This document shows, piece by piece, positions 1 to 64,000 of a stretch of 64,000 nucleotides of DNA (the first letter of the stretch is position 1; every line of letters begins with the position of its first letter). The translations under genes and the position numbers were made by a program. Source of the stretch: Candidatus Hermodarchaeum yapensis (GTDB taxonomy: Archaea; Asgardarchaeota; Hermodarchaeia; Hermodarchaeales; Hermodarchaeaceae); contig JAEOSK010000003.1 in the NCBI GenBank assembly GCA_016840405.1, forward strand, positions 1-64,000. The letters run 5' to 3'. Below the pieces are notes generated by a model that had not been told where the DNA came from, ran no database searches, and saw only the letters and a list, made by a program, of their open reading frames with translations.

Positions 1-303
1 CGGGCGGATGTCGTCTACGCTTGGCCCAGCACGGAAATGGCTGTGATGGGTCCAGAGGGCGCTGCTAACATTATTTTCCGTCGAGAAATTGAGAAAGCCA
101 AGGACCCTGAAGCAGCCAGAGCGAAGCGCATCGCTGAGTACCGAGAACGATTCGCCAATCCCTACTCGGGTGCGGTTCGGGGATTCATTGACGAAGTGAT
201 TGAACCTGCTGTGACTCGTTCACGCATCATTGCTGCCCTTGAAATGCTCCGCACGAAACGGCAATCCCTCCCGCGTAAAAAGCACGGTAACTGTCCACTC
301 TAG
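1..303 (+). CDS. Acyl-CoA carboxylase carboxyltransferase (beta/12S) subunit, C-terminal fragment
   Basis: The frame is open from the first base, so the gene starts outside the window; about 100 C-terminal residues are visible. The stretch VVYAWPSTEMAVMGPEGA followed by NIIFRREI is the signature C-terminal crotonase-fold region of propionyl-CoA carboxylase beta, methylmalonyl-CoA decarboxylase alpha and transcarboxylase 12S chains. It would move a carboxyl group between biotin and an acyl-CoA, most likely propionyl-/methylmalonyl-CoA given the mutase genes downstream. The 5S-type chain and biotin carrier that follow after one intervening gene suggest one complex. The exact substrate cannot be told from the fragment. 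Confidence 0.9.
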   Translation, partial: RADVVYAWPSTEMAVMGPEGAANIIFRREIEKAKDPEAARAKRIAEYRERFANPYSGAVRGFIDEVIEPAVTRSRIIAALEMLRTKRQSLPRKKHGNCPL

Positions 304-435
304 AACGCATTGAAACAGACTTCAATTATTCATTCCGAGTTGAACAAACTGCATAACCTTATAATGATGTTCTATGAAAACTCCGTAACTGATTGCCCTA
401 GCTGTTTCTAGTGGTAATCAAGGGAGTAATCAAGG

Positions 436-1011
436 ATGCATTGTTCAAGTTGTGGTGCAAAGCTCACCGAGTCAGATCAATTCTGCTATCGTTGTGGTGC
501 ACCAGTTACACCAACCGATGCTGCAGCTCCTAAACGTGTCCCTGCAGCGACTCAGATTCCGCCTCCAACCACTCCTGTTTACCTTGGTGACATCTTCAGT
601 TATGCAGGATTTTGGAAGCGTTTTGCTGCTTGGCTTCTCGATGGTCTTATCCTCTTTGCTATCGGTTTAGCTGTTAGTTTCGCATTTGATCTTGTGTACT
701 TTCTAACTCCAATCCCATTCCTTTGGTATGTGATTATTTCCGATTTTCTAATAGGAATTTTTGCTAGCCTTCTATACTATTCAATCTTTGAAAGTTCATC
801 ACATCAAGCGACACCCGGAAAAATGGCGTTGGGCATCATCGTCACTGACATTGCTGGTCAACGAATTTCCTTCGGGCGTGCAGTCGCTCGTGACTTATCC
901 AAGATCGTCTCTGTACTAACATTAGGCATTGGATATCTCATCATCGGATTCACCGATGAAAAACGGGGACTTCACGACTATATTGCAGGAACCTTAGTCA
1001 TCAACAAGTAA
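436..1011 (+). CDS. Zinc-ribbon RDD-family membrane protein
   Basis: A 191-residue protein. Residues 3-20 form a zinc ribbon with cysteines 3, 6, 17 and 20. A Pro/Ala linker follows, then an RDD domain from about residue 55 with three hydrophobic segments (near 63-82, 95-118, 155-172); the opening FWKRFAAWLLDGLIL and the TPGKMALGI stretch are typical. RDD proteins are integral membrane proteins of mostly unknown or transport-related role. It lies between carboxylase genes on the same strand but has no evident link to them. A box TTATAATG near 360 could be its promoter. Confidence 0.85.
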   Translation: MHCSSCGAKLTESDQFCYRCGAPVTPTDAAAPKRVPAATQIPPPTTPVYLGDIFSYAGFWKRFAAWLLDGLILFAIGLAVSFAFDLVYFLTPIPFLWYVIISDFLIGIFASLLYYSIFESSSHQATPGKMALGIIVTDIAGQRISFGRAVARDLSKIVSVLTLGIGYLIIGFTDEKRGLHDYIAGTLVINK

Positions 1012-1209
1012 GGTCACCCACTGGCCTTTCCCTCCTTTCTTTCCTAGGATATCTGCGAAAGCTGGCATTCCCAGTCAAAGGTACAACATTATTCGAAGAG
1101 AGAACGGCTAAAATGGGGTTGCCATAATGGAGAGGCAGAAGACTAAAAACCCCCAGCCTTCAATAGCACCTATCCCAAACGAGAATATGAACTGAGAGGT
1201 GTAATCACG

Positions 1210-2721
1210 GTGCCAAAGACTCCATTTAAGCCGATTCGATTTACTGACACCACATTTCGTGATGCTCATCAATCTCTGCTTGCCACACGCATGCGAACCG
1301 AGGATATGCTTCCTATTGCGGAAAAAATGGATCAAGTGGGCTTTCATTCTATGGAAGTGTGGGGTGGAGCCACCTTTGATGCTCCGCTGCGATTTCTGAA
1401 AGAAAACCCTTGGGAGCGTCTTCGACAACTCCAAGCTGTTATCAAGAAAACGAAGCTTCAGATGTTACTCCGAGGGCAAAACATCGTGGGGTACCGCCAT
1501 TATCCTGATGATACTGTTCGGAAATTCGTCGAGCTTGCGGCGAAAAATGGGATTGATATCTTTCGAGTTTTTGATGCACTAAATGATCCACGGAATATGA
1601 AAACGGCACTGAAGGCTGTTCATAAAGCGGGGGCACACGCTCAACTAAGTTTCAGCTACACGATTAGTCCAGTTCATAATGTCGAAACTTTCGTGGAACA
1701 AGCCAAGAATCTTGAAGCCATGGGAGCAGATTCAATTTGCATTAAAGACATGGCCGGACTCCTCAGCCCCTTCATTGCCCGTGAACTAGTTACTCGCCTG
1801 AAAGAAGAAATCAGTGTTCCAATCCAACTCCATTCTCATTACACCTCGGGAATGGCAAGTATGTCTTACTTGGAAGCCATTCAATCAGGCGTAGATGTCG
1901 TGGATACCGCGATATCCTCCCTTGCCCAGTCAACTTCACAGCCTCCTTGTGAAAGTCTGGTAGCAGTACTCGAGGGAACCCCATGGGATTCCAAACTTGA
2001 CTTAGTACTTCTATCAGAAATTGCCACATACATTCAGAATGTCCGTGAGCGATATGAGGCTTATGAGTGTGGACTCGTCGGTGTTGACACAAACGTCTTA
2101 CAATTCCAAGTTCCCGGAGGCATGATGTCCAACCTTGTTAATCAGCTTCGTGAACAAAACGCTCTAGACCGCTTACAAGATGTACTCGATGAAGTACCTC
2201 GTGTCCGTAAAGAACTGGGCTATCCACCATTGGTGACACCCTCCAGTCAGATAGTCGGGACTCAAGCTACCCTCAATGTTCTCCTTGGAAAACGGTACAA
2301 GACCATTCCAGAGGAAGTGAAACAATACGTCCGCGGATATTATGGACGGCCTCCTGCTCCAATTGACCCGAAGATTCAGAAGATAGTAATCGGTGACGAA
2401 GAACCCATTACGTGTCGTCCAGCAGACCTACTTGAATCTGCCATTCCCACAGCGCGGAAAGAGTTGAAAGGAATTACTTCAGAAATGGAAGACATCATCG
2501 CTTACATTTTGTTTCCTCAGCCAGCCCTTGAGTTTTTTGAGCACCGACAACAACAGGAAGCATTAGGACAATTAACACCCGACCTACTTGCAGTGATAAC
2601 GGCAACCCTTCTCGAAGCCCAACCCGAGCCAGTAAAAATGCCCACAATACGTCGCCCCAATGCAAATGCTTCAAATCCATGGGTCCTTGCCGGACGCCGT
2701 GAAGCCATGGGATATGATTGA
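1210..2721 (+). CDS. Transcarboxylase 5S / pyruvate carboxylase subunit B / oxaloacetate decarboxylase alpha-type carboxyltransferase
   Basis: GTG start with GAGAGGTG upstream; 503 residues, normal for the family. The TIM-barrel HMGL-like domain opens with FTDTTFRDAHQSL (residues 11-23, metal-binding Asp13). The lysine that becomes carbamylated is K179 in ICIKDMAGLL, and the metal ligands H208 and H210 sit in HSHYTSG. The conserved PYC/OADA domain fills the C-terminal third; no biotin domain is attached, because the carrier is the next gene. Such chains exchange CO2 between carboxybiotin and pyruvate/oxaloacetate. Next to a 12S-type chain and a carrier, a methylmalonyl-CoA:pyruvate transcarboxylase role is attractive, but pyruvate carboxylase or decarboxylase use stays open. 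Confidence 0.88.
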   Translation: MPKTPFKPIRFTDTTFRDAHQSLLATRMRTEDMLPIAEKMDQVGFHSMEVWGGATFDAPLRFLKENPWERLRQLQAVIKKTKLQMLLRGQNIVGYRHYPDDTVRKFVELAAKNGIDIFRVFDALNDPRNMKTALKAVHKAGAHAQLSFSYTISPVHNVETFVEQAKNLEAMGADSICIKDMAGLLSPFIARELVTRLKEEISVPIQLHSHYTSGMASMSYLEAIQSGVDVVDTAISSLAQSTSQPPCESLVAVLEGTPWDSKLDLVLLSEIATYIQNVRERYEAYECGLVGVDTNVLQFQVPGGMMSNLVNQLREQNALDRLQDVLDEVPRVRKELGYPPLVTPSSQIVGTQATLNVLLGKRYKTIPEEVKQYVRGYYGRPPAPIDPKIQKIVIGDEEPITCRPADLLESAIPTARKELKGITSEMEDIIAYILFPQPALEFFEHRQQQEALGQLTPDLLAVITATLLEAQPEPVKMPTIRRPNANASNPWVLAGRREAMGYD

Positions 2722-2744
2722 GATACACTCTGGGAGGAGAACAC

Positions 2745-3314
2745 GTGCCACGAAAATACGAACTAACAATAAACAACACGACCATTACCGTAGAAGTCGA
2801 TGGTCCCAACAAAGGCATCTTCAATGTGACTGTCGGCGAAGCCACATTTCCCGTAACAGTGACTGATGGAGATCGCAGCACTGGCACCTTCAAAGTTTCC
2901 GTAGGTGACACAACACACACAGTACATGTCACACCAAATCCAGACACATCCGATTTCACCCTCAAAATTAAACAACAGAAATACGCTGCTGAACTCAAAT
3001 CCCTAACCCGACCATCAGCTTTTAGTTTTCAAGCATTCCCTTCCAAACCCATTACCACCACTCCGCAGAAGCCCACTACCGTTGTGCCTGAAGCAGCTGA
3101 ACCAGGCACTGTGACAGCACCTCTACCAGGACGAGTACTCGATGTCCGAGTGAAAGAAAACCAGAAGGTTAAGACTGGTGAGGTTCTTCTTGTTCTTGAA
3201 GCCATGAAGATGGCAAATGAAATTCGTGCACCACAAGGAGGGATGGTTCGTACACTGCATGTTCAAGCAGGAGACACAGTCGAGAAGGGTCAGCCAATGG
3301 TTAGTCTTCAATAG
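2745..3314 (+). CDS. Biotin carboxyl carrier protein
   Basis: I place the start at GTG 2745 because GGGAGGA (2731-2737) lies seven bases before it; the longer TTG frame would overlap the previous stop. About 189 residues. The first 90 residues are beta-rich and repetitive (KYELTINN, TFPVTVTD, THTVHVTP). A Thr/Pro linker follows, then a biotinyl domain with EAMKM; biotin would attach to K155. It follows the 5S-type gene by 23 bases, so the two are surely co-expressed. It would shuttle carboxyl groups between the carboxyltransferase chains. Confidence 0.93.
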   Translation: MPRKYELTINNTTITVEVDGPNKGIFNVTVGEATFPVTVTDGDRSTGTFKVSVGDTTHTVHVTPNPDTSDFTLKIKQQKYAAELKSLTRPSAFSFQAFPSKPITTTPQKPTTVVPEAAEPGTVTAPLPGRVLDVRVKENQKVKTGEVLLVLEAMKMANEIRAPQGGMVRTLHVQAGDTVEKGQPMVSLQ

Positions 3315-3404
3315 ACTGATTGCGAATTGTGCAAATACAACCAAGAAGCCACGAAATGTGGAGAAGACTTTTTTATCAAAATCGAATCATCTTCTTTTGG
3401 GGTT

Positions 3405-3548
3405 ATGATCGACATGGCCTGTCCAATGTATGATTCTACGAATAATATGTGCCAACAATTGCAAAGGAATTTCCCGGAAGGTGCTCAAACTCCCTGTGAG
3501 TTTGTCAACGACCCTTCCAAATGTCCAATTTGCATGATGTCCTCCTAA
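3405..3548 (+). CDS. Small cysteine-rich protein
   Basis: A 47-residue frame from ATG 3405. It has five cysteines in MACPMY, NMCQQLQ, TPCEF and KCPICMM, a spacing that suggests metal or Fe-S binding, though no family is recognised. It lies between the biotin carrier and the mutase on the same strand. A longer in-frame start at 3327 is possible, but the added residues look non-coding. No clear ribosome-binding site is seen, so the call is tentative. Confidence 0.5.
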   Translation: MIDMACPMYDSTNNMCQQLQRNFPEGAQTPCEFVNDPSKCPICMMSS

Positions 3549-3730
3549 ACATCTCATGTGAAATTTCTTCTTTTCAACGAATAGGCAACGCCATTCTAGT
3601 TCATAGTAGATGTATGAGAACCAACTTTGTATACTGCCAAAACCATTAAAACAACCATAGACGTATCTGAACCAGACCCTCTCAAGCATTAACAAGCTCA
3701 AAACTGCTCCAACCTGAGCTAGCCTTTAGG

Positions 3731-5419
3731 ATGGCGCATTCTATGGTCACGAAAGAAAAATCAGACGTTTCCCAGCAAAAGCGCGAGTGGGAAAAAAACA
3801 CGCTAAAGAAGACCTTAGAAAAATCACCTGAAAGAAGAGAGCGATTCATAACTACCTCCAGTCGCCCTATCGCCCGGCTCTACAGCCCAACTGATATGGC
3901 GAACCTCGATTATGATCGGGATCTCGGATTTCCAGGAGAATACCCTTACACGCGTGGTGTTTACCCCACCATGTATCGTGGTCGTTTCTGGACAATGCGA
4001 ATGTTCGCAGGATTTGGCACTGCCGAACAAACCAACGCACGATATAGGTATTTACTTGAGCAAGGGCAAACTGGGCTTAGTGTTGCTTTCCATTTACCAA
4101 CCATCCAAGGTCTAGATTCGGATGATCCTATGTCAACCGGAGAAATTGGCGTGTGTGGCGTAGCAATCGATTCACTAGCTGATATGGAAATTTTGTTTTC
4201 TCAGATTCCACTCAATAAAGTCACAACCTCGATGACCATCAATGCACCAGCTGCTGTCCTCCTTTGTTTCTATATTGCAGCTGCAGAAAAACAAGGTGTA
4301 TCATCGACACAGATAGGTGGAACTATCCAAAACGACATACTGAAAGAATACCAGGCTCAAAAAACCTGGATCTTCCCACCAGACCCATCCATGCGCATCA
4401 TTACGAACACCCTTGAGTATTGCACAAAAAACGTACCACGATGGAACACCATAAGCATTAGTGGGTATCATATTCGTGAAGCAGGCAGTACAGCTGTGCA
4501 AGAACTTGCTTTTACCCTCGCTAATGGCCTCGCCTATGTGAAGGCGGGGGTTGATGCTGGATTAAAAGTTGACGATTTTGCCCCCCGACTGTCCTTCTTT
4601 TTTGACAGCCATCTTGATTTGTTTGAAGAAGTAGCCAAGTTCCGAGCTGCTCGTCGCATTTGGGCTCGTGAAATGCATGAACGATTTAACGCAAAAAGCC
4701 CACGCTCCTATTTACTTCGATTCCATACCCAAACTGCCGGTGTCAGTTTGACCGCCCAGCAACCAGAAAATAATATTATCAGAACAACCATTCAGGCGCT
4801 GGCAGCCGTGTTGGGTGGAACCCAATCCCTTCACACAAATTCAATGGATGAGGCCTGGGCACTACCTACAGAAAAAGCAGCTACCATCGCTCTTCGCACT
4901 CAACAAATCCTTGCTCATGAGAGTGGTGTAGCAAACACGATTGATCCATTAGGGGGCTCTTACTTTATCGAGTCGCTCACCAACGAAATGGAAGAAGAAA
5001 CGTACAAATATTTCGACCGCATTGATAAATTGGGGGGCGTAGTTGAGGCAATTAAGAAGGGCTTCTTCCAACGGGAAATCGCGGATGCAGCATTTCGGTA
5101 TCAACGCGAAATCGAAGAGAAAGAACGAACTATTGTCGGAGTAAACGACTACATCACAGATGATATGTTAGAAATTCCAGTTCTAAAAATCGATCCCGAA
5201 GTAGAGCGAACTCAACTCGCACGGTTACGCAAAACCCGAAAAACACGCAATAATAAGAAAGTCGATCAATTACTAAGCCGATTACAGAAAGCCGCTGAAG
5301 GAACAGAGAATATGCTTCCACATATTTTAGCAGCGGTTAGAGAGTATGCAACCGTTGGTGAGGTGTGCAACGCATTACGTGAGGTATTTGGCGAATATCA
5401 GGAACCCATAATATTCTGA
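3731..5419 (+). CDS. mcmA1: Methylmalonyl-CoA mutase, large (catalytic) subunit
   Basis: 562 residues, the size of archaeal split mutase large chains. The substrate-binding TIM barrel is clear: [50 protein letters not shown] and the C-terminal [19 protein letters not shown] plus [13 protein letters not shown]. No B12-binding domain is attached; that is the next gene, 25 bases away. The enzyme interconverts (R)-methylmalonyl-CoA and succinyl-CoA using adenosylcobalamin. The start ATG at 3731 could be replaced by ATG at residue 5. The upstream 180 bases hold no other gene I can support. Confidence 0.96.
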
Positions 5420-5444
5420 CACAAAAAACGATGAGTTGAACTGT

Positions 5445-5846
5445 ATGACAGAAGCAGAACAAAAAATTCGGGTGTTGATTGCTAAACCCGGTCTTGATGG
5501 ACATGATCGCGGGGCAAAGGTAGTTGCTCGTGCCCTAAGGGATGCTGGTTTCGAAGTTATTTACACTGGATTACGTCAAACACCTGAACAAATTGCAGAA
5601 GCAGCACTACAAGAGGATGTTACCGTTGTCGGTTTGAGTATCCTCTCTGGGGCCCATATGCGTCTCTTTCCAGAGATAATGAAGTTGTTGAAAGAAAGAG
5701 GTATGGATGACACCCTTGTGATAGCAGGTGGCATCATTCCCGAGGATGACATTAAACCATTGAAGAAGCTTGGAATTAAGGCAATTTTTGGTCCTGGAAC
5801 CCCAACCACCGAAATTGTCGAATACATTCGGACAAACGCCAAATGA
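5445..5846 (+). CDS. mcmA2: Methylmalonyl-CoA mutase, B12-binding small subunit
   Basis: 133 residues from ATG 5445; an earlier in-frame TTG adds only three residues. The cobalamin-binding Rossmann-like domain shows the diagnostic DGHDRG (H20 would be the lower cobalt ligand), GLSILSGAH and the GPGTP turn near the C-terminus. It pairs with the large subunit just upstream to form the functional mutase. The length is typical for archaeal separate small chains. Confidence 0.96.
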
Positions 5847-5901
5847 ATAAACGGAGGACACTGTTGCACACTTTAGGAGTACCGTGGGTGAGGCTGTTTT
5901 C

Positions 5902-6867
5902 ATGACCCAGGATACACGTAAACTGATTAAACAGCTCTTGAAGGGTAATCGTCGTGCAGCAGCTCGCCTAATGACCCTTGCTGAATCTATGTCCCCCGAA
6001 GCCCACGCCGCAATCAAACAATTGTATCCGCATACAGGAAAAGCGCATATTATCGGCGTGACCGGACCTCCAGGCTCCGGAAAAAGCACTCTCGTGGATA
6101 AACTCATCGAAGAATTTCGCGCTCAAGGTCGCACGGTCGGGGTCGTAGCCGTTGATCCCAGCAGTCCTTTCACTGGTGGTGCCCTACTCGGAGACCGAAT
6201 CCGAATGAACCGATTCGCTTCGGACCACGACGTCTTTATTCGCAGCATGGGTTCTCGAGGAAGCTTAGGGGGACTTGCCTGGGCAACCCACGATGTCGTT
6301 CATATACTCGACGCTCTTGGAAAGGACATTATCATTGTCGAAACTGTAGGAGCAGGTCAGGCCGAGGTAGATATTATTCAAATTGCTGAAACAGTCGTCC
6401 TCTTATCTGTCCCCGGGCTAGGCGATGACATCCAGACTATCAAAGCAGGAATCATGGAGATTGGCAATGTTTTTGTCATCAATAAAGCCGATTTGGATGG
6501 CGCGGATCGTCGATATGCTGAACTTCAAATGGCTTTAGAGCTAGATAGGAAACCCGATGGATGGCAACCACCCATTCTCAAAGCCATAGCTACGACCGGT
6601 GAAGGGGTAAGTGAGGTGGTAAAGGCGATTCAGAGTCACCATGACTACCTCATCGAGAGTGGGGAAATCGCCCAAAACCGTGAGCGCCGGTATTGTGCAC
6701 AGCTGGAAACCATAGTGGAACACAGCTTCATACGAAAACTATTCGTAGAGCCTGAAGAACAAGCCCTCTTTCAACAACTTGTCCAAGAAGTGAATGAACG
6801 AAAAACGGACCCGTACACTGCAGCTGAACGGCTGATTTTGCATCTAATCAAACAAAAGGGAAACTAA
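5902..6867 (+). CDS. meaB: MeaB/ArgK-type GTPase, methylmalonyl-CoA mutase chaperone
   Basis: About 321 residues. Walker A GPPGSGKST, DPSSPFTGGALLGDRIRM, VETVGAGQAEVDI and NKADLDGADRR are hallmarks of the MeaB G3E GTPases that gate cobalamin loading and protect the mutase from inactivation. I prefer ATG 5902, with GGTGAGG eight bases before it; GTG 5884, preceded by AGGAG, is an alternative that adds six residues. It follows the mutase small subunit by 55 bases, completing a mutase operon. Confidence 0.95.
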   Translation: MTQDTRKLIKQLLKGNRRAAARLMTLAESMSPEAHAAIKQLYPHTGKAHIIGVTGPPGSGKSTLVDKLIEEFRAQGRTVGVVAVDPSSPFTGGALLGDRIRMNRFASDHDVFIRSMGSRGSLGGLAWATHDVVHILDALGKDIIIVETVGAGQAEVDIIQIAETVVLLSVPGLGDDIQTIKAGIMEIGNVFVINKADLDGADRRYAELQMALELDRKPDGWQPPILKAIATTGEGVSEVVKAIQSHHDYLIESGEIAQNRERRYCAQLETIVEHSFIRKLFVEPEEQALFQQLVQEVNERKTDPYTAAERLILHLIKQKGN

Positions 6868-6875
6868 AAAGCAAA

Positions 6876-7772
6876 CTAAGGTCGTTTTCCGCGAGGTCCG
6901 GATTTTCCATCTAAAGGAGTTCCCAAACCAACAGTAGGCGCTCCACCACGCATGTGGTAAGGAACTTTCAGATATGTTGTGAGTTCGTCTGGTGCAGTGG
7001 TTTTTAGGATTTGTACGAACTTGGATGGCTGTTTCAGTCCTGGTACATCTCCGTATCCCCAGCGTAGCACTTGATCAACTGATCGTTCAAACGCTGTATG
7101 CACTTCGGGATTGGTCCCTCTCCACCCCATTAAAAGCACGAGTGTGTGACCAAATTTTCGCATTTGATTGATTAGACGGCGGAGATAGTTCAGTGCGCGA
7201 TTAGGGGTCACTTCGTCGATGAAGTCGTCTATGTAAGCCATATACATACGAATGCGACCCTTTCCATGGATAGAGGATGAAATATTACTGATCGCCGCGG
7301 GTAATCCATCGACCGATTGGATTTCGTCTGGTTTTCGAGGTGAAATCAGAATATCTGGATTTCCGCCCATTTGCGAAATTCGAACTGGGTAAGATACTTT
7401 CACCAAATCCCGTTCGTGATCGCCAAATCCGCGATACGTGAACATATCAATCCAGGAAAAATGCTTTGTTTTACTAGTGGCAAGGAAGGTTTCAAACGAC
7501 TTAGGGAGTTTTCGCTCACACCACGAAGCGATAGCAACAGGATCAGCATAGGTGGTTACGAGAAGAATTGTTTCCTGATCTTGAACATCATTGGTGAGCC
7601 ATTCAATCATGAGATTAGTTGGATCCGTGAAGGTTTGGTTCTGGACATACATAATCGTAGCAGTCCCAGACATAATGCCAAAATACTGATCAAAGCTCTT
7701 ATTTCCAGTAAAAAGGCGCTGTCGCTTCTCAATGCCTTCTAAAACGATGCTTGAATCAGTTCTTTCACTCAC
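6876..7772 (-). CDS. KaiC/RecA-like protein lacking a clear Walker A motif
   Basis: 298 residues from a GTG start preceded by GGGAGG. The fold resembles archaeal KaiC/RadA-like proteins: FDQYFGIMSGTATIMYVQNQ at the usual ATP-site position, and hydrophobic strands (ETILLVTTY, HTLVLLMGW). The loop that should read GxxGxGK(S/T) is SGTATIMYVQ, so ATP binding is doubtful. The tail is Gly/Pro/basic. It converges with the mutase operon and is divergent from etfB. A role as a regulatory RecA-fold relative is only an inference. Confidence 0.55.
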   Translation of the reverse strand: MSERTDSSIVLEGIEKRQRLFTGNKSFDQYFGIMSGTATIMYVQNQTFTDPTNLMIEWLTNDVQDQETILLVTTYADPVAIASWCERKLPKSFETFLATSKTKHFSWIDMFTYRGFGDHERDLVKVSYPVRISQMGGNPDILISPRKPDEIQSVDGLPAAISNISSSIHGKGRIRMYMAYIDDFIDEVTPNRALNYLRRLINQMRKFGHTLVLLMGWRGTNPEVHTAFERSVDQVLRWGYGDVPGLKQPSKFVQILKTTAPDELTTYLKVPYHMRGGAPTVGLGTPLDGKSGPRGKRP

Positions 7773-7797
7773 GGAATGGTGCCTCCCACCAACGCCG

Positions 7798-7890
7798 TCA
7801 ATTAATGACTAGCAGCAAAAACCATTTAATGAGTTTCCCTCCACCTCGTCGTTCTGCGATTTCCATTACGATTTCTGCGATTTCACTCAT
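7798..7890 (-). CDS. Possible 30-residue leaderless small protein
   Basis: A frame of 30 residues starting MSEIAEIVMEIAERRGGGK and ending in a short hydrophobic tail (KWFLLLVIN). A TATA-like CTTAAAAG lies about 20-25 bases before the ATG, as expected for a leaderless archaeal transcript. It lies just upstream of and on the same strand as the KaiC-like gene. It may be a real small protein, a leader, or chance. Confidence 0.3.
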   Translation of the reverse strand: MSEIAEIVMEIAERRGGGKLIKWFLLLVIN

Positions 7891-7979
7891 GTTGTCGCAG
7901 AGAAGACTTTTAAGCGGAGTAGTTTCGTGTAAGCGCCATCCAATTACCTGAATACCCTCAATGTCGGGGGACAAGTTGT

Positions 7980-8777
7980 ATGAAAATCATCGTCCCTATT
8001 AAACAAGTGCCCGAAATCGCGGAGGTCAAAATCGACCCGGAAACGAAAACCCTGGTTCGTGCTGGGATTCCTTCAATTCTCAATCCCTTTGATGAATTCG
8101 CTGTTGAAGAAGCCGTTCGTATCAAAGAAAAGTTCGGTGAAGGAGAAGTTATCATTATTACCATGGGCCCACCCCAAGCCGAAGACGCACTGAAAAAATG
8201 TCTAGCCATGGGAGGAGACCGCGCAATTCACCTCTCAGACCGAGCATTTGCGGGTGCAGATACCTGGGCAACCGCATACACTATCGCACAAGCCATCAAA
8301 ACAGAAGAGCCCTATGATCTCATCATCTGCGGGAAACAAGCCATTGATGGAGACACCGCCCAAGTGGGACCCGAAATCGCAGAAATTCTCGGCATCCCAC
8401 AAATCACCTACGCCCTGGAAGTTGAAGTGGCAGAGAACAAGAAACGCATCAAAGTACGCCGCGAAACTGATGAGGGATTTGAGGTCGTCGATTGCCGACT
8501 ACCTGCCCTGCTAACAGCGACCAAAGGTCTCAATGAACCCCGGTTACCAAGCCTGATGGCCATTATGAAAGCCGGGAAAAAGGAAATCAAACTCGTCACC
8601 GCCGAAACCTTAGGTGGTGACCCTGAACAATTCGGGCTTCCTGGTTCACCCACACAAGTCGTGGAAGTGTTCACTCCAGAACAGCGATCCGCTGGTATCA
8701 AAATCGATGGCACCGAAGACCCAGAAGGTGCTGCAAAACAACTGGTTGAGTGGCTGCTGAAAAAAGGAGTGATCTAA
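7980..8777 (+). CDS. etfB: Electron transfer flavoprotein beta subunit
   Basis: 265 residues. MKIIVPIKQVPE, NPFDEFAVEEAVRIKE, CGKQAIDGDTAQVGPEIAE and the later ATKGLNEPRLPSL motif identify the ETF beta chain, which binds AMP or a second flavin with the alpha chain. It is followed 14 bases later by the alpha gene. The pair should accept electrons from acyl-CoA dehydrogenases such as the one at 16981. Confidence 0.96.
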   Translation: MKIIVPIKQVPEIAEVKIDPETKTLVRAGIPSILNPFDEFAVEEAVRIKEKFGEGEVIIITMGPPQAEDALKKCLAMGGDRAIHLSDRAFAGADTWATAYTIAQAIKTEEPYDLIICGKQAIDGDTAQVGPEIAEILGIPQITYALEVEVAENKKRIKVRRETDEGFEVVDCRLPALLTATKGLNEPRLPSLMAIMKAGKKEIKLVTAETLGGDPEQFGLPGSPTQVVEVFTPEQRSAGIKIDGTEDPEGAAKQLVEWLLKKGVI

Positions 8778-8791
8778 TCGCGAGGTGACAT

Positions 8792-9985
8792 ATGATGCTT
8801 AAGATTAACAAAGATGAATGTACTGGTTGCGGTCTCTGCGTGAAAGTCTGCCCCTTTGACGCGATGCACCTTGTTGGCGAGAAGGCCCAAGACGACGAAA
8901 AATGTACCCTCTGCGGAGCCTGCGTGAAAGTCTGCCCTGTTGATGCAATCACCATTGAACGCAAACGGGTAGATCCCTCCAAGTTCAAAGACTTCAAAGG
9001 TGTGTGGGTCTGGGCTGAACAAATCGACGGGCAACTCCGCAACGTCGGTCTCGAATTACTCGGAAAGGGTCGAGAACTCGCAGACAAACTCGGTGAACCC
9101 CTTTGTGCCGTTCTACTCGGTCATAACGTGGACGAAATGCCGAACATTTTGGCCCAAAACGGTGCGGATATCGTCTACGTCAGTGATCAGGAGATTCTTG
9201 CCCATTACACCACCGATGCCTACACAGACGTGATTTCTGCCCTCATTCTCACTGAAAAACCGAACATCGTTCTGTTTGGTGCAACATCTAATGGACGAGA
9301 TTTAGGACCACGAATTGCAGCACGCCTGCAATTAGGACTTACCGCCGATTGCACCGGCCTCGACATTGACGACAAGCGTCAACTGATCCAAACCCGCCCT
9401 GCATTTGGTGGGAATATCATGGCCTCCATCCTCAGCCCCTATACCCGCCCCCAAATGGCAACCGTTCGCCCCAACGTCTTCAAACCCCCCACCGATGCTG
9501 CCAAGAAAGCGGACATCCGTGAAGTAGATATCAAAGTAAACAAAGCTGCCGTCCGCACCAAAATCGTCGACACCATCATCGAAATGGAAGAAGGAGCTCT
9601 CAAAGTCGATGAAGCCGAAATGGTCGTCACCTGTGGTCGCGGCATCAAAACCCCTGAAAACATCGAAGTCGTCGGCGAACTCGCCACCGAACTCAACGCC
9701 GCTCTCGGCGGCTCCCGACCCATCGTCGACCAAGGCTGGATGAAACACCACCAACAAGTCGGCCAATCCGGACGCACAATCGCTCCCCAACTCTACATCG
9801 CCTGCGGCGTCAGCGGCGCCATCCAACACCTCGTCGGCATGCGCACCAGCGACGTCATCATCGCCATCAACAACGACCCCGATGCCCCCATCTTCACCGT
9901 CGCCGATTTTTCAATTGTAGGAGATCTTTTCAAGGTCGTCCCAGCAATTGTGAAGGAACTGCGCCGTGTGAAAGCTCAAAAATAG
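8792..9985 (+). CDS. etfA: Electron transfer flavoprotein alpha subunit with N-terminal 2[4Fe-4S] ferredoxin
   Basis: 397 residues. Residues about 9-55 hold two CxxCxxCxxxCP clusters (CTGCGLCVKVCP, CTLCGACVKVCP), followed by the usual alpha chain with the FAD-binding motif SGRTIAPQLYIACGVSGA and NNDPDAPIFTVADFSIVGD near the end. The fused ferredoxin suggests electron exchange with low-potential carriers, as in anaerobes. From about 9430 to 9906 codons end very often in C; the last 26 codons do not. That end appears to have been supplied by the mobile element that follows: an orphan second copy of the gene's last codons lies at 11480-11539. The stop is only 3 bases from the frame-corrected stop of the convergent endonuclease-like gene. 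Confidence 0.95.
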   Translation: MMLKINKDECTGCGLCVKVCPFDAMHLVGEKAQDDEKCTLCGACVKVCPVDAITIERKRVDPSKFKDFKGVWVWAEQIDGQLRNVGLELLGKGRELADKLGEPLCAVLLGHNVDEMPNILAQNGADIVYVSDQEILAHYTTDAYTDVISALILTEKPNIVLFGATSNGRDLGPRIAARLQLGLTADCTGLDIDDKRQLIQTRPAFGGNIMASILSPYTRPQMATVRPNVFKPPTDAAKKADIREVDIKVNKAAVRTKIVDTIIEMEEGALKVDEAEMVVTCGRGIKTPENIEVVGELATELNAALGGSRPIVDQGWMKHHQQVGQSGRTIAPQLYIACGVSGAIQHLVGMRTSDVIIAINNDPDAPIFTVADFSIVGDLFKVVPAIVKELRRVKAQK

Positions 9986-11479
9986 TTGCTATTTGGATTT
10001 TACAAAAGTTCTGGCGATCCAAGTTGCAAATGCTTGGCGTTTTCTTTCATGGTTAGGTGGTGCTAAAAGTCCCCATCTGATACTTGATTCATACCCAGAG
10101 GTCGAAACTGTCCAATTGGAACTGGAATCCGGAGGCGATCGTTTTCTTCATTATATTGAACATGACCTAATTGGTCTAGGAGGCTCTTAACGCGTTGGCG
10201 GCGTTCGAAGTCTCTTTCTACATAATATAGTACACGTTTTTCGTCAAGGTGACCGTCAGAGAGCATGGTAGCAAGGAGGCGGGCTTGGAGGATTTCGATG
10301 TTGGGGAATTTGGGGTCATTAACGAAGCCGCCATCTCGGAAGCCGATGTGGCTTATTTCGGGTTTAATTATGTCGAACGAGGTTCCGACGGCGTCTAGTA
10401 TGATATGGAGTACTTCACCATGGAGGAATGGTTCACGGTTGCGCAGTTCGGGTAGTGGTTCGTAGCCTTCATGTTGGCGTTCGGTGTATTGCCCGATAAG
10501 GCGCGAGAATTTACTAATCCCGGCTGTATAGGAGTCAGTTTCGTTGTTGAAACCGAGGTGTCTGCAGGCGTTTTCGACAAGTTGATTTTTGAAATCAGGA
10601 TTCTTGAAGTGAAAGATTTCGTCGTTCCATAGGTTAAGCCAGTGCTGTGGGTTGGTGTTTTCGTGCCAGAGGTAGAGGACATTACTGACGACGCCGAGGC
10701 GGATTTTCGTGTGGGGAGTTTCGTGGGTTTTGAGGAGGGTGTTAAGGCGGGTTTCGATAGGGTGGCGGTGTTGGTGGATGGTTTGTGCGAATTGACGGAG
10801 CCAGGTGGGTCCGCGTTCGTGGTAGGGTCGGAGTTCGGCGAATATCACTCTAAGTTTAGTATCTGACTGATAGTAGAGGGATGCAATGGTAGTGGCAGGG
10901 AGTGTGGGGTTATGGCGTTCTGGGTGACCACGGAGCGGTCGGAGAGTATGGTAAACAGTACCAGCGTCAATGCAATGATTGTGGGCTTCAGGGGCTAGTT
11001 TGGCTTTGTGTTCGACGCGAGCGTTTTCGTGGGAAATTAGAGTTCTGAAGAGTCGGGGTTGTTTCTTTCCATTTAACCAAAAGCTGATTTGTGATTGATG
11101 AACGCCATAATGGTTGGCAAGTTGGTTTTGAGAAAAACTGGAGAAGATTTTGTTGTTTTGTTTCTTTTGTAGAGAAAGGAATGCTTGTGCGGTGTGATAA
11201 AGGTTCGGAAAGTTAGAGCGATCACGGAGGTAAGGATGATTATCAACTAGTTGGTGCAATTGTTGGACGGTGGTAATGAGAGTCGAATGTATATCTTGAT
11301 GATGGCGTTGAGAACCAAGTAGACTAGTACGCATCAAAGACATCTACTAGCATTACCATATCTCCTGAATGTTTTATATTGACAGAGACTAGCATCAAAC
11401 TAATCGTTTGGACTTCGAAGTGCGTGTGGTTGGATTCACTTAGCGATTTACTAGCGGTGTGATGATTAGTTAATTAAAA
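9907..11479. mobile_element. WHO-like homing element inserted in the 3' end of etfA
   Basis: The element, as I define it, comprises the recoded last part of etfA (about 9907-9985), a convergent HTH/LAGLIDADG-like gene, and its promoter region. Right after it, the displaced original etfA end begins at 11480. The left border is inferred from the change in codon style after GTCGCCGAT at about 9906; the right border is where homology to the etfA end resumes. No terminal inverted repeats or target duplication are visible, which fits insertion by endonuclease cut and homologous repair rather than transposition. The yeast WHO elements at FBA1 have the same layout. Confidence 0.65.
9989..11343 (-). 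CDS. HTH plus LAGLIDADG-like homing endonuclease (one frameshift near its C-terminus)
   Basis: The uninterrupted frame runs 10063-11343 (426 residues). Residues about 68-96 form a helix-turn-helix (SQNQLANHYGVHQSQISFWL). The C-terminal part reads ARLLATMLSDGHL, a LAGLIDADG-type helix with a candidate catalytic Asp, then RLRIPVPIGQFRPLGM, typical of the domain's later strands. The frame stops at a T run (complement of AAAA, 10065-10068). One extra T would continue it for about 25 residues (LAPPNHERKRQAFATWIA...) to a stop at 9989-9991, three bases from the etfA stop. A TATA-like AATATAAAAC lies at 11371-11380. The frameshift could be decay or an assembly error. Only one LAGLIDADG motif is evident, so dimer action would be expected. 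Confidence 0.6.
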
Positions 11480-11539
11480 CTCTTCAAAATCGTTCCTGCA
11501 CTAGTCAAAGAAATCAAGCGAGTTAAGACGCAGAAGTAG
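11480..11539 (+). pseudogene. Displaced original 3' end of etfA
   Basis: Read in the + direction this encodes LFKIVPALVKEIKRVKTQK and a TAG stop. The current end of etfA encodes LFKVVPAIVKELRRVKAQK and TAG. 14 of 19 residues are identical, with four of the five differences conservative, but only 39 of 60 bases match; most identical residues use different third bases. Upstream in frame there is a stop (TAA at 11471), so this piece is not expressed as part of etfA. It is best read as the native gene end pushed downstream by the insertion. Confidence 0.8.
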
Positions 11540-11604
11540 CCTTTTGCAGAGTCCTTTCCGTTAATTGATTGACGACAGAGTCATAGTATGTGATTCTTGC
11601 AGCG

Positions 11605-12045
11605 TTAGGCAACCATTGTTTCTTTGGCGATGAGACCTGCGACGAGGGCGAGGAGTCCGGGGATGGCTCCTAACAGGATGATGATGGTGTAAATGTCTGG
11701 TACGGGGGTTCCGGTCAAGAGGTAGGAGAAGTAACCGGGTAGGACGCCGCAAAGGATGATTGCGATGATTCCGGTGATGATGAGACCGATTTTTAGTTTG
11801 CTGGGTTTGATGAGGAAGATGATCCAGAGGATGAAGAATATCGTACCGGCGAGGATGCTGAGGGCGAGTGAGCCCATCAGGTTGCTGGCCATGACTAATT
11901 GTGGGTCGAGGGGGTCGAACACTGCGACCAATGCGATGCCGATGAGGTAGATGACGAACAAGAAGATGAAGAAGATGTTATAGATGAGTTGGATGACAAT
12001 TCCAAAGATGACCAAAACGCGTGAAGCATTTCTTTCTGCCACCAT
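11605..12045 (-). CDS. Small four-helix membrane protein, unknown
   Basis: 146 residues with four hydrophobic segments at about 9-40, 58-80, 86-107 and 118-140, almost no charge between them, and no recognised motif. The start ATG is preceded by GGAGG on its own strand. It lies just beyond the displaced etfA end, so it was probably the original 3' neighbour of etfA. The 287 bases between it and the next gene hold nothing I can support. Confidence 0.7.
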   Translation of the reverse strand: MVAERNASRVLVIFGIVIQLIYNIFFIFLFVIYLIGIALVAVFDPLDPQLVMASNLMGSLALSILAGTIFFILWIIFLIKPSKLKIGLIITGIIAIILCGVLPGYFSYLLTGTPVPDIYTIIILLGAIPGLLALVAGLIAKETMVA

Positions 12046-12332
12046 TAATAACCTCCATAAGGTTGAATGTCAGGGAGTATTGACTTGTGAGCTATTAAAT
12101 ACAATAGTAGCATAGGCGTAGACCTCACAGGAAGAATGTTTTGACTACTCTGGAATCCCTAGGAAACCCAGAAGTTTCTTTGTTTTAGAATAACCAAAAA
12201 ATGTCTCTAGGCGGGCGTTTCTGAACAGCGTTGAGCTGGTGAAAATGCGTGAGACACTTCAGGCGATGAAGAAGAAACCATATTTTTTAATAATTATCCT
12301 TATTTTCAGAAAGTTCTTTCATTTCCCTAGAA

Positions 12333-13106
12333 TCAGATCTTCTTAGTTCCTACGGATATGAGATTACGACTTTGTTGTGGATTAAAGGGTTGTTCGTTGT
12401 AGTCTTGGTAAAAGACCAGATGCTTGAATCCGGCGTCTTGTAATGCTGATTTGAGGATCGGTTTATTGAGTTGAAGTACTTGTTGTGAGCTGAGTGTAGG
12501 TTGCCATCCTGCTTCGGTTCGAATGATGCCGAAAAAGACAAGATGTCGGGACTCATCAGTTTTCTCTGGTTCAAAGAATCGAGCAAATACTACTTCCTTT
12601 CCATCTTTTGTTTGTCCTGATTTCAAGGGGAAAAAGCGGAATCCTGTGTGACGGATTTCTTCAAAATTTAGTGTCTGAGAAACGAACGAGCCACCTTCTG
12701 TGAGTAGTTGAAAGATATTAGTGAGAGTTTGTTGCACGTCAGTTAAGGCGTGAAGAAGGGCTAATGAGTTTCCTAAGCAAGCGACGAGATCGAATGGACC
12801 TTCAAGGAGCTCTGTTACCTGACGCATGTCCGCAATGGAAAACTGAACGACGACTCCCTTTTCTTTTGCATGGTGCTTGGCGGCTTCAATCATTTGTGGG
12901 CTTAAATCAAGTCCTGTAACTCCATAGCCTTGAGAGGCGAGTGCAACTGCATGTCGACCGCTGCCACAGGCTAAATCAAGGATTCGAGCATTTGGTGTAT
13001 CTTGAATAACCTTGATTAGAAAGGGGATTTCACGGGCAAGCCGTTGTTCCCAGTCGATGGCTTGATCGTAAATGAAGGCGAGGTCTTCAAAGACTGGCAT
13101 TCTCAT
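12333..13106 (-). CDS. Class I SAM-dependent methyltransferase
   Basis: 257 residues. Motif I is ILDLACGSGRHAVALA (about residues 42-57), followed by GVTGLDLSPQMIEAAKHHA and FSIADMRQV, then FDLVACLGNSLALL as motif IV. This is the general small-molecule methyltransferase fold; the substrate is unknown. A second ATG two codons in (MPVFEDL) is an equal start choice. It is followed on the same strand, 34 bases upstream, by the kynureninase gene, so the two may be co-transcribed. Confidence 0.85.
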   Translation of the reverse strand: MRMPVFEDLAFIYDQAIDWEQRLAREIPFLIKVIQDTPNARILDLACGSGRHAVALASQGYGVTGLDLSPQMIEAAKHHAKEKGVVVQFSIADMRQVTELLEGPFDLVACLGNSLALLHALTDVQQTLTNIFQLLTEGGSFVSQTLNFEEIRHTGFRFFPLKSGQTKDGKEVVFARFFEPEKTDESRHLVFFGIIRTEAGWQPTLSSQQVLQLNKPILKSALQDAGFKHLVFYQDYNEQPFNPQQSRNLISVGTKKI

Positions 13107-13140
13107 CGACTACATTCGTTCAATGGTTTTTCAAGGTTGA

Positions 13141-14400
13141 TTACTTACTACTTGCCTTCTTTATTACTTCGGCGAACTGGTACACTTCGGTGAAGGTGTT
13201 GTAGAAGGGTGTGGGAGCGACTCGGATGACATCGGGTTCACGCCAATCACAATAGATACCTGCTTGAGTGAGATGGTCAAACAGCTCCTTCCCATTTTGG
13301 TGCGTGCGAATCGAAAGTTGACACCCCCGGTAATCAGGATTGCTGGGAGTGAGAATGGAGAACTGGTCACTGCCAATTTCATTGAGGAGAAATTCAAGGT
13401 ATCCTGTCAGTTTCACCGATTTCTCCCGTAGTTGGGTCATGGTTGTGGTATCAAAAAGTTTCATTGAGGCATCCAAGGATGCCAAAGCTAGGGGGGAAAT
13501 ACAGCTGATTTGCCAGCCACTAGCGCCCACAATTGGGTCAATATCAGGACGCATGAGGAACCGATTCTCAAGTTTATTGCCCCACCAGCCTTCAAATCGT
13601 GGTAAATCAGAAGCCAGCTCATGTTGTTCATGAACGAAGCAGCCCCCGGGTCCAGCGGGTCCGCCATTCATGTACTTGTAGGTGCACCACACGGCGAAAT
13701 CGACTTTCCAACCATGAAGCTTCAGGAGTATGTTTCCTGCCGCATGGGCCAGATCATAGCCAACAACACATCCATATTCATGACCTAGCTGGGCAATGTA
13801 GGCAAGGTCAAAAGCTTGCCCCGAATAGTAATTCACCCCACCAAGGAGAATTAGTGCAATGGAATCCCCCTCTTTTTCCAACACCTGACGGAAATCGTCG
13901 TTTTGTAGAGTGGCTTCACCCGGTTGCGCTTTAACCTCGATCAAAGCATCAGCGGGATTGATGCCATGGAACCGCATTTGGGATTTGATAGCGTAATGGT
14001 CACTTGGAAACACCTTCTGCTCAATTATCACCTTGTATCGCGAAGTAGTCGGACGATAAAAGGAAACCAGCATGAGATGAAGGTTGACCGTCAACGAATT
14101 CATGAGCACAACTTCTGTGGACTTAGCGCCCATAATGCGTGCAACACTATCACGAACAGCATCCTCATATGATACCCAGGGACGATCACCTTTAGTGTAG
14201 GCTTCTACTCCCCACTGTTCCCAGCTATTCATTACCGATTCAAGATGAGCCCGTACGGTTTTCGGTTGTAACCCCAGAGAGTTACCAAGAAAATAGATAG
14301 GTGGAGTTTTTCCTGTGTCTGCGGGAAGGTGAAACTCGTCACGATATTGGTGAAGGGGATCCTTAGCATCCATTTCCGAAGCATAGTCTTTGCTAACCAT
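13141..14400 (-). CDS. kynU: Kynureninase
   Basis: About 419 residues from ATG 14400; the longer open frame to 14529 would add a spurious hydrophobic stretch. FLGNSLGLQPKTV, the aspartate loop VVGYDLAHAAGN, and the PLP-lysine region FAVWCTYKYMNGGPAGPGG are diagnostic of kynureninase, a PLP fold type I enzyme that cleaves kynurenine to anthranilate and alanine. Length matches the family. No other tryptophan-degradation gene is nearby, so its pathway partners must be elsewhere. Confidence 0.93.
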   Translation of the reverse strand: MVSKDYASEMDAKDPLHQYRDEFHLPADTGKTPPIYFLGNSLGLQPKTVRAHLESVMNSWEQWGVEAYTKGDRPWVSYEDAVRDSVARIMGAKSTEVVLMNSLTVNLHLMLVSFYRPTTSRYKVIIEQKVFPSDHYAIKSQMRFHGINPADALIEVKAQPGEATLQNDDFRQVLEKEGDSIALILLGGVNYYSGQAFDLAYIAQLGHEYGCVVGYDLAHAAGNILLKLHGWKVDFAVWCTYKYMNGGPAGPGGCFVHEQHELASDLPRFEGWWGNKLENRFLMRPDIDPIVGASGWQISCISPLALASLDASMKLFDTTTMTQLREKSVKLTGYLEFLLNEIGSDQFSILTPSNPDYRGCQLSIRTHQNGKELFDHLTQAGIYCDWREPDVIRVAPTPFYNTFTEVYQFAEVIKKASSK

Positions 14401-14605
14401 GGAATCTGTCACAATCGTCACATCCTGTGCCAAATTAGGACCTAACGTTCCCCTTAAGCACCTACTAACAGCCCAAAAAAAGAGCAAGTGGAATATTGCC
14501 AAAAACGTTATAATCAACCAGCAAAACACCCGTGTAGAAAAGGTTAATTAATCAAATTTTGTAAGTCCAATTGAAGCCAGCTCGTCTGCTGGAGGCTACA
14601 GAACT

Positions 14606-14782
14606 ATGTCAAAACAATATCTTGAATGCCCACTTTGTGGTAACACCCAATTTCGAAAAGAACAAGGTCGTATGGACAGTAAATGGGGATTCACCTCCCA
14701 CAAAATCACGCTCATGATTTGTGAGCAATGTCGCTTCATCATGCAATTCTCGAAAGGTCGCTCAATCTTCGACTTCGACTAG
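14606..14782 (+). CDS. Small zinc-ribbon protein
   Basis: A 58-residue frame with GGAGG (14591-14595) ten bases before the ATG. It has paired CxxC knuckles: LECPLCGNTQF and MICEQCRFIMQF. It ends IFDFD. Such ribbon proteins bind zinc and often nucleic acid or protein partners; the function is unknown. It is divergent from kynureninase. Confidence 0.7.
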   Translation: MSKQYLECPLCGNTQFRKEQGRMDSKWGFTSHKITLMICEQCRFIMQFSKGRSIFDFD

Positions 14783-14889
14783 GTACAACCTCGAAGTAGT
14801 ATCCACTAACATTTCTAGCAATCTATGGGCGTTTCCATTTCATTCGACTGCTGAAGCCCGCTTCGCCCTCTCAGAAGCGCTTACATGCG

Positions 14890-14899
14890 GTTTTATAAA
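14890..14899 (+). promoter_or_regulatory. TATA box for the small membrane protein gene
   Basis: TTTTATAAAG lies about 40 bases before the TTG start at 14936, with the ribosome-binding site GAAGGAGG (14921-14928) between them. Start of transcription would be near 14923. Confidence 0.5.
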
Positions 14900-14935
14900 G
14901 GTAATCAGGGGTGAGTTCGTGAAGGAGGCTTCAAC

Positions 14936-15151
14936 TTGTCAGAACCAGAAAAAGAGTGCTTTGGTCTGCCCTATGGTAGCGCTATTTGTGGACTGATCAT
15001 TGGTGTAATCATCATCCTATGGGCTCTGTCTTACTTTATCCCAGCTCTCCAAATTATCTGGACATTGTGGTGGCCCATCCTACTCCTGATTGTAGGAGTA
15101 TTAATTATCGCAGGAGCACTCTATGGAATGTTTCGAGGCCGGAGAAGGTAA
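14936..15151 (+). CDS. Small two-helix membrane protein
   Basis: 71 residues from a TTG start that is supported by GAAGGAGG at 14921-14928. An acidic N-terminus (SEPEKECFG) leads into two hydrophobic helices (about 18-38 and 44-64) and a basic tail FRGRRR. It resembles short bacterial/archaeal membrane proteins of unknown function (LiaF/DUF5668-like in layout), a similarity I cannot confirm. Confidence 0.7.
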   Translation: MSEPEKECFGLPYGSAICGLIIGVIIILWALSYFIPALQIIWTLWWPILLLIVGVLIIAGALYGMFRGRRR

Positions 15152-15192
15152 CTCAACTACATGATTTTCAAAGGAATCAGCCATTAGTTGGT

Positions 15193-15633
15193 TCACTGAT
15201 AATCCCGGGTGTAATGTTCGGGATCTTCGACGATGTTATAGCGGTTTCCATCAGGGTCTTCAAATCCAGCCATGATACCACCCCAGGGCATCTCTTCCGG
15301 AGGCAAAAAGAACCGGACTCCCCGTTCTTTCAATTTTTTATACAATTTATTCATGTCCCGTGTCTCAAAGGTGATCCCTGTACTCTGACCAATTTGACCC
15401 AACTGCCACTCATACAGGATAGGATCGGCATCCGGATTTGGCTCAACAAACGCGATTTTCGCTCGGTCACCGGCTGGACCTATTTCCACCCACCCGAACC
15501 GTGGAGCATACAATATCACAGGAATTTCGAGAATATCCTGGAAAAAGTTCATCGCCTCCTCCTGATTGGAAACAAACACGCGAATCGTCCAAATACGATG
15601 AATCAAACTATCTGAACTTTCATTTGACGTCAT
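15193..15633 (-). CDS. VOC/glyoxalase-family protein
   Basis: 146 residues with the paired beta-alpha-beta-beta-beta units of the vicinal oxygen chelate fold: TIRVFVSNQEEAMNFFQDIL opening, GWVEIGPAG, GITFETRDMNKLYKKLKERG and the closing FEDPDGNRYNIVED. The residue after TI at the usual first metal position is Arg, not His, so the metal site may differ. It is too unlike the usual HxxF motif to call it methylmalonyl-CoA epimerase, although that step is missing from the mutase operon. Confidence 0.8.
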   Translation of the reverse strand: MTSNESSDSLIHRIWTIRVFVSNQEEAMNFFQDILEIPVILYAPRFGWVEIGPAGDRAKIAFVEPNPDADPILYEWQLGQIGQSTGITFETRDMNKLYKKLKERGVRFFLPPEEMPWGGIMAGFEDPDGNRYNIVEDPEHYTRDYQ

Positions 15634-15729
15634 AATAGCCCACCACTAACGTCCTCACCCTTTACAGTCATAACTGTTACTTCTTTCTAACTCAAACTTA
15701 CAAGACTTCCTCTCCCCTCCATAAACGGA

Positions 15730-16368
15730 TTAATCGATGAGTTCGAGCCATTTGAGAACAGCCTGGACGAGAAGCACACATCCTACAATACTCATCACAC
15801 CCGTAGTAAGATACCAAAAATCAGGCCACAAAAATCCAGGGAAAACAAAGATAGCTAGTAAGTCCAAATGCCCGAGAAAACTCAACTCTTGATTTACTCC
15901 GTCATGAAGGGTTAAATGAATACCAAACCCGAGAGAGTGATTCCCCAAAGATCCAATTGAAATTCTATAAGCAGCGTACATCCAAAATCCAGTAGTATTG
16001 AAGAGCTTCAAGAAATTGTGATTACTGTATACTCTATCATACCATTCATCGGGGTCTGGAACATTCATAATGGTAAGAAATAATTCACTTACACTAACAT
16101 TCATTGGAACCCCACTGAGAATCCGAAACGATCCATTGATGGTTACATACTCGCTACGCTGCTGGTAAAAAATCGGTTTAACAGAAATCGTAAGCTCCCC
16201 ACTAACAAGTGATGACGTAGAATCCTCCAAGGAAACAGTTCTCCTCTGACCCTGTCTTTCCCCAATCCGATATTGCTCGTGAAACAAAAACACTCCGAAA
16301 GTCGAAATCAGAAGTATCACGAAGAGAATGGCAACGGCCCCATAAACCATTCGGCGCATCACTCTCAT
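15730..16368 (-). CDS. Membrane-anchored protein, unknown
   Basis: 212 residues with one helix at about 10-30 and a second near 180-203 enclosing a beta-rich extracytoplasmic part with several N-x-S/T sites (NGSF, NVSV, NTTG, NHSL). No family recognised. The start could also be ATG three codons in. Two hydrophobic anchors with an external loop suggest a surface protein. Confidence 0.6.
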   Translation of the reverse strand: MRVMRRMVYGAVAILFVILLISTFGVFLFHEQYRIGERQGQRRTVSLEDSTSSLVSGELTISVKPIFYQQRSEYVTINGSFRILSGVPMNVSVSELFLTIMNVPDPDEWYDRVYSNHNFLKLFNTTGFWMYAAYRISIGSLGNHSLGFGIHLTLHDGVNQELSFLGHLDLLAIFVFPGFLWPDFWYLTTGVMSIVGCVLLVQAVLKWLELID

Positions 16369-16486
16369 CCCTAAGGTTATTCCTTGACTCCACCTTCTTA
16401 TACCTTTAGAAACAAAAGATATATTCTTTTATGAATTTGAAACCATTGTAAAATTCGAGGAACCGTTTCCAAGGGGAAGCCCAAGC

Positions 16487-16594
16487 ATGACAATGTCGTG
16501 GATGGAACAAGTGGTCAGACAGTGGCTCAAGCGACGTCGAGCAGAACTAATCCAACAGAATCAAGCCAACATCAGAGCACTCACTAAGGGCTAA
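16487..16594 (+). CDS. Possible 35-residue basic small protein
   Basis: Frame MTMSWMEQVVRQWLKRRRA with AAGGGGAAG about eight bases before the ATG. Amphipathic and basic (KRRRAELIQQNQ). It sits 8 bases before the next gene and on the same strand, which favours a small co-transcribed protein, but there is no homology evidence. Confidence 0.35.
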   Translation: MTMSWMEQVVRQWLKRRRAELIQQNQANIRALTKG

Positions 16595-16602
16595 CGTATG
16601 AT

Positions 16603-16914
16603 GTGAGACTGATACAGAATGATAAGCCATCTCCTCAAGTTGATGAGATTCAATGTCCCAAATGTAAGAGCAAACAAATCATGGAATGGAAACCCGCATG
16701 GGAACCACGCTCCTCATCCATCCGCCTCATGTTCATGGAAAAACCCGAACCCCTAGCCAAACCCCGAGGATTCCAATGCCCTAACTGCGTACACATCTGG
16801 AAAAACACATACCCAGAACACGTATGGCGCCCCTGGGTTAAAAAACAAGGACCGTCCCTCGAACAGGAACTCGATTCCCTCCGCAAAATCGCCAGAGGAC
16901 GCAGAAGGAAATGA
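16603..16914 (+). CDS. Zinc-ribbon protein
   Basis: 103 residues from a GTG start. Two CxxC pairs, IQCPKCKSKQ and FQCPNCVHIW, spaced about 38 residues apart, form a likely zinc ribbon, with a basic C-terminus (KIARGRRRK). No specific family is recognised. The start is the best in frame; the two ATGs just before it run into a stop. Confidence 0.65.
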   Translation: MRLIQNDKPSPQVDEIQCPKCKSKQIMEWKPAWEPRSSSIRLMFMEKPEPLAKPRGFQCPNCVHIWKNTYPEHVWRPWVKKQGPSLEQELDSLRKIARGRRRK

Positions 16915-16980
16915 ATACTTCACAAAGGCTTTAATAGACAAACAATCTGATTGCCGCCGTAAACATATGGAGGTCCACTT

Positions 16981-18210
16981 ATGGATTTTGAATTTTCACC
17001 TGACGAAGAACTTTTTCGCCAAACGGTGCGTGAATTCGCTCAAAAAGAAATTCGTCCCTATACACGGGAAATGGACGAGACCGGTCAATTGCCGAAAGGT
17101 TTGGTCAAGAAGATGGCTGATCTCGGTCTTTTGGGCATAACGATCCCGGAGAAATATGGTGGAGCAGGCGGTAACTTCATGCAAACCTGTATCGCAGCTG
17201 AGGAACTTGCACGCGCAGATCTCAGCATTGCTATCCCCGTCTTCTACCTCGTTGAAGCTAGCTGGGCCTGGGTCTTCGCCCGTCATGGCACAGAAGAAGC
17301 CAAGCAGGAGATATTACCCAAAGTTGCTAGCGGGGAATATTTCTTTGGAATTGCGACAACAGAGCCTGGAGGAGGCAGTGACATTGTCGGCGCAACAACA
17401 ACGACCATTGCCCCCAAAGGCGATAAGTACGTTGTAAACGGCGAGAAGGTCTACATCAGTGGTATTCGTGAATCAACCACTGAGATGAAAGGCCGCTACT
17501 TCACCACTGCCTACTTGGACAAGAAGGCGAAGCCAAAGCACCGTGGTATTGCTGCGTTCATTCTTCCGGTTGAAAAGGATACACCGGGTCTGACTCCTAC
17601 ACTCTTTGAGGATTGGGGTCGAATGGGTATTAGTACTGGAGGCTTTGCCATGGACAACGTGGAGATTCCGAAGCATTGGTTGATTGGTGAACCAAACCGT
17701 GGCTTCGTGTACTCTATGGAAGGTTTTTCTGCCGCACGTGTCATCATTGGTGCTACCTGTATCGGTTGTGCCCTTGAAGCCCTCGAGATTGGGAAGAACT
17801 ATATCCGCCAACGCAAAGCCTTTGGCAAAGAACTTGGGAAATATGAAGGAATCAGCTTCCCGCTCGCTGAATGGCATAGCAAACTCATGGGCGATCGCCT
17901 AATTATGTACAATGCCGCGTGGATAATGGATAAAATGTATTCGGGTGACAGCAAGTACACGCATTTCGATGTTGCTCTCTGGACTGCTATGGCTAAACTT
18001 CGCGCACCCATTGATGCTTTCGCGATCCTCAACGAAGTTGCTGATTGGCACGGAGCGTTTGCTTATACCAAGGACAGTGAACTGGACTTGGGCATTCGTG
18101 GTGTCCGCAGCTACAGTATTGGAGCTGAGGGTGGTATGAATGTTATGCGGCTGATTATTGCCCGTGAACTATTGGGTAAGGATTTCGTTCCGTACGATCG
18201 ACAGGAATAG
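16981..18210 (+). CDS. Acyl-CoA dehydrogenase
   Basis: 409 residues. The N-terminal helical domain begins MDFEFSPDEELFRQTVREFA, the FAD-contact strand is FFGIATTEPGGGSDI, and the C-terminal helical domain contains RQRKAFGKELGKYEGI and the closing SIGAEGGMNVMRLIIAREL. It oxidises an acyl-CoA to the enoyl-CoA and passes electrons to ETF, plausibly the EtfBA pair in this window. GGAGG lies just before the start. Chain length preference is unknown. Confidence 0.95.
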   Translation: MDFEFSPDEELFRQTVREFAQKEIRPYTREMDETGQLPKGLVKKMADLGLLGITIPEKYGGAGGNFMQTCIAAEELARADLSIAIPVFYLVEASWAWVFARHGTEEAKQEILPKVASGEYFFGIATTEPGGGSDIVGATTTTIAPKGDKYVVNGEKVYISGIRESTTEMKGRYFTTAYLDKKAKPKHRGIAAFILPVEKDTPGLTPTLFEDWGRMGISTGGFAMDNVEIPKHWLIGEPNRGFVYSMEGFSAARVIIGATCIGCALEALEIGKNYIRQRKAFGKELGKYEGISFPLAEWHSKLMGDRLIMYNAAWIMDKMYSGDSKYTHFDVALWTAMAKLRAPIDAFAILNEVADWHGAFAYTKDSELDLGIRGVRSYSIGAEGGMNVMRLIIARELLGKDFVPYDRQE

Positions 18211-18239
18211 CATTGGTTGGCCAGGTTTTCGTTCAAAGC

Positions 18240-18737
18240 TTAAGGCTCGTTCTTTCGCTTCCTGGCATACAGTGGTATGGTTATGCCTACTAGGAGACCC
18301 AAGAAGATAGCTGTAAGTGGAAATCCAGGGATTTGAGCACAAGAATCCATTTCGAGCCAGATTGTATACTCTCCTGTAACGTTGACAATATCTGGTCCAG
18401 GATTCACCCATTCGATGACCCAAGTGGCGTTTACGGGTATGATGAATTCGAAACTGCCTGAGGTTTGGTTTTCATAAGCCTGTTTAAGATACTGTTCTGA
18501 ACTCGATGATGAGTTAAAGATATAGACATGGATTAGTTGATTGACACTTGACCAGTTGAAGAGTCGTCTGGCTCTCATGTCTGATGCATGCATGTTCCAA
18601 TGTCTGTAGTCTCCGGCTGGAATGGATTCATCTAATTCTTCTGTCGTCAGTTGGCACCATTCAGCTGAGACTTGTGGTAAGAGTAGGAATATGAGAAGAT
18701 ATATGCCTGTGAGGACGGGAATTATCCTTCGTGTCGT
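18240..18737 (-). CDS. Secreted, C-terminally anchored protein with a probable ACG start
   Basis: The first canonical start in frame is ATG 18593, but coding features continue upstream: reading from ACG at 18735-18737 gives TRRIIPVLTGIYLLIFLLL and PQVSAEW, a good signal peptide. GGAGGTG ends five bases before the ACG, and an in-frame TGA lies five codons further up, so no ATG/GTG/TTG can serve. The mature part ends CAQIPGFPLTAIFLGLLVG and a basic tail, a PGF-like C-terminal anchor. Function unknown. Either a non-AUG start, a mutated start, or a sequence error. Confidence 0.55.
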   Translation of the reverse strand, partial: TTRRIIPVLTGIYLLIFLLLPQVSAEWCQLTTEELDESIPAGDYRHWNMHASDMRARRLFNWSSVNQLIHVYIFNSSSSSEQYLKQAYENQTSGSFEFIIPVNATWVIEWVNPGPDIVNVTGEYTIWLEMDSCAQIPGFPLTAIFLGLLVGITIPLYARKRKNEP

Positions 18738-18883
18738 AGAACCACCTCCGACTCACCTGTTCCCTTTGGTGATATAGAACACTGCTGACTTTGGAGGATA
18801 ACAAGTGAACCGAACTAGCTTACACTTTGAGTGAGGGGATTCCCGCACCCCTTCTCTTTTCCTAATGTCTTTGTTTTTGTTGA

Positions 18884-19651
18884 TTACATGTCCGGGTCAT
18901 ATTTGATGTAGAAGTAGGGATGACAATCCTGGGGTTTTAGCTCTTCGAGAAGTGTTGCTGGTTGCATCCAAATCGTGGTTTGTGTAGCGTAGGCGGTCAT
19001 GGTGACTTCGTTGACGGGGATTTCGTGGAGTAAGTCTTTGTGGGATTTTTGTAGTGTGAGGGTTCCGGACCCGATTTCAATGGGTCCGTAGTCTACTTTG
19101 CTTTGATGTCGAATAAGGCTGGGATGGTCGTCAACGCCAATTGCATGTAGGCTTGGGAAGGCTTTTAGGACAAAATGGGGAGAACCTGTGAATTTCTCGG
19201 GGAATGGAGCTTGGATGTCAGCGTTAATTTCAATGATTGGTATGCCCCGTCGAATACAAGTTCCTTTGATGTGATTGCCTTGACGTATAAGTGTGATAGA
19301 GTCTGCAATTTTTTTCGGGTAGCCATACACTTCGCGACCTGCGGCCATTGCGATATCGTTGTCTACGGGCATGGAGAGACAATAGTTACCGATTTCATCT
19401 TTGTATTGGGCTTGGATGAAAAGTGCGGCTTCGTTGTATTTGATACCAAAATTCGTTTTTTGAAATTCTGCGACATAGGCGTATGCGAGTGGCTCTGGAC
19501 TGGGTGTCAGAGGGGGTGGTAAAATCTGCTTGATAATCGCATGATCTGTTTTGAAGAAAGCTAAGACCATATTCACATCGCCAAGCATGAAGCCGTTGGC
19601 GTACTTTTTCTTCCGTGTTTGGAAGTCGTCTGGGGTTTGAACAAGTTTCAT
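18884..19651 (-). CDS. Acetoacetate decarboxylase-family protein
   Basis: 255 residues. The family motif GREVYGYPKK (about residues 108-117) carries the adjacent lysines, the first of which forms the Schiff base in acetoacetate decarboxylase. PPPLTPSPEPLAYAYVAEF and the closing beta-barrel strands also fit. Whether it decarboxylates acetoacetate or acts on a different beta-keto acid, as many relatives do, cannot be told. It is monocistronic and divergent from the Mo-oxidoreductase gene. Confidence 0.88.
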   Translation of the reverse strand: MKLVQTPDDFQTRKKKYANGFMLGDVNMVLAFFKTDHAIIKQILPPPLTPSPEPLAYAYVAEFQKTNFGIKYNEAALFIQAQYKDEIGNYCLSMPVDNDIAMAAGREVYGYPKKIADSITLIRQGNHIKGTCIRRGIPIIEINADIQAPFPEKFTGSPHFVLKAFPSLHAIGVDDHPSLIRHQSKVDYGPIEIGSGTLTLQKSHKDLLHEIPVNEVTMTAYATQTTIWMQPATLLEELKPQDCHPYFYIKYDPDM

Positions 19652-19818
19652 TGTAATCCCAACTAATGCCAGGTATTGTTAGGGGTTGTTGTATTAATGG
19701 CTATGTGTTTTGAGGAAGGTTTAACGCTACATGGAGGTGAGGAATGGAATTTGAGTTGGGGTTAGTAAATCCCTATTATTCTTGAAGCCTCTTTTCTTTT
19801 TGTAGCATATCGTTAGGG

Positions 19819-20865
19819 ATGATCATGAATCGGTCGATGTTGAATGCGGTCATTGTTGTGGGGTTATGTTGTCTGCCGTTGGTTCTCATTGGAGTGGTTA
19901 GCTATTCACGTTCGCAAATTACCCCTAATGACCAGTTTTTCACATTACAGATTGGTGATATCCCCCAAATTGATATCTCGAACTGGACACTGGTTATCGA
20001 TGGACAAGTTGACAATCCAATCAATTTCACTTATGCTGAGTTCATTGCATTGCCCAGTGTCTCGATTCGCGCCACATTACAATGCGTGGATGGTCCTTCG
20101 GGAACGGCGATATGGCGAGGTGTCCGCATCAGTGATTTACTATCTTTAGCGCAGGTGAACCAAAGTGGGTTTGACGTCGCCTTTTATGCCGTTGACGGGT
20201 TCTCCTCATCACTCACCTTACAAGAGGTGAGTACAGGAGATGTCCTCTTAGCCTATGAGATGAATGGTGAAACCCTTCCTACGGCGCATGGGTTTCCGGT
20301 CCGTGTTGTGGCGCCAGAGCAGTTTGGCTACAAGTGGGTCAAATGGGTCGATCATATCGAAGTGGTGGATTATGATTTTCGTGGGTTCTGGGAATCGCGA
20401 GGATGGGCTGATGATGCTCGCCTGTCACCAATTTCACATTGGGGACTGCATGCGTTTTTATTTTCCATCTCGTTTGTATTCGGAGCTATCGCTCTGGTGA
20501 CCGGGCTGAAATTTTCACGACGGACGGATTATTTCATCGATTTGCCAGATCTTGTTTCCACGAACTTTCATCGAATTGTTTCTGTCGCATATATTGGAAC
20601 TGTTGGAGTAGTATTCGTTTATTGGGCAATCCAAACGCTACTTCTCAAAGGAGCCTTGCTTTACTCGTTTCATGGTATTGGGGCATTAGTAGTGCTCATC
20701 CTGCATGTGCTGGGTGGAATAACGGGTCGAACCACGAGAATGACTAATCGGTCAAACCGAGATCTTCACTACAAATTGAACTTTGCCGGGTATTTGGTGT
20801 ATACACTTACGATAACAACAGGGTTTCTGTTGGCGTTTGGAGCGAGTTTCATTTACATTTACTAG
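19819..20865 (+). CDS. Molybdopterin-dependent oxidoreductase fused to a transmembrane domain
   Basis: 348 residues. A signal/anchor helix (about 9-28) is followed by a sulfite-oxidase-type Mo domain: NWTLVIDGQVDNP, LPSVSIRATLQCVDGPSG (Cys as Mo ligand), IWRGVRISDLL, HGFPVRVVAPEQFGYKWVKW. From about residue 210 there are four hydrophobic helices with histidines (HWGLHAFLF, NFHRIV, SFHGIGALVV, ILHVLGG), which could hold heme or quinone. It would be an extracytoplasmic Mo enzyme with its own membrane electron path. The substrate is unknown. MobA at 52228 serves Mo-cofactor synthesis. Confidence 0.85.
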   Translation: MIMNRSMLNAVIVVGLCCLPLVLIGVVSYSRSQITPNDQFFTLQIGDIPQIDISNWTLVIDGQVDNPINFTYAEFIALPSVSIRATLQCVDGPSGTAIWRGVRISDLLSLAQVNQSGFDVAFYAVDGFSSSLTLQEVSTGDVLLAYEMNGETLPTAHGFPVRVVAPEQFGYKWVKWVDHIEVVDYDFRGFWESRGWADDARLSPISHWGLHAFLFSISFVFGAIALVTGLKFSRRTDYFIDLPDLVSTNFHRIVSVAYIGTVGVVFVYWAIQTLLLKGALLYSFHGIGALVVLILHVLGGITGRTTRMTNRSNRDLHYKLNFAGYLVYTLTITTGFLLAFGASFIYIY

Positions 20866-21495
20866 TTAGTCGAATTCTTTCAGAAGTTTATATCCTTGAA
20901 AAGCAGACCAAAAGATGAGGCCGTAGACAGCAACCTTCTGCATGGCAGCACCCTTAATAATGGGGACATTGAAGATCATTCCAATTAGATATGCGTAGGC
21001 AAGAATGGCGACGATGATTCCAATGATGGCATACAAGTTTTCATAGTCCTTGTTGAGAAGGATAGCAATTGTGTATACGATAATCGCGGACGAAATGAAA
21101 AAGAAAAACGCGTATGTTGAGTAACCGTGGAGGCTTGGAAATACATCCATGGCGAAGATTGCAAGACTTGAAACGAAAACTGCTGCAAGAAAACCAAAGA
21201 TGGTTCCTAGCCAGCTAAGGTAGAATAATCGTTGTGTACCTGTGAATATCGTTCGGATAGCGAACCAGAAGGGGATTGAACAGGCCGCTACTAGTGTACA
21301 GGTGAAAGCAAAGAGAAACCAGTTTTGAGGAGTAGGTACAACATTAGTAACAGCTTGTCCAAGTTGACTGAAGCTGTTAAAGAAGAAGTTGTAGCCGCCA
21401 GGGTAGATGAGCATGATGATGGCGGTGATGATGATGAATTGGATGCCTCCAAAGATGCCAAGGTAGGCTCCGAGTCGTTTCCATGAGATAGCTAT
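20866..21495 (-). CDS. DUF998-like six-helix membrane protein with a probable ATA start
   Basis: The first canonical start (ATG 21414) would cut off the first helix. From ATA at 21493-21495 the frame reads AISWKRLGAYLGIFGGIQF, completing helix one before IYPGGYNFFFNSFSQLGQ, the family-like extracellular motif. AGGAGGGA ends five bases before ATA, and an in-frame TGA lies seven codons upstream, with no ATG/GTG/TTG between. About 209 residues, six helices. Function unknown. It converges with the Mo-oxidoreductase gene with no gap. Confidence 0.6.
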   Translation of the reverse strand: MAISWKRLGAYLGIFGGIQFIIITAIIMLIYPGGYNFFFNSFSQLGQAVTNVVPTPQNWFLFAFTCTLVAACSIPFWFAIRTIFTGTQRLFYLSWLGTIFGFLAAVFVSSLAIFAMDVFPSLHGYSTYAFFFFISSAIIVYTIAILLNKDYENLYAIIGIIVAILAYAYLIGMIFNVPIIKGAAMQKVAVYGLIFWSAFQGYKLLKEFD

Positions 21496-21691
21496 AACTA
21501 TCCCTCCTGAAATTCAGTGAGTAATGACAGGGAGTAGTCCTTTGATTGAATGTTTCTTATAAAATACGATGTAACCACCTCTAAAGTTTAGAGATTGACC
21601 AGGATTGGTGAAAGGCTCGGATTGGTGAAAGGAAAGTGCTTTTCATAGGATGGCTTAACTGGAAATATCCATCAGAGGAGTCAAGCAAAAG

Positions 21692-22128
21692 ATGAATCCG
21701 TTGACCGTGTTTCCCTACAAGAATATGCGAATGATTGTAGACCTCATTGCAGAGGGGAGATCGGTGTACGGCAAATTGCTGCAGTAACGGGCATGTGTAG
21801 CTTTGATTCGACTGAAGCCACAGACATGTTAGCATATCTTTCTACATTTGGACGCGTGGAACACACTGATGAGGGATGGGTAATTCACCCTGAGGATGAT
21901 GAATCGGTATATGAGCGATTCCGTACGCGGTACATAGAAACCGCTGAATCAATTCTCAAACAATTATCAACAGAAGCAAAGACCGTGTCAGAGTTATCGA
22001 ACGAGACGAATCTCTCAAACGAAACGATTGATTTGTTTTTACCATTCTTAGCTGAAATCTCGATACTTGGTGTTATAAGCCGATGTTCCACGGATTGGCC
22101 AATAACTTGGTGTCAGGCTTCTTCATGA
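21692..22128 (+). CDS. Winged-helix DNA-binding protein, interrupted by a one-base frameshift
   Basis: From ATG 21692 (GAGGAG upstream) the frame reads MNPLTVFPYKNMRMIVDLIAEG and then stops early. The downstream frame beginning EIGVRQIAAVTG continues to 22128. The join is the G run at 21754-21757: one extra G restores a single protein of about 145 residues. It has two winged-helix-like units, the second around KTVSELSNETNLSNETIDLF. The frameshift may be an assembly error or real. The end overlaps the convergent sirtuin gene by 16 bases. Confidence 0.55.
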
Positions 22129-22847
22129 AGAAGCGTATTTAGTTGAGGTAGGATAACCCCAGCTTTTTCTTTGAGATGCACATCGGCAATCGGTGTTAAT
22201 GGTGTGGCTTCAACGTTAACTTCGAGAACGTGCCCTCCGGCGCGTTTCACGATGAAAGGAAAAGAAGCTGAGGGTTGAATGAGGGCAGAGGTGCCAATTA
22301 CGATAATCGTATCTGCTTGTTCGAGCTGAGAAAAGACTTCATTCATTATTGTGGAGGGTAGGCTTTCACCGAACCACACCACATCTGGTCGTAGATTTGC
22401 TCCACAATCAGCACAGGTCGGAATGCCGATTGCGGGTTCTGAGAGGTGTGTTCGGTATGAACAAGCAGTGCATTTGACTCGCCAAATATCTCCATGGACT
22501 TCCAAGACTTTTCCAGATCCTGCTTGTCGGTGTAAACCATCAACATTTTGCGTAATCACAGCTTTGAGAATGCCCCGTTTTTCCCACTCAGCTAGGGTTA
22601 AGTGAGCAGGATTAGGTTGGCATTTGGAGATGAGGTTTTGTCGCCAGGTGTACCACTCCCAGACGAGTTTGGGGTTTTGAGCAAATGCCTGAGGGGTTGC
22701 TAAGTCCATGGCATTGTATTGACGCCAGAGACCATCCTTTCCTCGGAAGGTGGGGACATTGGATTCTTTAGAGATTCCTGCACCGGTTAAAGCGATGAGA
22801 TGATTTGCGTTTCTGATGAAGCTCGTAGCTGAGGAGAGTAAATCCAT
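22113..22847 (-). CDS. cobB: NAD-dependent protein deacylase (sirtuin, Sir2/CobB)
   Basis: 244 residues. GAGISKESNVPTFRG (NAD binding), TQNVDGLH with the catalytic histidine in LEVHGD, and the zinc site CTACSYRTHLSEP...PTCADCG are all present, as is the closing GTSALIQPSA. It removes acyl groups from lysines using NAD. In archaea relatives act on chromatin proteins and on metabolic enzymes such as acyl-CoA synthetases. Full length. Confidence 0.95.
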   Translation of the reverse strand: MDLLSSATSFIRNANHLIALTGAGISKESNVPTFRGKDGLWRQYNAMDLATPQAFAQNPKLVWEWYTWRQNLISKCQPNPAHLTLAEWEKRGILKAVITQNVDGLHRQAGSGKVLEVHGDIWRVKCTACSYRTHLSEPAIGIPTCADCGANLRPDVVWFGESLPSTIMNEVFSQLEQADTIIVIGTSALIQPSASFPFIVKRAGGHVLEVNVEATPLTPIADVHLKEKAGVILPQLNTLLHEEA

Positions 22848-22956
22848 GGTTGAGAAAAACTCCTATGCGTAGATGGAAGATTTAAGAAATCATGTAAAAG
22901 GACCGTATAAATAAATGGGAAATATCTGTCTCCGAAATCAGTAGGATAGAGTTTAT

Positions 22957-22965
22957 CTTTTATAC
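22957..22965 (+). promoter_or_regulatory. TATA-like box upstream of the DUF308-like gene
   Basis: CTTTTATAC lies about 40 bases before the ATG at 23003. A second box, TATAAATAAAT at 22906-22916, lies further up and could serve either direction. Confidence 0.4.
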
Positions 22966-23002
22966 TGAACTATGTGCATACCCAGTCCAAGGTGTACGTT
23001 GA

Positions 23003-23557
23003 ATGACTGAGGAACGGACTTCTTTTGTTGCACGAGTGTTTGATGTCATATTCGGAGTAATATCAATTGGATTAGCAACCACGGTGTTCTGGCTCCCACA
23101 ATCTTACATCACATTGATGATTATCCTCTTAGGCCCCGCAGTTTTCTTCTTGGGTATTTCTCGGATAATTTATGGGTATCGTGAGAACCGCTTGCCATCT
23201 AGGCTGCGTATCCTCAACTTCATCTGTGGCTTTGTCTTAATGATTTTCTCCGTACTAGTCATGATTTCTAATTACTTGGGAGGAATATATTGGATTCTTA
23301 TCCTCGCCATCGGTTTGATGGTGTTCGGTCTTAACACTTTATTAACTGGGCAACTTTCACCGGTACGAGCTACCTGGTTCCGAATAATGGAAATTGTCGA
23401 CGGCGCTGCTTTAGTCGTCTTGGGAGTGGTTGTAGCGATTTTTTCCCAATTAGGTGCAATAAGGCTCTTGTACATTCTAGCCATTGGAATAGCCTATGCT
23501 GGGATTTACCTCATTATCGTCGGAATTATAGGTCGCCAAATCTTTATAACGAACTGA
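23003..23557 (+). CDS. DUF308/HdeD-like six-helix membrane protein
   Basis: 184 residues with six hydrophobic helices in three hairpins, each ending in a G-rich turn (ILLGPAVFFLGISRIIYG, GLMVFGLNTLLTGQL, GIAYAGIYLIIVGIIG), the internal repeat typical of HdeD-type proteins. The function in archaea is unknown. The next gene starts 38 bases downstream on the same strand. Confidence 0.8.
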   Translation: MTEERTSFVARVFDVIFGVISIGLATTVFWLPQSYITLMIILLGPAVFFLGISRIIYGYRENRLPSRLRILNFICGFVLMIFSVLVMISNYLGGIYWILILAIGLMVFGLNTLLTGQLSPVRATWFRIMEIVDGAALVVLGVVVAIFSQLGAIRLLYILAIGIAYAGIYLIIVGIIGRQIFITN

Positions 23558-23595
23558 TTCACCGAAAGGAACGTTGCAACCACCGGTGATAGAAT

Positions 23596-24159
23596 ATGTC
23601 TGAATCGTCGCGCTGGTCGTGGTCCTGGGGTCCACGCTTTGCCATTATATTCTTACCAAATATCCTCTATTTTGTAATTCTCGGTATTGGTTTAGTTCTA
23701 ACTCGGTATCTTACTCCCCTCATTCCCTGGCAATTATTACCCATTGTAATTTATCCATACCCATGGATATGGCGCTACATTGAACTCTTTGCGGGAATGA
23801 TACTTCTGATTTTAGCGGTTATGTTCATTGTTTGGGGCGTTACTTCGATGGGAAGAAAACGGGCGCAGGGAGAGGAAATTAATCTAAGTCGGCGATCCTC
23901 GCAGTTGGTGACAACAGGTGCATATTCGTATTGTCGTCACCCCCAAACCCTAGGATTCATTCTTGCTACTCCAGCAATTGCTTTGTTATTCGACTTTGTT
24001 CCACTCCTTATTGTTGCCATAGTTTTCACACCGCTTCAGCTAGCGTTGCTGGGTTACGAGGAAATTGAGTTGTTACGGCGGTTTGGTGATTCTTATGGTA
24101 AATATCGTGAAGCGGTTCCCTTTCTTATTCCTCGGGGAAAACGTGTTGTGACCTCGTAG
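23596..24159 (+). CDS. Isoprenylcysteine carboxyl methyltransferase-like membrane protein
   Basis: 187 residues with about five helices. The SAM-binding C-terminal half has TGAYSYCRHPQTLGFIL (the RHP motif) and the closing EEIELLRRFGDSYGKYREAVP that defines the ICMT/PEMT/NnrU group. It would methylate a membrane-located substrate; true prenylcysteine methylation is not implied. Likely co-transcribed with the upstream membrane protein gene. Confidence 0.85.
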   Translation: MSESSRWSWSWGPRFAIIFLPNILYFVILGIGLVLTRYLTPLIPWQLLPIVIYPYPWIWRYIELFAGMILLILAVMFIVWGVTSMGRKRAQGEEINLSRRSSQLVTTGAYSYCRHPQTLGFILATPAIALLFDFVPLLIVAIVFTPLQLALLGYEEIELLRRFGDSYGKYREAVPFLIPRGKRVVTS

Positions 24160-24242
24160 TGAAATTGGCTCCAGAAAAACTAGATGTTGTTATCCGACCA
24201 AGATTAACTACTTAGCTAGCTTACGAATAGGGGACGAAATGG

Positions 24243-25853
24243 TTATTCAATGCGCCAGTGGCGTATTGATACAAATAAGAACACTGCGAGTAGGACAAAA
24301 ATCGCCAGAACTAGAATTGCAGGAGCAAGCCAGGGATTAAAGACGGTGGGAGGCACGAGAGTAACAGAAACGGAGACGATGTTACTCCAAGGCCCTGAAT
24401 TACTGTTATTATCAAAGGCACGAACTCGGAAGTAGTAAGTGCCAATTTGGGGATTGGTAACAGCTACACTTGTTTGATTGATCCTCCAGGTTATCATGGG
24501 TCGTTCGAAGAGAGACGTTGTGTCCATTTGAAGTTCATAATCTGCAATGTTTCCATCAGGATCAATGGCAATGGTCCACGGTACAACAAAGGACCCATAG
24601 GGATTGAGGTAAATAATGTCTAATATTGCCACAGGACCGGATGAACCTTTTCCATCGAAACTGAACTTACAGGCAAACCCATTCGTAGATTCTGTTAACC
24701 ACTCCGAAGTGGTTCCGGAGAAGAAGAGCCCCTCAAGGGATGCACTAAACCCAAAGGGTTGACAATTATCTGCTCCACCCCACATTCGTTTCCAAGCAAG
24801 ATCACCCGTGCTGTTGAACTTGTTAAGACTTGCCTGGAAGCCAGAAATTGGGTGTTCCAGTTCACCCCCAACAAAAATGCTGTCTGCTGTGACATGGATC
24901 CCTATCCCTTCTTCATTGATTCCCGTTTCATCAAATTGCTCCCAAAGCAGGCTTCCAGTACTGTTGTATTTTTGTAAAAAAAGTTCTTTGGGACCTAATG
25001 CGCTAGAATTTTGTATTGATCCAGTGACGAAGATATCGTCATTGAAAACTGTCACCCCTCGGGCGATATCGGAATATTCTCCACCCCAAGTTGTATTCCA
25101 CAGTTGGGTGCCACTGAAGGAATACTTTGTCAAAAAGGCGCTAGAATTGGATCCGTCCCATTGATTTCCCGCATCACCCACAAGATAGACGCCGTCGGAG
25201 CCGACTGCGACTCCAAATGCGCGGTTAACTGAGGTATTCTGCCAGCTTTCTGTCCAGACTTCGTTCCCCTCGAAGTTAAATTTGACCAGAAGAGCATCAA
25301 CATCGTTTTCTGTATTCCTTCGGATTCCGCCAGCGTAGATGCCATCTGCACCAACACTGACGCAGGTAAACCATTCTTCTGGAAAGTTTCCATATGAAGA
25401 ATTCCAGATTTCATTACCATTATAATCAAGGTTGACTAGCAAGCCATTCGTTCCATATGGACCTGTTGTCGTCATGCCGGCAAGGTAGATGCTCCCTGCT
25501 CCGGCGCTGAGAGCATAGGCTGAATCGTTATAGGAATACGCCCAAGTCTGATTCCAAATGTACTCTCCTTCTGGCGTGTATTTCACCAAAAGGACGTTAT
25601 GTGCGCTACTGCCAAGAGTTGAAGTTGATCCTGCAACAAAAACTGCTTGAGTTGTAACAGCTATCGCGTTGAAACCATCATTTCGGGGTTGCATCCACAG
25701 TATGCCCCAAACATCTCCATTGCTCAACACCTCGGCACTAACTAGAGTTGGGTTAGAAGGCAAATAGCACAAAGACACGACCAGCCCTAACAATATCAGC
25801 GAGAATACTAGTGCATTTATCCCGCGAGGTTTCATGGCCACCAAGACACCCAA
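24243..25853 (-). CDS. Secreted beta-propeller (SBBP-like repeat) protein with C-terminal anchor
   Basis: 536 residues (or 530 from the second ATG at 25835, which begins the signal peptide MKPRGINALVFSLILLGLV). Residues about 45-390 hold some seven repeats of the type W-G...D.A.GV..G.D.VY..G......ALL.KF...G...W, as in SBBP-repeat propellers. A fibronectin-like domain follows (about 395-500), then one helix and a short basic tail. It is a surface protein, probably a binding or adhesion module. Confidence 0.8.
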   Translation of the reverse strand: MGVLVAMKPRGINALVFSLILLGLVVSLCYLPSNPTLVSAEVLSNGDVWGILWMQPRNDGFNAIAVTTQAVFVAGSTSTLGSSAHNVLLVKYTPEGEYIWNQTWAYSYNDSAYALSAGAGSIYLAGMTTTGPYGTNGLLVNLDYNGNEIWNSSYGNFPEEWFTCVSVGADGIYAGGIRRNTENDVDALLVKFNFEGNEVWTESWQNTSVNRAFGVAVGSDGVYLVGDAGNQWDGSNSSAFLTKYSFSGTQLWNTTWGGEYSDIARGVTVFNDDIFVTGSIQNSSALGPKELFLQKYNSTGSLLWEQFDETGINEEGIGIHVTADSIFVGGELEHPISGFQASLNKFNSTGDLAWKRMWGGADNCQPFGFSASLEGLFFSGTTSEWLTESTNGFACKFSFDGKGSSGPVAILDIIYLNPYGSFVVPWTIAIDPDGNIADYELQMDTTSLFERPMITWRINQTSVAVTNPQIGTYYFRVRAFDNNSNSGPWSNIVSVSVTLVPPTVFNPWLAPAILVLAIFVLLAVFLFVSIRHWRIE

Positions 25854-25921
25854 CCAATTACTTTGAATACCGTATACTTCAAGTATATGAGGCTTCGTTT
25901 CAGGGCAGGATTTGTGGTAAA

Positions 25922-26362
25922 CTATTCATCCATCGCTTTTCGGATTTTCTTCGCTTGGTCTTCTAGTTCGTTTGTAGGAGGAGTTTGCCCATAATCTGGA
26001 CCCGCCTTAATACGTATTCCATCCCCAACGAAGCGAGGAATCACATGAATATGAATATGCGGAATTTCTTGAAAGGCTGCTTTTCCATCAGCAAGCCAGA
26101 CATTAATACCCTCACACTTTAGTCCTGATTTTCGCAGAGCTGCAGCAATCCTTCCGGCTACTTGAAATTGCCGCCCTGCTAACATCGAATCTAATTCGCT
26201 CAGACTCGCAACATGAGCTTTAGGAATCACAAGAGTATGGCCCGGGTTAATGGGACGAATATCCAGAAAGGCGAGGATTTCGTTGTCTTCATAGACGACA
26301 TGAGCGGTGAGTTTCTTTGCAACAATGTTGCAGAAGATACAATCAGTGGATTGATTACTCAT
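25922..26362 (-). CDS. HIT-family hydrolase
   Basis: 146 residues. N-terminal CIFCNI and the histidine triad HIHIHVIPR place it in the HIT superfamily (Hint branch), which hydrolyses nucleoside phosphoramidates or dinucleoside polyphosphates. The order AFLDIRPINPGHTLVIPK is standard. It is transcribed in the same direction as, and 57 bases upstream of, no partner of known function. Confidence 0.93.
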   Translation of the reverse strand: MSNQSTDCIFCNIVAKKLTAHVVYEDNEILAFLDIRPINPGHTLVIPKAHVASLSELDSMLAGRQFQVAGRIAAALRKSGLKCEGINVWLADGKAAFQEIPHIHIHVIPRFVGDGIRIKAGPDYGQTPPTNELEDQAKKIRKAMDE

Positions 26363-26419
26363 ACCCTTACTTCCCAGTATTCTTTCATAAGTCGTACGTT
26401 TTGAACCGAATTTAGTGCG

Positions 26420-28981
26420 TTAATCAGAACGAGCTTGGTTAAGGACTTTAAAGATCTGTTCTGAGTTGATAATTTTTTCACTTTCAACTTTGAATTCCAC
26501 AGGATGAACGAGAATTGCATTTGTTTGATCGCCACCTATTCCACCGTGATTACCGATGAGTTCTTCGAAGGCTGCCACTGAACCATCTTCATACACAGGA
26601 CTCATAAGAATGAGTTCACCACTACTAGGAAAGTTAGCAAGGCGAAGTAATTGTTGTCTTCGAACTTCTTCGTTTCCATAAGGTGTGAGAGGGTTCTGCC
26701 CCTTGATTTTTCCCGTCCTCAACTCTATTGCACCCTCCCCACTAAGAAGGACCGGTCCAAGTTTTTCATCCATGACAATGGCAAAGCCAATGCCCTGATG
26801 AGCAACGAGTTTTGATATGAAGCCAGGAAATTGAGTTTCAAGATTTTGCAATGTTTCACGTTTTTCTGTTGTTGTGAAATAGATCTGAGCAAGATTCCCT
26901 GAAGCACATACGAGGACATCTTTTGCTTCTACTTCTTTGTCTAGGGGAGCTTCATCTTTTTTACTAGCCTGCCGGTGGAAATATTTCAGTACTCCATGTT
27001 CTTTTTTCTCTTTTTTCGCTGCAGCTCGACCGGCATTCATGTCATCGACGAGTCCTGCAACGTAACCTCGATGGGCATCAAGGGCTTCCATTTCGCCTAC
27101 CGAGGCTTTGCCTTCGAGAAGCTCTGTGATGAGATCTTTGAGTGAAATGTTGTATCGTTGCTTGAAGGTCCAACCAGCAGACTGACCATGATCTGAAAGA
27201 ATGAACAGATGGTAAGGCCTGGGTGCGTAGTATTCAATAACGTGTAGAATTCGTCGTATTTGCTTATCCAGACCATGGAGGGCTTTGAGGGCATCTGAAG
27301 TCAATGGACCGGAGTGATGTGCAATTTCATCGTAACCTAAATAGGTCACGTAAATTGCAGGTGATCCGCGAAGAATGTCTTGAATTACCATTGATGTGGC
27401 GACATCACGCATGAAGATGTTAGTTGCGGCACGAACAATAGGATAGGCATGCGAGAGTCGGTTCATTCGTGGTTTTCTACGTGTGATGGTTTGTTTGATG
27501 ATTTGTCCAATTTCGACAAATATATCCCAGATCGTGAAGATGATGCTACGATTCATGGCATAGGGATCGAGTAGATAGTAATAGAGGTCCTGGCTTCTAC
27601 GTCGCCCTGCCTCTTCATCTTCTTGGGTAAGGGTTGACATCGTGAAAAAGGAATACGAGGCATCACCGCTGATGAGATTGCTTACACTTGAGCCGCCGTT
27701 ACGGAGAATGCCTTGACCGGAAGAGGCTCGCTGGTCGATTTCTTGAGCGTTTTTGGGGTTGTTGGAGACCATCATACGTTTTTCAGGTTTTAGATACCAA
27801 CGAAAGGCGGGGATGTCATTATTATTTCCATGCATGATACCAGCTTGGCACGATGAAGTCATGGAAGGAATTCCACAATCCCAGTGTGTGAGTATGTGAC
27901 TTCCACGTTTTAGCAATCCTTGAAGCGTAGGCATGTATTCGCGTTTTAACGCCTTTTGAATGGCTGTGTAACTAAGACCATCAATTTCCACTGCGACTAA
28001 GGCATGAGTTTGAGGGATATCAATTGTTGCCATTTCTTCCCGGATTTGTTTGGCGACATAATCATTGAAGAAAGAGATATCATCATCAAGACCTACGATA
28101 TTCACGACAAGGGCATTAACAGCTGCTAGAATGAGTCCAGCGGCTAAAGCGGCAATTAAATTGACCACATAGAATCCTGGGAGGATACGGGGTAGTTGCC
28201 ATAATATGATGCCATTAATGAGGAACATGAAAACGAATGAAATGATAAACCCCAGCCACCAGCGGGCAATTAATGAAACGAGTTTAGTGAACAGGGGACG
28301 AATTAACACGTTGATAACCGCAATTATTGCGACTGCGATGTAAACTACCCCGAGCATCGTAAGTAGATCACTTGTAACAAAACCCATTCCAGCATACAAG
28401 AAGGTGGTAACTAGTAAGCAGAGCGCATCTATGTTCCAGATGAGGATAAAACGCCCCATTCTAATATTGTATCGCGGTTGCTCCTCCAGTTGCCAAATCA
28501 GAAAAGCTCCAACGAAAAAGATGTTGATTGCCAGGATTCCGAAAAATAGGCTTAAAGCTAAATCTAGGAGGTTAAGAGGACCAATCGGCTGAAAGGGGAA
28601 AAGAACTCTGTAAACATAGCTAACTATTCCTCCAGTGATAGCGAAAACGGACACAGCCACTCCTAAAGTGATGGCCCAGGGTTTCTTGTACGCGGTTCCT
28701 AATGCAACTATCATTCCAACCAACGAAACGGTTGTTAGGATAGCACCCAACAGAGTAAAGCCATTGACAATGAAGGGAACGGTGAGCCCTACATTAATGA
28801 TTTCATTGATAATCTCAACATAGAGAGAGGGATCATTCGCATGTGCATAATTTAGGATTTCATTAAAAAGCGATGAAAGACCTGAGATAAATACTCCCAA
28901 CATCGCAAACCCGAACATCATTACAAAGTCGATGCCTGCAAAAATTCGTACAATTCGGGGCGCTCGAATAACTTCATGCAC
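26420..28981 (-). CDS. Membrane-bound alkaline-phosphatase-superfamily phosphodiesterase
   Basis: 853 residues. The first 310 hold about eight helices; the section around residues 195-300 resembles the phage-holin-4 type module seen in similar bacterial fusions. The rest is a type I phosphodiesterase/nucleotide pyrophosphatase domain: VEIDGLSYTAIQKAL, TSSCQAGIMHGNN (nucleophile region), VTYLGYDEIAHHSGP and FILSDHGQSAG supply the metal and nucleophile ligands. It probably cleaves or transfers phosphate-linked head groups at the membrane. Substrate unknown. Confidence 0.85.
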   Translation of the reverse strand: MHEVIRAPRIVRIFAGIDFVMMFGFAMLGVFISGLSSLFNEILNYAHANDPSLYVEIINEIINVGLTVPFIVNGFTLLGAILTTVSLVGMIVALGTAYKKPWAITLGVAVSVFAITGGIVSYVYRVLFPFQPIGPLNLLDLALSLFFGILAINIFFVGAFLIWQLEEQPRYNIRMGRFILIWNIDALCLLVTTFLYAGMGFVTSDLLTMLGVVYIAVAIIAVINVLIRPLFTKLVSLIARWWLGFIISFVFMFLINGIILWQLPRILPGFYVVNLIAALAAGLILAAVNALVVNIVGLDDDISFFNDYVAKQIREEMATIDIPQTHALVAVEIDGLSYTAIQKALKREYMPTLQGLLKRGSHILTHWDCGIPSMTSSCQAGIMHGNNNDIPAFRWYLKPEKRMMVSNNPKNAQEIDQRASSGQGILRNGGSSVSNLISGDASYSFFTMSTLTQEDEEAGRRRSQDLYYYLLDPYAMNRSIIFTIWDIFVEIGQIIKQTITRRKPRMNRLSHAYPIVRAATNIFMRDVATSMVIQDILRGSPAIYVTYLGYDEIAHHSGPLTSDALKALHGLDKQIRRILHVIEYYAPRPYHLFILSDHGQSAGWTFKQRYNISLKDLITELLEGKASVGEMEALDAHRGYVAGLVDDMNAGRAAAKKEKKEHGVLKYFHRQASKKDEAPLDKEVEAKDVLVCASGNLAQIYFTTTEKRETLQNLETQFPGFISKLVAHQGIGFAIVMDEKLGPVLLSGEGAIELRTGKIKGQNPLTPYGNEEVRRQQLLRLANFPSSGELILMSPVYEDGSVAAFEELIGNHGGIGGDQTNAILVHPVEFKVESEKIINSEQIFKVLNQARSD

Positions 28982-29159
28982 TTTTTTATCAGGCAGTTAA
29001 CACACCTCATGTCCAGTTTGCAGTGTAAATCTTAAGAGTGCGTTTCTTCCTTTTATTTCATTTTCCGCCCTAAGAAATGAGATTTTCTTGTGAATCTGCG
29101 AAAGCTATTTGTGGAGAATGCTCTGACTTGCATCAGGTTTTGTGTTTGGTGAGTCGAGT

Positions 29160-30992
29160 ATGAAAGGTTGGACTGGACAGCTTCTACGCGTGAATCTTTC
29201 GAACAAAGATGTAACCACAGAAAAGTATCCGAAAGAATTTGCCCTGCAATTCGTGGGGGGTCGCGGATTTGCGGCAAAGATTCTCTGGGACGAAGTGCCT
29301 AAGGGTACAAATCCCCTCTCACCAGGGAATAAGTTCATTGCTGCTGTAGGACCTTTATCCGGTTTGGCGATGCCGAATGTTGGGAAAGTTGTTGTTGCAG
29401 CAAAAAGCCCCTTGACGGGCGGGTATGGGGATGGAAATCTTGGCTCACATTTTGGTTCCCAATTACGACGAGCAGGTTATGATGTTTTGGTTGTCGAGGG
29501 TAAAGCCGAAACCCCGTCCTATGTTCTGATCCAAGATTCTGAAGTAAACGTACTGGAGGCTGACCACCTTTGGGGAAAAGGTGCGTTTGAAGCAGAACAG
29601 AAACTCGAAGAGACCCATGGTAAGAGTATTGGCACGTTAATGATTGGTCAAGGCGGCGAACACCTCGTCAAATATGCAACCGTCCGGTCTATGATGGGAC
29701 GATCTGGGGGACGCCCAGGTATGGGTGCTGTAATGGGTTCAAAGAACCTGAAAGCCTTGGTCGCGAAAGGCTCCTCTACACCTGAACTGGCGAGCCCTGA
29801 AGCGTTTCGCCAACTTGGTCGAGACGGGTTCAAAGATATTCGTGAGAAGCCAGGCTACGATGAATGGATGACCCAGGGTACGATGCTCATTCACGCATGG
29901 TGTCAAGAATACAGTGTCCTCCCCAGTTACAACTTTCGGGAGGGGCAATTCGAGCATGCCGAAGCGCTCAGTGGCGGCACCATGGAGAAATTGAAAGAAA
30001 AAACACGCGGGTGTCCCTCCTGTACCATGCAGTGCGGTCATTGCATCAAAGATTCTGAAGGACTCTCTGCTGAGCTCGATTATGAGAACGTAGCACTCCT
30101 TGGATCTAACATTGGGATGCGGGATCTCCGCGAAGTCGCTACTTTGAATCGACTCGCAGATGAATATGGTCTTGATACGATTTCCTTAGGTAATACAATC
30201 GGCTTTGCTATGGAAGCATCAGAAAAAGGAATTCTTGATGAAAAGCTCGACTGGGGAGACTTCCATGCGACACGGAAACTAATTACGGACATTGCATTCC
30301 GAGCAGACAATCTCGGAAACATGCTTGCCGATGGCACACAAATCATGGCAAAACAACTTGGTAAAAGTACTCAAAATTTTGCCATGCAAATTAAAGGTCT
30401 GGAAATCTCCGGGTATGATTGTCATGCTGCCCCAGGTATGGCCCTTGCTTTTGGAGTCTGTTCTATCGGCGCCCATCATAAAGAAAGTTGGGTGATTACC
30501 CATGAGGTGGATGTGGGTCGGGAGACATATGATGAGAGTAAAGTCGATAAAATCATCGAATTGCAGCGGATTCGGGGTGGGCTGTTTGAGCAGTTGGTTG
30601 GCTGTCGCTTCCCCTGGATTGAAGTAGGATTTGACTTGGAGTGGTATCCGAAGTATTTTGCGGCAGCGACAGGTCTGAAATGGACATTAGATGACTTCTG
30701 GGTGCTCTCGGATCGTATCTATTCATTAGTTCGTTCTTATTGGGTTCGAGAATTTGATGGTGAATGGGACCGGTCGATGGATTATCCTCCTGCACGTTGG
30801 TTTACTGAACCACTATCTGTGGGTCCTCTATCTGGAACCAAGCTTGAGAAAGAGGGCTACGAGAAACTGCTTTCATGGTACTATCAGAAACGGGGTTGGG
30901 ACGAGCGCGGAATTCCCACGAAGAAACGGCTGAAGGAACAAGATTTGGAGTGGATAATCCCAGAGCTCGAAAAAGTAACCAAACTGAGCTAG
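29160..30992 (+). CDS. aor: Aldehyde:ferredoxin oxidoreductase (tungstopterin enzyme)
   Basis: About 610 residues. The N-terminal pterin-binding domain starts MKGWTGQLLRVNLSNKDVTTE and continues VGGRGFAAKILWDEVP, SPGNKFIAAVGPLSGLAMPN and MMGRSGGRPGMGAVMGSKNLKAL. The cluster ligands are CPSCTMQCGHC (about residues 286-296) and a later cysteine. It oxidises aldehydes to acids using ferredoxin, usually aldehydes from amino-acid breakdown. I use ATG 29160 because the family begins at that MKGWTG; GTG 29142 adds six residues. Confidence 0.93.
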   Translation: MKGWTGQLLRVNLSNKDVTTEKYPKEFALQFVGGRGFAAKILWDEVPKGTNPLSPGNKFIAAVGPLSGLAMPNVGKVVVAAKSPLTGGYGDGNLGSHFGSQLRRAGYDVLVVEGKAETPSYVLIQDSEVNVLEADHLWGKGAFEAEQKLEETHGKSIGTLMIGQGGEHLVKYATVRSMMGRSGGRPGMGAVMGSKNLKALVAKGSSTPELASPEAFRQLGRDGFKDIREKPGYDEWMTQGTMLIHAWCQEYSVLPSYNFREGQFEHAEALSGGTMEKLKEKTRGCPSCTMQCGHCIKDSEGLSAELDYENVALLGSNIGMRDLREVATLNRLADEYGLDTISLGNTIGFAMEASEKGILDEKLDWGDFHATRKLITDIAFRADNLGNMLADGTQIMAKQLGKSTQNFAMQIKGLEISGYDCHAAPGMALAFGVCSIGAHHKESWVITHEVDVGRETYDESKVDKIIELQRIRGGLFEQLVGCRFPWIEVGFDLEWYPKYFAAATGLKWTLDDFWVLSDRIYSLVRSYWVREFDGEWDRSMDYPPARWFTEPLSVGPLSGTKLEKEGYEKLLSWYYQKRGWDERGIPTKKRLKEQDLEWIIPELEKVTKLS

Positions 30993-31029
30993 GTGTAGAT
31001 AATCCGATATTCATGTAGTGTTGTGTTTT

Positions 31030-31578
31030 TTAATCGGCGAAATGAATACGAAACTCGCAGGTCGGATCTCCTTGGAGGCGACCCTTGGTTTGGGTGACCC
31101 GAGCAGTATAGGAGAGTTTGAGGTTGTCAATCCAGTGTTGAAGAAGACCTTCAAGCATACCGGAAACAAGTTCACAATACCGTAAATCGAGGACATTTTC
31201 CATGGTGTCTTGTTGACAGATTGGACAGAATTCTGTAGTCAGATGGAGGGTGCGGTCATCAGAAAATTCCAGTTTGTCTGGCGGATGTCCTGTGGCAAGG
31301 TTCCAATTTCGTGATAGGTACTCGTCAACACGGTTCAAGAATAAATCCGGAGAAGTGGGAAAATAGTTCTCTGGAGGTTGCCCGTACCGACTTACTAGTC
31401 CAAGAAGAAGTGGGGTCGTCATATTCTTTCCCAACTCGTGAAGAGCTCTTTCGATGGCCGTTGGATTTCCTTGGTGTTCGACAGAGAGAGCTTCAACGAG
31501 CCGCAGGTAAAAAATTGGTAGTAAAGGTCCTATAAAGAGAGGTTGTTTCTCTTTGGGAGCATTTTCGTCAGGGGTCAA
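31030..31578 (-). CDS. V4R-like small-ligand-binding protein
   Basis: 182 residues from a TTG start. The C-terminal half reads FCPICQQDTMENVLDLRYCELVSGMLEGLLQHW and ends CEFRIHF, the pattern of the V4R (4-vinyl reductase) and related small-molecule-binding domains: two cysteine pairs, a central helix, and a final C-x-F strand. The N-terminal half is helical. It converges with aor. No operon partner beyond the following genes on the same strand. Confidence 0.5.
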   Translation of the reverse strand: MTPDENAPKEKQPLFIGPLLPIFYLRLVEALSVEHQGNPTAIERALHELGKNMTTPLLLGLVSRYGQPPENYFPTSPDLFLNRVDEYLSRNWNLATGHPPDKLEFSDDRTLHLTTEFCPICQQDTMENVLDLRYCELVSGMLEGLLQHWIDNLKLSYTARVTQTKGRLQGDPTCEFRIHFAD

Positions 31579-31616
31579 ATTCTTACACCATTTGTCATCG
31601 AGTTGGTTTTGAGGGA

Positions 31617-32870
31617 TTATTCTTCTTCGGATTCTTCAGGTGGTTTATCAGTTGGTTGTTCTTTTGCCGCCACTTTGGCAGGCTTTTCTTTAAGGGTGGC
31701 TTTTGCTCGTTCTTTGCGGGAGGTTTTTGCGGGGGCTCGTTCACGGAGTTGGCGCTCTGCTTCTGCTAACGGACCTGTTGGAATTGTAGCGGGTAGGGTG
31801 GGGGCTTGCCCGGTTAAACTGGCGATTTCTACTGACTTTTCAGCCCATAGGACTTGGGCAGGATGTACGCCTGCAACACGCCAATAGAAGAAGCGATCCC
31901 AAAGCTTCTCTTCAATGGAGAGCACTCCAGCTGACAGAGAAACCAGATTAAGTCCTAGCCTGCTAAACGCCTTAGCAACAACGCCTCTGACTTCATTACG
32001 AATTTCAGCTTCATCGCGTAATGCACTCATGAACTCATGTTCTGAGAATTGGTCTCGCATGACGTTATCAATGAGCGTTTTGAGGTATTCGATGAGTTCT
32101 TGGGAGTTCATCGGAATTCGTTGCTCATGAAGAGTCGATATGAGTTTTCGAGAGTCATCGACGACAAACGCGTAAAGCAATCCATAGGGCTCCTGCAGCC
32201 GAATTGAACGTTTGTAAGTTATTTTCCCTTCAGCACCTTTAACGGGAATATCATATTCTTCTCGGCGCCACGATTTACCTGTCCAGGTCAGTCGGGCAAG
32301 ATCCGATGTCTGTGTTACGCCTGTATTGGCATAAACATGAACACGACCTGTGTAAATGAAAACAACATTTGCCTTGTAACCTTGTCCACGCCAGCCTGTC
32401 TTGATTAGCGGTGACTGAAATGTCTCTATGGTGTATGGTGTTTCGCTGGGTTCCCAAACCTCATAAACTTTAAACTCTCGATCCCCGTTATTGAATTCCT
32501 CTCCATAGCCACAACAGATCCAATCAGGGGGAACATAGATTTTCGCATCTTTTTCAAGAATTTCAATTTGCTCCATATCCCGTTCAAGATCTGGGGGATG
32601 ATAGATGAATTGGGGAAGCCGTGAATCGGACTCGGTTATTTCAGTGCCTGAAGCCAGGGTCCGTGTCAATGTTTTACCTGTCGAAAAGCCTCCAAAAGCT
32701 GCAAGCCGTGTCAGTCGCCTGAATGCGCGGATGGCTTGAGCACCCCGATCCTTATGGGGAGCTTGAATCATTTGGGTCCAGTAATTTTGACTTCCCACAT
32801 CGCCAATTGGGATACTAGGGTGAGGTCCTAAGACTGGATCTGGAGCAAGTAAACAAATTGTTTTCGCCAT
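31617..32870 (-). CDS. SPFH-like protein with charged C-terminal tail
   Basis: 417 residues. The central part folds like the SPFH/virion-core group: a beta-rich section (about 115-230) ending in helices EFMSALRDEAEIRNEVRGVVAKAFSRLGLNLVSLSAGVLSIEEK, although split here by my reading rather than by a known profile. The last 60 residues are lysine- and glutamate-rich low complexity (APAKTSRKERAKATLKEK...). The start has GGAGG upstream on its strand. It lies in a same-strand row with the PH-like gene and CDC48, which suggests a joint role. Function not known. Confidence 0.4.
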   Translation of the reverse strand: MAKTICLLAPDPVLGPHPSIPIGDVGSQNYWTQMIQAPHKDRGAQAIRAFRRLTRLAAFGGFSTGKTLTRTLASGTEITESDSRLPQFIYHPPDLERDMEQIEILEKDAKIYVPPDWICCGYGEEFNNGDREFKVYEVWEPSETPYTIETFQSPLIKTGWRGQGYKANVVFIYTGRVHVYANTGVTQTSDLARLTWTGKSWRREEYDIPVKGAEGKITYKRSIRLQEPYGLLYAFVVDDSRKLISTLHEQRIPMNSQELIEYLKTLIDNVMRDQFSEHEFMSALRDEAEIRNEVRGVVAKAFSRLGLNLVSLSAGVLSIEEKLWDRFFYWRVAGVHPAQVLWAEKSVEIASLTGQAPTLPATIPTGPLAEAERQLRERAPAKTSRKERAKATLKEKPAKVAAKEQPTDKPPEESEEE

Positions 32871-32932
32871 AGTTGAAACCTCCTTCTCTTATCTGCGGTA
32901 TTTTCTAGCCTCATATAACTTCTGGTGCTATA

Positions 32933-33781
32933 TTAGAAGCCTGTGATTTCATATCGGTCTCCTAGTTTTTCTCTTTTAGCTTCTTCTTCAGCTCGCCATT
33001 CCTCTATAAGCTGCTGGATTTTTTGTTGAAGAATATCATTTGAAGAATGGGCAATCCACTCTTCTGAAATATGTACATGGTCACCTCGTAGTGCTAATGT
33101 TCGTGAGACTGAATCGAAATAGCCACCTTGACCTTTCTTTCCGAGAAACTTGACCAGCCCATTGAAGACTATTTGGGCTTTTTTCGGATAGGCATCTAAC
33201 ATGCTTTCGGGCACTATTGTCATCTGTATGTTGATACGTTGTCCGACCAAATCATAGATTGTTGATTCTGTTGTTTCTCCATGTTTTACACCGCTTTCAA
33301 GAAGCGTATAGAAGTCAATGGGTCCAGCGAAACATTGCTTGAAGAAATCATGGCTCGTTCGCTGGAAGTCAAGGAGTTCACCGGTTGCTTTCACATATAC
33401 CAATTCTTGCACTCCATCTGATCTCTCAATTGCCAAATTCATATGTTTCTTCCATTTTGCGTAACTACCCGGATGTTCCTGTAGTTCAGGCAAGTATACC
33501 AAAGGGACATTGATGAATACTTTACTTTGTTTGAAGGCTTTTTCTAGCTCGCCAGCATACGGCTCTGCAGGTGGGAGACCTTCGACTTCTGCAATAAATG
33601 CTACACGATAGCTGGTAAGAACGAGATGACCATCTTGTCCACGCACAAGCATTGGTCGCTCCCCTGCGCGAATACCCTTGGCAATTTTGGCCTTGGCTAC
33701 CAGAATGAGAGTCTCTTGTTCCTTTGGTAAGATGCTTTTGGCCAATGTTAGCTTTTCAGTTGGTTCCAGTTCCCATGTCAA
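32933..33781 (-). CDS. Unknown protein with PH/GRAM-like segment
   Basis: 282 residues. The segment GHLVLTSYRVAFIAEVEG (about 50-67) resembles the strand pair of PH-, GLUE- or GRAM-type domains, but this is a short match only. The C-terminus is a long charged helix (QQKIQQLIEEWRAEEEAKREK), probably coiled coil. It sits between the SPFH-like gene and CDC48 on the same strand, with short gaps of about 60 bases. No function can be assigned. Confidence 0.4.
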   Translation of the reverse strand: MTWELEPTEKLTLAKSILPKEQETLILVAKAKIAKGIRAGERPMLVRGQDGHLVLTSYRVAFIAEVEGLPPAEPYAGELEKAFKQSKVFINVPLVYLPELQEHPGSYAKWKKHMNLAIERSDGVQELVYVKATGELLDFQRTSHDFFKQCFAGPIDFYTLLESGVKHGETTESTIYDLVGQRINIQMTIVPESMLDAYPKKAQIVFNGLVKFLGKKGQGGYFDSVSRTLALRGDHVHISEEWIAHSSNDILQQKIQQLIEEWRAEEEAKREKLGDRYEITGF

Positions 33782-33841
33782 CGTTTATGACCATCCTTTC
33801 CGCGATATCCTGATGTTACCCTATACTGATTCGATATTTGA

Positions 33842-35992
33842 TTATTGTCCAAGGAAACGTTCAGCAAATTGACTGAATTTATTCAGAGTATCCTGTGAAA
33901 TACTAGGTTGTACTGATGCTAGTGCATCCTGAAAGTGATTCATGCTGACCTTTGAAGCGTCTGGGTTTTCACGGATAGCAGCCAACACCGCTTTTCGACA
34001 GACATTTCCGATATCAGCACCTGAAAAGCCTTCAGTTGTCGATGCCAGTTGATCTAGATTTACATCTTCAGTAAGAGGCATTTTTCGTGTATGGACTGCA
34101 AAGATTGCACGTCGAGCGGCTAAATCTGGTGGAGGTGTGAATACAAAGATATCAAAACGCCCTGGACGAAGCAAGGCAGGATCAATGATATCAGGACGGT
34201 TTGTTGCCGCAAGCACGACAACTCCCTGAAGCTCTTCCATCCCATCAATTTCCACAAGGAGTTGGTTTACTACACGTTCACTTACGCGACTGTCAAATCC
34301 TGAACCACGGCGAGGTGCAAGATTATCTAATTCGTCTATAAAGAGGATTACAGGAGCTGCTTGCCTAGCCCGGCGAAAGATCTCTGCAATAATTTTCTCA
34401 GATTCTCCCACCCATTTACTCATAACTTCAGCGCCACGTACACTAATGAAATTTGCTTGGCTTTCAGTGGCAACGGCTTTTGCGAGTAGTGTTTTACCTG
34501 TTCCGGGTGGTCCAAATAAGAGGACACCCTTGGGTGGATCGATGTTAAAACGTGTGAAAACATCGGGTCGATTGATGGGGAGTTCAACGGCTTCACGAAG
34601 TGCCTGTTTTGCTTCCTCCATTCCACCAACATCATCCCATTGAACCATGGGAATTTCGACGGAAATTTCACGTAACGCAGAAGGTTCCACGAGCTGTCTA
34701 GCGGAGCGGAAATCATCTGCTGTTACTACGATTTGATTAATCAGTTCCGGGGGAATTTGCATTTGTTGTTCTTCAATCTGTGGAAGGACACGTCGCAAAG
34801 CGCTGAGTGCAGCTTCTTTGACTAAAAAGGCTAAATCTGAACCCACAAATCCGTGTGTATTGTGTGCCATTTGCTGCAGATTCACTGATGGATCCAAGGG
34901 TACTCCACGAGTGTGTACTTGCAGGATGTCAAGCCGTCCTCGTGTATCGGGAACATTGATCAAGATTTCGCGATCAAAACGTCCAGGTCTTCGTAGTGCA
35001 GGATCAAGAGCTTCGAGTCGGTTTGTCGCAGCGATGACAAAAACCTGGTCACGATCTTTGAGACCATCCATCAGGGTTAGAATTTGAGCAACGATACGGC
35101 TTTCCATTCCCCCCGTTTCACGCCGTGATGCAATAGCATCGATTTCATCAATAAAGATAATGGCAGGTTTGTGTTTCTCCGCTTCTTGGAAAACGTCTCG
35201 CAGGTACTTTTCTGATTCGCCATAATATTGACTGACAATCTCAGGACCGTTTATTGCCCGAAAAAAGGCTTCGCTTTCTGTAGCCACTGTTCTAGCGAGT
35301 AACGTTTTTCCGCAACCGGGTGGACCATGGAGCAACACTCCACGAGGAGGCTCAATTTTTAATCGAGCAAACAGTTCCGGATGTCGAATGGGGAGCTCGA
35401 CGATTTCACGAATCCGATGAATAGCGACATCCAGTCCTCCCACATCATCGTATGTTGCAGTGGCAACAGTATCAACTTCTTCTGGAGCTTCCTTAAGGAG
35501 TTGGAGATCGGTACTTGCTGTAATTATGACATTCCCCGTGGGCACTGTCTTAGCCACGTAGAATTTGGCTTCGCCGAGGGCAAAAGCTGCTCGCCCTACG
35601 GCAATCACGGTATCTTTCTTGACTGGTTTATCCATGAGATTGGATTTCAAAAGTGATGCCGCTAATTCCTGCCGATATTGTAGTTCTTCCCCCTTCATTG
35701 GCGTTAATACAACATTTCTTGCGGGTTGTGCATCGGTTCCTTGTAGCGTAACTGTGTCACCTAAACGTACTCCCGCATTTAGCCGTGATAATCCATCCAT
35801 CTTGATGACGGCTCGATTGTGAATAGAAGAATCCCTGAGTGCAAGAGCACATACACTCTTTTTGCCGACTATTTCGACAACAGAACCATCAGAAATCTGC
35901 AATTGGTCTAAAATTGTTGGATCAACACGAACCGTGAAACGACCCACATCAACGGCGCTTGCTTCAGCAACACGAACCGACGCTACAGTCAC
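33842..35992 (-). CDS. cdc48: CDC48/VCP-type AAA+ ATPase
   Basis: 716 residues: an N-domain (about 1-185) with double-psi barrel features, then two AAA rings. D1 has [10 protein letters not shown] and [14 protein letters not shown]2 has [10 protein letters not shown] and [14 protein letters not shown] with conserved arginine fingers ([17 protein letters not shown]). It unfolds or extracts proteins from complexes and membranes, often feeding the proteasome. Archaeal members are this length. The gene heads the same-strand row of PH-like, SPFH-like and V4R-like genes. Confidence 0.95.
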
Positions 35993-36098
35993 GCTAGTCT
36001 CACACCCCTATTTGATGTATCAGGAGAGGGCACATATAGACCACGCGAGTAGCATATTTAACTCCAGCCCCTGATAGGAGATATAGAGTAGAGAGTCT

Positions 36099-36995
36099 AT
36101 GACCACCTCAAAGCCAATTTCAATACTTTTTGATGCTGCGCATAATGAGGAGGTAATTCTTCAAGAGCCTGAACTTTCCAGTCTGTGTCTTCTTTTAGAA
36201 ACGAATGGAATGAAGACTGGCTCCCTTGATACATCGATCACGCTGGAAGAACTCACGAATTTTAAAGTCATAGTCCTAGGAAATCCTCGGGAATCTAAAT
36301 TAAAATCAAAAGAAATCAAAGCTTTGCAATCTTTCGTTGAATCAGGAGGAGGTTTGCTGTTAATCAGTGGAGCAACAATTTTCGGGAAAGGAGGAGATTC
36401 AGCCCGGCTTACAAACCTGAATGCCCTTGCGACCAAATTCCACTTTGAATTTTCGGAGAAAGCCATTAGTCGTCAGTTAGAAGGAGATTTGTCCGATGCT
36501 GCAGCTAAAGACGAGATGATAATGGCTGTTCCTGCAGCACAGCATCCCCTTGTAAAAGGAATCAGCCACCTTCTATTCACAACAAGCACAAGCATCAAAG
36601 CAGAGGACACTGCAACCCACCTTTTTCGAACGGCAAATAGTCCAGGGAATCCAACAAATGTCATTACTATTGAGTTGGACAAGGGACGTGTCCTCGCAAT
36701 GGGTGGAGCCACACCCTTCTTCAACGACTATGTTGGAATCCATGACCATGAGGTTTTCATTATTCAAGCTTTTCGCTGGTTGGCGGGTCATCCAGTGAAT
36801 GTCCCTGTAATTTCTTTGACTCCTGATACAGAGATGAGTGAAGTTGTTAGTGCGAATGAAGCAATTGCTGACCTGCAACTACAACTAAACCAGATTGAAC
36901 AGGAACTAGCTGGTCTAAAGAAGGTCATCAATACGAGTTTGAAAGAAATGGAGAAGATTATTCGTCAATTTCAAGACGAAAAGGACGAGTCCTAA
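36099..36995 (+). CDS. GldG/IFT52-like (DUF4350-type) protein with C-terminal coiled coil
   Basis: 298 residues. The first 230 residues show a glutamine-amidotransferase-like fold without catalytic triad: ISILFDAAHNEE, FKVIVLGNPRESK, LQSFVESGGGLLLISG, and GRVLAMGGATPFFNDYVGI. This pattern occurs in GldG and in IFT52. The last 50 residues (ANEAIADLQLQLNQIEQELAGLKKV) form a coiled coil. It is divergent from CDC48. Function unknown; a scaffold or adapter role is a guess. Confidence 0.6.
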   Translation: MTTSKPISILFDAAHNEEVILQEPELSSLCLLLETNGMKTGSLDTSITLEELTNFKVIVLGNPRESKLKSKEIKALQSFVESGGGLLLISGATIFGKGGDSARLTNLNALATKFHFEFSEKAISRQLEGDLSDAAAKDEMIMAVPAAQHPLVKGISHLLFTTSTSIKAEDTATHLFRTANSPGNPTNVITIELDKGRVLAMGGATPFFNDYVGIHDHEVFIIQAFRWLAGHPVNVPVISLTPDTEMSEVVSANEAIADLQLQLNQIEQELAGLKKVINTSLKEMEKIIRQFQDEKDES

Positions 36996-37000
36996 GATAG

Positions 37001-37675
37001 TTACTCTCGAGTCTGGGTTGTTGAAGAAACGAGTTGTTCGACGGTTATTCGTCGTTCTAACATTATGGCATGATGGTCCTGTAATGCTTGAAAGTTAACG
37101 ATGACTTGAAAAAGTGGTTGTTGGAGGACAATTGCAAGTTCTTCGAGTGATCGATTATCATCGATGGCTTCCAGAAGAGGTTGGAGTGTTTGAGGGAGAG
37201 AGCTTTGGGGAAAAGTGTGAACACGAACGGGAACATAGCGCTCTGAGATCGCTAGGGGTCGAAATAGTGTATCAATTATCGGTACAAAATCTCGGAAATG
37301 ACTGAGATCACCGAGCCAATTTTCTAACAGCTTTTCATGGCGCATTTCAAGCAGGGTTATTAAAGTACACATTCGTCGCCGGATCACGGGTAAATCATGG
37401 GTTGAAAATGCGGCTACATAGATATTTTTTCCGTATTCTAAGAGGATCTTGACATCCTCTCGGTCGATAATTCGTAAACGGCCATCTTCTCGTTCCAGGG
37501 ATTTCAACTGTTGCCCATCATCAGATATTCGTCCAACAAGATCTGATAGAAACATGCTCACCGCTGAGAGGAACCCGGTGACAAGGTCTGGTTCCATATT
37601 TTCAATTTGGAAGTCCTTTTGGAGCAGAGTACGTCCATCTCTGTAAACAACATAGAGACTATACAATGTTGCCAT
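37001..37675 (-). CDS. Longin-like protein
   Basis: 224 residues. It opens MATLYSLYVVYRDGRTLLQK and DLVTGFLSAVSMFLSDLVG, then KILLEYGKNIYVAAF, resembling the strand-helix order of longin/roadblock domains that sit on small GTPases in Asgard genomes and eukaryotes. The C-terminal third has a short winged-helix-like segment (SLEELAIVLQQPLFQVIVNFQ). It converges with the GldG-like gene five bases away. The longin reading is from pattern only. Confidence 0.45.
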   Translation of the reverse strand: MATLYSLYVVYRDGRTLLQKDFQIENMEPDLVTGFLSAVSMFLSDLVGRISDDGQQLKSLEREDGRLRIIDREDVKILLEYGKNIYVAAFSTHDLPVIRRRMCTLITLLEMRHEKLLENWLGDLSHFRDFVPIIDTLFRPLAISERYVPVRVHTFPQSSLPQTLQPLLEAIDDNRSLEELAIVLQQPLFQVIVNFQALQDHHAIMLERRITVEQLVSSTTQTRE

Positions 37676-37776
37676 TCAACTTCACACGAATTGTCTGTTC
37701 TGTGATTGTTTAACATGTCTAATGGTATCTTAAATAGGTACTGAGCTTTGTTCCAACTCGCTTCTCACGTTGAAAA

Positions 37777-40329
37777 TTACCAGGCACCTCGTCGGGCAAT
37801 CGCGCGTATTTCACTGATGATTTCAGTGGGTGTCGTCAGTTCATCGCCGAGATATGTGCGTCCTGATGTGATGAATGCCATATAGTAGCCTAGAAAGGGA
37901 ATTAGCTTGTCTTCTTTGAGACCAACTTCGATGATGCTAGATGTATCGAGTTCTTTCGCACGTTGGTGAAGCCAATCAGCAATTACTTTGTGGTGGCGTT
38001 TTTGTCGAATGGGAAAGAATTCGTGATGCAGATTAATAGTTACTAGTGGTATACGGTCTTTTGCCAGGAGATGGCATTGATGGAGGACATCAGCCACTGC
38101 TTCGGGAAGTCCAAGGTCAGGGGTATCTGATTTGCTTAGCTGAATATTTGGGAGGTAGTCACTAAAGACTACAATGAGGGGAAGGGTGCCTGAGTTTCGG
38201 CGACGTTCGCGCTTTATGGTCTCATGTGCTCGTTTGAGTCCTGCGGCTAGAGGTGTGTATCCGGATAGGCGCAGTGTCATGAGTTTTGCGACTAAACGTG
38301 TCCAGTTTGTGGTGGGAGCTTGGACTTCTGCTGCGCCCCAATCTTTTAGGGCAATAAGCCCGACGCGATCTCGAGTGCCTTCAAGGCAGTTTTTGAAGGC
38401 TATTAGAGAAAGCTGGAGTTTGTCGAAGTTTTTGAGCATGGACACGCTGAGATCAACGACAAAGATAATGGTGATTGGGGTTCTGCTAAGGAACCGTTTT
38501 TCGCGGACATCTTCCAGTTGAATTTTCACCCTAGGTGTTTGTTTTGTGGTAAGGTCAGTATGGATTGCTGCTGCAGATATTGTGGCGGGGAGATGGATGT
38601 TACGTGGAGATCCTTGAGGAAGACTTGAACCCTGTATGACACCACTCTCGGCAAGTCGTGTTGTTCCGGTTCCAGCTCTTCGACCCACTTGGCGGATCGA
38701 CCATTTGGGTGCGCGTTGTCGTCCGAAAAAGCGTGGTTCGAGTAATTCCTCTAGATGGAACAAGGGTGTGCCTTCATCTAATCGGATGAGCTTCGCTGAA
38801 TCCGTGGGACTCGACGGAGCGGATTGCTGTGAAGGAGTCGTTTTACTAGAAGATGAGGGTTTTGAACTCGTAGTTGCAGGTGCTGTAGAGTCGCCCTTAT
38901 GTTTTGTAGGACGGATTTTTGAACCGGGATCAGGGGGTCGATCAGCTTGAGCTAGCGACGGCATGACTAAACCAGCTTTGCGTCGATAGCGCATTACACG
39001 TTCAATTAGAAACAGTAGGCTAAATGCCAGAATACCACCAATGATGAAATTAATGGGAAAAATTAGAGTGCCTAAGAGGTAGCCAAATGCCGCCGTCATC
39101 ACCATAAAAGAACAGATAAGCGACGTGTATGCGCAGCGTCCAGGTGGCCCTCGGCTAGGCGGGGTTCCAAAAAAACGCTGTCCATCCTGATTACTATCTA
39201 GCGCGTGATGCTGTTTGAATTTGCTTGTAAGTTTCTTGTGTATATCTTTAGTAGCTGGATCTTTGTCTTTGGATTTGGGATCGGTCGTTTTTACTTTCTT
39301 TTTTGCCTCTTGAATGGTTGCGCTAATTTCTTCACGAGTTGGTGGTTCCAGGATGCCTCGTTGCCGTGTCCGGTGGCTTAGAGCAAGATTCGCGACAATT
39401 TCAACGTCCTCCGGAGTGACTTCTGCCCGTCCATCAAAAGCGGCGAATGCCATAGAAGTTTTGGCGATTACGATATCAGGACGAGCCCCATCCACTTGGA
39501 GGCGCGAGGTTAGGTTAGCTATAACTTCCATGACCTCAGCAGGAATTTGAACAACACCCATACGTTCTCGAGCAGCGACAATCTCCTCACGTAATTTGTT
39601 CTCTTCATCCATCCATTTTGCACTCATCGCTTTAGGATTGCGTTCGAAGGCGATATTTAATCGAATAATTTCGACTCTTTCGTCTATTGTGAAAGGGCGT
39701 TGAATTGCCACGTGAAGAGGAAAACGATCCAACAATTGAGGACGCAATTCGCCTTCTTCTGGGTTCATAGAACCGACAAAGATGAACCGAGCCGGATGGC
39801 TAATCGAAATTCCCTCTCGTTCAACTACATTGACACCCGTAGCCGCCGCATCTAAAAGCGAATCAACAATATGATCTGGGAGTAAATTGACTTCATCAAC
39901 ATAGAGAAGATTTTGATTAGCATCTGCCAAAATTCCCGGTTTGAGGGCTGCAACGCCTTCTCGGATGGCCCGTTCAACATCCAAACTACCAACCACCCGA
40001 TCCTCAGTGGCACTCAATGGGAGATTTACAACGCGCATTTTTTGCGTTACCGACGTGAGTTTTCGTTTCTTCTGAAGTTTTGCTGTACAAGCCTCACAAA
40101 CCCCACTTGGATCATCAGGGGCGCAACGAAATTTGCACCCTTTCACAACGGGAATGTCAGGAAGTAATGCTGCCAACGAACGTACGATGGTTGTTTTTCC
40201 GGTTCCCTTGGGACCAGTGATAAGAAGCCCACCTATGTGAGGATTAATGGCGTTGAGTAACAGAGCCAGTTTCAGCTCATCATGGTTGACAATTGCTGAA
40301 AAAGGAAGGACAGTGCGAGTGGCATCCAT
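37777..40329 (-). CDS. Magnesium-chelatase-like AAA+ (ChlI) fused to membrane hairpin and VWA (ChlD) domain
   Basis: About 850 residues. The AAA+ part has [15 protein letters not shown], a four-cysteine insert ([17 protein letters not shown]), [11 protein letters not shown] and [20 protein letters not shown], as in ChlI/BchI. Two helices follow near the middle (about residues 430-475), then a Ser/Thr/Pro linker, then a VWA domain with the metal site DLSVS. The membrane hairpin between the two is unusual. Without a ChlH/CobN partner in view, a chelatase role is unproven; a MoxR/VWA remodelling role is as likely. I use ATG 40329; an in-frame TTG at 40428 is further up. Confidence 0.75.
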
Positions 40330-40434
40330 CTCTTCTGGTTCCAAGCTGTGAACCTCTACCACCCCTGTTCTTCTCCAGTTTAAAGAATTTTGGGAACAAG
40401 CACCACTCAAAGGAGTTTTTCCTACCAATTGAGG

Positions 40435-40448
40435 ATAATTTATACAGG
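40435..40448. promoter_or_regulatory. Shared AT-rich promoter element between divergent genes
   Basis: ATAATTTATACAGG reads as a TATA-type box on both strands and lies 38 bases before the DinB-like start and about 110 bases before the chelatase-like start. Confidence 0.4.
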
Positions 40449-40485
40449 TAAAAAATTAAAGCGATTAGAGTAAAAGGTGCGTTTC

Positions 40486-41004
40486 ATGACGACTCAGACA
40501 ACCAAGGATTTCCGCGATGGTCTCGCAACCGCATATCGGGCTGCTCGAAGCCATCTTCGATATCTTTTAACGGATTTAACACCTGAGCAGGCTGCAACAG
40601 AACCTGCCCCCGAGTCCCGAACCATTCTGTATTATTTGACTCATATTGCGAACTCTGAACTCTATTGGTTCGCGGCATCAGGACGGAAAGTTGCTGTCTA
40701 CGCCAAAGAGGTTCCACTTGACATTGCTATCGACCTTCTTGACGAAGTCAAAGATCGTGTGCTACACGAACTCAAAGAATGTTTGGATGAGGAGCTTGTT
40801 TTTCAACCGCCAACTGAAGGCGTTAAGCCTAGTCTTGGGTGGGTTGTGTCCCGAATTACTCTTCATGCGCTTTATCATAGTGGTGAAATCATTTACACGC
40901 GGTATGCGGTTGGAGGGTCGGATTTACCTAACGATGTAGTCGAAGAGTCGTGGAGTCGTATGATGGATGCAATGATGCATTTGATTTTTATGGCCCAACA
41001 ATAG
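40486..41004 (+). CDS. DinB-superfamily protein
   Basis: 172 residues in a four-helix bundle. The three metal-binding histidines of the DinB/YfiT fold are seen in YLTHIANSELYW (about residue 51) and LHALYHSGEI. Members act as metal-dependent thiol transferases or have unknown roles. ATG 40486 is chosen because AAAGGTG lies just before it; GTG 40477 is inside that site. Confidence 0.85.
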   Translation: MTTQTTKDFRDGLATAYRAARSHLRYLLTDLTPEQAATEPAPESRTILYYLTHIANSELYWFAASGRKVAVYAKEVPLDIAIDLLDEVKDRVLHELKECLDEELVFQPPTEGVKPSLGWVVSRITLHALYHSGEIIYTRYAVGGSDLPNDVVEESWSRMMDAMMHLIFMAQQ

Positions 41005-41048
41005 GAACAGAACGGCAGTTCAACTCATTCAAAAATTTGCTTTGAATA

Positions 41049-41585
41049 TTATATTGATTTTGTGAGATCTGTAAATGCATCTTTGAAAATGGTTAATGTT
41101 GTAGGATCATAAAGACAGAAGACTATTCGACGAAGCGAAGCATTGCTTTCTTTAAGATAGGTAATCGTTGTTGAGAGAATTATCTCTGCAGCCCGTTCCT
41201 TAGGAAAGCCAAAGATACCCGTACTGATTGCTGGAAATGCTATGCTTCGTAGTTGCTTACTGTCAGCCAAAGTCAGAGCACTACGTACCGCGCTGGCAAG
41301 CTTCTGATCTTCATCCCCTTCTCCCCAACGAGGCCCCACTGCGTGAATTACATACCTAGCCTTTAGGTTTCCCCCACTTGTTTTCACTGCAGTGCCGACA
41401 GGTGTTCCCCCGATGTCATCACATTCCCGTTGGATAGTTGGACCACCACGACGGCGAATTGCCCCAGCCACGCCTCCACCCAGTTGAAGCGATTCGTTCG
41501 CAGCATTCACGATGGCGTCAGTTGCTAAATCGGTGATATCACCTTGGACGAGTTCAACGATGACTTTATTGATAACTCGCCGCAT
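41049..41585 (-). CDS. Macro domain protein (ADP-ribose/O-acetyl-ADP-ribose hydrolase type)
   Basis: 178 residues, a single macro domain: VELVQGDITDLATDAIVNAANESLQLGGGVAGAI, GTAVKTSGGNLKARYVIHAVGP and FPAISTGIFGFP. Such enzymes bind ADP-ribose and remove it from proteins, or hydrolyse the O-acetyl-ADP-ribose made by sirtuins; a sirtuin gene lies at 22113. Full length. The 150 bases beyond its start show no gene. Confidence 0.93.
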   Translation of the reverse strand: MRRVINKVIVELVQGDITDLATDAIVNAANESLQLGGGVAGAIRRRGGPTIQRECDDIGGTPVGTAVKTSGGNLKARYVIHAVGPRWGEGDEDQKLASAVRSALTLADSKQLRSIAFPAISTGIFGFPKERAAEIILSTTITYLKESNASLRRIVFCLYDPTTLTIFKDAFTDLTKSI

Positions 41586-41739
41586 GCGCCTACATCCATT
41601 CGATCATCCACTATCCGCACAAAGCTTCGTTTTCAAGCTTAAAGGTTTCCCCTCCAAAAACCTTCATTACTGAAACACTGAATTCTTCTTGAAGCCCCTG
41701 TGCATTTTTCTTAATTTGAATGTCAAATATCTTGTAGAG

Positions 41740-42426
41740 TTATGGGAAAGAGAATACTGGACCCATGAGCCATCCTGTCAATCCGGCTACGATGATTAGA
41801 ATCCAAGAAAGAACAACGAGACATAGACTGAATAGCAAGACGCCCAAACGACCAGGCGCCTTGACCAGGTTCAAGTGATCATCCAGATATGTGGCTTTGA
41901 AGGAAGCACGGACATAGTAAATTGCAGCTACACCAAGGGGAATCCAAACTATATCAACAATAGTCCAAATTGTACCGGTTAGAATTGCGGTTAATCCTGC
42001 AAAAAACCCACCAATCATACCCCAAAGGTAAAAATCTGCTATGACGAAACCGGCAGTTTCCCATAAGGCACCAGTTACCATGGCGCTTATTTCCCCATAT
42101 CGGCTTGAGGCAAATCGTCGACCTAGATAACCTACAATGTAAGCTTCGACGCCGCGAACAGCTACGACGCCTGGAATGTAGACTGCAGGTAAACCAGCGT
42201 AGGTGATAAGGAAGCCCTTTCCAACAAGCTGACCGATAACCGTGACAATTAGACCAATTTCCGGACCATACAAAATCGCTGTAGCAAAAATAAGAACAGA
42301 AGAGGAATCGATGCTTCCCAATGGTGTGGGAATAACAATACTCGCATAGGATAATACGGCCATAAGGGCGCTGAGGATTCCGATTGTAGCAACATACATT
42401 GATCGCGGTGATGGTATTTCAGCCAT
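41740..42426 (-). CDS. ECF-transporter S-component-like membrane protein
   Basis: 228 residues with six or seven helices, including SALMAVLSYASIVIPTPLGS, SSVLIFATAILYGPEIG and GYLGRR, a layout typical of ECF substrate-binding (S) subunits. It is divergent from thiN, which hints at a thiamine-related vitamin, but substrate motifs are not clear. The energy-coupling T and A subunits are not in the window. No TPP riboswitch core is visible in its leader. Confidence 0.65.
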   Translation of the reverse strand: MAEIPSPRSMYVATIGILSALMAVLSYASIVIPTPLGSIDSSSVLIFATAILYGPEIGLIVTVIGQLVGKGFLITYAGLPAVYIPGVVAVRGVEAYIVGYLGRRFASSRYGEISAMVTGALWETAGFVIADFYLWGMIGGFFAGLTAILTGTIWTIVDIVWIPLGVAAIYYVRASFKATYLDDHLNLVKAPGRLGVLLFSLCLVVLSWILIIVAGLTGWLMGPVFSFP

Positions 42427-42520
42427 TGTGGTTCCCTCATATGGATTGATTGCGTTTGCTATACGTGATGTATATAAGCCTTGTGTAAAAAGTGTAGATT
42501 CAAAAGGGAGGATTAATCAA

Positions 42521-42535
42521 GAACCAAAACGGTTC
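42521..42535. promoter_or_regulatory. Inverted repeat upstream of thiN
   Basis: GAACC-AAAAC-GGTTC, a five-base inverted repeat, lies 20 bases before the thiN start, at a place suited to an operator. A box GTATATAAGCC lies further upstream near 42470. Archaeal thiamine genes are often controlled by ThiR repressors binding palindromes; this site is only a candidate. Confidence 0.3.
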
Positions 42536-42554
42536 AAGCCACGGAGGGACTGTG

Positions 42555-43100
42555 ATGTCAACTACTGCAGAAGAACTCAAAAAACAATTGGCTAGAAACA
42601 TAAATTCAATATTGAGAACGCCAGGATTTGCCAGACTTATTCCAGAGGTAGGGAGCAACTTTGTAGCGTGCCTTCCAAACGCCACTAAACTCTCCCAAGT
42701 TGCAGGTTTAACAGGAAGAATCATTATTGTCCGTGGACGCCCACAAGCTGTGGGTGAAGTGGATTATGGTTGGTCGCCTTTTATGGGTCGAGTGATTTTA
42801 AAAGCGCACAACTTGGATGAAGACATTCGTTCAGCGATATCATTACGATTTTCCTCAACAATTACTGAAGCAGGTCGAAAGGCGAAATTGCAGGTTGTAG
42901 GGTTTCGACTGCCTGAAAGGGCAACAATCCCTGATTGCATGACATTGGCTGGATTATCGCGATTAAAATTTGTACCCGAATTGCTGTTTGATTGGGGAGC
43001 ACATGGAATTGAACCACTTGTCGTTGTCTTTGGTTCGAACTCAAAAGAAGTAAGAGAACATGTTCAAGCGATTATTAATGAACTACCTGTGAATGAGTGA
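42555..43100 (+). CDS. thiN: Thiamine-phosphate synthase, ThiN family (single domain)
   Basis: 181 residues; a GTG codon just upstream is an alternative. LRTPGFARLIPEVGSNFVACLPNA is the ThiN core, followed by GRIIIVRGRPQAVGEVDYG, HMARVVL-like strand FMGRVILKAHN, and DWGAHGIEPLVVVFG at the end. In archaea ThiN is usually the C-terminal part of ThiDN and joins the pyrimidine and thiazole phosphates to make thiamine phosphate. Here it stands alone, with no HTH domain, so it is not the ThiR repressor form. It overlaps the next gene by 8 bases. Confidence 0.88.
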   Translation: MSTTAEELKKQLARNINSILRTPGFARLIPEVGSNFVACLPNATKLSQVAGLTGRIIIVRGRPQAVGEVDYGWSPFMGRVILKAHNLDEDIRSAISLRFSSTITEAGRKAKLQVVGFRLPERATIPDCMTLAGLSRLKFVPELLFDWGAHGIEPLVVVFGSNSKEVREHVQAIINELPVNE

Positions 43101-43860
43101 GGAAATCTTGTCATCTGTGCTTCCCAATGATGCAACGAAAAAACGCGCTGTGCGGTCAGCTTTTGGAGCTCTAGCCCCCGTTTATGATACATGGTATCAT
43201 ACTCCGTTAGGAAAATACGTCTGGACAGTTGAAGCTGCAGCAGTGCATGCAATGCTTCCTCCGAAAGTGAACGGTGTTGTTGTTGACATTGGTGTTGGTA
43301 CAGGAATGTCGTTGTCTCTCCTTCAACCATTTTCCTCGCAAATTGTAGGGGTGGATAACACTTGGCAGATGGTCAATATTGCGTATCAAAAGAACCAAGA
43401 AAATCAAGAGGTGCATTTGGTTATTGGGGATGGAGAGAACTTACCCTTCCGAAGAAACGTTGCTGATCTCATAATAGGAATGACTGTGCTTGAATTTGTG
43501 CCGAATCCTGACCGTTTCTTAAAAGAGGTGCAAACCTGTCTTCATCCAAAAAGATGGTTAGTATTAGGAGTATTAACATCCACAAACCTATGGGCATTGG
43601 AACGTAGAATCCGAAGTTTAGCCCAACAAAACGTCTTTAGCCATGCCCAATTTCCGAGCCCCTGGCAGTTAATCCGGAGACTCTATCAAAATGGATTTCA
43701 TCGTGTTCATTATCGAGGCGCCGTTTATGCACCAACATTTACACCTAAGAGGTGTTTAGCAACCTTTTCTCGGCTGGACGGTATATTGGGAAATCGATGG
43801 GTAAGTCGATCCTTAGGTGCATTTAGCGTTGTTCAAGCCCGTTCTGCTGAGACTAAGTAA
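43093..43860 (+). CDS. Class I SAM-dependent methyltransferase
   Basis: 255 residues. Motif I is VVDIGVGTGMSLSLL, followed by IVGVDNTWQMVNIAYQK and the motif IV region ADLIIGMTVLEFVPNPDRFL. It overlaps thiN by 8 bases, so translation is coupled and the two are in one operon, but a role in thiamine synthesis is not known. The end overlaps the convergent PurM-like gene by 8 bases. Confidence 0.85.
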   Translation: MSEEILSSVLPNDATKKRAVRSAFGALAPVYDTWYHTPLGKYVWTVEAAAVHAMLPPKVNGVVVDIGVGTGMSLSLLQPFSSQIVGVDNTWQMVNIAYQKNQENQEVHLVIGDGENLPFRRNVADLIIGMTVLEFVPNPDRFLKEVQTCLHPKRWLVLGVLTSTNLWALERRIRSLAQQNVFSHAQFPSPWQLIRRLYQNGFHRVHYRGAVYAPTFTPKRCLATFSRLDGILGNRWVSRSLGAFSVVQARSAETK

Positions 43861-44839
43861 TTTCTGAAGTAAAACGTTTGTATGGATCCTCTCCTGGTTC
43901 GAGCGGTTTGGACTTGTCGGGATATTCGATGATAATTCGTTTCTTTCTAGTAAAATGACCGATCACCGCTGCTTGTCGGTTGCAGGCTTTTGCTGCGTGA
44001 ATAATTTCGTCGGCAGATTCAATCGTGGAGATTATGAGAAAACTCCCGAAGGAAGAACAATGGAGGGGATTCCATTTCAGATATTCAAACAGTTGGATAC
44101 CAATCTCATCCCAAGGAACAGCATCGTATTGTATTGTAATTCCATAGCCTGTTGCCGTTTGCAGTTCCTTAAGCCCCGTGGTGAGTCCTCCCTCAGCTAA
44201 ATCATGTAAGAGGAGTAAATGGTCTCGAGGTAGACTATTCACAACGGGCACAATAGAGAAGGGTGAAAGGTCCATGGCGAGAGCTTCTAGTTGGGAGCGG
44301 GATAGAATTGCATCAACATGTGAAGGGGCAACATTGGCTAGAAACCATAAGGTTTCTCGTGTGACAGGACCAACTGCGATAATGACATCATCGGCTTTGA
44401 TTTCATTTGGTTGAAACGGCTCGCCCGTAATGACGCCAAAACAAGTTGTGCTGATTATTGGAACTTGCAATCCGTCGTATCCACCGGTATGCCCGCCAAC
44501 AACTTTGAGGTTGAGTTGGTTTGCTTCATTACCAAGTTGTTGTAAAGTATTGGTAAGCCAACTCTCTTCAGTTTCAGGTGGATAGTAAATTCCCAGATTT
44601 AGAAATTGAGGTGTTCCTCCCGACATAGCTACATCTGTAGCAGAATAGTGAACCGCAAAGAACCCGTAGAACTGGAGAGGAATACCAATTACTGGATCGG
44701 AGGCAACAACTAGATTGCCTTGAACCGTGGTAGTTGCATAATCCAGAGTAACTTTTCGAGGATCATCAATACGTGGAATGTGAGGAAACACGAGTCGTTC
44801 TAAATCAGGTAAATGCAGTTTGCCTTTAGGAAGGGTCAT
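43853..44839 (-). CDS. PurM/HypE-like ATP-binding protein (AIR synthase-related)
   Basis: 328 residues. The N-terminal half has VVASDPVIGIPLQFYGFFAVHYSATDVAMSGG, the metal- and ATP-binding signature of the PurM/SelD/ThiL/HypE fold, then VVGGHTGGYDG. The C-terminal domain starts with LLLLHDLAEGGLTTGLKEL, as in HypE and relatives. It differs from ThiL by lacking the usual TTD motif, yet lies next to thiN. Exact reaction unknown. Confidence 0.8.
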   Translation of the reverse strand: MTLPKGKLHLPDLERLVFPHIPRIDDPRKVTLDYATTTVQGNLVVASDPVIGIPLQFYGFFAVHYSATDVAMSGGTPQFLNLGIYYPPETEESWLTNTLQQLGNEANQLNLKVVGGHTGGYDGLQVPIISTTCFGVITGEPFQPNEIKADDVIIAVGPVTRETLWFLANVAPSHVDAILSRSQLEALAMDLSPFSIVPVVNSLPRDHLLLLHDLAEGGLTTGLKELQTATGYGITIQYDAVPWDEIGIQLFEYLKWNPLHCSSFGSFLIISTIESADEIIHAAKACNRQAAVIGHFTRKKRIIIEYPDKSKPLEPGEDPYKRFTSEIT

Positions 44840-44906
44840 GTTGATGGCAACTCCGTAGGTGATTGCAGCGTTTCAAGTTATAACGAATGTGGTAAAGCCG
44901 CAAACC

Positions 44907-45869
44907 TTACTCTAATGCATTCTGGGATTTTCTTCGTTGTTGGAGACGTGGTTCTATGGCAATGAGGGCAGTAGCGAGGAGTATTAGTGCTGCACCAATA
45001 GCCTGCAAAGAGGCCACGGGTTGACTGAGGAAAATGACTCCAAAAATTACAGAGCTTATTGGGTCTAACAGTAGGATGATTGAAGCTGCAGCTGCATCGA
45101 TCCCCTCAACTCCGACGTTTGTGAGTGTATATGGTATTGCAGTAGAAATTAGCGCGAAACCCACAAGGAGAAGCCAAGTGTGAGGGGGAAGAAAGAGTTG
45201 AAATCCACTTACACGAGGGTCGGTTATGAAGAGGCTGAGAATGAGCATGAGGGGGCCTGTCCAGAGCATTGCGAAAAAGAATCCCCAGAAGGTGGTTATA
45301 GTGGGGCGATAGCCTTCAAAACTTCCCCATTTTCGTCCTAGGATCATGTAACACGCTGCAAAGACCGCATTTGACAGAGCAAGAATTATTCCAGCAATGG
45401 GAACTGCAGCGATGTAGGGAGTGATTGGAAGGGAGACTACTATTGCACCAATAATTGATAACGGTACGGCGATGAGGCGGATTGGTGTGAGGGATTCTTG
45501 GAGAAAAACCCGCCCAAGAAGCAGTGTAATGGCAGGGTATAGATATGTCAAGGAAACTGCAATAACCACAGGTGTACCAATGGCAATCGCTGTTACGTAT
45601 ACAATGATTGACATGGCAATGGCGATTAATCCATAGATAACAAACTGAATCAGGTGTTCGCGACGAATCAGGATGTTCCGAAAGGCAAAAGTTATGCCTA
45701 GACCAATGAACAGAAAGAACACAGTAAAAAGAATCCGGAAGAATGCTTGTTGTAAGGACGGGACACCCAGGTCGGTTAGATAAAACGCGAATACGGGGAT
45801 GGTTCCGAAACAGACGGCGGCAATAACAAGGCTGAGATAGTTCTTGAATCGGGATTCTGTCATCAACAC
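44907..45869 (-). CDS. EamA-family (DMT) transporter
   Basis: 320 residues with ten helices in two EamA repeats; each repeat ends in the typical pattern (VSLTYLYPAITLLLGRVFLQESL and ILLLDPISSVIFGVIFLSQPV). These proteins export or import small metabolites. The substrate is unknown. The start has AAGGTGAG just upstream. Confidence 0.9.
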   Translation of the reverse strand: MLMTESRFKNYLSLVIAAVCFGTIPVFAFYLTDLGVPSLQQAFFRILFTVFFLFIGLGITFAFRNILIRREHLIQFVIYGLIAIAMSIIVYVTAIAIGTPVVIAVSLTYLYPAITLLLGRVFLQESLTPIRLIAVPLSIIGAIVVSLPITPYIAAVPIAGIILALSNAVFAACYMILGRKWGSFEGYRPTITTFWGFFFAMLWTGPLMLILSLFITDPRVSGFQLFLPPHTWLLLVGFALISTAIPYTLTNVGVEGIDAAAASIILLLDPISSVIFGVIFLSQPVASLQAIGAALILLATALIAIEPRLQQRRKSQNALE

Positions 45870-45903
45870 TCACCTTGTTTTGCCAAATGCTCTAAGGTGT
45901 ATC

Positions 45904-46488
45904 TCATGATATCTGTGGTTTAAGTAATGATATGGCTTTGCCTCCCTTTCGAAGGGCGGTAAGATTTTGTTTCTCGAAGCGCCGTAATTTTGAGTCAATT
46001 TTAATCGTTTTTTCCAAGAGGCGTTTATCTACTCGGTCATCAACAGCAGCAAGAGCTCCAAGCGAAGCAATACCAATATAACGGACATGCCCTAATTCCT
46101 CGGCGATTTGTCGAATTCCAATCTGGTAGATTTTTGTACCGTTATGATGGGCGAGACCGGCGAGTCCCATTTTCACTGTGGGTTCTTCAAGGATTTCTGA
46201 TTCGATTAATAGAAAATCGCTACTCAAATCTGGACTTAAAGAACAGCACTTTCGGAAAGCCGGGGTTGACAAGACGAGGAGGACACTAGGTTTGTCAAAG
46301 CCAAGTTCGTAAATCGGGTCCGTAGAAATTGTTAGATCTGCTGTGCATGCGCCTCCACGGGCAGCCGCACCATGTGATTCGGTCTGAAGAACATGGAAGC
46401 CTTTCTGTGTAAAGGTTAAGCCTAGAATACGGCTGGCAGTAACGACACCATAACCACCATATCCAGCAAAGCGAATTGTGAGATTCAT
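45904..46488 (-). CDS. korC: 2-oxoacid:ferredoxin oxidoreductase, gamma subunit
   Basis: About 194 residues from ATG 46488 (AGGTGTT upstream); the ATG at 46506 adds six residues. MNLTIRFAGYGGYGVVTASRILG and the SHGAAARGGACTADLTIS motif mark the gamma chain, which contacts CoA and completes the active site. It is the last gene of the korDABC operon. Confidence 0.93.
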   Translation of the reverse strand: MNLTIRFAGYGGYGVVTASRILGLTFTQKGFHVLQTESHGAAARGGACTADLTISTDPIYELGFDKPSVLLVLSTPAFRKCCSLSPDLSSDFLLIESEILEEPTVKMGLAGLAHHNGTKIYQIGIRQIAEELGHVRYIGIASLGALAAVDDRVDKRLLEKTIKIDSKLRRFEKQNLTALRKGGKAISLLKPQIS

Positions 46489-46507
46489 TCTTGTAACACC
46501 TTTCATG

Positions 46508-47395
46508 CTAGCCCCAGAGTTCTTGAAGATTATCGATGAGAGTTGGTCGCTGTTCTCTTAGAAAAACCCCAAGTTCGATTTCTCTGTCTTTGAAGACCAT
46601 CTTATACCGTGGGTGCCCATTGGATTCCCCAGTTTTTTTGCCTTTGAAAGCTTTCAACATCCAAGCGCCGGGATATTGTTGGAATTGTTCTAATTCGTCG
46701 GAAGAAAGTGAGTTTTGATATTCAGTGAAGAAGCGAGCGGCGTAGGTTGGGCATTGAGCGAGGATTTCTACAAAGGCGAATCCAGGGTGCAGTATTGTCT
46801 CTTTTAGAGTAGATATGAGTTCATTGACATAGAAGGTGGTCCACCGGGCAACATAGCTAGCCCCTGCACCTAGCATTAATTGGCAAAGGTCGAAAGGGGC
46901 TTCGGGATGTTTTGGATACGTTGAGGTTCGAACATGGAGTGGAGTGGTGGGTGCAGATTGTCCTCCTGTCATGCCATAGTTGAAGTTATTGACAAGGATC
47001 ACCGTCATTGGGATATTTCGTCGTGCCGCGTGAATGAGATGGTTCCCACCGATTGCAGCCCCGTCACCATCGCCTGTGAAGACGGTGACCTTTAGCTTTG
47101 GATTCATAACCTTTGCACCCGTGGCAAATGCAATTGCGCGACCATGGGTTGTATGAAGGGTATCGGCCCGAAAATGGGGGCTGGGTATCCATGCTGAGCA
47201 ACCAATACCAGAGACAGCAAGTAATTCTCTTTGACGTAGTTCCTTTGCTGTAACTAGTTCATCAACTGCTCGAACAAAGGAATTAAGGATAGTGCCATTT
47301 CCACACCCGGCACAAAATGATGTGGGGAGGTTGCGGAGATAGCGATCACGGTAATATTTTTGGGGAGTTCCAAGTCGTGTTTGGGGTTTACTCAT
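46508..47395 (-). CDS. korB: 2-oxoacid:ferredoxin oxidoreductase, beta subunit (TPP-binding)
   Basis: 295 residues. FCAGCGNGTI, GIGCSAWIP, HTTHGRAIAFATG and the TPP motif GDGDGAAIGGNHLIHAARRN(I) followed by NNFNYGMTGGQ are diagnostic. It holds thiamine diphosphate and one Fe-S cluster. It overlaps the alpha gene by 4 bases (ATGA). The order and motifs fit 2-oxoglutarate oxidation best. Confidence 0.95.
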   Translation of the reverse strand: MSKPQTRLGTPQKYYRDRYLRNLPTSFCAGCGNGTILNSFVRAVDELVTAKELRQRELLAVSGIGCSAWIPSPHFRADTLHTTHGRAIAFATGAKVMNPKLKVTVFTGDGDGAAIGGNHLIHAARRNIPMTVILVNNFNYGMTGGQSAPTTPLHVRTSTYPKHPEAPFDLCQLMLGAGASYVARWTTFYVNELISTLKETILHPGFAFVEILAQCPTYAARFFTEYQNSLSSDELEQFQQYPGAWMLKAFKGKKTGESNGHPRYKMVFKDREIELGVFLREQRPTLIDNLQELWG

Positions 47396-48528
47396 GCTGC
47401 ATCAGCCTCCTGAATGCGTTTTATGATTTCATTCGAATGATGAACTTCTCCAGCGACCTTCGGCACACTCTCAACATTTGCGTGGCATGCTACTCGAGCG
47501 ATTTCGTTGACCATCATGCCCATATTCATTTCGACAACAAGAACATGGTGAACATCTTTCATGAGTTCTGATAGGTGTAATTCTGGAAGTGGCCATAGCG
47601 TTTTCAGTCGGATGAACCCAACAGCCGTTCCTTCCTCTCTGGCTGTTTGAACGGCTTGATAGGCAGGTCGTGCAGCCGCTCCAAAACTTAGCACAATAGT
47701 GTCTGCACCTTCAAGATTGAAGGTTTCCAAGTCCAGCTTCTCTTTTCGTAACATTGCACCTGCTGCCTGATTCTTTTTGAAAATCCACTTAATGGTGGCC
47801 CGGAGGAATTGGGGAGAGTAATCGCGAACACCAGTAGGTCGATGGGCAGAACCAGTGACAAGGAGATTGTGTCCATCACCAAAGCGTGGCATTTCATACC
47901 GTAGAAAAGTCTCCTCGGGACGTGGATGTTTTTTCGTCAGTTTTTCACGGTTGATTACTTCCATCTCACCTGATTCCGGAATTTTTAACGGTTCACGCAT
48001 GTAACTGACTTCGCCATCTGTCATAATGAGTGTCGGTGTTCGGAAACGTTCCGCGTAGTTGAATGCATGGATTGTGAAATTGAACATTTCTTGAACAGAC
48101 CAAGGGCAAAAGGCGATGGGAGCAATATCACCGTGGGTGCCATACCGGGCTTGCATAATGTCTTGTTGACCAGGCATCGTGGCTTGACCGGTGCTTGGTC
48201 CGGATCTTTGAGCATCGACGACCACGAGGGGTGTTTCTGTATGGTAAGCGTAGCCGAGATTTTCCTGCATTAAACTAAAGCCGGGACCTGAAGTGGCAGT
48301 CATGGTTTTACCACCTGCCCATGAAGCACCAATGATGGCTGCTATTGAAGCGATTTCATCTTCCATTTGGAGATAATACCCTTTCACTTGCGGGAGGCGT
48401 AAAGCCATGTGCTCAACAATACTATTCGCAGGAGTAATTGGATAACCGGCGAAAAAGCGACATCCTGCATAGATTGCACCTTCCGCACATGCGGTTCCTC
48501 CATCAACAAAATGTACACCGGGTTTCAT
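47392..48528 (-). CDS. korA: 2-oxoacid:ferredoxin oxidoreductase, alpha subunit
   Basis: 378 residues. GNxACAEGAIYAGCRFFAGYPITPANS-type start, GYYLQMEDEIASIAAIIGAS, TATSGPGFSLMQENLGYA and RSGPSTGQATMPGQQD are the catalytic-domain signatures of KorA/VorA alpha chains. The second half is the transketolase C-terminal domain. It overlaps the delta gene by 4 bases. It makes succinyl-CoA and reduced ferredoxin if the substrate is 2-oxoglutarate. Confidence 0.95.
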   Translation of the reverse strand: MKPGVHFVDGGTACAEGAIYAGCRFFAGYPITPANSIVEHMALRLPQVKGYYLQMEDEIASIAAIIGASWAGGKTMTATSGPGFSLMQENLGYAYHTETPLVVVDAQRSGPSTGQATMPGQQDIMQARYGTHGDIAPIAFCPWSVQEMFNFTIHAFNYAERFRTPTLIMTDGEVSYMREPLKIPESGEMEVINREKLTKKHPRPEETFLRYEMPRFGDGHNLLVTGSAHRPTGVRDYSPQFLRATIKWIFKKNQAAGAMLRKEKLDLETFNLEGADTIVLSFGAAARPAYQAVQTAREEGTAVGFIRLKTLWPLPELHLSELMKDVHHVLVVEMNMGMMVNEIARVACHANVESVPKVAGEVHHSNEIIKRIQEADAA

Positions 48529-48773
48529 TCTTCTTCCACCTCAACCATGATTGCGGCATCTGGACATCGTTTTTCACACAGTCGACAGGCCACTCCCTCC
48601 TTTCCGCGAACGAGCATGCACCGCGTTTCACCACCCTCAATTAGACAGGGACTATGACCACCCCAAGCGGTAGGCTCATCCTCTTCCAAGACCTTTGTTG
48701 GACAAAAGAGGATGCAAATTTCACAGCCCTTACAGAGTTCCCGATTAACGGTAATCTTGACCTGTCGTGTGAT
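48525..48773 (-). CDS. korD: 2-oxoacid:ferredoxin oxidoreductase, delta (2[4Fe-4S] ferredoxin) subunit with a probable ATC start
   Basis: 82 residues with two clusters: ELCKGCEICILFCPTKVL and ACRLCEKRCPDAAI. The operon order D-A-B-C is normal. No ATG, GTG or TTG exists between an upstream in-frame TGA and the first cysteine. ATC at 48771-48773 lies seven bases after AGGGGGA (48781-48787), where a start is expected, giving a protein that begins (M)TRQVKITVNRELCKGC. An ATC start is rare; a substitution error is the alternative. The stop overlaps the korA start (ATGA). Confidence 0.85.
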   Translation of the reverse strand: MTRQVKITVNRELCKGCEICILFCPTKVLEEDEPTAWGGHSPCLIEGGETRCMLVRGKEGVACRLCEKRCPDAAIMVEVEEE

Positions 48774-48874
48774 GTTAATATCCCCCTGAAATCAATTGGA
48801 CGTGAGTTCTCAGCGCTGGTGAATTGGTCTGGCTACCTAAAGTTTTATGGAATGGACATATGCACAATTTTTGA

Positions 48875-49081
48875 TTATAATTTTGTGCCTTCTGGTTTAC
48901 GAAGAAGTTGGTCAATCCCCCAACCACATATAAACGCACCAATAATAGCTGAAATAATTGCAAATGCAACAAGTAAAGGTTGTCCGAGGAATACAGCAAA
49001 AAAGGCAATGATGATTGCATTGACAAACATAGCACCAAACAATATGACCTCAATTTTAATTCGAGCGCGTCCTGATTTCAC
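48875..49081 (-). CDS. Small two-helix membrane protein
   Basis: 68 residues from GTG 49081, with GGGGAGTGA just upstream; a TTG at 49096 is less likely because it would include that site. Basic N-terminus (KSGRARIK), two hydrophobic helices (about 12-32 and 38-58), then a basic end. Unknown role. It follows the korDABC operon's upstream end at about 100 bases on the same strand. Confidence 0.6.
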   Translation of the reverse strand: MKSGRARIKIEVILFGAMFVNAIIIAFFAVFLGQPLLVAFAIISAIIGAFICGWGIDQLLRKPEGTKL

Positions 49082-49157
49082 AAACTCACTCCCCAAATTA
49101 AGAAATCATAATGGATATTTTTGCTCAGTACTTTATTATTGTAATTGTTGAATATTG

Positions 49158-49210
49158 AAAAAGAAGTTTTTTGACCAAACACAAACCCGACATCTTATGC
49201 AACACATTTT
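49158..49210 (+). repeat. Copy 1 of a dispersed ~53-base direct repeat
   Basis: It begins GAAAAAGAAGTTTT and contains ACAAACCCGACAT and AACACATTTT. A second copy lies in the same orientation at about 50080-50133, roughly 80% identical by eye. Between them lies one membrane-protein gene. In copy 2 the repeat ends exactly at a start codon (ACACATTTATGG); here that position reads TTG and leads nowhere. Confidence 0.6.
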
Positions 49211-49273
49211 GGGAAAGATTACATACGATTTTGTCTTCTAAATTTGTGGTGATTGGGACTCGTTATGCTTCAA

Positions 49274-49933
49274 TTATTGCCTTCTGGTGACGATGTACCA
49301 GATGAGGATGAGCCATACTCCGATATTGGCTATGAGTCCAGTGTTGAGAAGGTAGACATTTGGGATATCAGGGATTACGAGTCCGATGTAGAAGAACAGG
49401 AGTCCGGCGAAGAGGATGAACGCGGTTTTCTCTGTGGTGGCTTTTAGAAGGACGACAGCAAAGGCGAAGATGAAAACAATCGTCAGAAATACTGTGCTGG
49501 TGACAAAGTGAGTATTGGGGTTGAAGAAGAATTCAAGGTATAAGTATGACCCGAGGAAGATGACCCACAGGATGAATCCTGCTATGGCTAAGATGAGTTT
49601 TCGTTCGTGGAGCCATTCGGGGCGTGAAATGGCAAGGGTCCAACACGCGAGTAGGATTATCGCTGCCCCGAAGAATGCTACAGAGGTGGTTGCATAGGCG
49701 GTTCCCCCGAAGCCAGGTATTGGGAAACCTAGGAGAATGTTAAAATAGACACTGACAGTCCACATTGCATAGACGATGGCGAGAAGGGTGAAGGTGACTA
49801 ACCCGAAGAGGGCGGTTCTGCGTTCCTGCCCTTCCTTTTTTCGAGTCTCAATCAGATAGAGTAGACTAAGAAGCAAACAAGGAATGAACAATAAGATGTT
49901 TGAAAGGAGAAATAACATTTCAAAAATTTGCAC
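49274..49933 (-). CDS. Seven-helix membrane protein, unknown
   Basis: 219 residues with seven hydrophobic helices and few charges, ending in a short basic tail (IVTRRQ). No motif such as a retinal lysine or family signature is recognised. The start has GGAGGGATTGAGTGC upstream. It is flanked by two direct repeats in the opposite sense, which may mark an insertion or duplication. Confidence 0.7.
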   Translation of the reverse strand: MQIFEMLFLLSNILLFIPCLLLSLLYLIETRKKEGQERRTALFGLVTFTLLAIVYAMWTVSVYFNILLGFPIPGFGGTAYATTSVAFFGAAIILLACWTLAISRPEWLHERKLILAIAGFILWVIFLGSYLYLEFFFNPNTHFVTSTVFLTIVFIFAFAVVLLKATTEKTAFILFAGLLFFYIGLVIPDIPNVYLLNTGLIANIGVWLILIWYIVTRRQ

Positions 49934-50079
49934 TCAATCCCTCCAATGAAGAGGGGTGAACAGTTGTCCTTTAAAAAGGATTCCCTGAAGGCAGGACTAC
50001 TCGATTAGCTTGCGTTGTGAAGCACTGTATCATAATGGTAGACTTTTCTTCTATGTAGGTGTAAATACCATTATCCATA

Positions 50080-50133
50080 GAAAAAGGAGTTTTCGACCCA
50101 AAACAAACCCGACATTTTTTGAAACACATTTAT
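50080..50133 (+). repeat. Copy 2 of the ~53-base direct repeat, at the CAAX-protease start
   Basis: It reads AAAAAGGAGTTTT, ACAAACCCGACAT, TTTGAAACACATTTATGG; the last ATG is the start of the protease gene. A shorter match, TTTGAAACACATTTGTGG, is found at 54735-54752, again at a start codon. It may be a promoter/leader module shared by several genes. Confidence 0.55.
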
Positions 50134-51532
50134 GGATAGACAACACGAACACCACCCTATGACAGCCGCTTCTGGCAGGCGCCTTCCACGTTGGCTTACA
50201 GCAGTTTTCATGTTCATATTGACCTTTGTACTCACCGGGCTTACATACTACATTGATATTTTTGGAGCCCTTTATTATTATATTATCATCCTTCTTGCTG
50301 TTGGACTCTGGCTTTACGTTGATAAGCAACCTCCTGAAGAAATCGGTGTTAAGTTTGACCGCCATTGGTTGCTGCAACTCATTTTTGGTTCAGTATTAGC
50401 CAGCATTGTGATTGGGCTCGTCATTTGGTTTGAAGCCCTCATGGGATGGATCACTCTTACTCCATACTTCCTGTTCGAATCACCTTTGTTCATCGTAGGG
50501 CTATTAGCAGTATACGCTATCAATCAAGGTGTTGTCGCCTTTTCTGAGGAACTATTGAGTCGGGGATACCTTCAACAGAATCTGGCTACCCGAATTTCCA
50601 CACCCCTCGCAATTCTTATTACGAGCATCATGTTTTCCTCATTTCATATCTGGAGTATGTTGTATTACGCAATTCCACCCATTAACGCGAGTATTATGTT
50701 TTTCAACATCGTCCTTGGCGGAATAATGTTTGGCGTAGCATTTGTGTGGACGCGAACCCTCTGGTTGCCCATGGGGCTTCATTATGGTTGGAACTTCATG
50801 CTGTATCATATCGCTGGATTCAGAGACGAGGGACTTTTTCAAGCCCAAAATATCGGACCCAATATCCTGACAGGGGGAACCGTTGGACCCGAAGCAGGAT
50901 TGATGGGCACCATCGCTTTCGTTTTTCTAATCATCATTATTTGGATCTGGGCAAAGGCTTCTGATGGACAACTCATGCGAACATTCGACCGAAAACACCT
51001 TCTCCTGTTTCTCTTTGGATTCTTAGTTGTAGCAATTCCAGTCATGATTGGTGTTGTTGTTGCAGGCTTTGGATTAGCCCTCGTTTTTTGGTTAATATTC
51101 TTGATTCTCTTTTTGCAGGTCTGGGAAAATCGTATTCTGTGTAGCCACTGTCCCTATTATGCGTCCGAGGATCGGATTCTGCGGTGCCACGCAAATTATG
51201 GATTGTTCAAACTCTGGAAATATAATCCAGGACCGATGAGCTGGTCAGAACAGATTCAGATGATTGGTGGCGTCAGTATTCTCATCGGCTTCCCTTTTCC
51301 CTTCCTAATCATTGGACAACAGTGGCTCTACCTAATTCTTGCTTCTCTGGGAGCCGTTGTATTTGCAACGATTCTATTTGGTTGGCTATGTCTCAGGTGT
51401 GTGAATTTTTCCTGTCCTTTTAATCGAGTCCCAAAGGAGGTAGTTGATGGCTTTCTTAAAGAGAATCCGAAAATGCGAAAGGCCTGGGAGAAAAAGGGCT
51501 ATCGGCTGGGTCCAAAGAAAGATTTAGACTAG
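50132..51532 (+). CDS. CPBP (CAAX-type) intramembrane metalloprotease-like protein
   Basis: 466 residues. The Abi/CPBP motifs are clear: SEELLSRGYLQ (EExxxR, near residue 137), SSFHIWSM (FxxxH) and LHYGWNFMLYH (HxxxN). About ten helices in all. A C-terminal extension of some 150 residues has extra helices and a Cys-rich loop (LCSHCPYYASEDRILRCHANYG, split as two parts CSHC and RC) that is not part of the protease domain and may bind metal. Possible roles include protein processing or polyprenyl-related membrane function. Confidence 0.85.
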   Translation: MDRQHEHHPMTAASGRRLPRWLTAVFMFILTFVLTGLTYYIDIFGALYYYIIILLAVGLWLYVDKQPPEEIGVKFDRHWLLQLIFGSVLASIVIGLVIWFEALMGWITLTPYFLFESPLFIVGLLAVYAINQGVVAFSEELLSRGYLQQNLATRISTPLAILITSIMFSSFHIWSMLYYAIPPINASIMFFNIVLGGIMFGVAFVWTRTLWLPMGLHYGWNFMLYHIAGFRDEGLFQAQNIGPNILTGGTVGPEAGLMGTIAFVFLIIIIWIWAKASDGQLMRTFDRKHLLLFLFGFLVVAIPVMIGVVVAGFGLALVFWLIFLILFLQVWENRILCSHCPYYASEDRILRCHANYGLFKLWKYNPGPMSWSEQIQMIGGVSILIGFPFPFLIIGQQWLYLILASLGAVVFATILFGWLCLRCVNFSCPFNRVPKEVVDGFLKENPKMRKAWEKKGYRLGPKKDLD

Positions 51533-52152
51533 TCCTTCTGGAAGCGGAGTGCAAGCTGTGCTACTCGCTCGCCAACTAACTGACTATTTCGAACTGCAAC
51601 TTCATCTTTGGGTGTGCCCCGCCATGTGAAGCCTTCACTTTGGAGACCGGTCATTCCTGCCCAGGCCTCTGTGACTGGGTTGCCCACACCCCCTGCAACA
51701 ATCATCCCTTGCGCTAGAGCATAGTTGACAATTGTCTCTGCAGTAGTTTCCTGACCTCCATGCCGAAGCCCGGCAGCCACTATCACTCCCACAATCTTAT
51801 CTCGTAATCGGTGATCCTGCATTTTGAAGGTTCGAGAGCGATCAATCAGATTCTTTAACAATCCAGGAACGGTCCCGAAATAGGAAGGACTAGCAAAGAT
51901 GATGGCATCTGCATTCTCCATCTTATCAAGGACCTTGGACACATCATCTTTGGCATCTTCTGGACAAGGTTTTTTTCGCACGCAGTTGTCACAGCCAGTA
52001 CAGGGCAGGATTTCTTGGTCAGCTAGACGTAGAAGTTCGGTCTTTACTGATCCAGTTCCTGCTGCAGCTTCAAGGGCTTTCCCAAGAAGGAATTCAGAAC
52101 TGGATTTTTCCAGTTTAGGGGATCCACAAATACCCAACACTTTGATTGCCAT
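51529..52152 (-). CDS. Iron-sulfur flavoprotein (NADPH-dependent FMN reductase-like)
   Basis: 207 residues. Flavodoxin-like FMN site KVLGICGSPKLEKSSSEFLL and FASPSYFGTVPGLLKNLIDR, with the compact cysteine motif CTGCDNCVRKKPC (about residues 52-64) of archaeal Isf proteins. These transfer electrons between ferredoxin and oxygen-defence or other acceptors in anaerobes. It overlaps the convergent protease gene by 4 bases. Confidence 0.92.
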   Translation of the reverse strand: MAIKVLGICGSPKLEKSSSEFLLGKALEAAAGTGSVKTELLRLADQEILPCTGCDNCVRKKPCPEDAKDDVSKVLDKMENADAIIFASPSYFGTVPGLLKNLIDRSRTFKMQDHRLRDKIVGVIVAAGLRHGGQETTAETIVNYALAQGMIVAGGVGNPVTEAWAGMTGLQSEGFTWRGTPKDEVAVRNSQLVGERVAQLALRFQKD

Positions 52153-52227
52153 AGAATCACATCAGTGCTAAAGGGTAATAACTTCTATGAATCCCCCCAA
52201 TAGGTTTCCGGTGTGTGTTGAAAGAAG

Positions 52228-52857
52228 TTAACGAACTAGTTTTCGACGAAGGAGTTGCTCAATCCGCCGAAGATCACCAGGCGTATTGACGTTTGTAAAT
52301 GTTCGAAGTTTAGAATCAAATCGTTCAAGTGCTGAAGTCGAAAGAAAGATTACGCGACCAATATTCTCGATAAGGCATTGCATCCGAGGTTCTTGTTTCT
52401 CCAAACAAGAAGTGGCGATTTCTTGAGCGAGGGATGTATCAAATATTGAATGGAGTGGCTCCACCCACCCATTAGGCCAGCGGGGAACTGCAGCATGATG
52501 ATTTTCAATCATTCCCCACATAATTTCGATGTACATCGGATGAATAAGAGGGGAATCGCAGGGGAACAACTGTGTGAAGGGATACTTTGCATGACGAAAG
52601 GCTGATAACGCGCCTACCAAGGGACAACGAAACTCAGATACAACATCGGTAATGATTTGTTCTTCAGGAAAGTGTTTCGAAAAAGCATCACGATCTTGGT
52701 CAGAGTGCACGACGATGAAGATTTCACTTGCGTAGGCTTCACTTGCATCGACGACATGAAGGAAAAGGGGCTTTCCTGCAACGAGTGTGAGGGCTTTAGC
52801 TTGTCGAAACCGATTGCTTTCTCCTCCAGCTAAAATCGCGACACTCACAGGTTGCAT
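52228..52857 (-). CDS. mobA: Molybdenum cofactor guanylyltransferase-like protein (MobA)
   Basis: 209 residues from ATG 52857; the longer frame adds an unlikely start. VSVAILAGGESNRFRQAKAL is the nucleotide-binding motif LAGGxSxRxGxxK with the Gly-Lys part modified to RQAK. FPCDSPLIHP and WPNGWVEPLHSIF fit. It attaches GMP to molybdopterin. Related sugar or glycerate nucleotidyltransferases are possible, but the Mo/W enzymes here (19819, 29160) support MobA. Confidence 0.8.
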   Translation of the reverse strand: MQPVSVAILAGGESNRFRQAKALTLVAGKPLFLHVVDASEAYASEIFIVVHSDQDRDAFSKHFPEEQIITDVVSEFRCPLVGALSAFRHAKYPFTQLFPCDSPLIHPMYIEIMWGMIENHHAAVPRWPNGWVEPLHSIFDTSLAQEIATSCLEKQEPRMQCLIENIGRVIFLSTSALERFDSKLRTFTNVNTPGDLRRIEQLLRRKLVR

Positions 52858-52998
52858 ACTATACCCACTTATCCACAGCGAATTTTGCATTTACGGCGCA
52901 TGAACTTCTTCTCAAACTTAAAGTTACTGATAAGATGAAATCCATTCAATATTCAAATGGTTTGAGGAGAATAACAGAAGTATATTCATCTATTATTT

Positions 52999-53340
52999 GT
53001 GTGCTCACTCTACGATGATATCAAAAAGTGGTGGAGAAAAAGTAAGAGGTCTCCCCTCCTAATCTGGTTTAACATTCGCAATTACACCTATAAACTGGAA
53101 AAAGAAGACCATAGAGGTTTGAAAAACACAATTGATAGGCTCAATAGCATTATTTTGAGCATAAAAATCCTAAGAGGAATAAAATCGTTAAAACGAGAGA
53201 CGAAATGGAACAAAACGCGTTTTTACAATCCGACACATAGAAAAAAATACACTAAAATAGACCAACATGACATAAAAGTCGCTATAGCATTCAAATCAAC
53301 ACTTACAACCCAAAACCTCAACGTATTCACCGAGGTCTGA
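52999..53340 (+). CDS. Doubtful AT-rich, lysine-rich ORF
   Basis: 113 residues from GTG, ending two bases before the next start. Composition is unlike the neighbours: rich in Lys, Ile and Asn, with AGA, ATA and AAA codons. No motif is seen. Its closeness to the next start favours a real gene, but its composition suggests foreign DNA or non-coding sequence. No clear ribosome-binding site. Confidence 0.3.
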   Translation: MCSLYDDIKKWWRKSKRSPLLIWFNIRNYTYKLEKEDHRGLKNTIDRLNSIILSIKILRGIKSLKRETKWNKTRFYNPTHRKKYTKIDQHDIKVAIAFKSTLTTQNLNVFTEV

Positions 53341-53342
53341 TA

Positions 53343-54740
53343 ATGACTGTGATAGCAAACGACACGTTGGAAATCATTGAACAACGAATTCTCTCCCGTT
53401 TAATGCCAACAGAACGGAATCAATTAGCCAGTTTGCTTCGAAACGCAATTCTTTTTATAAAACAAATGCGAGGAGAGCCACTCACTGATGAAGAGAAGAG
53501 CTATCCAGCGCACAAGCTGCTTTCACATTCTGAGCATTTTGGAGGGAAAGAAGCAGCGGAAACTGTAGCATTTCGATTACACCTCATTGATCGTTACCAG
53601 CTTCAGAATGCAAATTACATTGAGCAAATTGTAACCCTTGATTATCCAGCAGCTTATGGAAAGCGGTTTACTGCAAGAAAAGCACTGATTCTTCGGGAGC
53701 TTTATGAAACTCCTACAATTCCAAAGTATAAACTTGCAAAAAAAATTGGTACGTCTTCTCGGGTAATCACTCGGGAGCTAAACGAATTACAACATGAGTT
53801 CGCTTTTCAAATAGTTACTTCGGCAGATCCACAAAAGTTTCGATTAGTCAGTCAGGGTATTCTCTTCCGTGCCAAATCTGCAAAACATTCAGAACGCCTT
53901 GAGAACTTGCTTTCCAATCAGCAGGGTTTCAACCGAACATTCCAATTGGATAGAGACATGCTTCGGGGAGTTATTGTATTTCGATATCCGAACCAGCAGA
54001 AAGCTCATCGTATGTTTGAAGAACGGGTCCGTTGGCTTCAAGATGAATTCTTCTTGGATTGTTATCTTTTCCTACTGACAGGATTTCATTATTCACTTTC
54101 ATTTGCAACGTATGATCCAGAAATTAATGCTTTTTCATTTGATCCAGAGATTGTATCAGAAGCCCCGTTTACATACATCAAACAGCACATCAGCACTTTG
54201 CCTAAACTTCAGGGATGTGATTACGGAGAACCAATCCGATTTGATCGTGCAGATTTTCTCCTTGCTCATTCCCTCTATTCCAGTGGCTATTTGGGACAAA
54301 CTGATTTCAAACAAAGACTGCTTAAACAGCATGGTGTTGATCTTTCAAAGAAAACGATTTGGAAACGTGAACAACGATTACGAAAGAAGCGAGTAGCGAC
54401 TCCAATCATTGAGGTGCAAATCCCTGGATTCGATGAAAATATTAGTTTCATTGTTTTTGGTTCACAAGAAGCGTGTAACACTATTCGTGGGATTCCAACC
54501 TTTCTCCCCTACGTCATATTCTTTACGACTGATAGCGGATGCATCTTACACATTCAACGTCCTGCCCACACTTCTGCTTTGACGGGTCAGCTTTTACATT
54601 CTATCCAAAAAGAACCCGAGGTTTCAGATGTAAAATTACTCCGATATCAATGGCGCATCGTATCAACACGTCATGTGGACATTGTAGATAGATGGAACGA
54701 AGAAGAACAAAAATGGGAAATTCATGAAGGAGATATTTGA
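53343..54740 (+). CDS. Double winged-helix, Lrp-like DNA-binding protein, paralog 1
   Basis: 465 residues. After an N-terminal helical part (about 1-110), a winged helix reads KALILRELYETPTIPKYKL and AKKIGTSSRVITRELNEL (about 117-155), followed by a ligand-sensing-like beta region. A second HTH appears at about 305-350 (DFKQRLLKQHGVDLSKKTIW), then a second beta domain (ISFIVFGSQEACNTIRGIP), so the protein looks like two Lrp/AsnC-type units joined. It ends WEIHEGDI. The next gene is its paralog. Probably a transcription regulator; no effector known. Confidence 0.6.
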   Translation: MTVIANDTLEIIEQRILSRLMPTERNQLASLLRNAILFIKQMRGEPLTDEEKSYPAHKLLSHSEHFGGKEAAETVAFRLHLIDRYQLQNANYIEQIVTLDYPAAYGKRFTARKALILRELYETPTIPKYKLAKKIGTSSRVITRELNELQHEFAFQIVTSADPQKFRLVSQGILFRAKSAKHSERLENLLSNQQGFNRTFQLDRDMLRGVIVFRYPNQQKAHRMFEERVRWLQDEFFLDCYLFLLTGFHYSLSFATYDPEINAFSFDPEIVSEAPFTYIKQHISTLPKLQGCDYGEPIRFDRADFLLAHSLYSSGYLGQTDFKQRLLKQHGVDLSKKTIWKREQRLRKKRVATPIIEVQIPGFDENISFIVFGSQEACNTIRGIPTFLPYVIFFTTDSGCILHIQRPAHTSALTGQLLHSIQKEPEVSDVKLLRYQWRIVSTRHVDIVDRWNEEEQKWEIHEGDI

Positions 54741-54749
54741 AACACATTT

Positions 54750-56210
54750 GTGGTGATAATCAAAACAATGTGCCCATATGAGAAATCACTTGACGAAGAA
54801 AGGAAACACCGACAAAAGGAATTCAAAGACCTAGAGCAATTGGTAAATCGGATTCTAAAACTAGCACAGCCGAGGAATGAGAAAGAAGACCTTGCGTTAT
54901 TTCTTGGGAATGTTCTGCTATTTATTAAACGGGTTGAGGGGTTTGAGCTTTCAGAAGACGAGAAAAAGTATCCTTCACATTCACAATTCTCTCATAGCAC
55001 ATTGACTAAAGGGAGAGATACAGTCCTTGGATTGAAACATCGATTAGGGATTATTGACCGATTTAACATCACGAATGCCCATAGGATTATCCAAATTATC
55101 GCCTCCACAGCAGTATCAACACCAATAGAGACACTATCTAGAAGACAAATTCGACTTATCCTCGAACTTCATCAGGAACCTTTATTGCGTCAGCAAGAAC
55201 TAGCCCAGCGGTTATCAACAAGTTCAACTGTTATCAAACGAGAACTTGATAACCTTCGTCGCCATTTTTCATTTGCAGTAGTTCATAACGTCGATTTTCA
55301 GAAATTCAAACTACTGTTAGTTGAGATTGATTTTTATACAAAATCTCTTGCCGCATCTGAACGATTGGCACAGTTCTGTCGAAAAACGCCTCCGTTATTT
55401 TTGCGTCGAATTTGCTTTGATCATGACTTTCGACTGGGTTACCTAACCTATCAGATACCTGATCAACCCCGAGGTCGTCGACTTTTGGAAGACCGAATTA
55501 AGTGGTTAAAAGATGAGTTTTTTGAAGACGCTTCCAAATTCCCCATAAGGAGTATGCATATCGGGATTTCATTTGACAGCTATGATTTATCTAGTGGCGC
55601 TTGGATGTTAGGAGCAGAGACCGTTGCAGAAACAATGTTGCAGTTCGCTCTACGTGAAACTCAAGACGCCGTACAATTCCGAAGCCACCGATATGGCGAA
55701 GCATTGCAATTTGATCAAGTTGATTATCTTCTTGCTCAAACTCCAATCATCTCTGGTGAGAAGAATCGCCTTGAGGTTTGTCAGAAGGTCCTTGAGCAGT
55801 GGGGCTTTGAATTAGCTACAAAGACGATTTGGAAACGGGATCAAAAACTTCGTGAAGCAGGTGTATATTTCCCTACTGTTTGGTTTGATATTCCTGAATT
55901 GGAAGAACTGGTTCAATTTAGTATTGAATGCACTCCAGATGCCCGTGATCGAATCAGTCGAATTCCTTCAATACTTCCCTATACATACATGGTCACATCA
56001 GATGATGGGCTCTTTTTCACGTTTCAACGACCGAGTCGATGTGCATCCATAACAGGACTATTAACTCGGTTGATTAATCGTGAAGAAGGAGTATCCAAAG
56101 TTACTCTATTACGATATGAACCATCATTTAGTCCACAAATGTTTACACAAACGGCTTCCCGATGGGATAGTAGTCGCCAACGCTGGGTACTTCAAGAAGG
56201 GGACATTTAA
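54750..56210 (+). CDS. Double winged-helix, Lrp-like DNA-binding protein, paralog 2
   Basis: 486 residues from GTG, 9 bases after paralog 1. Same plan: RQIRLILELHQEPLLRQQELAQRLSTSSTVIKREL as the first HTH (written in two parts: RQIRLILELHQEP, QQELAQRLSTSSTVIKREL), GFELATKTIWKRDQKLREAG as the second, and QEGDI as the last residues, identical in kind to paralog 1. A tandem duplication that has diverged strongly. It converges with the ATP-grasp gene, overlapping by 4 bases. Confidence 0.6.
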   Translation: MVIIKTMCPYEKSLDEERKHRQKEFKDLEQLVNRILKLAQPRNEKEDLALFLGNVLLFIKRVEGFELSEDEKKYPSHSQFSHSTLTKGRDTVLGLKHRLGIIDRFNITNAHRIIQIIASTAVSTPIETLSRRQIRLILELHQEPLLRQQELAQRLSTSSTVIKRELDNLRRHFSFAVVHNVDFQKFKLLLVEIDFYTKSLAASERLAQFCRKTPPLFLRRICFDHDFRLGYLTYQIPDQPRGRRLLEDRIKWLKDEFFEDASKFPIRSMHIGISFDSYDLSSGAWMLGAETVAETMLQFALRETQDAVQFRSHRYGEALQFDQVDYLLAQTPIISGEKNRLEVCQKVLEQWGFELATKTIWKRDQKLREAGVYFPTVWFDIPELEELVQFSIECTPDARDRISRIPSILPYTYMVTSDDGLFFTFQRPSRCASITGLLTRLINREEGVSKVTLLRYEPSFSPQMFTQTASRWDSSRQRWVLQEGDI

Positions 56211-57121
56211 CTTTCTGGCATTTGATTCGATGATGGGGTGATGACTTCAATAAATCGATCTACTAGCCGTTGTGCGATATTGATATCTGTTACCTGTTGA
56301 AGTCCTTGCCATCCACTGCTACTATTGACCTCAGTCACGACTAGCCCCTGTGCGGTTTCAAGGATATCGACACCCGTATACTCTAACCCAATTACTTCTG
56401 CACAGTGAACAGCTAGATCAGCTAATGCAGGTGTTAGTTTATATGGTTGGGGTTCGGCACCATGACGGATGGTGGTTTTCCAATCTGACCCGATTCGGTA
56501 CATTCCCGCAACGGCTTCTCCGCCAATCACGAATACTCGAATATCTTGATTTCCGTGTTCAAGAAACTCTTGAACGTACATAACATATCGACTTGCTTCC
56601 AGTGCACGAAAGACCCTCCGAGCAGTTTCGGGGTCTGAGACCCGAGTCATCCCCACTCCACCTGATCCGAAAAGGGGCTTCACGACAGCATCTTTGTAGC
56701 GGCGGAATGCACGGAGGGCGTCGCGAGTGTATTGAGTGACAGTCGTTCGAGGTACGGGGATACCGGCTAACTCAAGTAATCGTAAAGTGTAATATTTGTC
56801 AACAGCTTTTTCGATGGAATGAGGACGATTCATGAAGGGAATTCCTAGCCGTTCAAGGCAGTGGAGGGTATCCATCCGTAAGATCACTTGTTCAAGGGAA
56901 CCACCAGGTACGGCCCGGGTAAAGATGCCATCAAGTGTGGTCAGATCTTCCTTTTTATATTGGGCGTGAGGTTTTTTGCCACCAACCCTGACGACAGTTT
57001 CAGTGACATCAAAAACGACACACTCGATATTGCGACGTTGGATTTCAGCCACCACTCGACTGGTCTCCCACCCCTCCGGTTCGGAAGAGGCCACACCTAC
57101 ACGCTTTATTGGTTTTGCCAT
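56207..57121 (-). CDS. RimK-like ATP-grasp ligase (CofF or MptN type)
   Basis: 304 residues. ATP-grasp elements: PFMNRPHSIEKAVDKYYTLRLLELAGIPVP, VVKPLFGSGGVGMTRV, QEFLEHGNQDIRVFVIGGE, and GLEYTGVDILETAQGLVVTEVNSSSGW. Members add glutamate to coenzyme F420 (CofF), tetrahydromethanopterin (MptN), LysW or ribosomal protein S6. It lies 6 bases from a CofE homolog on the same strand, so F420 capping is the best guess. Confidence 0.85.
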   Translation of the reverse strand: MAKPIKRVGVASSEPEGWETSRVVAEIQRRNIECVVFDVTETVVRVGGKKPHAQYKKEDLTTLDGIFTRAVPGGSLEQVILRMDTLHCLERLGIPFMNRPHSIEKAVDKYYTLRLLELAGIPVPRTTVTQYTRDALRAFRRYKDAVVKPLFGSGGVGMTRVSDPETARRVFRALEASRYVMYVQEFLEHGNQDIRVFVIGGEAVAGMYRIGSDWKTTIRHGAEPQPYKLTPALADLAVHCAEVIGLEYTGVDILETAQGLVVTEVNSSSGWQGLQQVTDINIAQRLVDRFIEVITPSSNQMPES

Positions 57122-57127
57122 CGCATC

Positions 57128-57907
57128 TCACCTTCGGAAGATATCGCGTTCGGCTTCTCGAACGAGTAATCGTGCTGATGCCGTTCCTTTTTCGTATCTA
57201 TAGTCACGGATGATGATTACTGCATTACCCTCATCTGCTTCGCCCATGAGTAATTCTGCAGCAGAGGCGAGTTCATCAGCGACAGCTACCTTTGTTGATC
57301 TTAGTTCATACCCGAATAGATCTTTCAGGCCAATATAATTTTTCAATGGAAGTAAACCAGAAGTTCCAATTGCTACATTAACGGCTCCTTCACGAAATGG
57401 ACGACCATGCGTATCAGAAATTATCACAGCAACATCGACATCACATAGCTCCAGAATGGTTTGTCGTATTTTTTCAGCGGAGTCATCTGGATTTTCAGGT
57501 AAGAGTGTTACAGAATTTTCATTGGGCACATTTGAAGAATCGACACCCGCATTAGCACACACAAATCCATGGGGTGTTTCGACTATTAGATGACCTTGCT
57601 CAGCACGAACTACCCGCCTGGAAGATTGTAAAATCACTTCAACTAGTTCTGGTCGTCTCTCAAGTTTTTGAGCGAGTTCCAGTGCCTTTTTTGAAGGTGT
57701 CACTGTTGTAAGATTTACTATGCGTCCTTCGGCACGAGACACTATCGTTTGGGCTATAACAAGAATATCACCATTTTGGAGGTTGAATCCACTATCTTGG
57801 CTAGCCTGGCAGATTCGTGTCCCTACATCATCGCCCTCTTGAATAATTTCAAGACCAGGTAATGCATGAACAGAAAAAGATGAAGAGGAGTTGCTAGGCG
57901 AAGACAT
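57128..57907 (-). CDS. cofE: Coenzyme F420:gamma-glutamyl ligase
   Basis: 259 residues. LPGLEIIQEGDDVGTRI, LQNGDILVIAQTIVSRAEGRIV, CANAGVDSSNVPNE, and ISDTHGRPFREGAVNVAIG are the CofE signatures, including the metal ligands in the SDTHGRPFR loop. It adds glutamates to F420-0 in a GTP-dependent way. A serine-rich N-terminus (SSPSNSSSS) precedes the domain. It forms an operon with the ATP-grasp gene. Confidence 0.94.
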   Translation of the reverse strand: MSSPSNSSSSFSVHALPGLEIIQEGDDVGTRICQASQDSGFNLQNGDILVIAQTIVSRAEGRIVNLTTVTPSKKALELAQKLERRPELVEVILQSSRRVVRAEQGHLIVETPHGFVCANAGVDSSNVPNENSVTLLPENPDDSAEKIRQTILELCDVDVAVIISDTHGRPFREGAVNVAIGTSGLLPLKNYIGLKDLFGYELRSTKVAVADELASAAELLMGEADEGNAVIIIRDYRYEKGTASARLLVREAERDIFRR

Positions 57908-58014
57908 TGTGTAGGTCCTTCGGCACTCCGTTCTTCCAGCTTAAGAGTGTGCCGACTTAGATTACAAAATTGATAGGAAAGCTGTGAACTACCATCGACT
58001 GAAGTTGATGGCTT

Positions 58015-59051
58015 CTATGCATTTGCATAGTTAAGGGTCGGTTCACGGGCGACCCCGCACAGGGGCATATAGCCAAGGTGCCTCTCGACTTTCCGAGCGA
58101 TATTAATGGCCCCATTGAGGTCCGCATTATACTCTCCACATGCAGAACACCGAAACCGGGCCTGGCTTGAACGCATCCCACGTCGACCACACACGTGACA
58201 GGTGATACTGGTATACGCCTCATTCACCATGACAACAGGTAAACCCCGCAACAATGCCTTATAGATTATCATCTTGGTCAGCTTGTGGAAGGGCAAATTC
58301 CCGATGATTCTTCGCACCCGTCTACCCTTTTTCTGAGTTCTTTCTCTGATTCCCATCAGATCACCAATCGCAATCCAAGACGACGTTGCATCCGCCAGCT
58401 CCACAATCTCCTTGCTTATTTGGTGGAGGACCGCTTCCACTCGCCTTTTCTCCCTATGACCGATTCGCCGGATTACTCGCTTAAGACCTCGTTTTTGTAA
58501 CCGCCTGCGGAGCCACGCATGATGTCGCCTGATTCCTCGCACAAATCGACCAAAAAACTGAGGTTGTTTAATGCATCCGTTATGCAACAACACCGTTGTT
58601 GCCATGATGCGTTCACCCAGGCCTACACCCAGCACCGAGATACACCGTCGAAAGGGTGGGACCTCAACCGTGAATACCAGATTCACATAGAACTTTCCCT
58701 GTCGACGAAAAAGTTTGCTCTCCCCTAATTTCGCACCCTTGGGAAAGGCGCGATGTGGGATGATAGGGATATTGATTCCTCCCCGTTGACCATGGACTCG
58801 AACTCGGAGAAACCAGAAAGTCTTCGACTTGCGTAGGTCGATGAGATCTTTCCTAAGAGAGAGGGGATAATCCTTATCCCGTTTGGGTTGCTTGTAGTAG
58901 CGTCAGGCTTGTTGACGGTTGGCCGAATAGAGCTGAACGCTTCGTTCCCCTCGAAGGAATCTTTGTAAGTTATTGTATTCCGTTTCCAGAAGGGCTCTTT
59001 TTTTGTGGTGAGTTTGACTATGCCACATTTGATTGTCAACCTCACCTGCAT
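58015..59051 (-). pseudogene. tnpB: Degenerate IS605-type tnpB
   Basis: A continuous fragment runs 58015-58686 (223 residues) with zinc finger CHVCGRRGMRSSQARFRCSAC and NADLNGAINIA as RuvC-III. Homology extends upstream: [20 protein letters not shown], a TGA at 58903-58905, then RYYKQPKRDKDYPLSLRKDL, back to ATG 59051. A frame change occurs at the seven-T run 58998-59004. In RuvC-I the catalytic Asp is Gly (LGVGLGERIMAT). The RuvC-II Glu position also reads GDL, although some TnpB lines use a displaced Glu, here perhaps VNEAYTS. Stop, frameshift and lost Asp together indicate a dead copy. No tnpA is nearby. Confidence 0.85.
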
Positions 59052-59134
59052 ATCAATGTGTGGACACAGTTTCTTAAAAACTCGTAAAATCCTGTTCATC
59101 AATCAGTTTAAGTTTGTTGTCATCTTGGATAGCT

Positions 59135-59148
59135 TTTATAAATATAAA
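59135..59148 (+). promoter_or_regulatory. TATA box of the gelsolin-like gene
   Basis: TTTATAAATATAAA lies about 75-85 bases before the ATG at 59222; transcription would begin near 59170. Confidence 0.5.
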
Positions 59149-59221
59149 GACGAGAATCACTGCAGCAATCATATCACCCATAAAAATATGGTTTACTGTT
59201 GTTATGGGTTGAAGGAAATCT

Positions 59222-59845
59222 ATGAGTGTGGAACGGATGCATCATAAAGTTTTGAAATACCACGTTCAAAAGGGTCAACTCGTTCGCGTCCCTAAAGACA
59301 AGCTCAATGAATTTGGGACCGGAGACGTGTACCTCATCGATACTGGACCCACTATCTACTTGTGGGTAGGTAATAAATCCACACCTGATGAGAAGTTCAT
59401 CGGAGCAATTACATCTGTGTGGAAAGACAAAGACCGGAAGGGTGCCGCTAAACTTGTTACAGTTGATGAAGGAGATGAACCTAAAGAGTTCCTGAAATTA
59501 TTCAAGGACAAAATCAAGATTACAGAACAGGACACAGAGGGCATCCTGAAACGTATCGCATTGAAGAACCGTGAATTCAAACTCTTTCGTGTCCACATTG
59601 AAAAGGATTTGAATTTATACTACGAGGTTGATCGTTCCAAGGACTCACTGGCAACAGACGATGTTTTCCTTTTGGACACCTATAAAAGAATCTTCATCTG
59701 GCGAGGTAAGGCATCTTCAGCTTTTGAACGATGGGAGGCCATGCGAATTGCTGAAAGATATGATGTAGAAAGAGCTGGAGCTCAACAAATCATCATCGTT
59801 GAAGAAAGTGAAGAACCTAAGGAATTCTTAAAAAGCCTGAAATAG
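59222..59845 (+). CDS. Two-domain gelsolin-like protein
   Basis: 207 residues made of two gelsolin repeats. Repeat 1: LNEFGTGDVYLIDTGPTIYLWVGNKS, then TVDEGDEPKEFLKLFKD (about 25-95). Repeat 2: DSLATDDVFLLDTYKRIFIWRGKAS, then IVEESEEPKEFLKSL (about 135-207). The acidic residues GDV/DDV and the WxG strand fit calcium/actin-binding gelsolin folds. Asgard archaea encode such proteins alongside actin and profilin, where short forms regulate filaments. No actin gene is in the window. Confidence 0.92.
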   Translation: MSVERMHHKVLKYHVQKGQLVRVPKDKLNEFGTGDVYLIDTGPTIYLWVGNKSTPDEKFIGAITSVWKDKDRKGAAKLVTVDEGDEPKEFLKLFKDKIKITEQDTEGILKRIALKNREFKLFRVHIEKDLNLYYEVDRSKDSLATDDVFLLDTYKRIFIWRGKASSAFERWEAMRIAERYDVERAGAQQIIIVEESEEPKEFLKSLK

Positions 59846-59874
59846 AAAAATCCGATTCCTCGAAAGTGGAGAGT

Positions 59875-59911
59875 ACCAAGAAGGAGAAGAAACCCTAGAG
59901 CCCTTCTTGGT
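59875..59911. terminator. Stem-loop downstream of the gelsolin-like gene
   Basis: ACCAAGAAGG (59875-59884) pairs perfectly with CCTTCTTGGT (59902-59911) around a 17-base loop, 30 bases after the stop. No long T run follows. It lies between two convergent genes and may end transcripts from one or both sides. Confidence 0.45.
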
Positions 59912-59963
59912 TCGATTTCCCGTTGATCTTTGTCTCCCGTTAATCCTGATTCAGTTACTTGAA

Positions 59964-60019
59964 CCCAGTCAAGCTCTGCCCCAATGCTGGTCCAAACATC
60001 AGGGCAGAGGTCAGACTGG
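59964..60019. terminator. Nested stem-loop at the end of the two-gene minus-strand operon
   Basis: CTCTGCCC (59974-59981) pairs with GGGCAGAG (60002-60009). Outside it, CCAGTC (59965-59970) pairs with GACTGG (60013-60018). The structure ends at the stop codon of the minus-strand gene that finishes at 60020. It could be a terminator, mRNA-end protector, or part of a structured RNA. Confidence 0.4.
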
Positions 60020-60367
60020 TTAAGTGGCTTCATCGAGGACTATACTGACAAATTTTCCTAATCGACCTGTGTGTTGAATGGCTTTAATGAGCCGGGCCTC
60101 GTGCGACGCTTTTTGGGCGAGAAGATGATTCTCGCGGACGACGGCGAGTTCGGTTAGAAGGTCATAGAGACGACGGAGTTCCATTCGATCAATTTGCTGA
60201 GAAAGGCGTTCCAGGAGGCGGAACACATCGTCCATTGCAACCTTCTTGAGCTGGTCTAATTTGTCCGTGACAGATTGCGACCGTAAGTAAGTGCGGGCCA
60301 AACGCAATATAGGGTCGCCTGTGTCTTCTGTCCCTGTGGTCACGGCTATCCCCCTCAGGGTCGCCAT
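60020..60367 (-). CDS. Small helical protein, unknown (operon gene 2)
   Basis: 115 residues, mostly alpha-helical: DKLDQLKKVAMDDVFRLLERL and RMELRRLYDLLTELAVVREN suggest coiled coil. No family recognised. It starts two bases after the stop of the preceding small gene, which implies coupled translation and a shared function. Confidence 0.55.
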   Translation of the reverse strand: MATLRGIAVTTGTEDTGDPILRLARTYLRSQSVTDKLDQLKKVAMDDVFRLLERLSQQIDRMELRRLYDLLTELAVVRENHLLAQKASHEARLIKAIQHTGRLGKFVSIVLDEAT

Positions 60368-60369
60368 AC

Positions 60370-60636
60370 CTACGCACCCCCAATGGTGGCGACGCTCGAG
60401 ACTTCTTGACCATTCGGCTCAACGCGAACGCGGACACCGTTGGGAGTTGCCTCCACAGTGATCCGACCGTTCAGGCCGCAGGTATCCTTTACTAACTCTA
60501 TTAGTAAGGATCCAATCGCTCCGATTTCTCGGAGGTCTTCATCCCCCGTCTTCGGGGTTATATCTATGTCGATAGGATAGGCGTCTGCAACGCCAATGAT
60601 CCGCTGGGTTTCTTCCATCAGTTCTGTAGCCACGTT
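60370..60636 (-). CDS. Small alpha/beta protein, unknown (operon gene 1)
   Basis: 88 residues from GTG 60636, chosen because AAAGGTGG lies eight bases before it; a TTG at 60657 is the longer option. Sequence YPIDIDITPKTGDEDLREIG then ITVEATPNGVRVRVEPNG reads as strand-rich. No family recognised. A 200-base leader with a hairpin separates it from its TATA box at 60862-60869. Confidence 0.5.
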   Translation of the reverse strand, partial: NVATELMEETQRIIGVADAYPIDIDITPKTGDEDLREIGAIGSLLIELVKDTCGLNGRITVEATPNGVRVRVEPNGQEVSSVATIGGA

Positions 60637-61064
60637 TTTCTCCACCTTTCTTAACACAACTGGGAAAAAGAAACAGATCAGATAACAATGAATGAGTGCG
60701 CTAGAGTCGACTGAGCCCTTACTCAGTCAGATACCGTTTAAGTGACGGGCATCGGATTCGACGGTTGTTGGGGGAAATCCATTGTTTGTCTTCACATCCG
60801 CGTTTGTTTTTCCCTTGGCGAGTGTGTTTGCTGGAATCTATCATAGACAATGAACAACAGCCTTTATATGGGGGTTCTTTGGCAGTACAAAGAAGCGGAC
60901 AAAAAAGCTAATTTTACAAATAGGGACACGAGAAGTTTACGTTAACCCTTAAATTTTCTTAAGCCATTGTTTTCGCAATAAGGGGATTTGAGTCCTCTCT
61001 CACGTTTAGAGCATTTCGTCAAAAGGAAAGTTTTTATGCGAGTTTCTTTCTTTTTGACGATGGT
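60637..61064. other. 428-base divergent intergenic region
   Basis: No gene of its own is seen. For the minus-strand operon: TATA-like ATATAAAG (60862-60869, complement strand) and a long leader holding a perfect hairpin at 60709-60728. For the plus-strand gene: a T-rich box TTTTTATG at 61031-61038 about 30 bases before the GTG start, suggesting a leaderless transcript. Confidence 0.5.
60709..60728. promoter_or_regulatory. Perfect 7-base inverted repeat in the operon leader
   Basis: GACTGAG (60709-60715), loop CCCTTA, CTCAGTC (60722-60728). It lies 73 bases before the GTG of the minus-strand operon, within its likely leader. It could be an operator or an RNA hairpin. Confidence 0.4.
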
Positions 61065-62501
61065 GTGGCAATCGTGTCAGTTTCCTCAGAAGCAGCTAAT
61101 TTACTTGTTGCATTGAAGGATAACATTCATGAGACTATGCCATCTAGCCCCGAACTTACTGAAATAGATTCGCTTCTTGATAATCTACGAGTATATGCAA
61201 AACGTGTGAAGGGGCTACCATTAGACGAGGAAGACTATCAACTAGAACCACACCGATACTTTGATGGTATGGCTGGCGTTCCTCGCGAAAGAGTATACAA
61301 TTCATTGCTGCGCCGGCTACGAGTTATCTTGCGGTTCAACATTACATCATTCCAAAAAGTGACACGAGATTTATTGGAAGGTCTCGCACCAGAAGAGGTT
61401 GATCGGATAAGTGGTCGTGAGATTCGATTACTTAGCCTGTTATATCAACGACCCGACACACCTCAGGCCCAAATGGCAAAGGAACTAAGGATCAGCCTTC
61501 CCACCCTGCGGAAAGATATTCAAATACTCGAAGAAAAAATTGGTCTTCGTTTTGCTAATCTTATTGATTGGGGACGTTTCAAACTTCGTCTGTATGGCGT
61601 TTTCTTCATAACCAAGGGAGTAGATGCATCAAAAAATTTTCAAAAAATACTTCAAGAGAATATGTCAACCTATTTATCATCAGCAGTGTTTGATACAACA
61701 CTCCTAAGAGGATTCGCTGGTTTTAAGATTCCAGATCAAGGGAAACCACTGAAACTTTTTAATCAGCAACTAGAATTCTTGGAGGACAATTACTTCGAAG
61801 TGATGCAAGTTCATGATATTAAGAAATACTATCAATCTGTGTGTTTTGATCACTTTGATTATGATACGAGTACTTGGCTTGTCGAGGGAGATGTCTCTGC
61901 TTTAGGCCTATTGAACTTTGTACGTGAAAACTGGACAATTCTTCCAAAACCGAAAGGACTACCAGTAACGATTGCACGTCCCTTTGATGAGTTGGATTTC
62001 TATTTAGCATCTTTTCTTGTTGGTGATGGTCACGCATCCATGAAAAAAATTCAAAACAGGCTAGCATCCGTGGGAATTGATGTTCCTCGGACAACTGTTT
62101 CTACTCGAAAAAGCCGACTTTTCAAAGAAGGGACGTTGAGACCGTATTTCGTTTTTAGTACACCACAATTACCTTTCTTCATCTCGTTTGCGATTCGGTG
62201 TGAACCATATATTTCTGAACAATTAGCTGTGGCTGTTGCACAGATGCCCATGGCTTTTGCTCAAATCACCAATATCGGTTGCATCGTTCACGTCTTTGTT
62301 CCCTCACGGAGTTTGGGAACCATAATGAATCTGCTATCGCTTACTCTTGAAGACGAAGGAGTACATGAAGTGTGGCAAATGCAACAATTTCACAATGTAG
62401 GTTCTGCTGACCCCGCCATTCTTGCACCAAAGTGGAATGGTTCGTATTGGAATTGGTCAGAAGAGGAGTTTGCCATTCCCTCGTTAGGTTTTGAGTTCTA
62501 A
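61065..62501 (+). CDS. Double winged-helix, Lrp-like DNA-binding protein, paralog 3
   Basis: 478 residues from GTG. Same plan as the pair at 53343 and 54750: N-terminal helices with PLDEEDYQLEPHRYF (compare LTDEEKSYPAHKLL), first HTH REIRLLSLLYQRPDTPQAQ then MAKELRISLPTLRKDIQIL, second HTH near SMKKIQNRLASVGIDVPRTT, and a tryptophan-rich end. It is more diverged and lies 5 kb from the pair. Probably a regulator; next to its own promoter region. Confidence 0.6.
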   Translation: MAIVSVSSEAANLLVALKDNIHETMPSSPELTEIDSLLDNLRVYAKRVKGLPLDEEDYQLEPHRYFDGMAGVPRERVYNSLLRRLRVILRFNITSFQKVTRDLLEGLAPEEVDRISGREIRLLSLLYQRPDTPQAQMAKELRISLPTLRKDIQILEEKIGLRFANLIDWGRFKLRLYGVFFITKGVDASKNFQKILQENMSTYLSSAVFDTTLLRGFAGFKIPDQGKPLKLFNQQLEFLEDNYFEVMQVHDIKKYYQSVCFDHFDYDTSTWLVEGDVSALGLLNFVRENWTILPKPKGLPVTIARPFDELDFYLASFLVGDGHASMKKIQNRLASVGIDVPRTTVSTRKSRLFKEGTLRPYFVFSTPQLPFFISFAIRCEPYISEQLAVAVAQMPMAFAQITNIGCIVHVFVPSRSLGTIMNLLSLTLEDEGVHEVWQMQQFHNVGSADPAILAPKWNGSYWNWSEEEFAIPSLGFEF

Positions 62502-62572
62502 TTGGTTTTGGCGAAAGGATTTTGTTTGCTAGTACTCATTCTAAGGGTCTTCAAACTATGGTGGTGTAAGTT

Positions 62573-63601
62573 ATTCAAACGGGTATTTCTGTTCGAGAAG
62601 GAGATTTCATCGAAACCCGTGAGGGGTTGATATTTGATGTCAAGGGGCTAGTACACCCCCCAGACAAGGTGATTGCGTTTCTCCGGTATTATCCTTCACC
62701 CAAGGGTAAACGATCACGTGGTGGACAACAGTATGATAAAGTCTACCATTTGTCAAATCGGTTTGATTTTCTACGACAGCACTACCCGCAGTACCTTTAC
62801 CATGACGAAGTTTTTGGACGGGAGTTGCAAGGTGTTCCACATTCTTCTATTAAACATGTGTACCAGCCACAGGCGAGCCTGGCAAAGTTAAAACAGTTGG
62901 ATACACGTGATCCACTTCAACAAGATGTTGTAACTTTTTCACAATTGATAGAGCAGGCAGCCCGAATCCCTGAAGAAAGTCTAGGAATCTCAGGTAGCGT
63001 CCAAGTTGATTTGCACGGTCCAACTTCGGATATTGACCTGATTGTTTATGGCAGACGTGAAGCACGAGCCGTGCAATTATCGTTGAAGCGAGCGCAACTT
63101 GTACCAGAAGAAGGGATTTCGAAGTATCACTTGGATACGTATCGCCCCGTCTATAATCTTCGTTGGAGTGGAACGGGTATCCCCATTGAAACGATGTTAC
63201 TTGTTGATGGTTTGAAATCTATGCATGGTATCTTTGGTGGACACCACTATTTTGTCCGAGCAGTCTTAAACTGGGATCAGGTTCAGAGACAATATGGGGA
63301 TTATACATTTCATCCTTTAGGTCAAGCACGGGTCCGCTGCATCATAACGGATGATCGTGATGGCCTATTTACTCCATGTCGATACGAAATTGAAGATGTT
63401 GAGTTTCTAAAAGGGGAGGAGTGGGATGAAGTGCGAGAGATTGTGAGTTTTCGCGGGAGATTCACTGAGCAGGTTAGGCAGGATGAGGAAGTCATTGTTC
63501 AAGGTTCGCTAGAAGCTGTTCAGCAGGGGAAGGAGCAATGGGTTCGGTTTGTGTTGGGTGATCATCCATCGGATATCTTATTACCGAGTAGCCTGCTTTA
63601 G
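62573..63601 (+). CDS. Predicted nucleotidyltransferase (COG1665-like), with a probable ATT start
   Basis: About 342 residues. The NTase motif is GISGSVQVDLHGPTSDIDLI, which supplies GS and DxD metal ligands, followed by VYGRREARAVQLSLKRA. The frame is open upstream of TTG 62627 and the next gene's paralog matches that extra part (DFIETREGLIF vs DFVETQDGLLF), so the true start is earlier. Only ATT at 62573 fits: GGTGGTG ends six bases before it, and TAA lies two codons upstream. No ATG, GTG or TTG is available. Substrate unknown. Confidence 0.7.
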   Translation: MQTGISVREGDFIETREGLIFDVKGLVHPPDKVIAFLRYYPSPKGKRSRGGQQYDKVYHLSNRFDFLRQHYPQYLYHDEVFGRELQGVPHSSIKHVYQPQASLAKLKQLDTRDPLQQDVVTFSQLIEQAARIPEESLGISGSVQVDLHGPTSDIDLIVYGRREARAVQLSLKRAQLVPEEGISKYHLDTYRPVYNLRWSGTGIPIETMLLVDGLKSMHGIFGGHHYFVRAVLNWDQVQRQYGDYTFHPLGQARVRCIITDDRDGLFTPCRYEIEDVEFLKGEEWDEVREIVSFRGRFTEQVRQDEEVIVQGSLEAVQQGKEQWVRFVLGDHPSDILLPSSLL

Positions 63602-63610
63602 AGTACAGGA

Positions 63611-64000
63611 ATGGTGGTTTCCGAGGTGGCGCGTCACCCAAAGGACAAGGATTTCGTGGAAACACAAGATGGATTGCTGTTTACTGTGGTGGGATACCTG
63701 CACCCACCCGATGCATATACCACGTACTTGAAGTATCGTCCCGATCCTGAGGGAAAGTGGGAACGGCAAGGCGTTCACTATCGTCGGATGATACAAGTGT
63801 ATAGTGCTGCAGAAGTGCAATCAAGTAGTAATTGGTTGCGTGAGTATTATCCTGAGTATATTTCACTGGATAGGATTCGAGGCTTTGAATTGGCATTAGT
63901 GCCTTGGAAGAGTATCATTGCCTACTATTTACCAGAAGTCCGAATGTCGGAAATTATGAGAGATCCACAAGACCCGTTAGAATCGAGAACTCGAGCTCTT
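63611..64000 (+). CDS. Paralog of the preceding predicted nucleotidyltransferase, N-terminal part
   Basis: The frame runs from ATG 63611 off the window (130 residues seen). It matches the start of the previous gene: DFVETQDGLLFTVVGYLHPPDAYTTYLKYRPDPEGK against DFIETREGLIFDVKGLVHPPDKVIAFLRYYPSPKGK when compared piece by piece, and later YYPEYISLDRIRG and DPQDPLESRT. The NTase motif itself is outside the window. It starts 9 bases after the previous stop, so this is a tandem duplicate in one operon. Confidence 0.7.
   Translation, partial: MVVSEVARHPKDKDFVETQDGLLFTVVGYLHPPDAYTTYLKYRPDPEGKWERQGVHYRRMIQVYSAAEVQSSSNWLREYYPEYISLDRIRGFELALVPWKSIIAYYLPEVRMSEIMRDPQDPLESRTRAL

Follow-up and report, generated by a model that had tools for sequence, protein, structure and literature searches.

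A decayed element at the 3' end of etfA in Candidatus Hermodarchaeum yapensis and a probable family of gene-end-replacing homing elements in Asgard archaea

Introduction

The WHO elements of a few yeasts (genera Torulaspora and Lachancea) have been put forward as a third class of homing element (Coughlan et al. 2020, PMC7282813). WHO proteins are relatives of HO and of the VDE intein, carry zinc fingers and mainly target FBA1 (PMC7282813). A similar arrangement occurs in fungal mitochondria, where mORF gene hybrids were described for atp6 of Allomyces and for atp6, atp9, cox2 and nad3 of Glomus (Beaudet et al. 2013, PMC3630166). A search of the open-access literature, with subscription papers outside its scope, turned up no description of such elements from archaea or bacteria.

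Here we describe a locus of Candidatus Hermodarchaeum yapensis contained in the window, which is the whole stretch of 64,000 nucleotides analysed (contig JAEOSK010000003.1). The locus is very probably a decayed homing element, one of an Asgard-archaeal family whose members replace the 3' ends of host genes. Like WHO elements, the Asgard elements have a free-standing LAGLIDADG gene beside, not inside, the host gene (the etfA stop codon precedes the convergent ORF), a divergent version in place of the host 3' end with the old end beyond the nuclease gene, old ends clustered in tandem, pseudogene decay, and either orientation. Unlike WHO proteins, the Asgard proteins gave no HINT or zinc-finger match in Pfam and NCBIfam and have HTH-like N-terminal and unassigned C-terminal domains, and their targets are at least nine different genes on archaeal chromosomes. 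Likened by anatomy alone, the mORFs also bring a foreign carboxy-terminal coding end with an endonuclease ORF and displace the native end; synonymous recoding is prominent in both, and the mORFs are LAGLIDADG in most cases (PMC3630166). However, the mORFs are mitochondrial and in many cases lie in phase with the host gene or are transcribed together with it (PMC3630166), whereas the Asgard ORFs lie on archaeal chromosomal contigs and are mostly convergent and separate. Archaeal intein and intron endonucleases (TliVMA intein, I-DmoI, I-Tsp061I) share the LAGLIDADG nuclease fold with the Asgard proteins but interrupt the host gene and are spliced out, while the Asgard element leaves the reading frame uninterrupted.

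Results

Two ends of etfA in the window

The host gene etfA (8792-9985, forward strand) encodes a ferredoxin-domain and ETF alpha protein (Pfam ETF, ETF_alpha and Fer4) and is a functional chimera. Its functional tail reads LFKVVPAIVKELRRVKAQK, with the stop codon at 9983-9985. The recoded 3' end (9907-9985, forward strand; tail ADFSIVGDLFKVVPAIVKELRRVKAQK) is unlike the native tail of the related genome G001 and was presumably supplied by the element. A second copy of the end, LFKIVPALVKEIKRVKTQK followed by a stop, stands as an orphan at 11480-11539 on the same strand (tblastn E=3e-7 in the flank) and is the displaced original end. Beyond it, at 11605-12045 on the reverse strand, lies the native downstream neighbour, a membrane protein gene.

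The functional and displaced ends were identical at 14 of 19 residues and 39 of 60 bases, and 11 of the 14 common residues were encoded by different codons. Recoding sets in around the ADFSIVGD codons, upstream of where the displaced copy starts. Elsewhere in the window, on both strands and in all frames, no 57-nt segment matched the etfA tail at 9 or more of 19 residues, and in codon-shuffled control windows the best match was only 7-8 of 19, indicating that the duplication is not due to chance. The recoded duplication described in the first-pass annotation was thus confirmed and is unique within the window.

A degenerate nuclease gene between the two ends

Between the two ends, on the reverse strand, there is a degenerate LAGLIDADG homing-endonuclease-like ORF of 426 aa (10063-11343) with 35-37% identity to intact relatives of 660-800 aa. 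The LAGLIDADG-like motif LLATMLSDGHL, noted in the first pass together with an HTH, was located at 10246-10278 on the reverse strand, and its catalytic D was present in all 71 family members covering the column; the HTH is present but weak (aa 71-98). The gene had been taken to extend over 9989-11343, but the open frame covers only 10063-11343. The segment 9989-10123, also on the reverse strand, is in another frame, abuts the etfA stop codon and was recognised with family proteins in tblastn as a remnant of the nuclease C-terminus, with 57% aa identity to a remnant in genome G003 (2.6e-16) and a match of 3e-8 to other members. The window ORF keeps the N-terminal HTH region and motif 1, while the second motif and most of the C-terminal domain are gone. 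Since the C-terminal end is encoded in another frame and motif 2 is absent, the gene carries an internal deletion and a frameshift, and this copy of the family gene is predicted to be dead. Neither this predicted death nor membership in a family with many targets was part of the first-pass annotation.

No HINT or splicing domain was matched in the window protein or the family (Pfam, NCBIfam), and no group I or group II intron was matched in Rfam at 9700-11800. A search for transposon-like terminal repeats found none.

Empty and occupied etfA sites in relatives

Homologues of etfA were found in 16 of the 20 genomes searched. Genome G001, of the same genus, has an empty site, in which etfA ends with a displaced-type tail, GDLFKIVPALVNEIKRVKAQK (also given as FKIVPALVNEIKRVKAQK), and the next syntenic gene follows directly. 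The displaced copy in the window was 89% identical to this native end at the aa level and 78% at the nt level, compared with 74% and 68%, respectively, for the functional tail. About 94 bp after etfA, G001 carries the homologue of the window gene at 11605-12045, followed in the same order as in the window by a methyltransferase gene and a kynureninase-like gene. The proposed comparison with an insert-free relative therefore gave the expected junction.

The etfA genes of G003 and G004 have recoded-type tails. Behind the etfA stop codon, G003 has a convergent C-terminal fragment of the nuclease gene of 135 aa, and G004 has a short resemblance to the G003 sequence and nothing more. The latter is suggestive of a scar of a nuclease gene, and both loci are best read, from their sequences, as decayed occupied sites. 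It had been reasoned in the first pass that insert-free relatives with the recoded end would speak against an insertion; G003 and G004 resemble such relatives superficially, with the nuclease piece retained in G003 and the short resemblance in G004. Between the window and G003, the etfA gene body was 92% identical in DNA and the last 19 codons 68%. FBA1 of yeast likewise has elevated 3' divergence (PMC7282813).

Displaced ends at other host genes

All comparisons rest on metagenome assemblies, in which contigs often end at family elements. In a systematic test, a second copy of the gene end was sought (E<1e-3) beyond the nuclease gene at 37 loci with a convergent neighbour gene and enough flank. 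A displaced tail was found at 8 of the 37 loci; among 296 shuffled control pairs there were two matches, both between copies of the same host gene. At the other 29 loci no displaced end was detectable, with decay and short fragments limiting detection. A ninth case, in tandem orientation, was found at an HDAC-like gene (L083); a replacement of the 5' end considered for L083 was rejected, because it is actually this 3'-end replacement. A tandem match at L066 was rejected as an antisense artefact. The nine loci concern nine host genes, encoding EtfA, a 49-kDa/NiFe-type hydrogenase large subunit, an MvhA-like NiFe hydrogenase large subunit, a class V aminotransferase, Lsm, ornithine carbamoyltransferase (OTC), MTHFR, ScpB and an HDAC-like protein.

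Wherever relatives could be compared, the polarity was the same, with the displaced copy native and the functional copy foreign. This comparison with empty-site relatives leaves out ScpB, MTHFR and the HDAC-like gene, and gene-body identities near 30% were ignored as indel artefacts. The cleanest pair was the class V aminotransferase of G064 and G086, with gene bodies 96% identical. The displaced end in G064 was identical to the native G086 end at 29 of 29 residues, the functional tail was 86% identical in aa, and the DNA downstream of the displaced end was the same as in G086. Both copies in G064 have the same altered codons at the junction, GCAAGTTTCTATCT where the native gene has GCTAGCTTTTACCT, which would follow if the donor sequence flanking the cut were copied to both sides. 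For Lsm, the displaced copies were 93-97% identical in aa to the two closest relatives and the functional tail 70%; for the MvhA-like hydrogenase the values were 79-85% and 71-74%, respectively. The displaced OTC end remains connected to the gene that follows in the operon, and only this downstream linkage, not protein identity, separates it from the functional end.

Several loci have more than one old end. Beyond the nuclease gene at its hydrogenase gene, G003 has a nested cluster of four old ends in varied states of decay, and two old ends each were found at lsm of G064 and at the MvhA-like gene of G003. The four decayed hydrogenase gene ends lie in a row at 7674-10513 of L066 (reverse orientation). 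In three of them the start falls near the same CFSCTDR codons, making a shared cut site likely. The MvhA-like target has a related motif, DPCLSCAVH, at the same place.

The contig of the window (C42) contains a second decayed element near 121 kb, at MTHFR (L273:3505-5710), where the MTHFR gene is followed by nuclease C-terminal remnants and a displaced MTHFR end (residues 235-308, 69% identity). The lsm locus of G086 (L093:2012-5253) carries a nuclease that shares 87% identity with the one in G064, yet its lsm tail is of the native type and the native sequence follows downstream. The tail was possibly reverted by gene conversion.

The nuclease family

A profile search (E<=1e-8) found the family in 44 of 228 Asgard genomes, and a single-sequence search with the window ORF found it in 15 of 99 relatives. 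The genome of the window itself has two larger paralogues of the ORF. By named records, the main hosts are Hermodarchaeota, to which the family of the window belongs, and Thorarchaeota. A contig pattern scan yielded nothing with the window protein alone, no usable patterns from a diverse alignment, and 12 named loci with an alignment of closer members. Sampling outside Asgard archaea was shallow, consisting of this pattern scan, and the matches were Asgard-named except for one record labelled 'archaeon'. No relatives were found among viral contigs (scan) or phage records (tblastn).

Intact members are mostly about 660-900 aa long. Matches in Pfam and NCBIfam did not go beyond a weak HTH and a single LAGLIDADG_3 match below threshold. 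In profile searches against the PDB, an alignment of close members gave nothing, and a wider alignment gave a weak match to the archaeal TliVMA intein (7qsu, E=0.05) spanning both catalytic motifs. Acidic residues were present at both motif columns in all 69 members covering both. An AF2 model of a 660 aa Hermodarchaeota member (pLDDT 88.8, pTM 0.83) was matched, among the PDB entries listed, exclusively by LAGLIDADG proteins, including the TliVMA intein, I-Tsp061I, PI-SceI and I-DmoI. The whole-query TM-score was low (about 0.2) because only the nuclease part of about 280 columns aligns. By its two motifs and modelled fold, the family belongs to the LAGLIDADG endonuclease superfamily. The structural match anticipated in the first pass was thereby obtained with an intact relative; the window copy is without motif 2.

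The stop codon of a convergent gene was within 100 nt in 21 of 82 C-terminally intact members, and many family members are away from any recognisable gene end. At about 15 loci a partner gene encoding about 175-315 aa runs in the same direction as the nuclease gene and overlaps or nearly abuts its stop codon (L082:5125-5763, L265:4367-5176, L086:2773-3717 in reverse orientation, and about 12 more). The partner genes are mutually homologous, had no Pfam match, and may be accessory or regulatory genes of one branch of the family. Two genomes have closely related giant members of about 1,460-1,474 aa (L079:3036-7409, L081:1207-5631) with repeated HTH-containing N-terminal units, which may set target choice.

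Nuclease lineages follow the target gene

In a nuclease tree of 61 members, the nucleases beside lsm, S19 and AdoHcyase (3 genomes each) and beside the hydrogenase gene (2 genomes) each formed one fully supported group, and the single genome G064 holds members of several target groups. The target labels need the minimum of 9 changes on the tree, a value as low being reached in 0 of 200 shuffles. The nuclease phylogeny tracks the target gene and not the host, indicating that each lineage stays with its target gene, as homing would predict.

A convergent family nuclease, partner gene or remnant stands directly after S19 and after AdoHcyase in four genomes each (L086, L216, L263 and L270, and L088, L253, L264 and L282), and most of these contigs stop short of the far side. 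S19 and AdoHcyase are probable further targets. The occupied S19 gene of G064 was 90-98% identical in DNA to those of G086 and G218 upstream and 77-80% in the last 40 codons. G218 was rejected as an empty site when tblastn found an element there, so S19 shows tail replacement and not a simple pair of empty and occupied sites.

Discussion

These findings agree with the mechanism put forward for the WHO elements of yeast (PMC7282813). The mobile unit would consist of a recoded host 3' end, a free-standing two-motif LAGLIDADG gene that in most cases is convergent with the host gene, and a piece of the host end that would serve as the second homology arm. We infer that the nuclease would cut sensitive alleles of a conserved gene close to the gene's end, at what becomes the junction, and that repair from the element-bearing chromosome would bring in the recoded end and the nuclease gene and push the old end to the far side. 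The recoded end would specify nearly the same protein with the recognition sequence gone, and would thereby be resistant. Further rounds would pile up old ends, and the nuclease gene would then decay, as in the window. Archaeal mating or other mixing of alleles is assumed, since homing needs it. Counting against the model are the 29 convergent loci at which no displaced end was detectable, the many family members away from recognisable gene ends, and the native-type lsm tail beside the nuclease of G086.

An alternative is that unequal recombination or non-homologous repair duplicated the tail of etfA and that the nuclease gene is a passenger unconnected with this, able to settle in intergenic sites behind genes. 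A free-standing gene after a stop codon is cheap for the host, and some family members are away from any displaced tail. However, copies from a simple duplication are near-identical at first, and here it is the functional copy, not the displaced one, that diverges from empty-site relatives; the aminotransferase pair has the same foreign functional tail and native displaced tail. Nine different genes also show the pattern, in every case with a nuclease of this family separating the copies, and the nuclease clades sort by target gene, leaving a duplication with a passenger gene very improbable. The displaced ends might also form a silent archive from which the nuclease swaps C-terminal endings, as HO does for mating types in yeast (PMC7282813). 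Such cassette switching agrees with the loci that have more than one archived end, but most loci have a single one, and the archived ends are decayed by stops, frameshifts and truncation and encode nearly the same proteins, so that there is little to switch; we regard it as very improbable.

Metagenome-assembled genomes whose contigs often end at these elements raise the question of two genomes fused by assembly or binning. Synteny is kept to the left and right of the insert, and independent genomes from two families share the arrangement, which makes such an artefact highly improbable. Least credible is a remnant of an intein or self-splicing intron interrupting etfA. Its appeal lies in a nuclease fold common to intein and intron endonucleases, but the frame of etfA reaches its own stop codon ahead of the insert, the opposite strand encodes the nuclease, and neither splicing domains nor a group I or II intron were matched; the anatomy of the locus refutes this reading.

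The homing element thus very probably accounts for the window locus. The first-pass annotation had called it an archaeal counterpart of WHO, which holds as an analogy of anatomy and fails as homology: the absence of a HINT or zinc-finger match and the different targets indicate that it is not a WHO element by descent. The Foldseek match to PI-SceI (about 280 columns, 12% identity, E about 5e-5) stems from the LAGLIDADG fold that both proteins have. The Asgard elements probably arose independently of the yeast WHO elements and, within the open-access literature, are the first prokaryotic case found.

If this reading is true, the same anatomy built from a differently organised Asgard protein family would mark a general, probably convergent strategy. 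The Asgard loci would provide work on LAGLIDADG specificity with many natural allele pairs, one sensitive and one resistant. The elements would explain how highly conserved Asgard genes can come to have ends with a foreign history, and would imply homologous DNA exchange between Asgard lineages.
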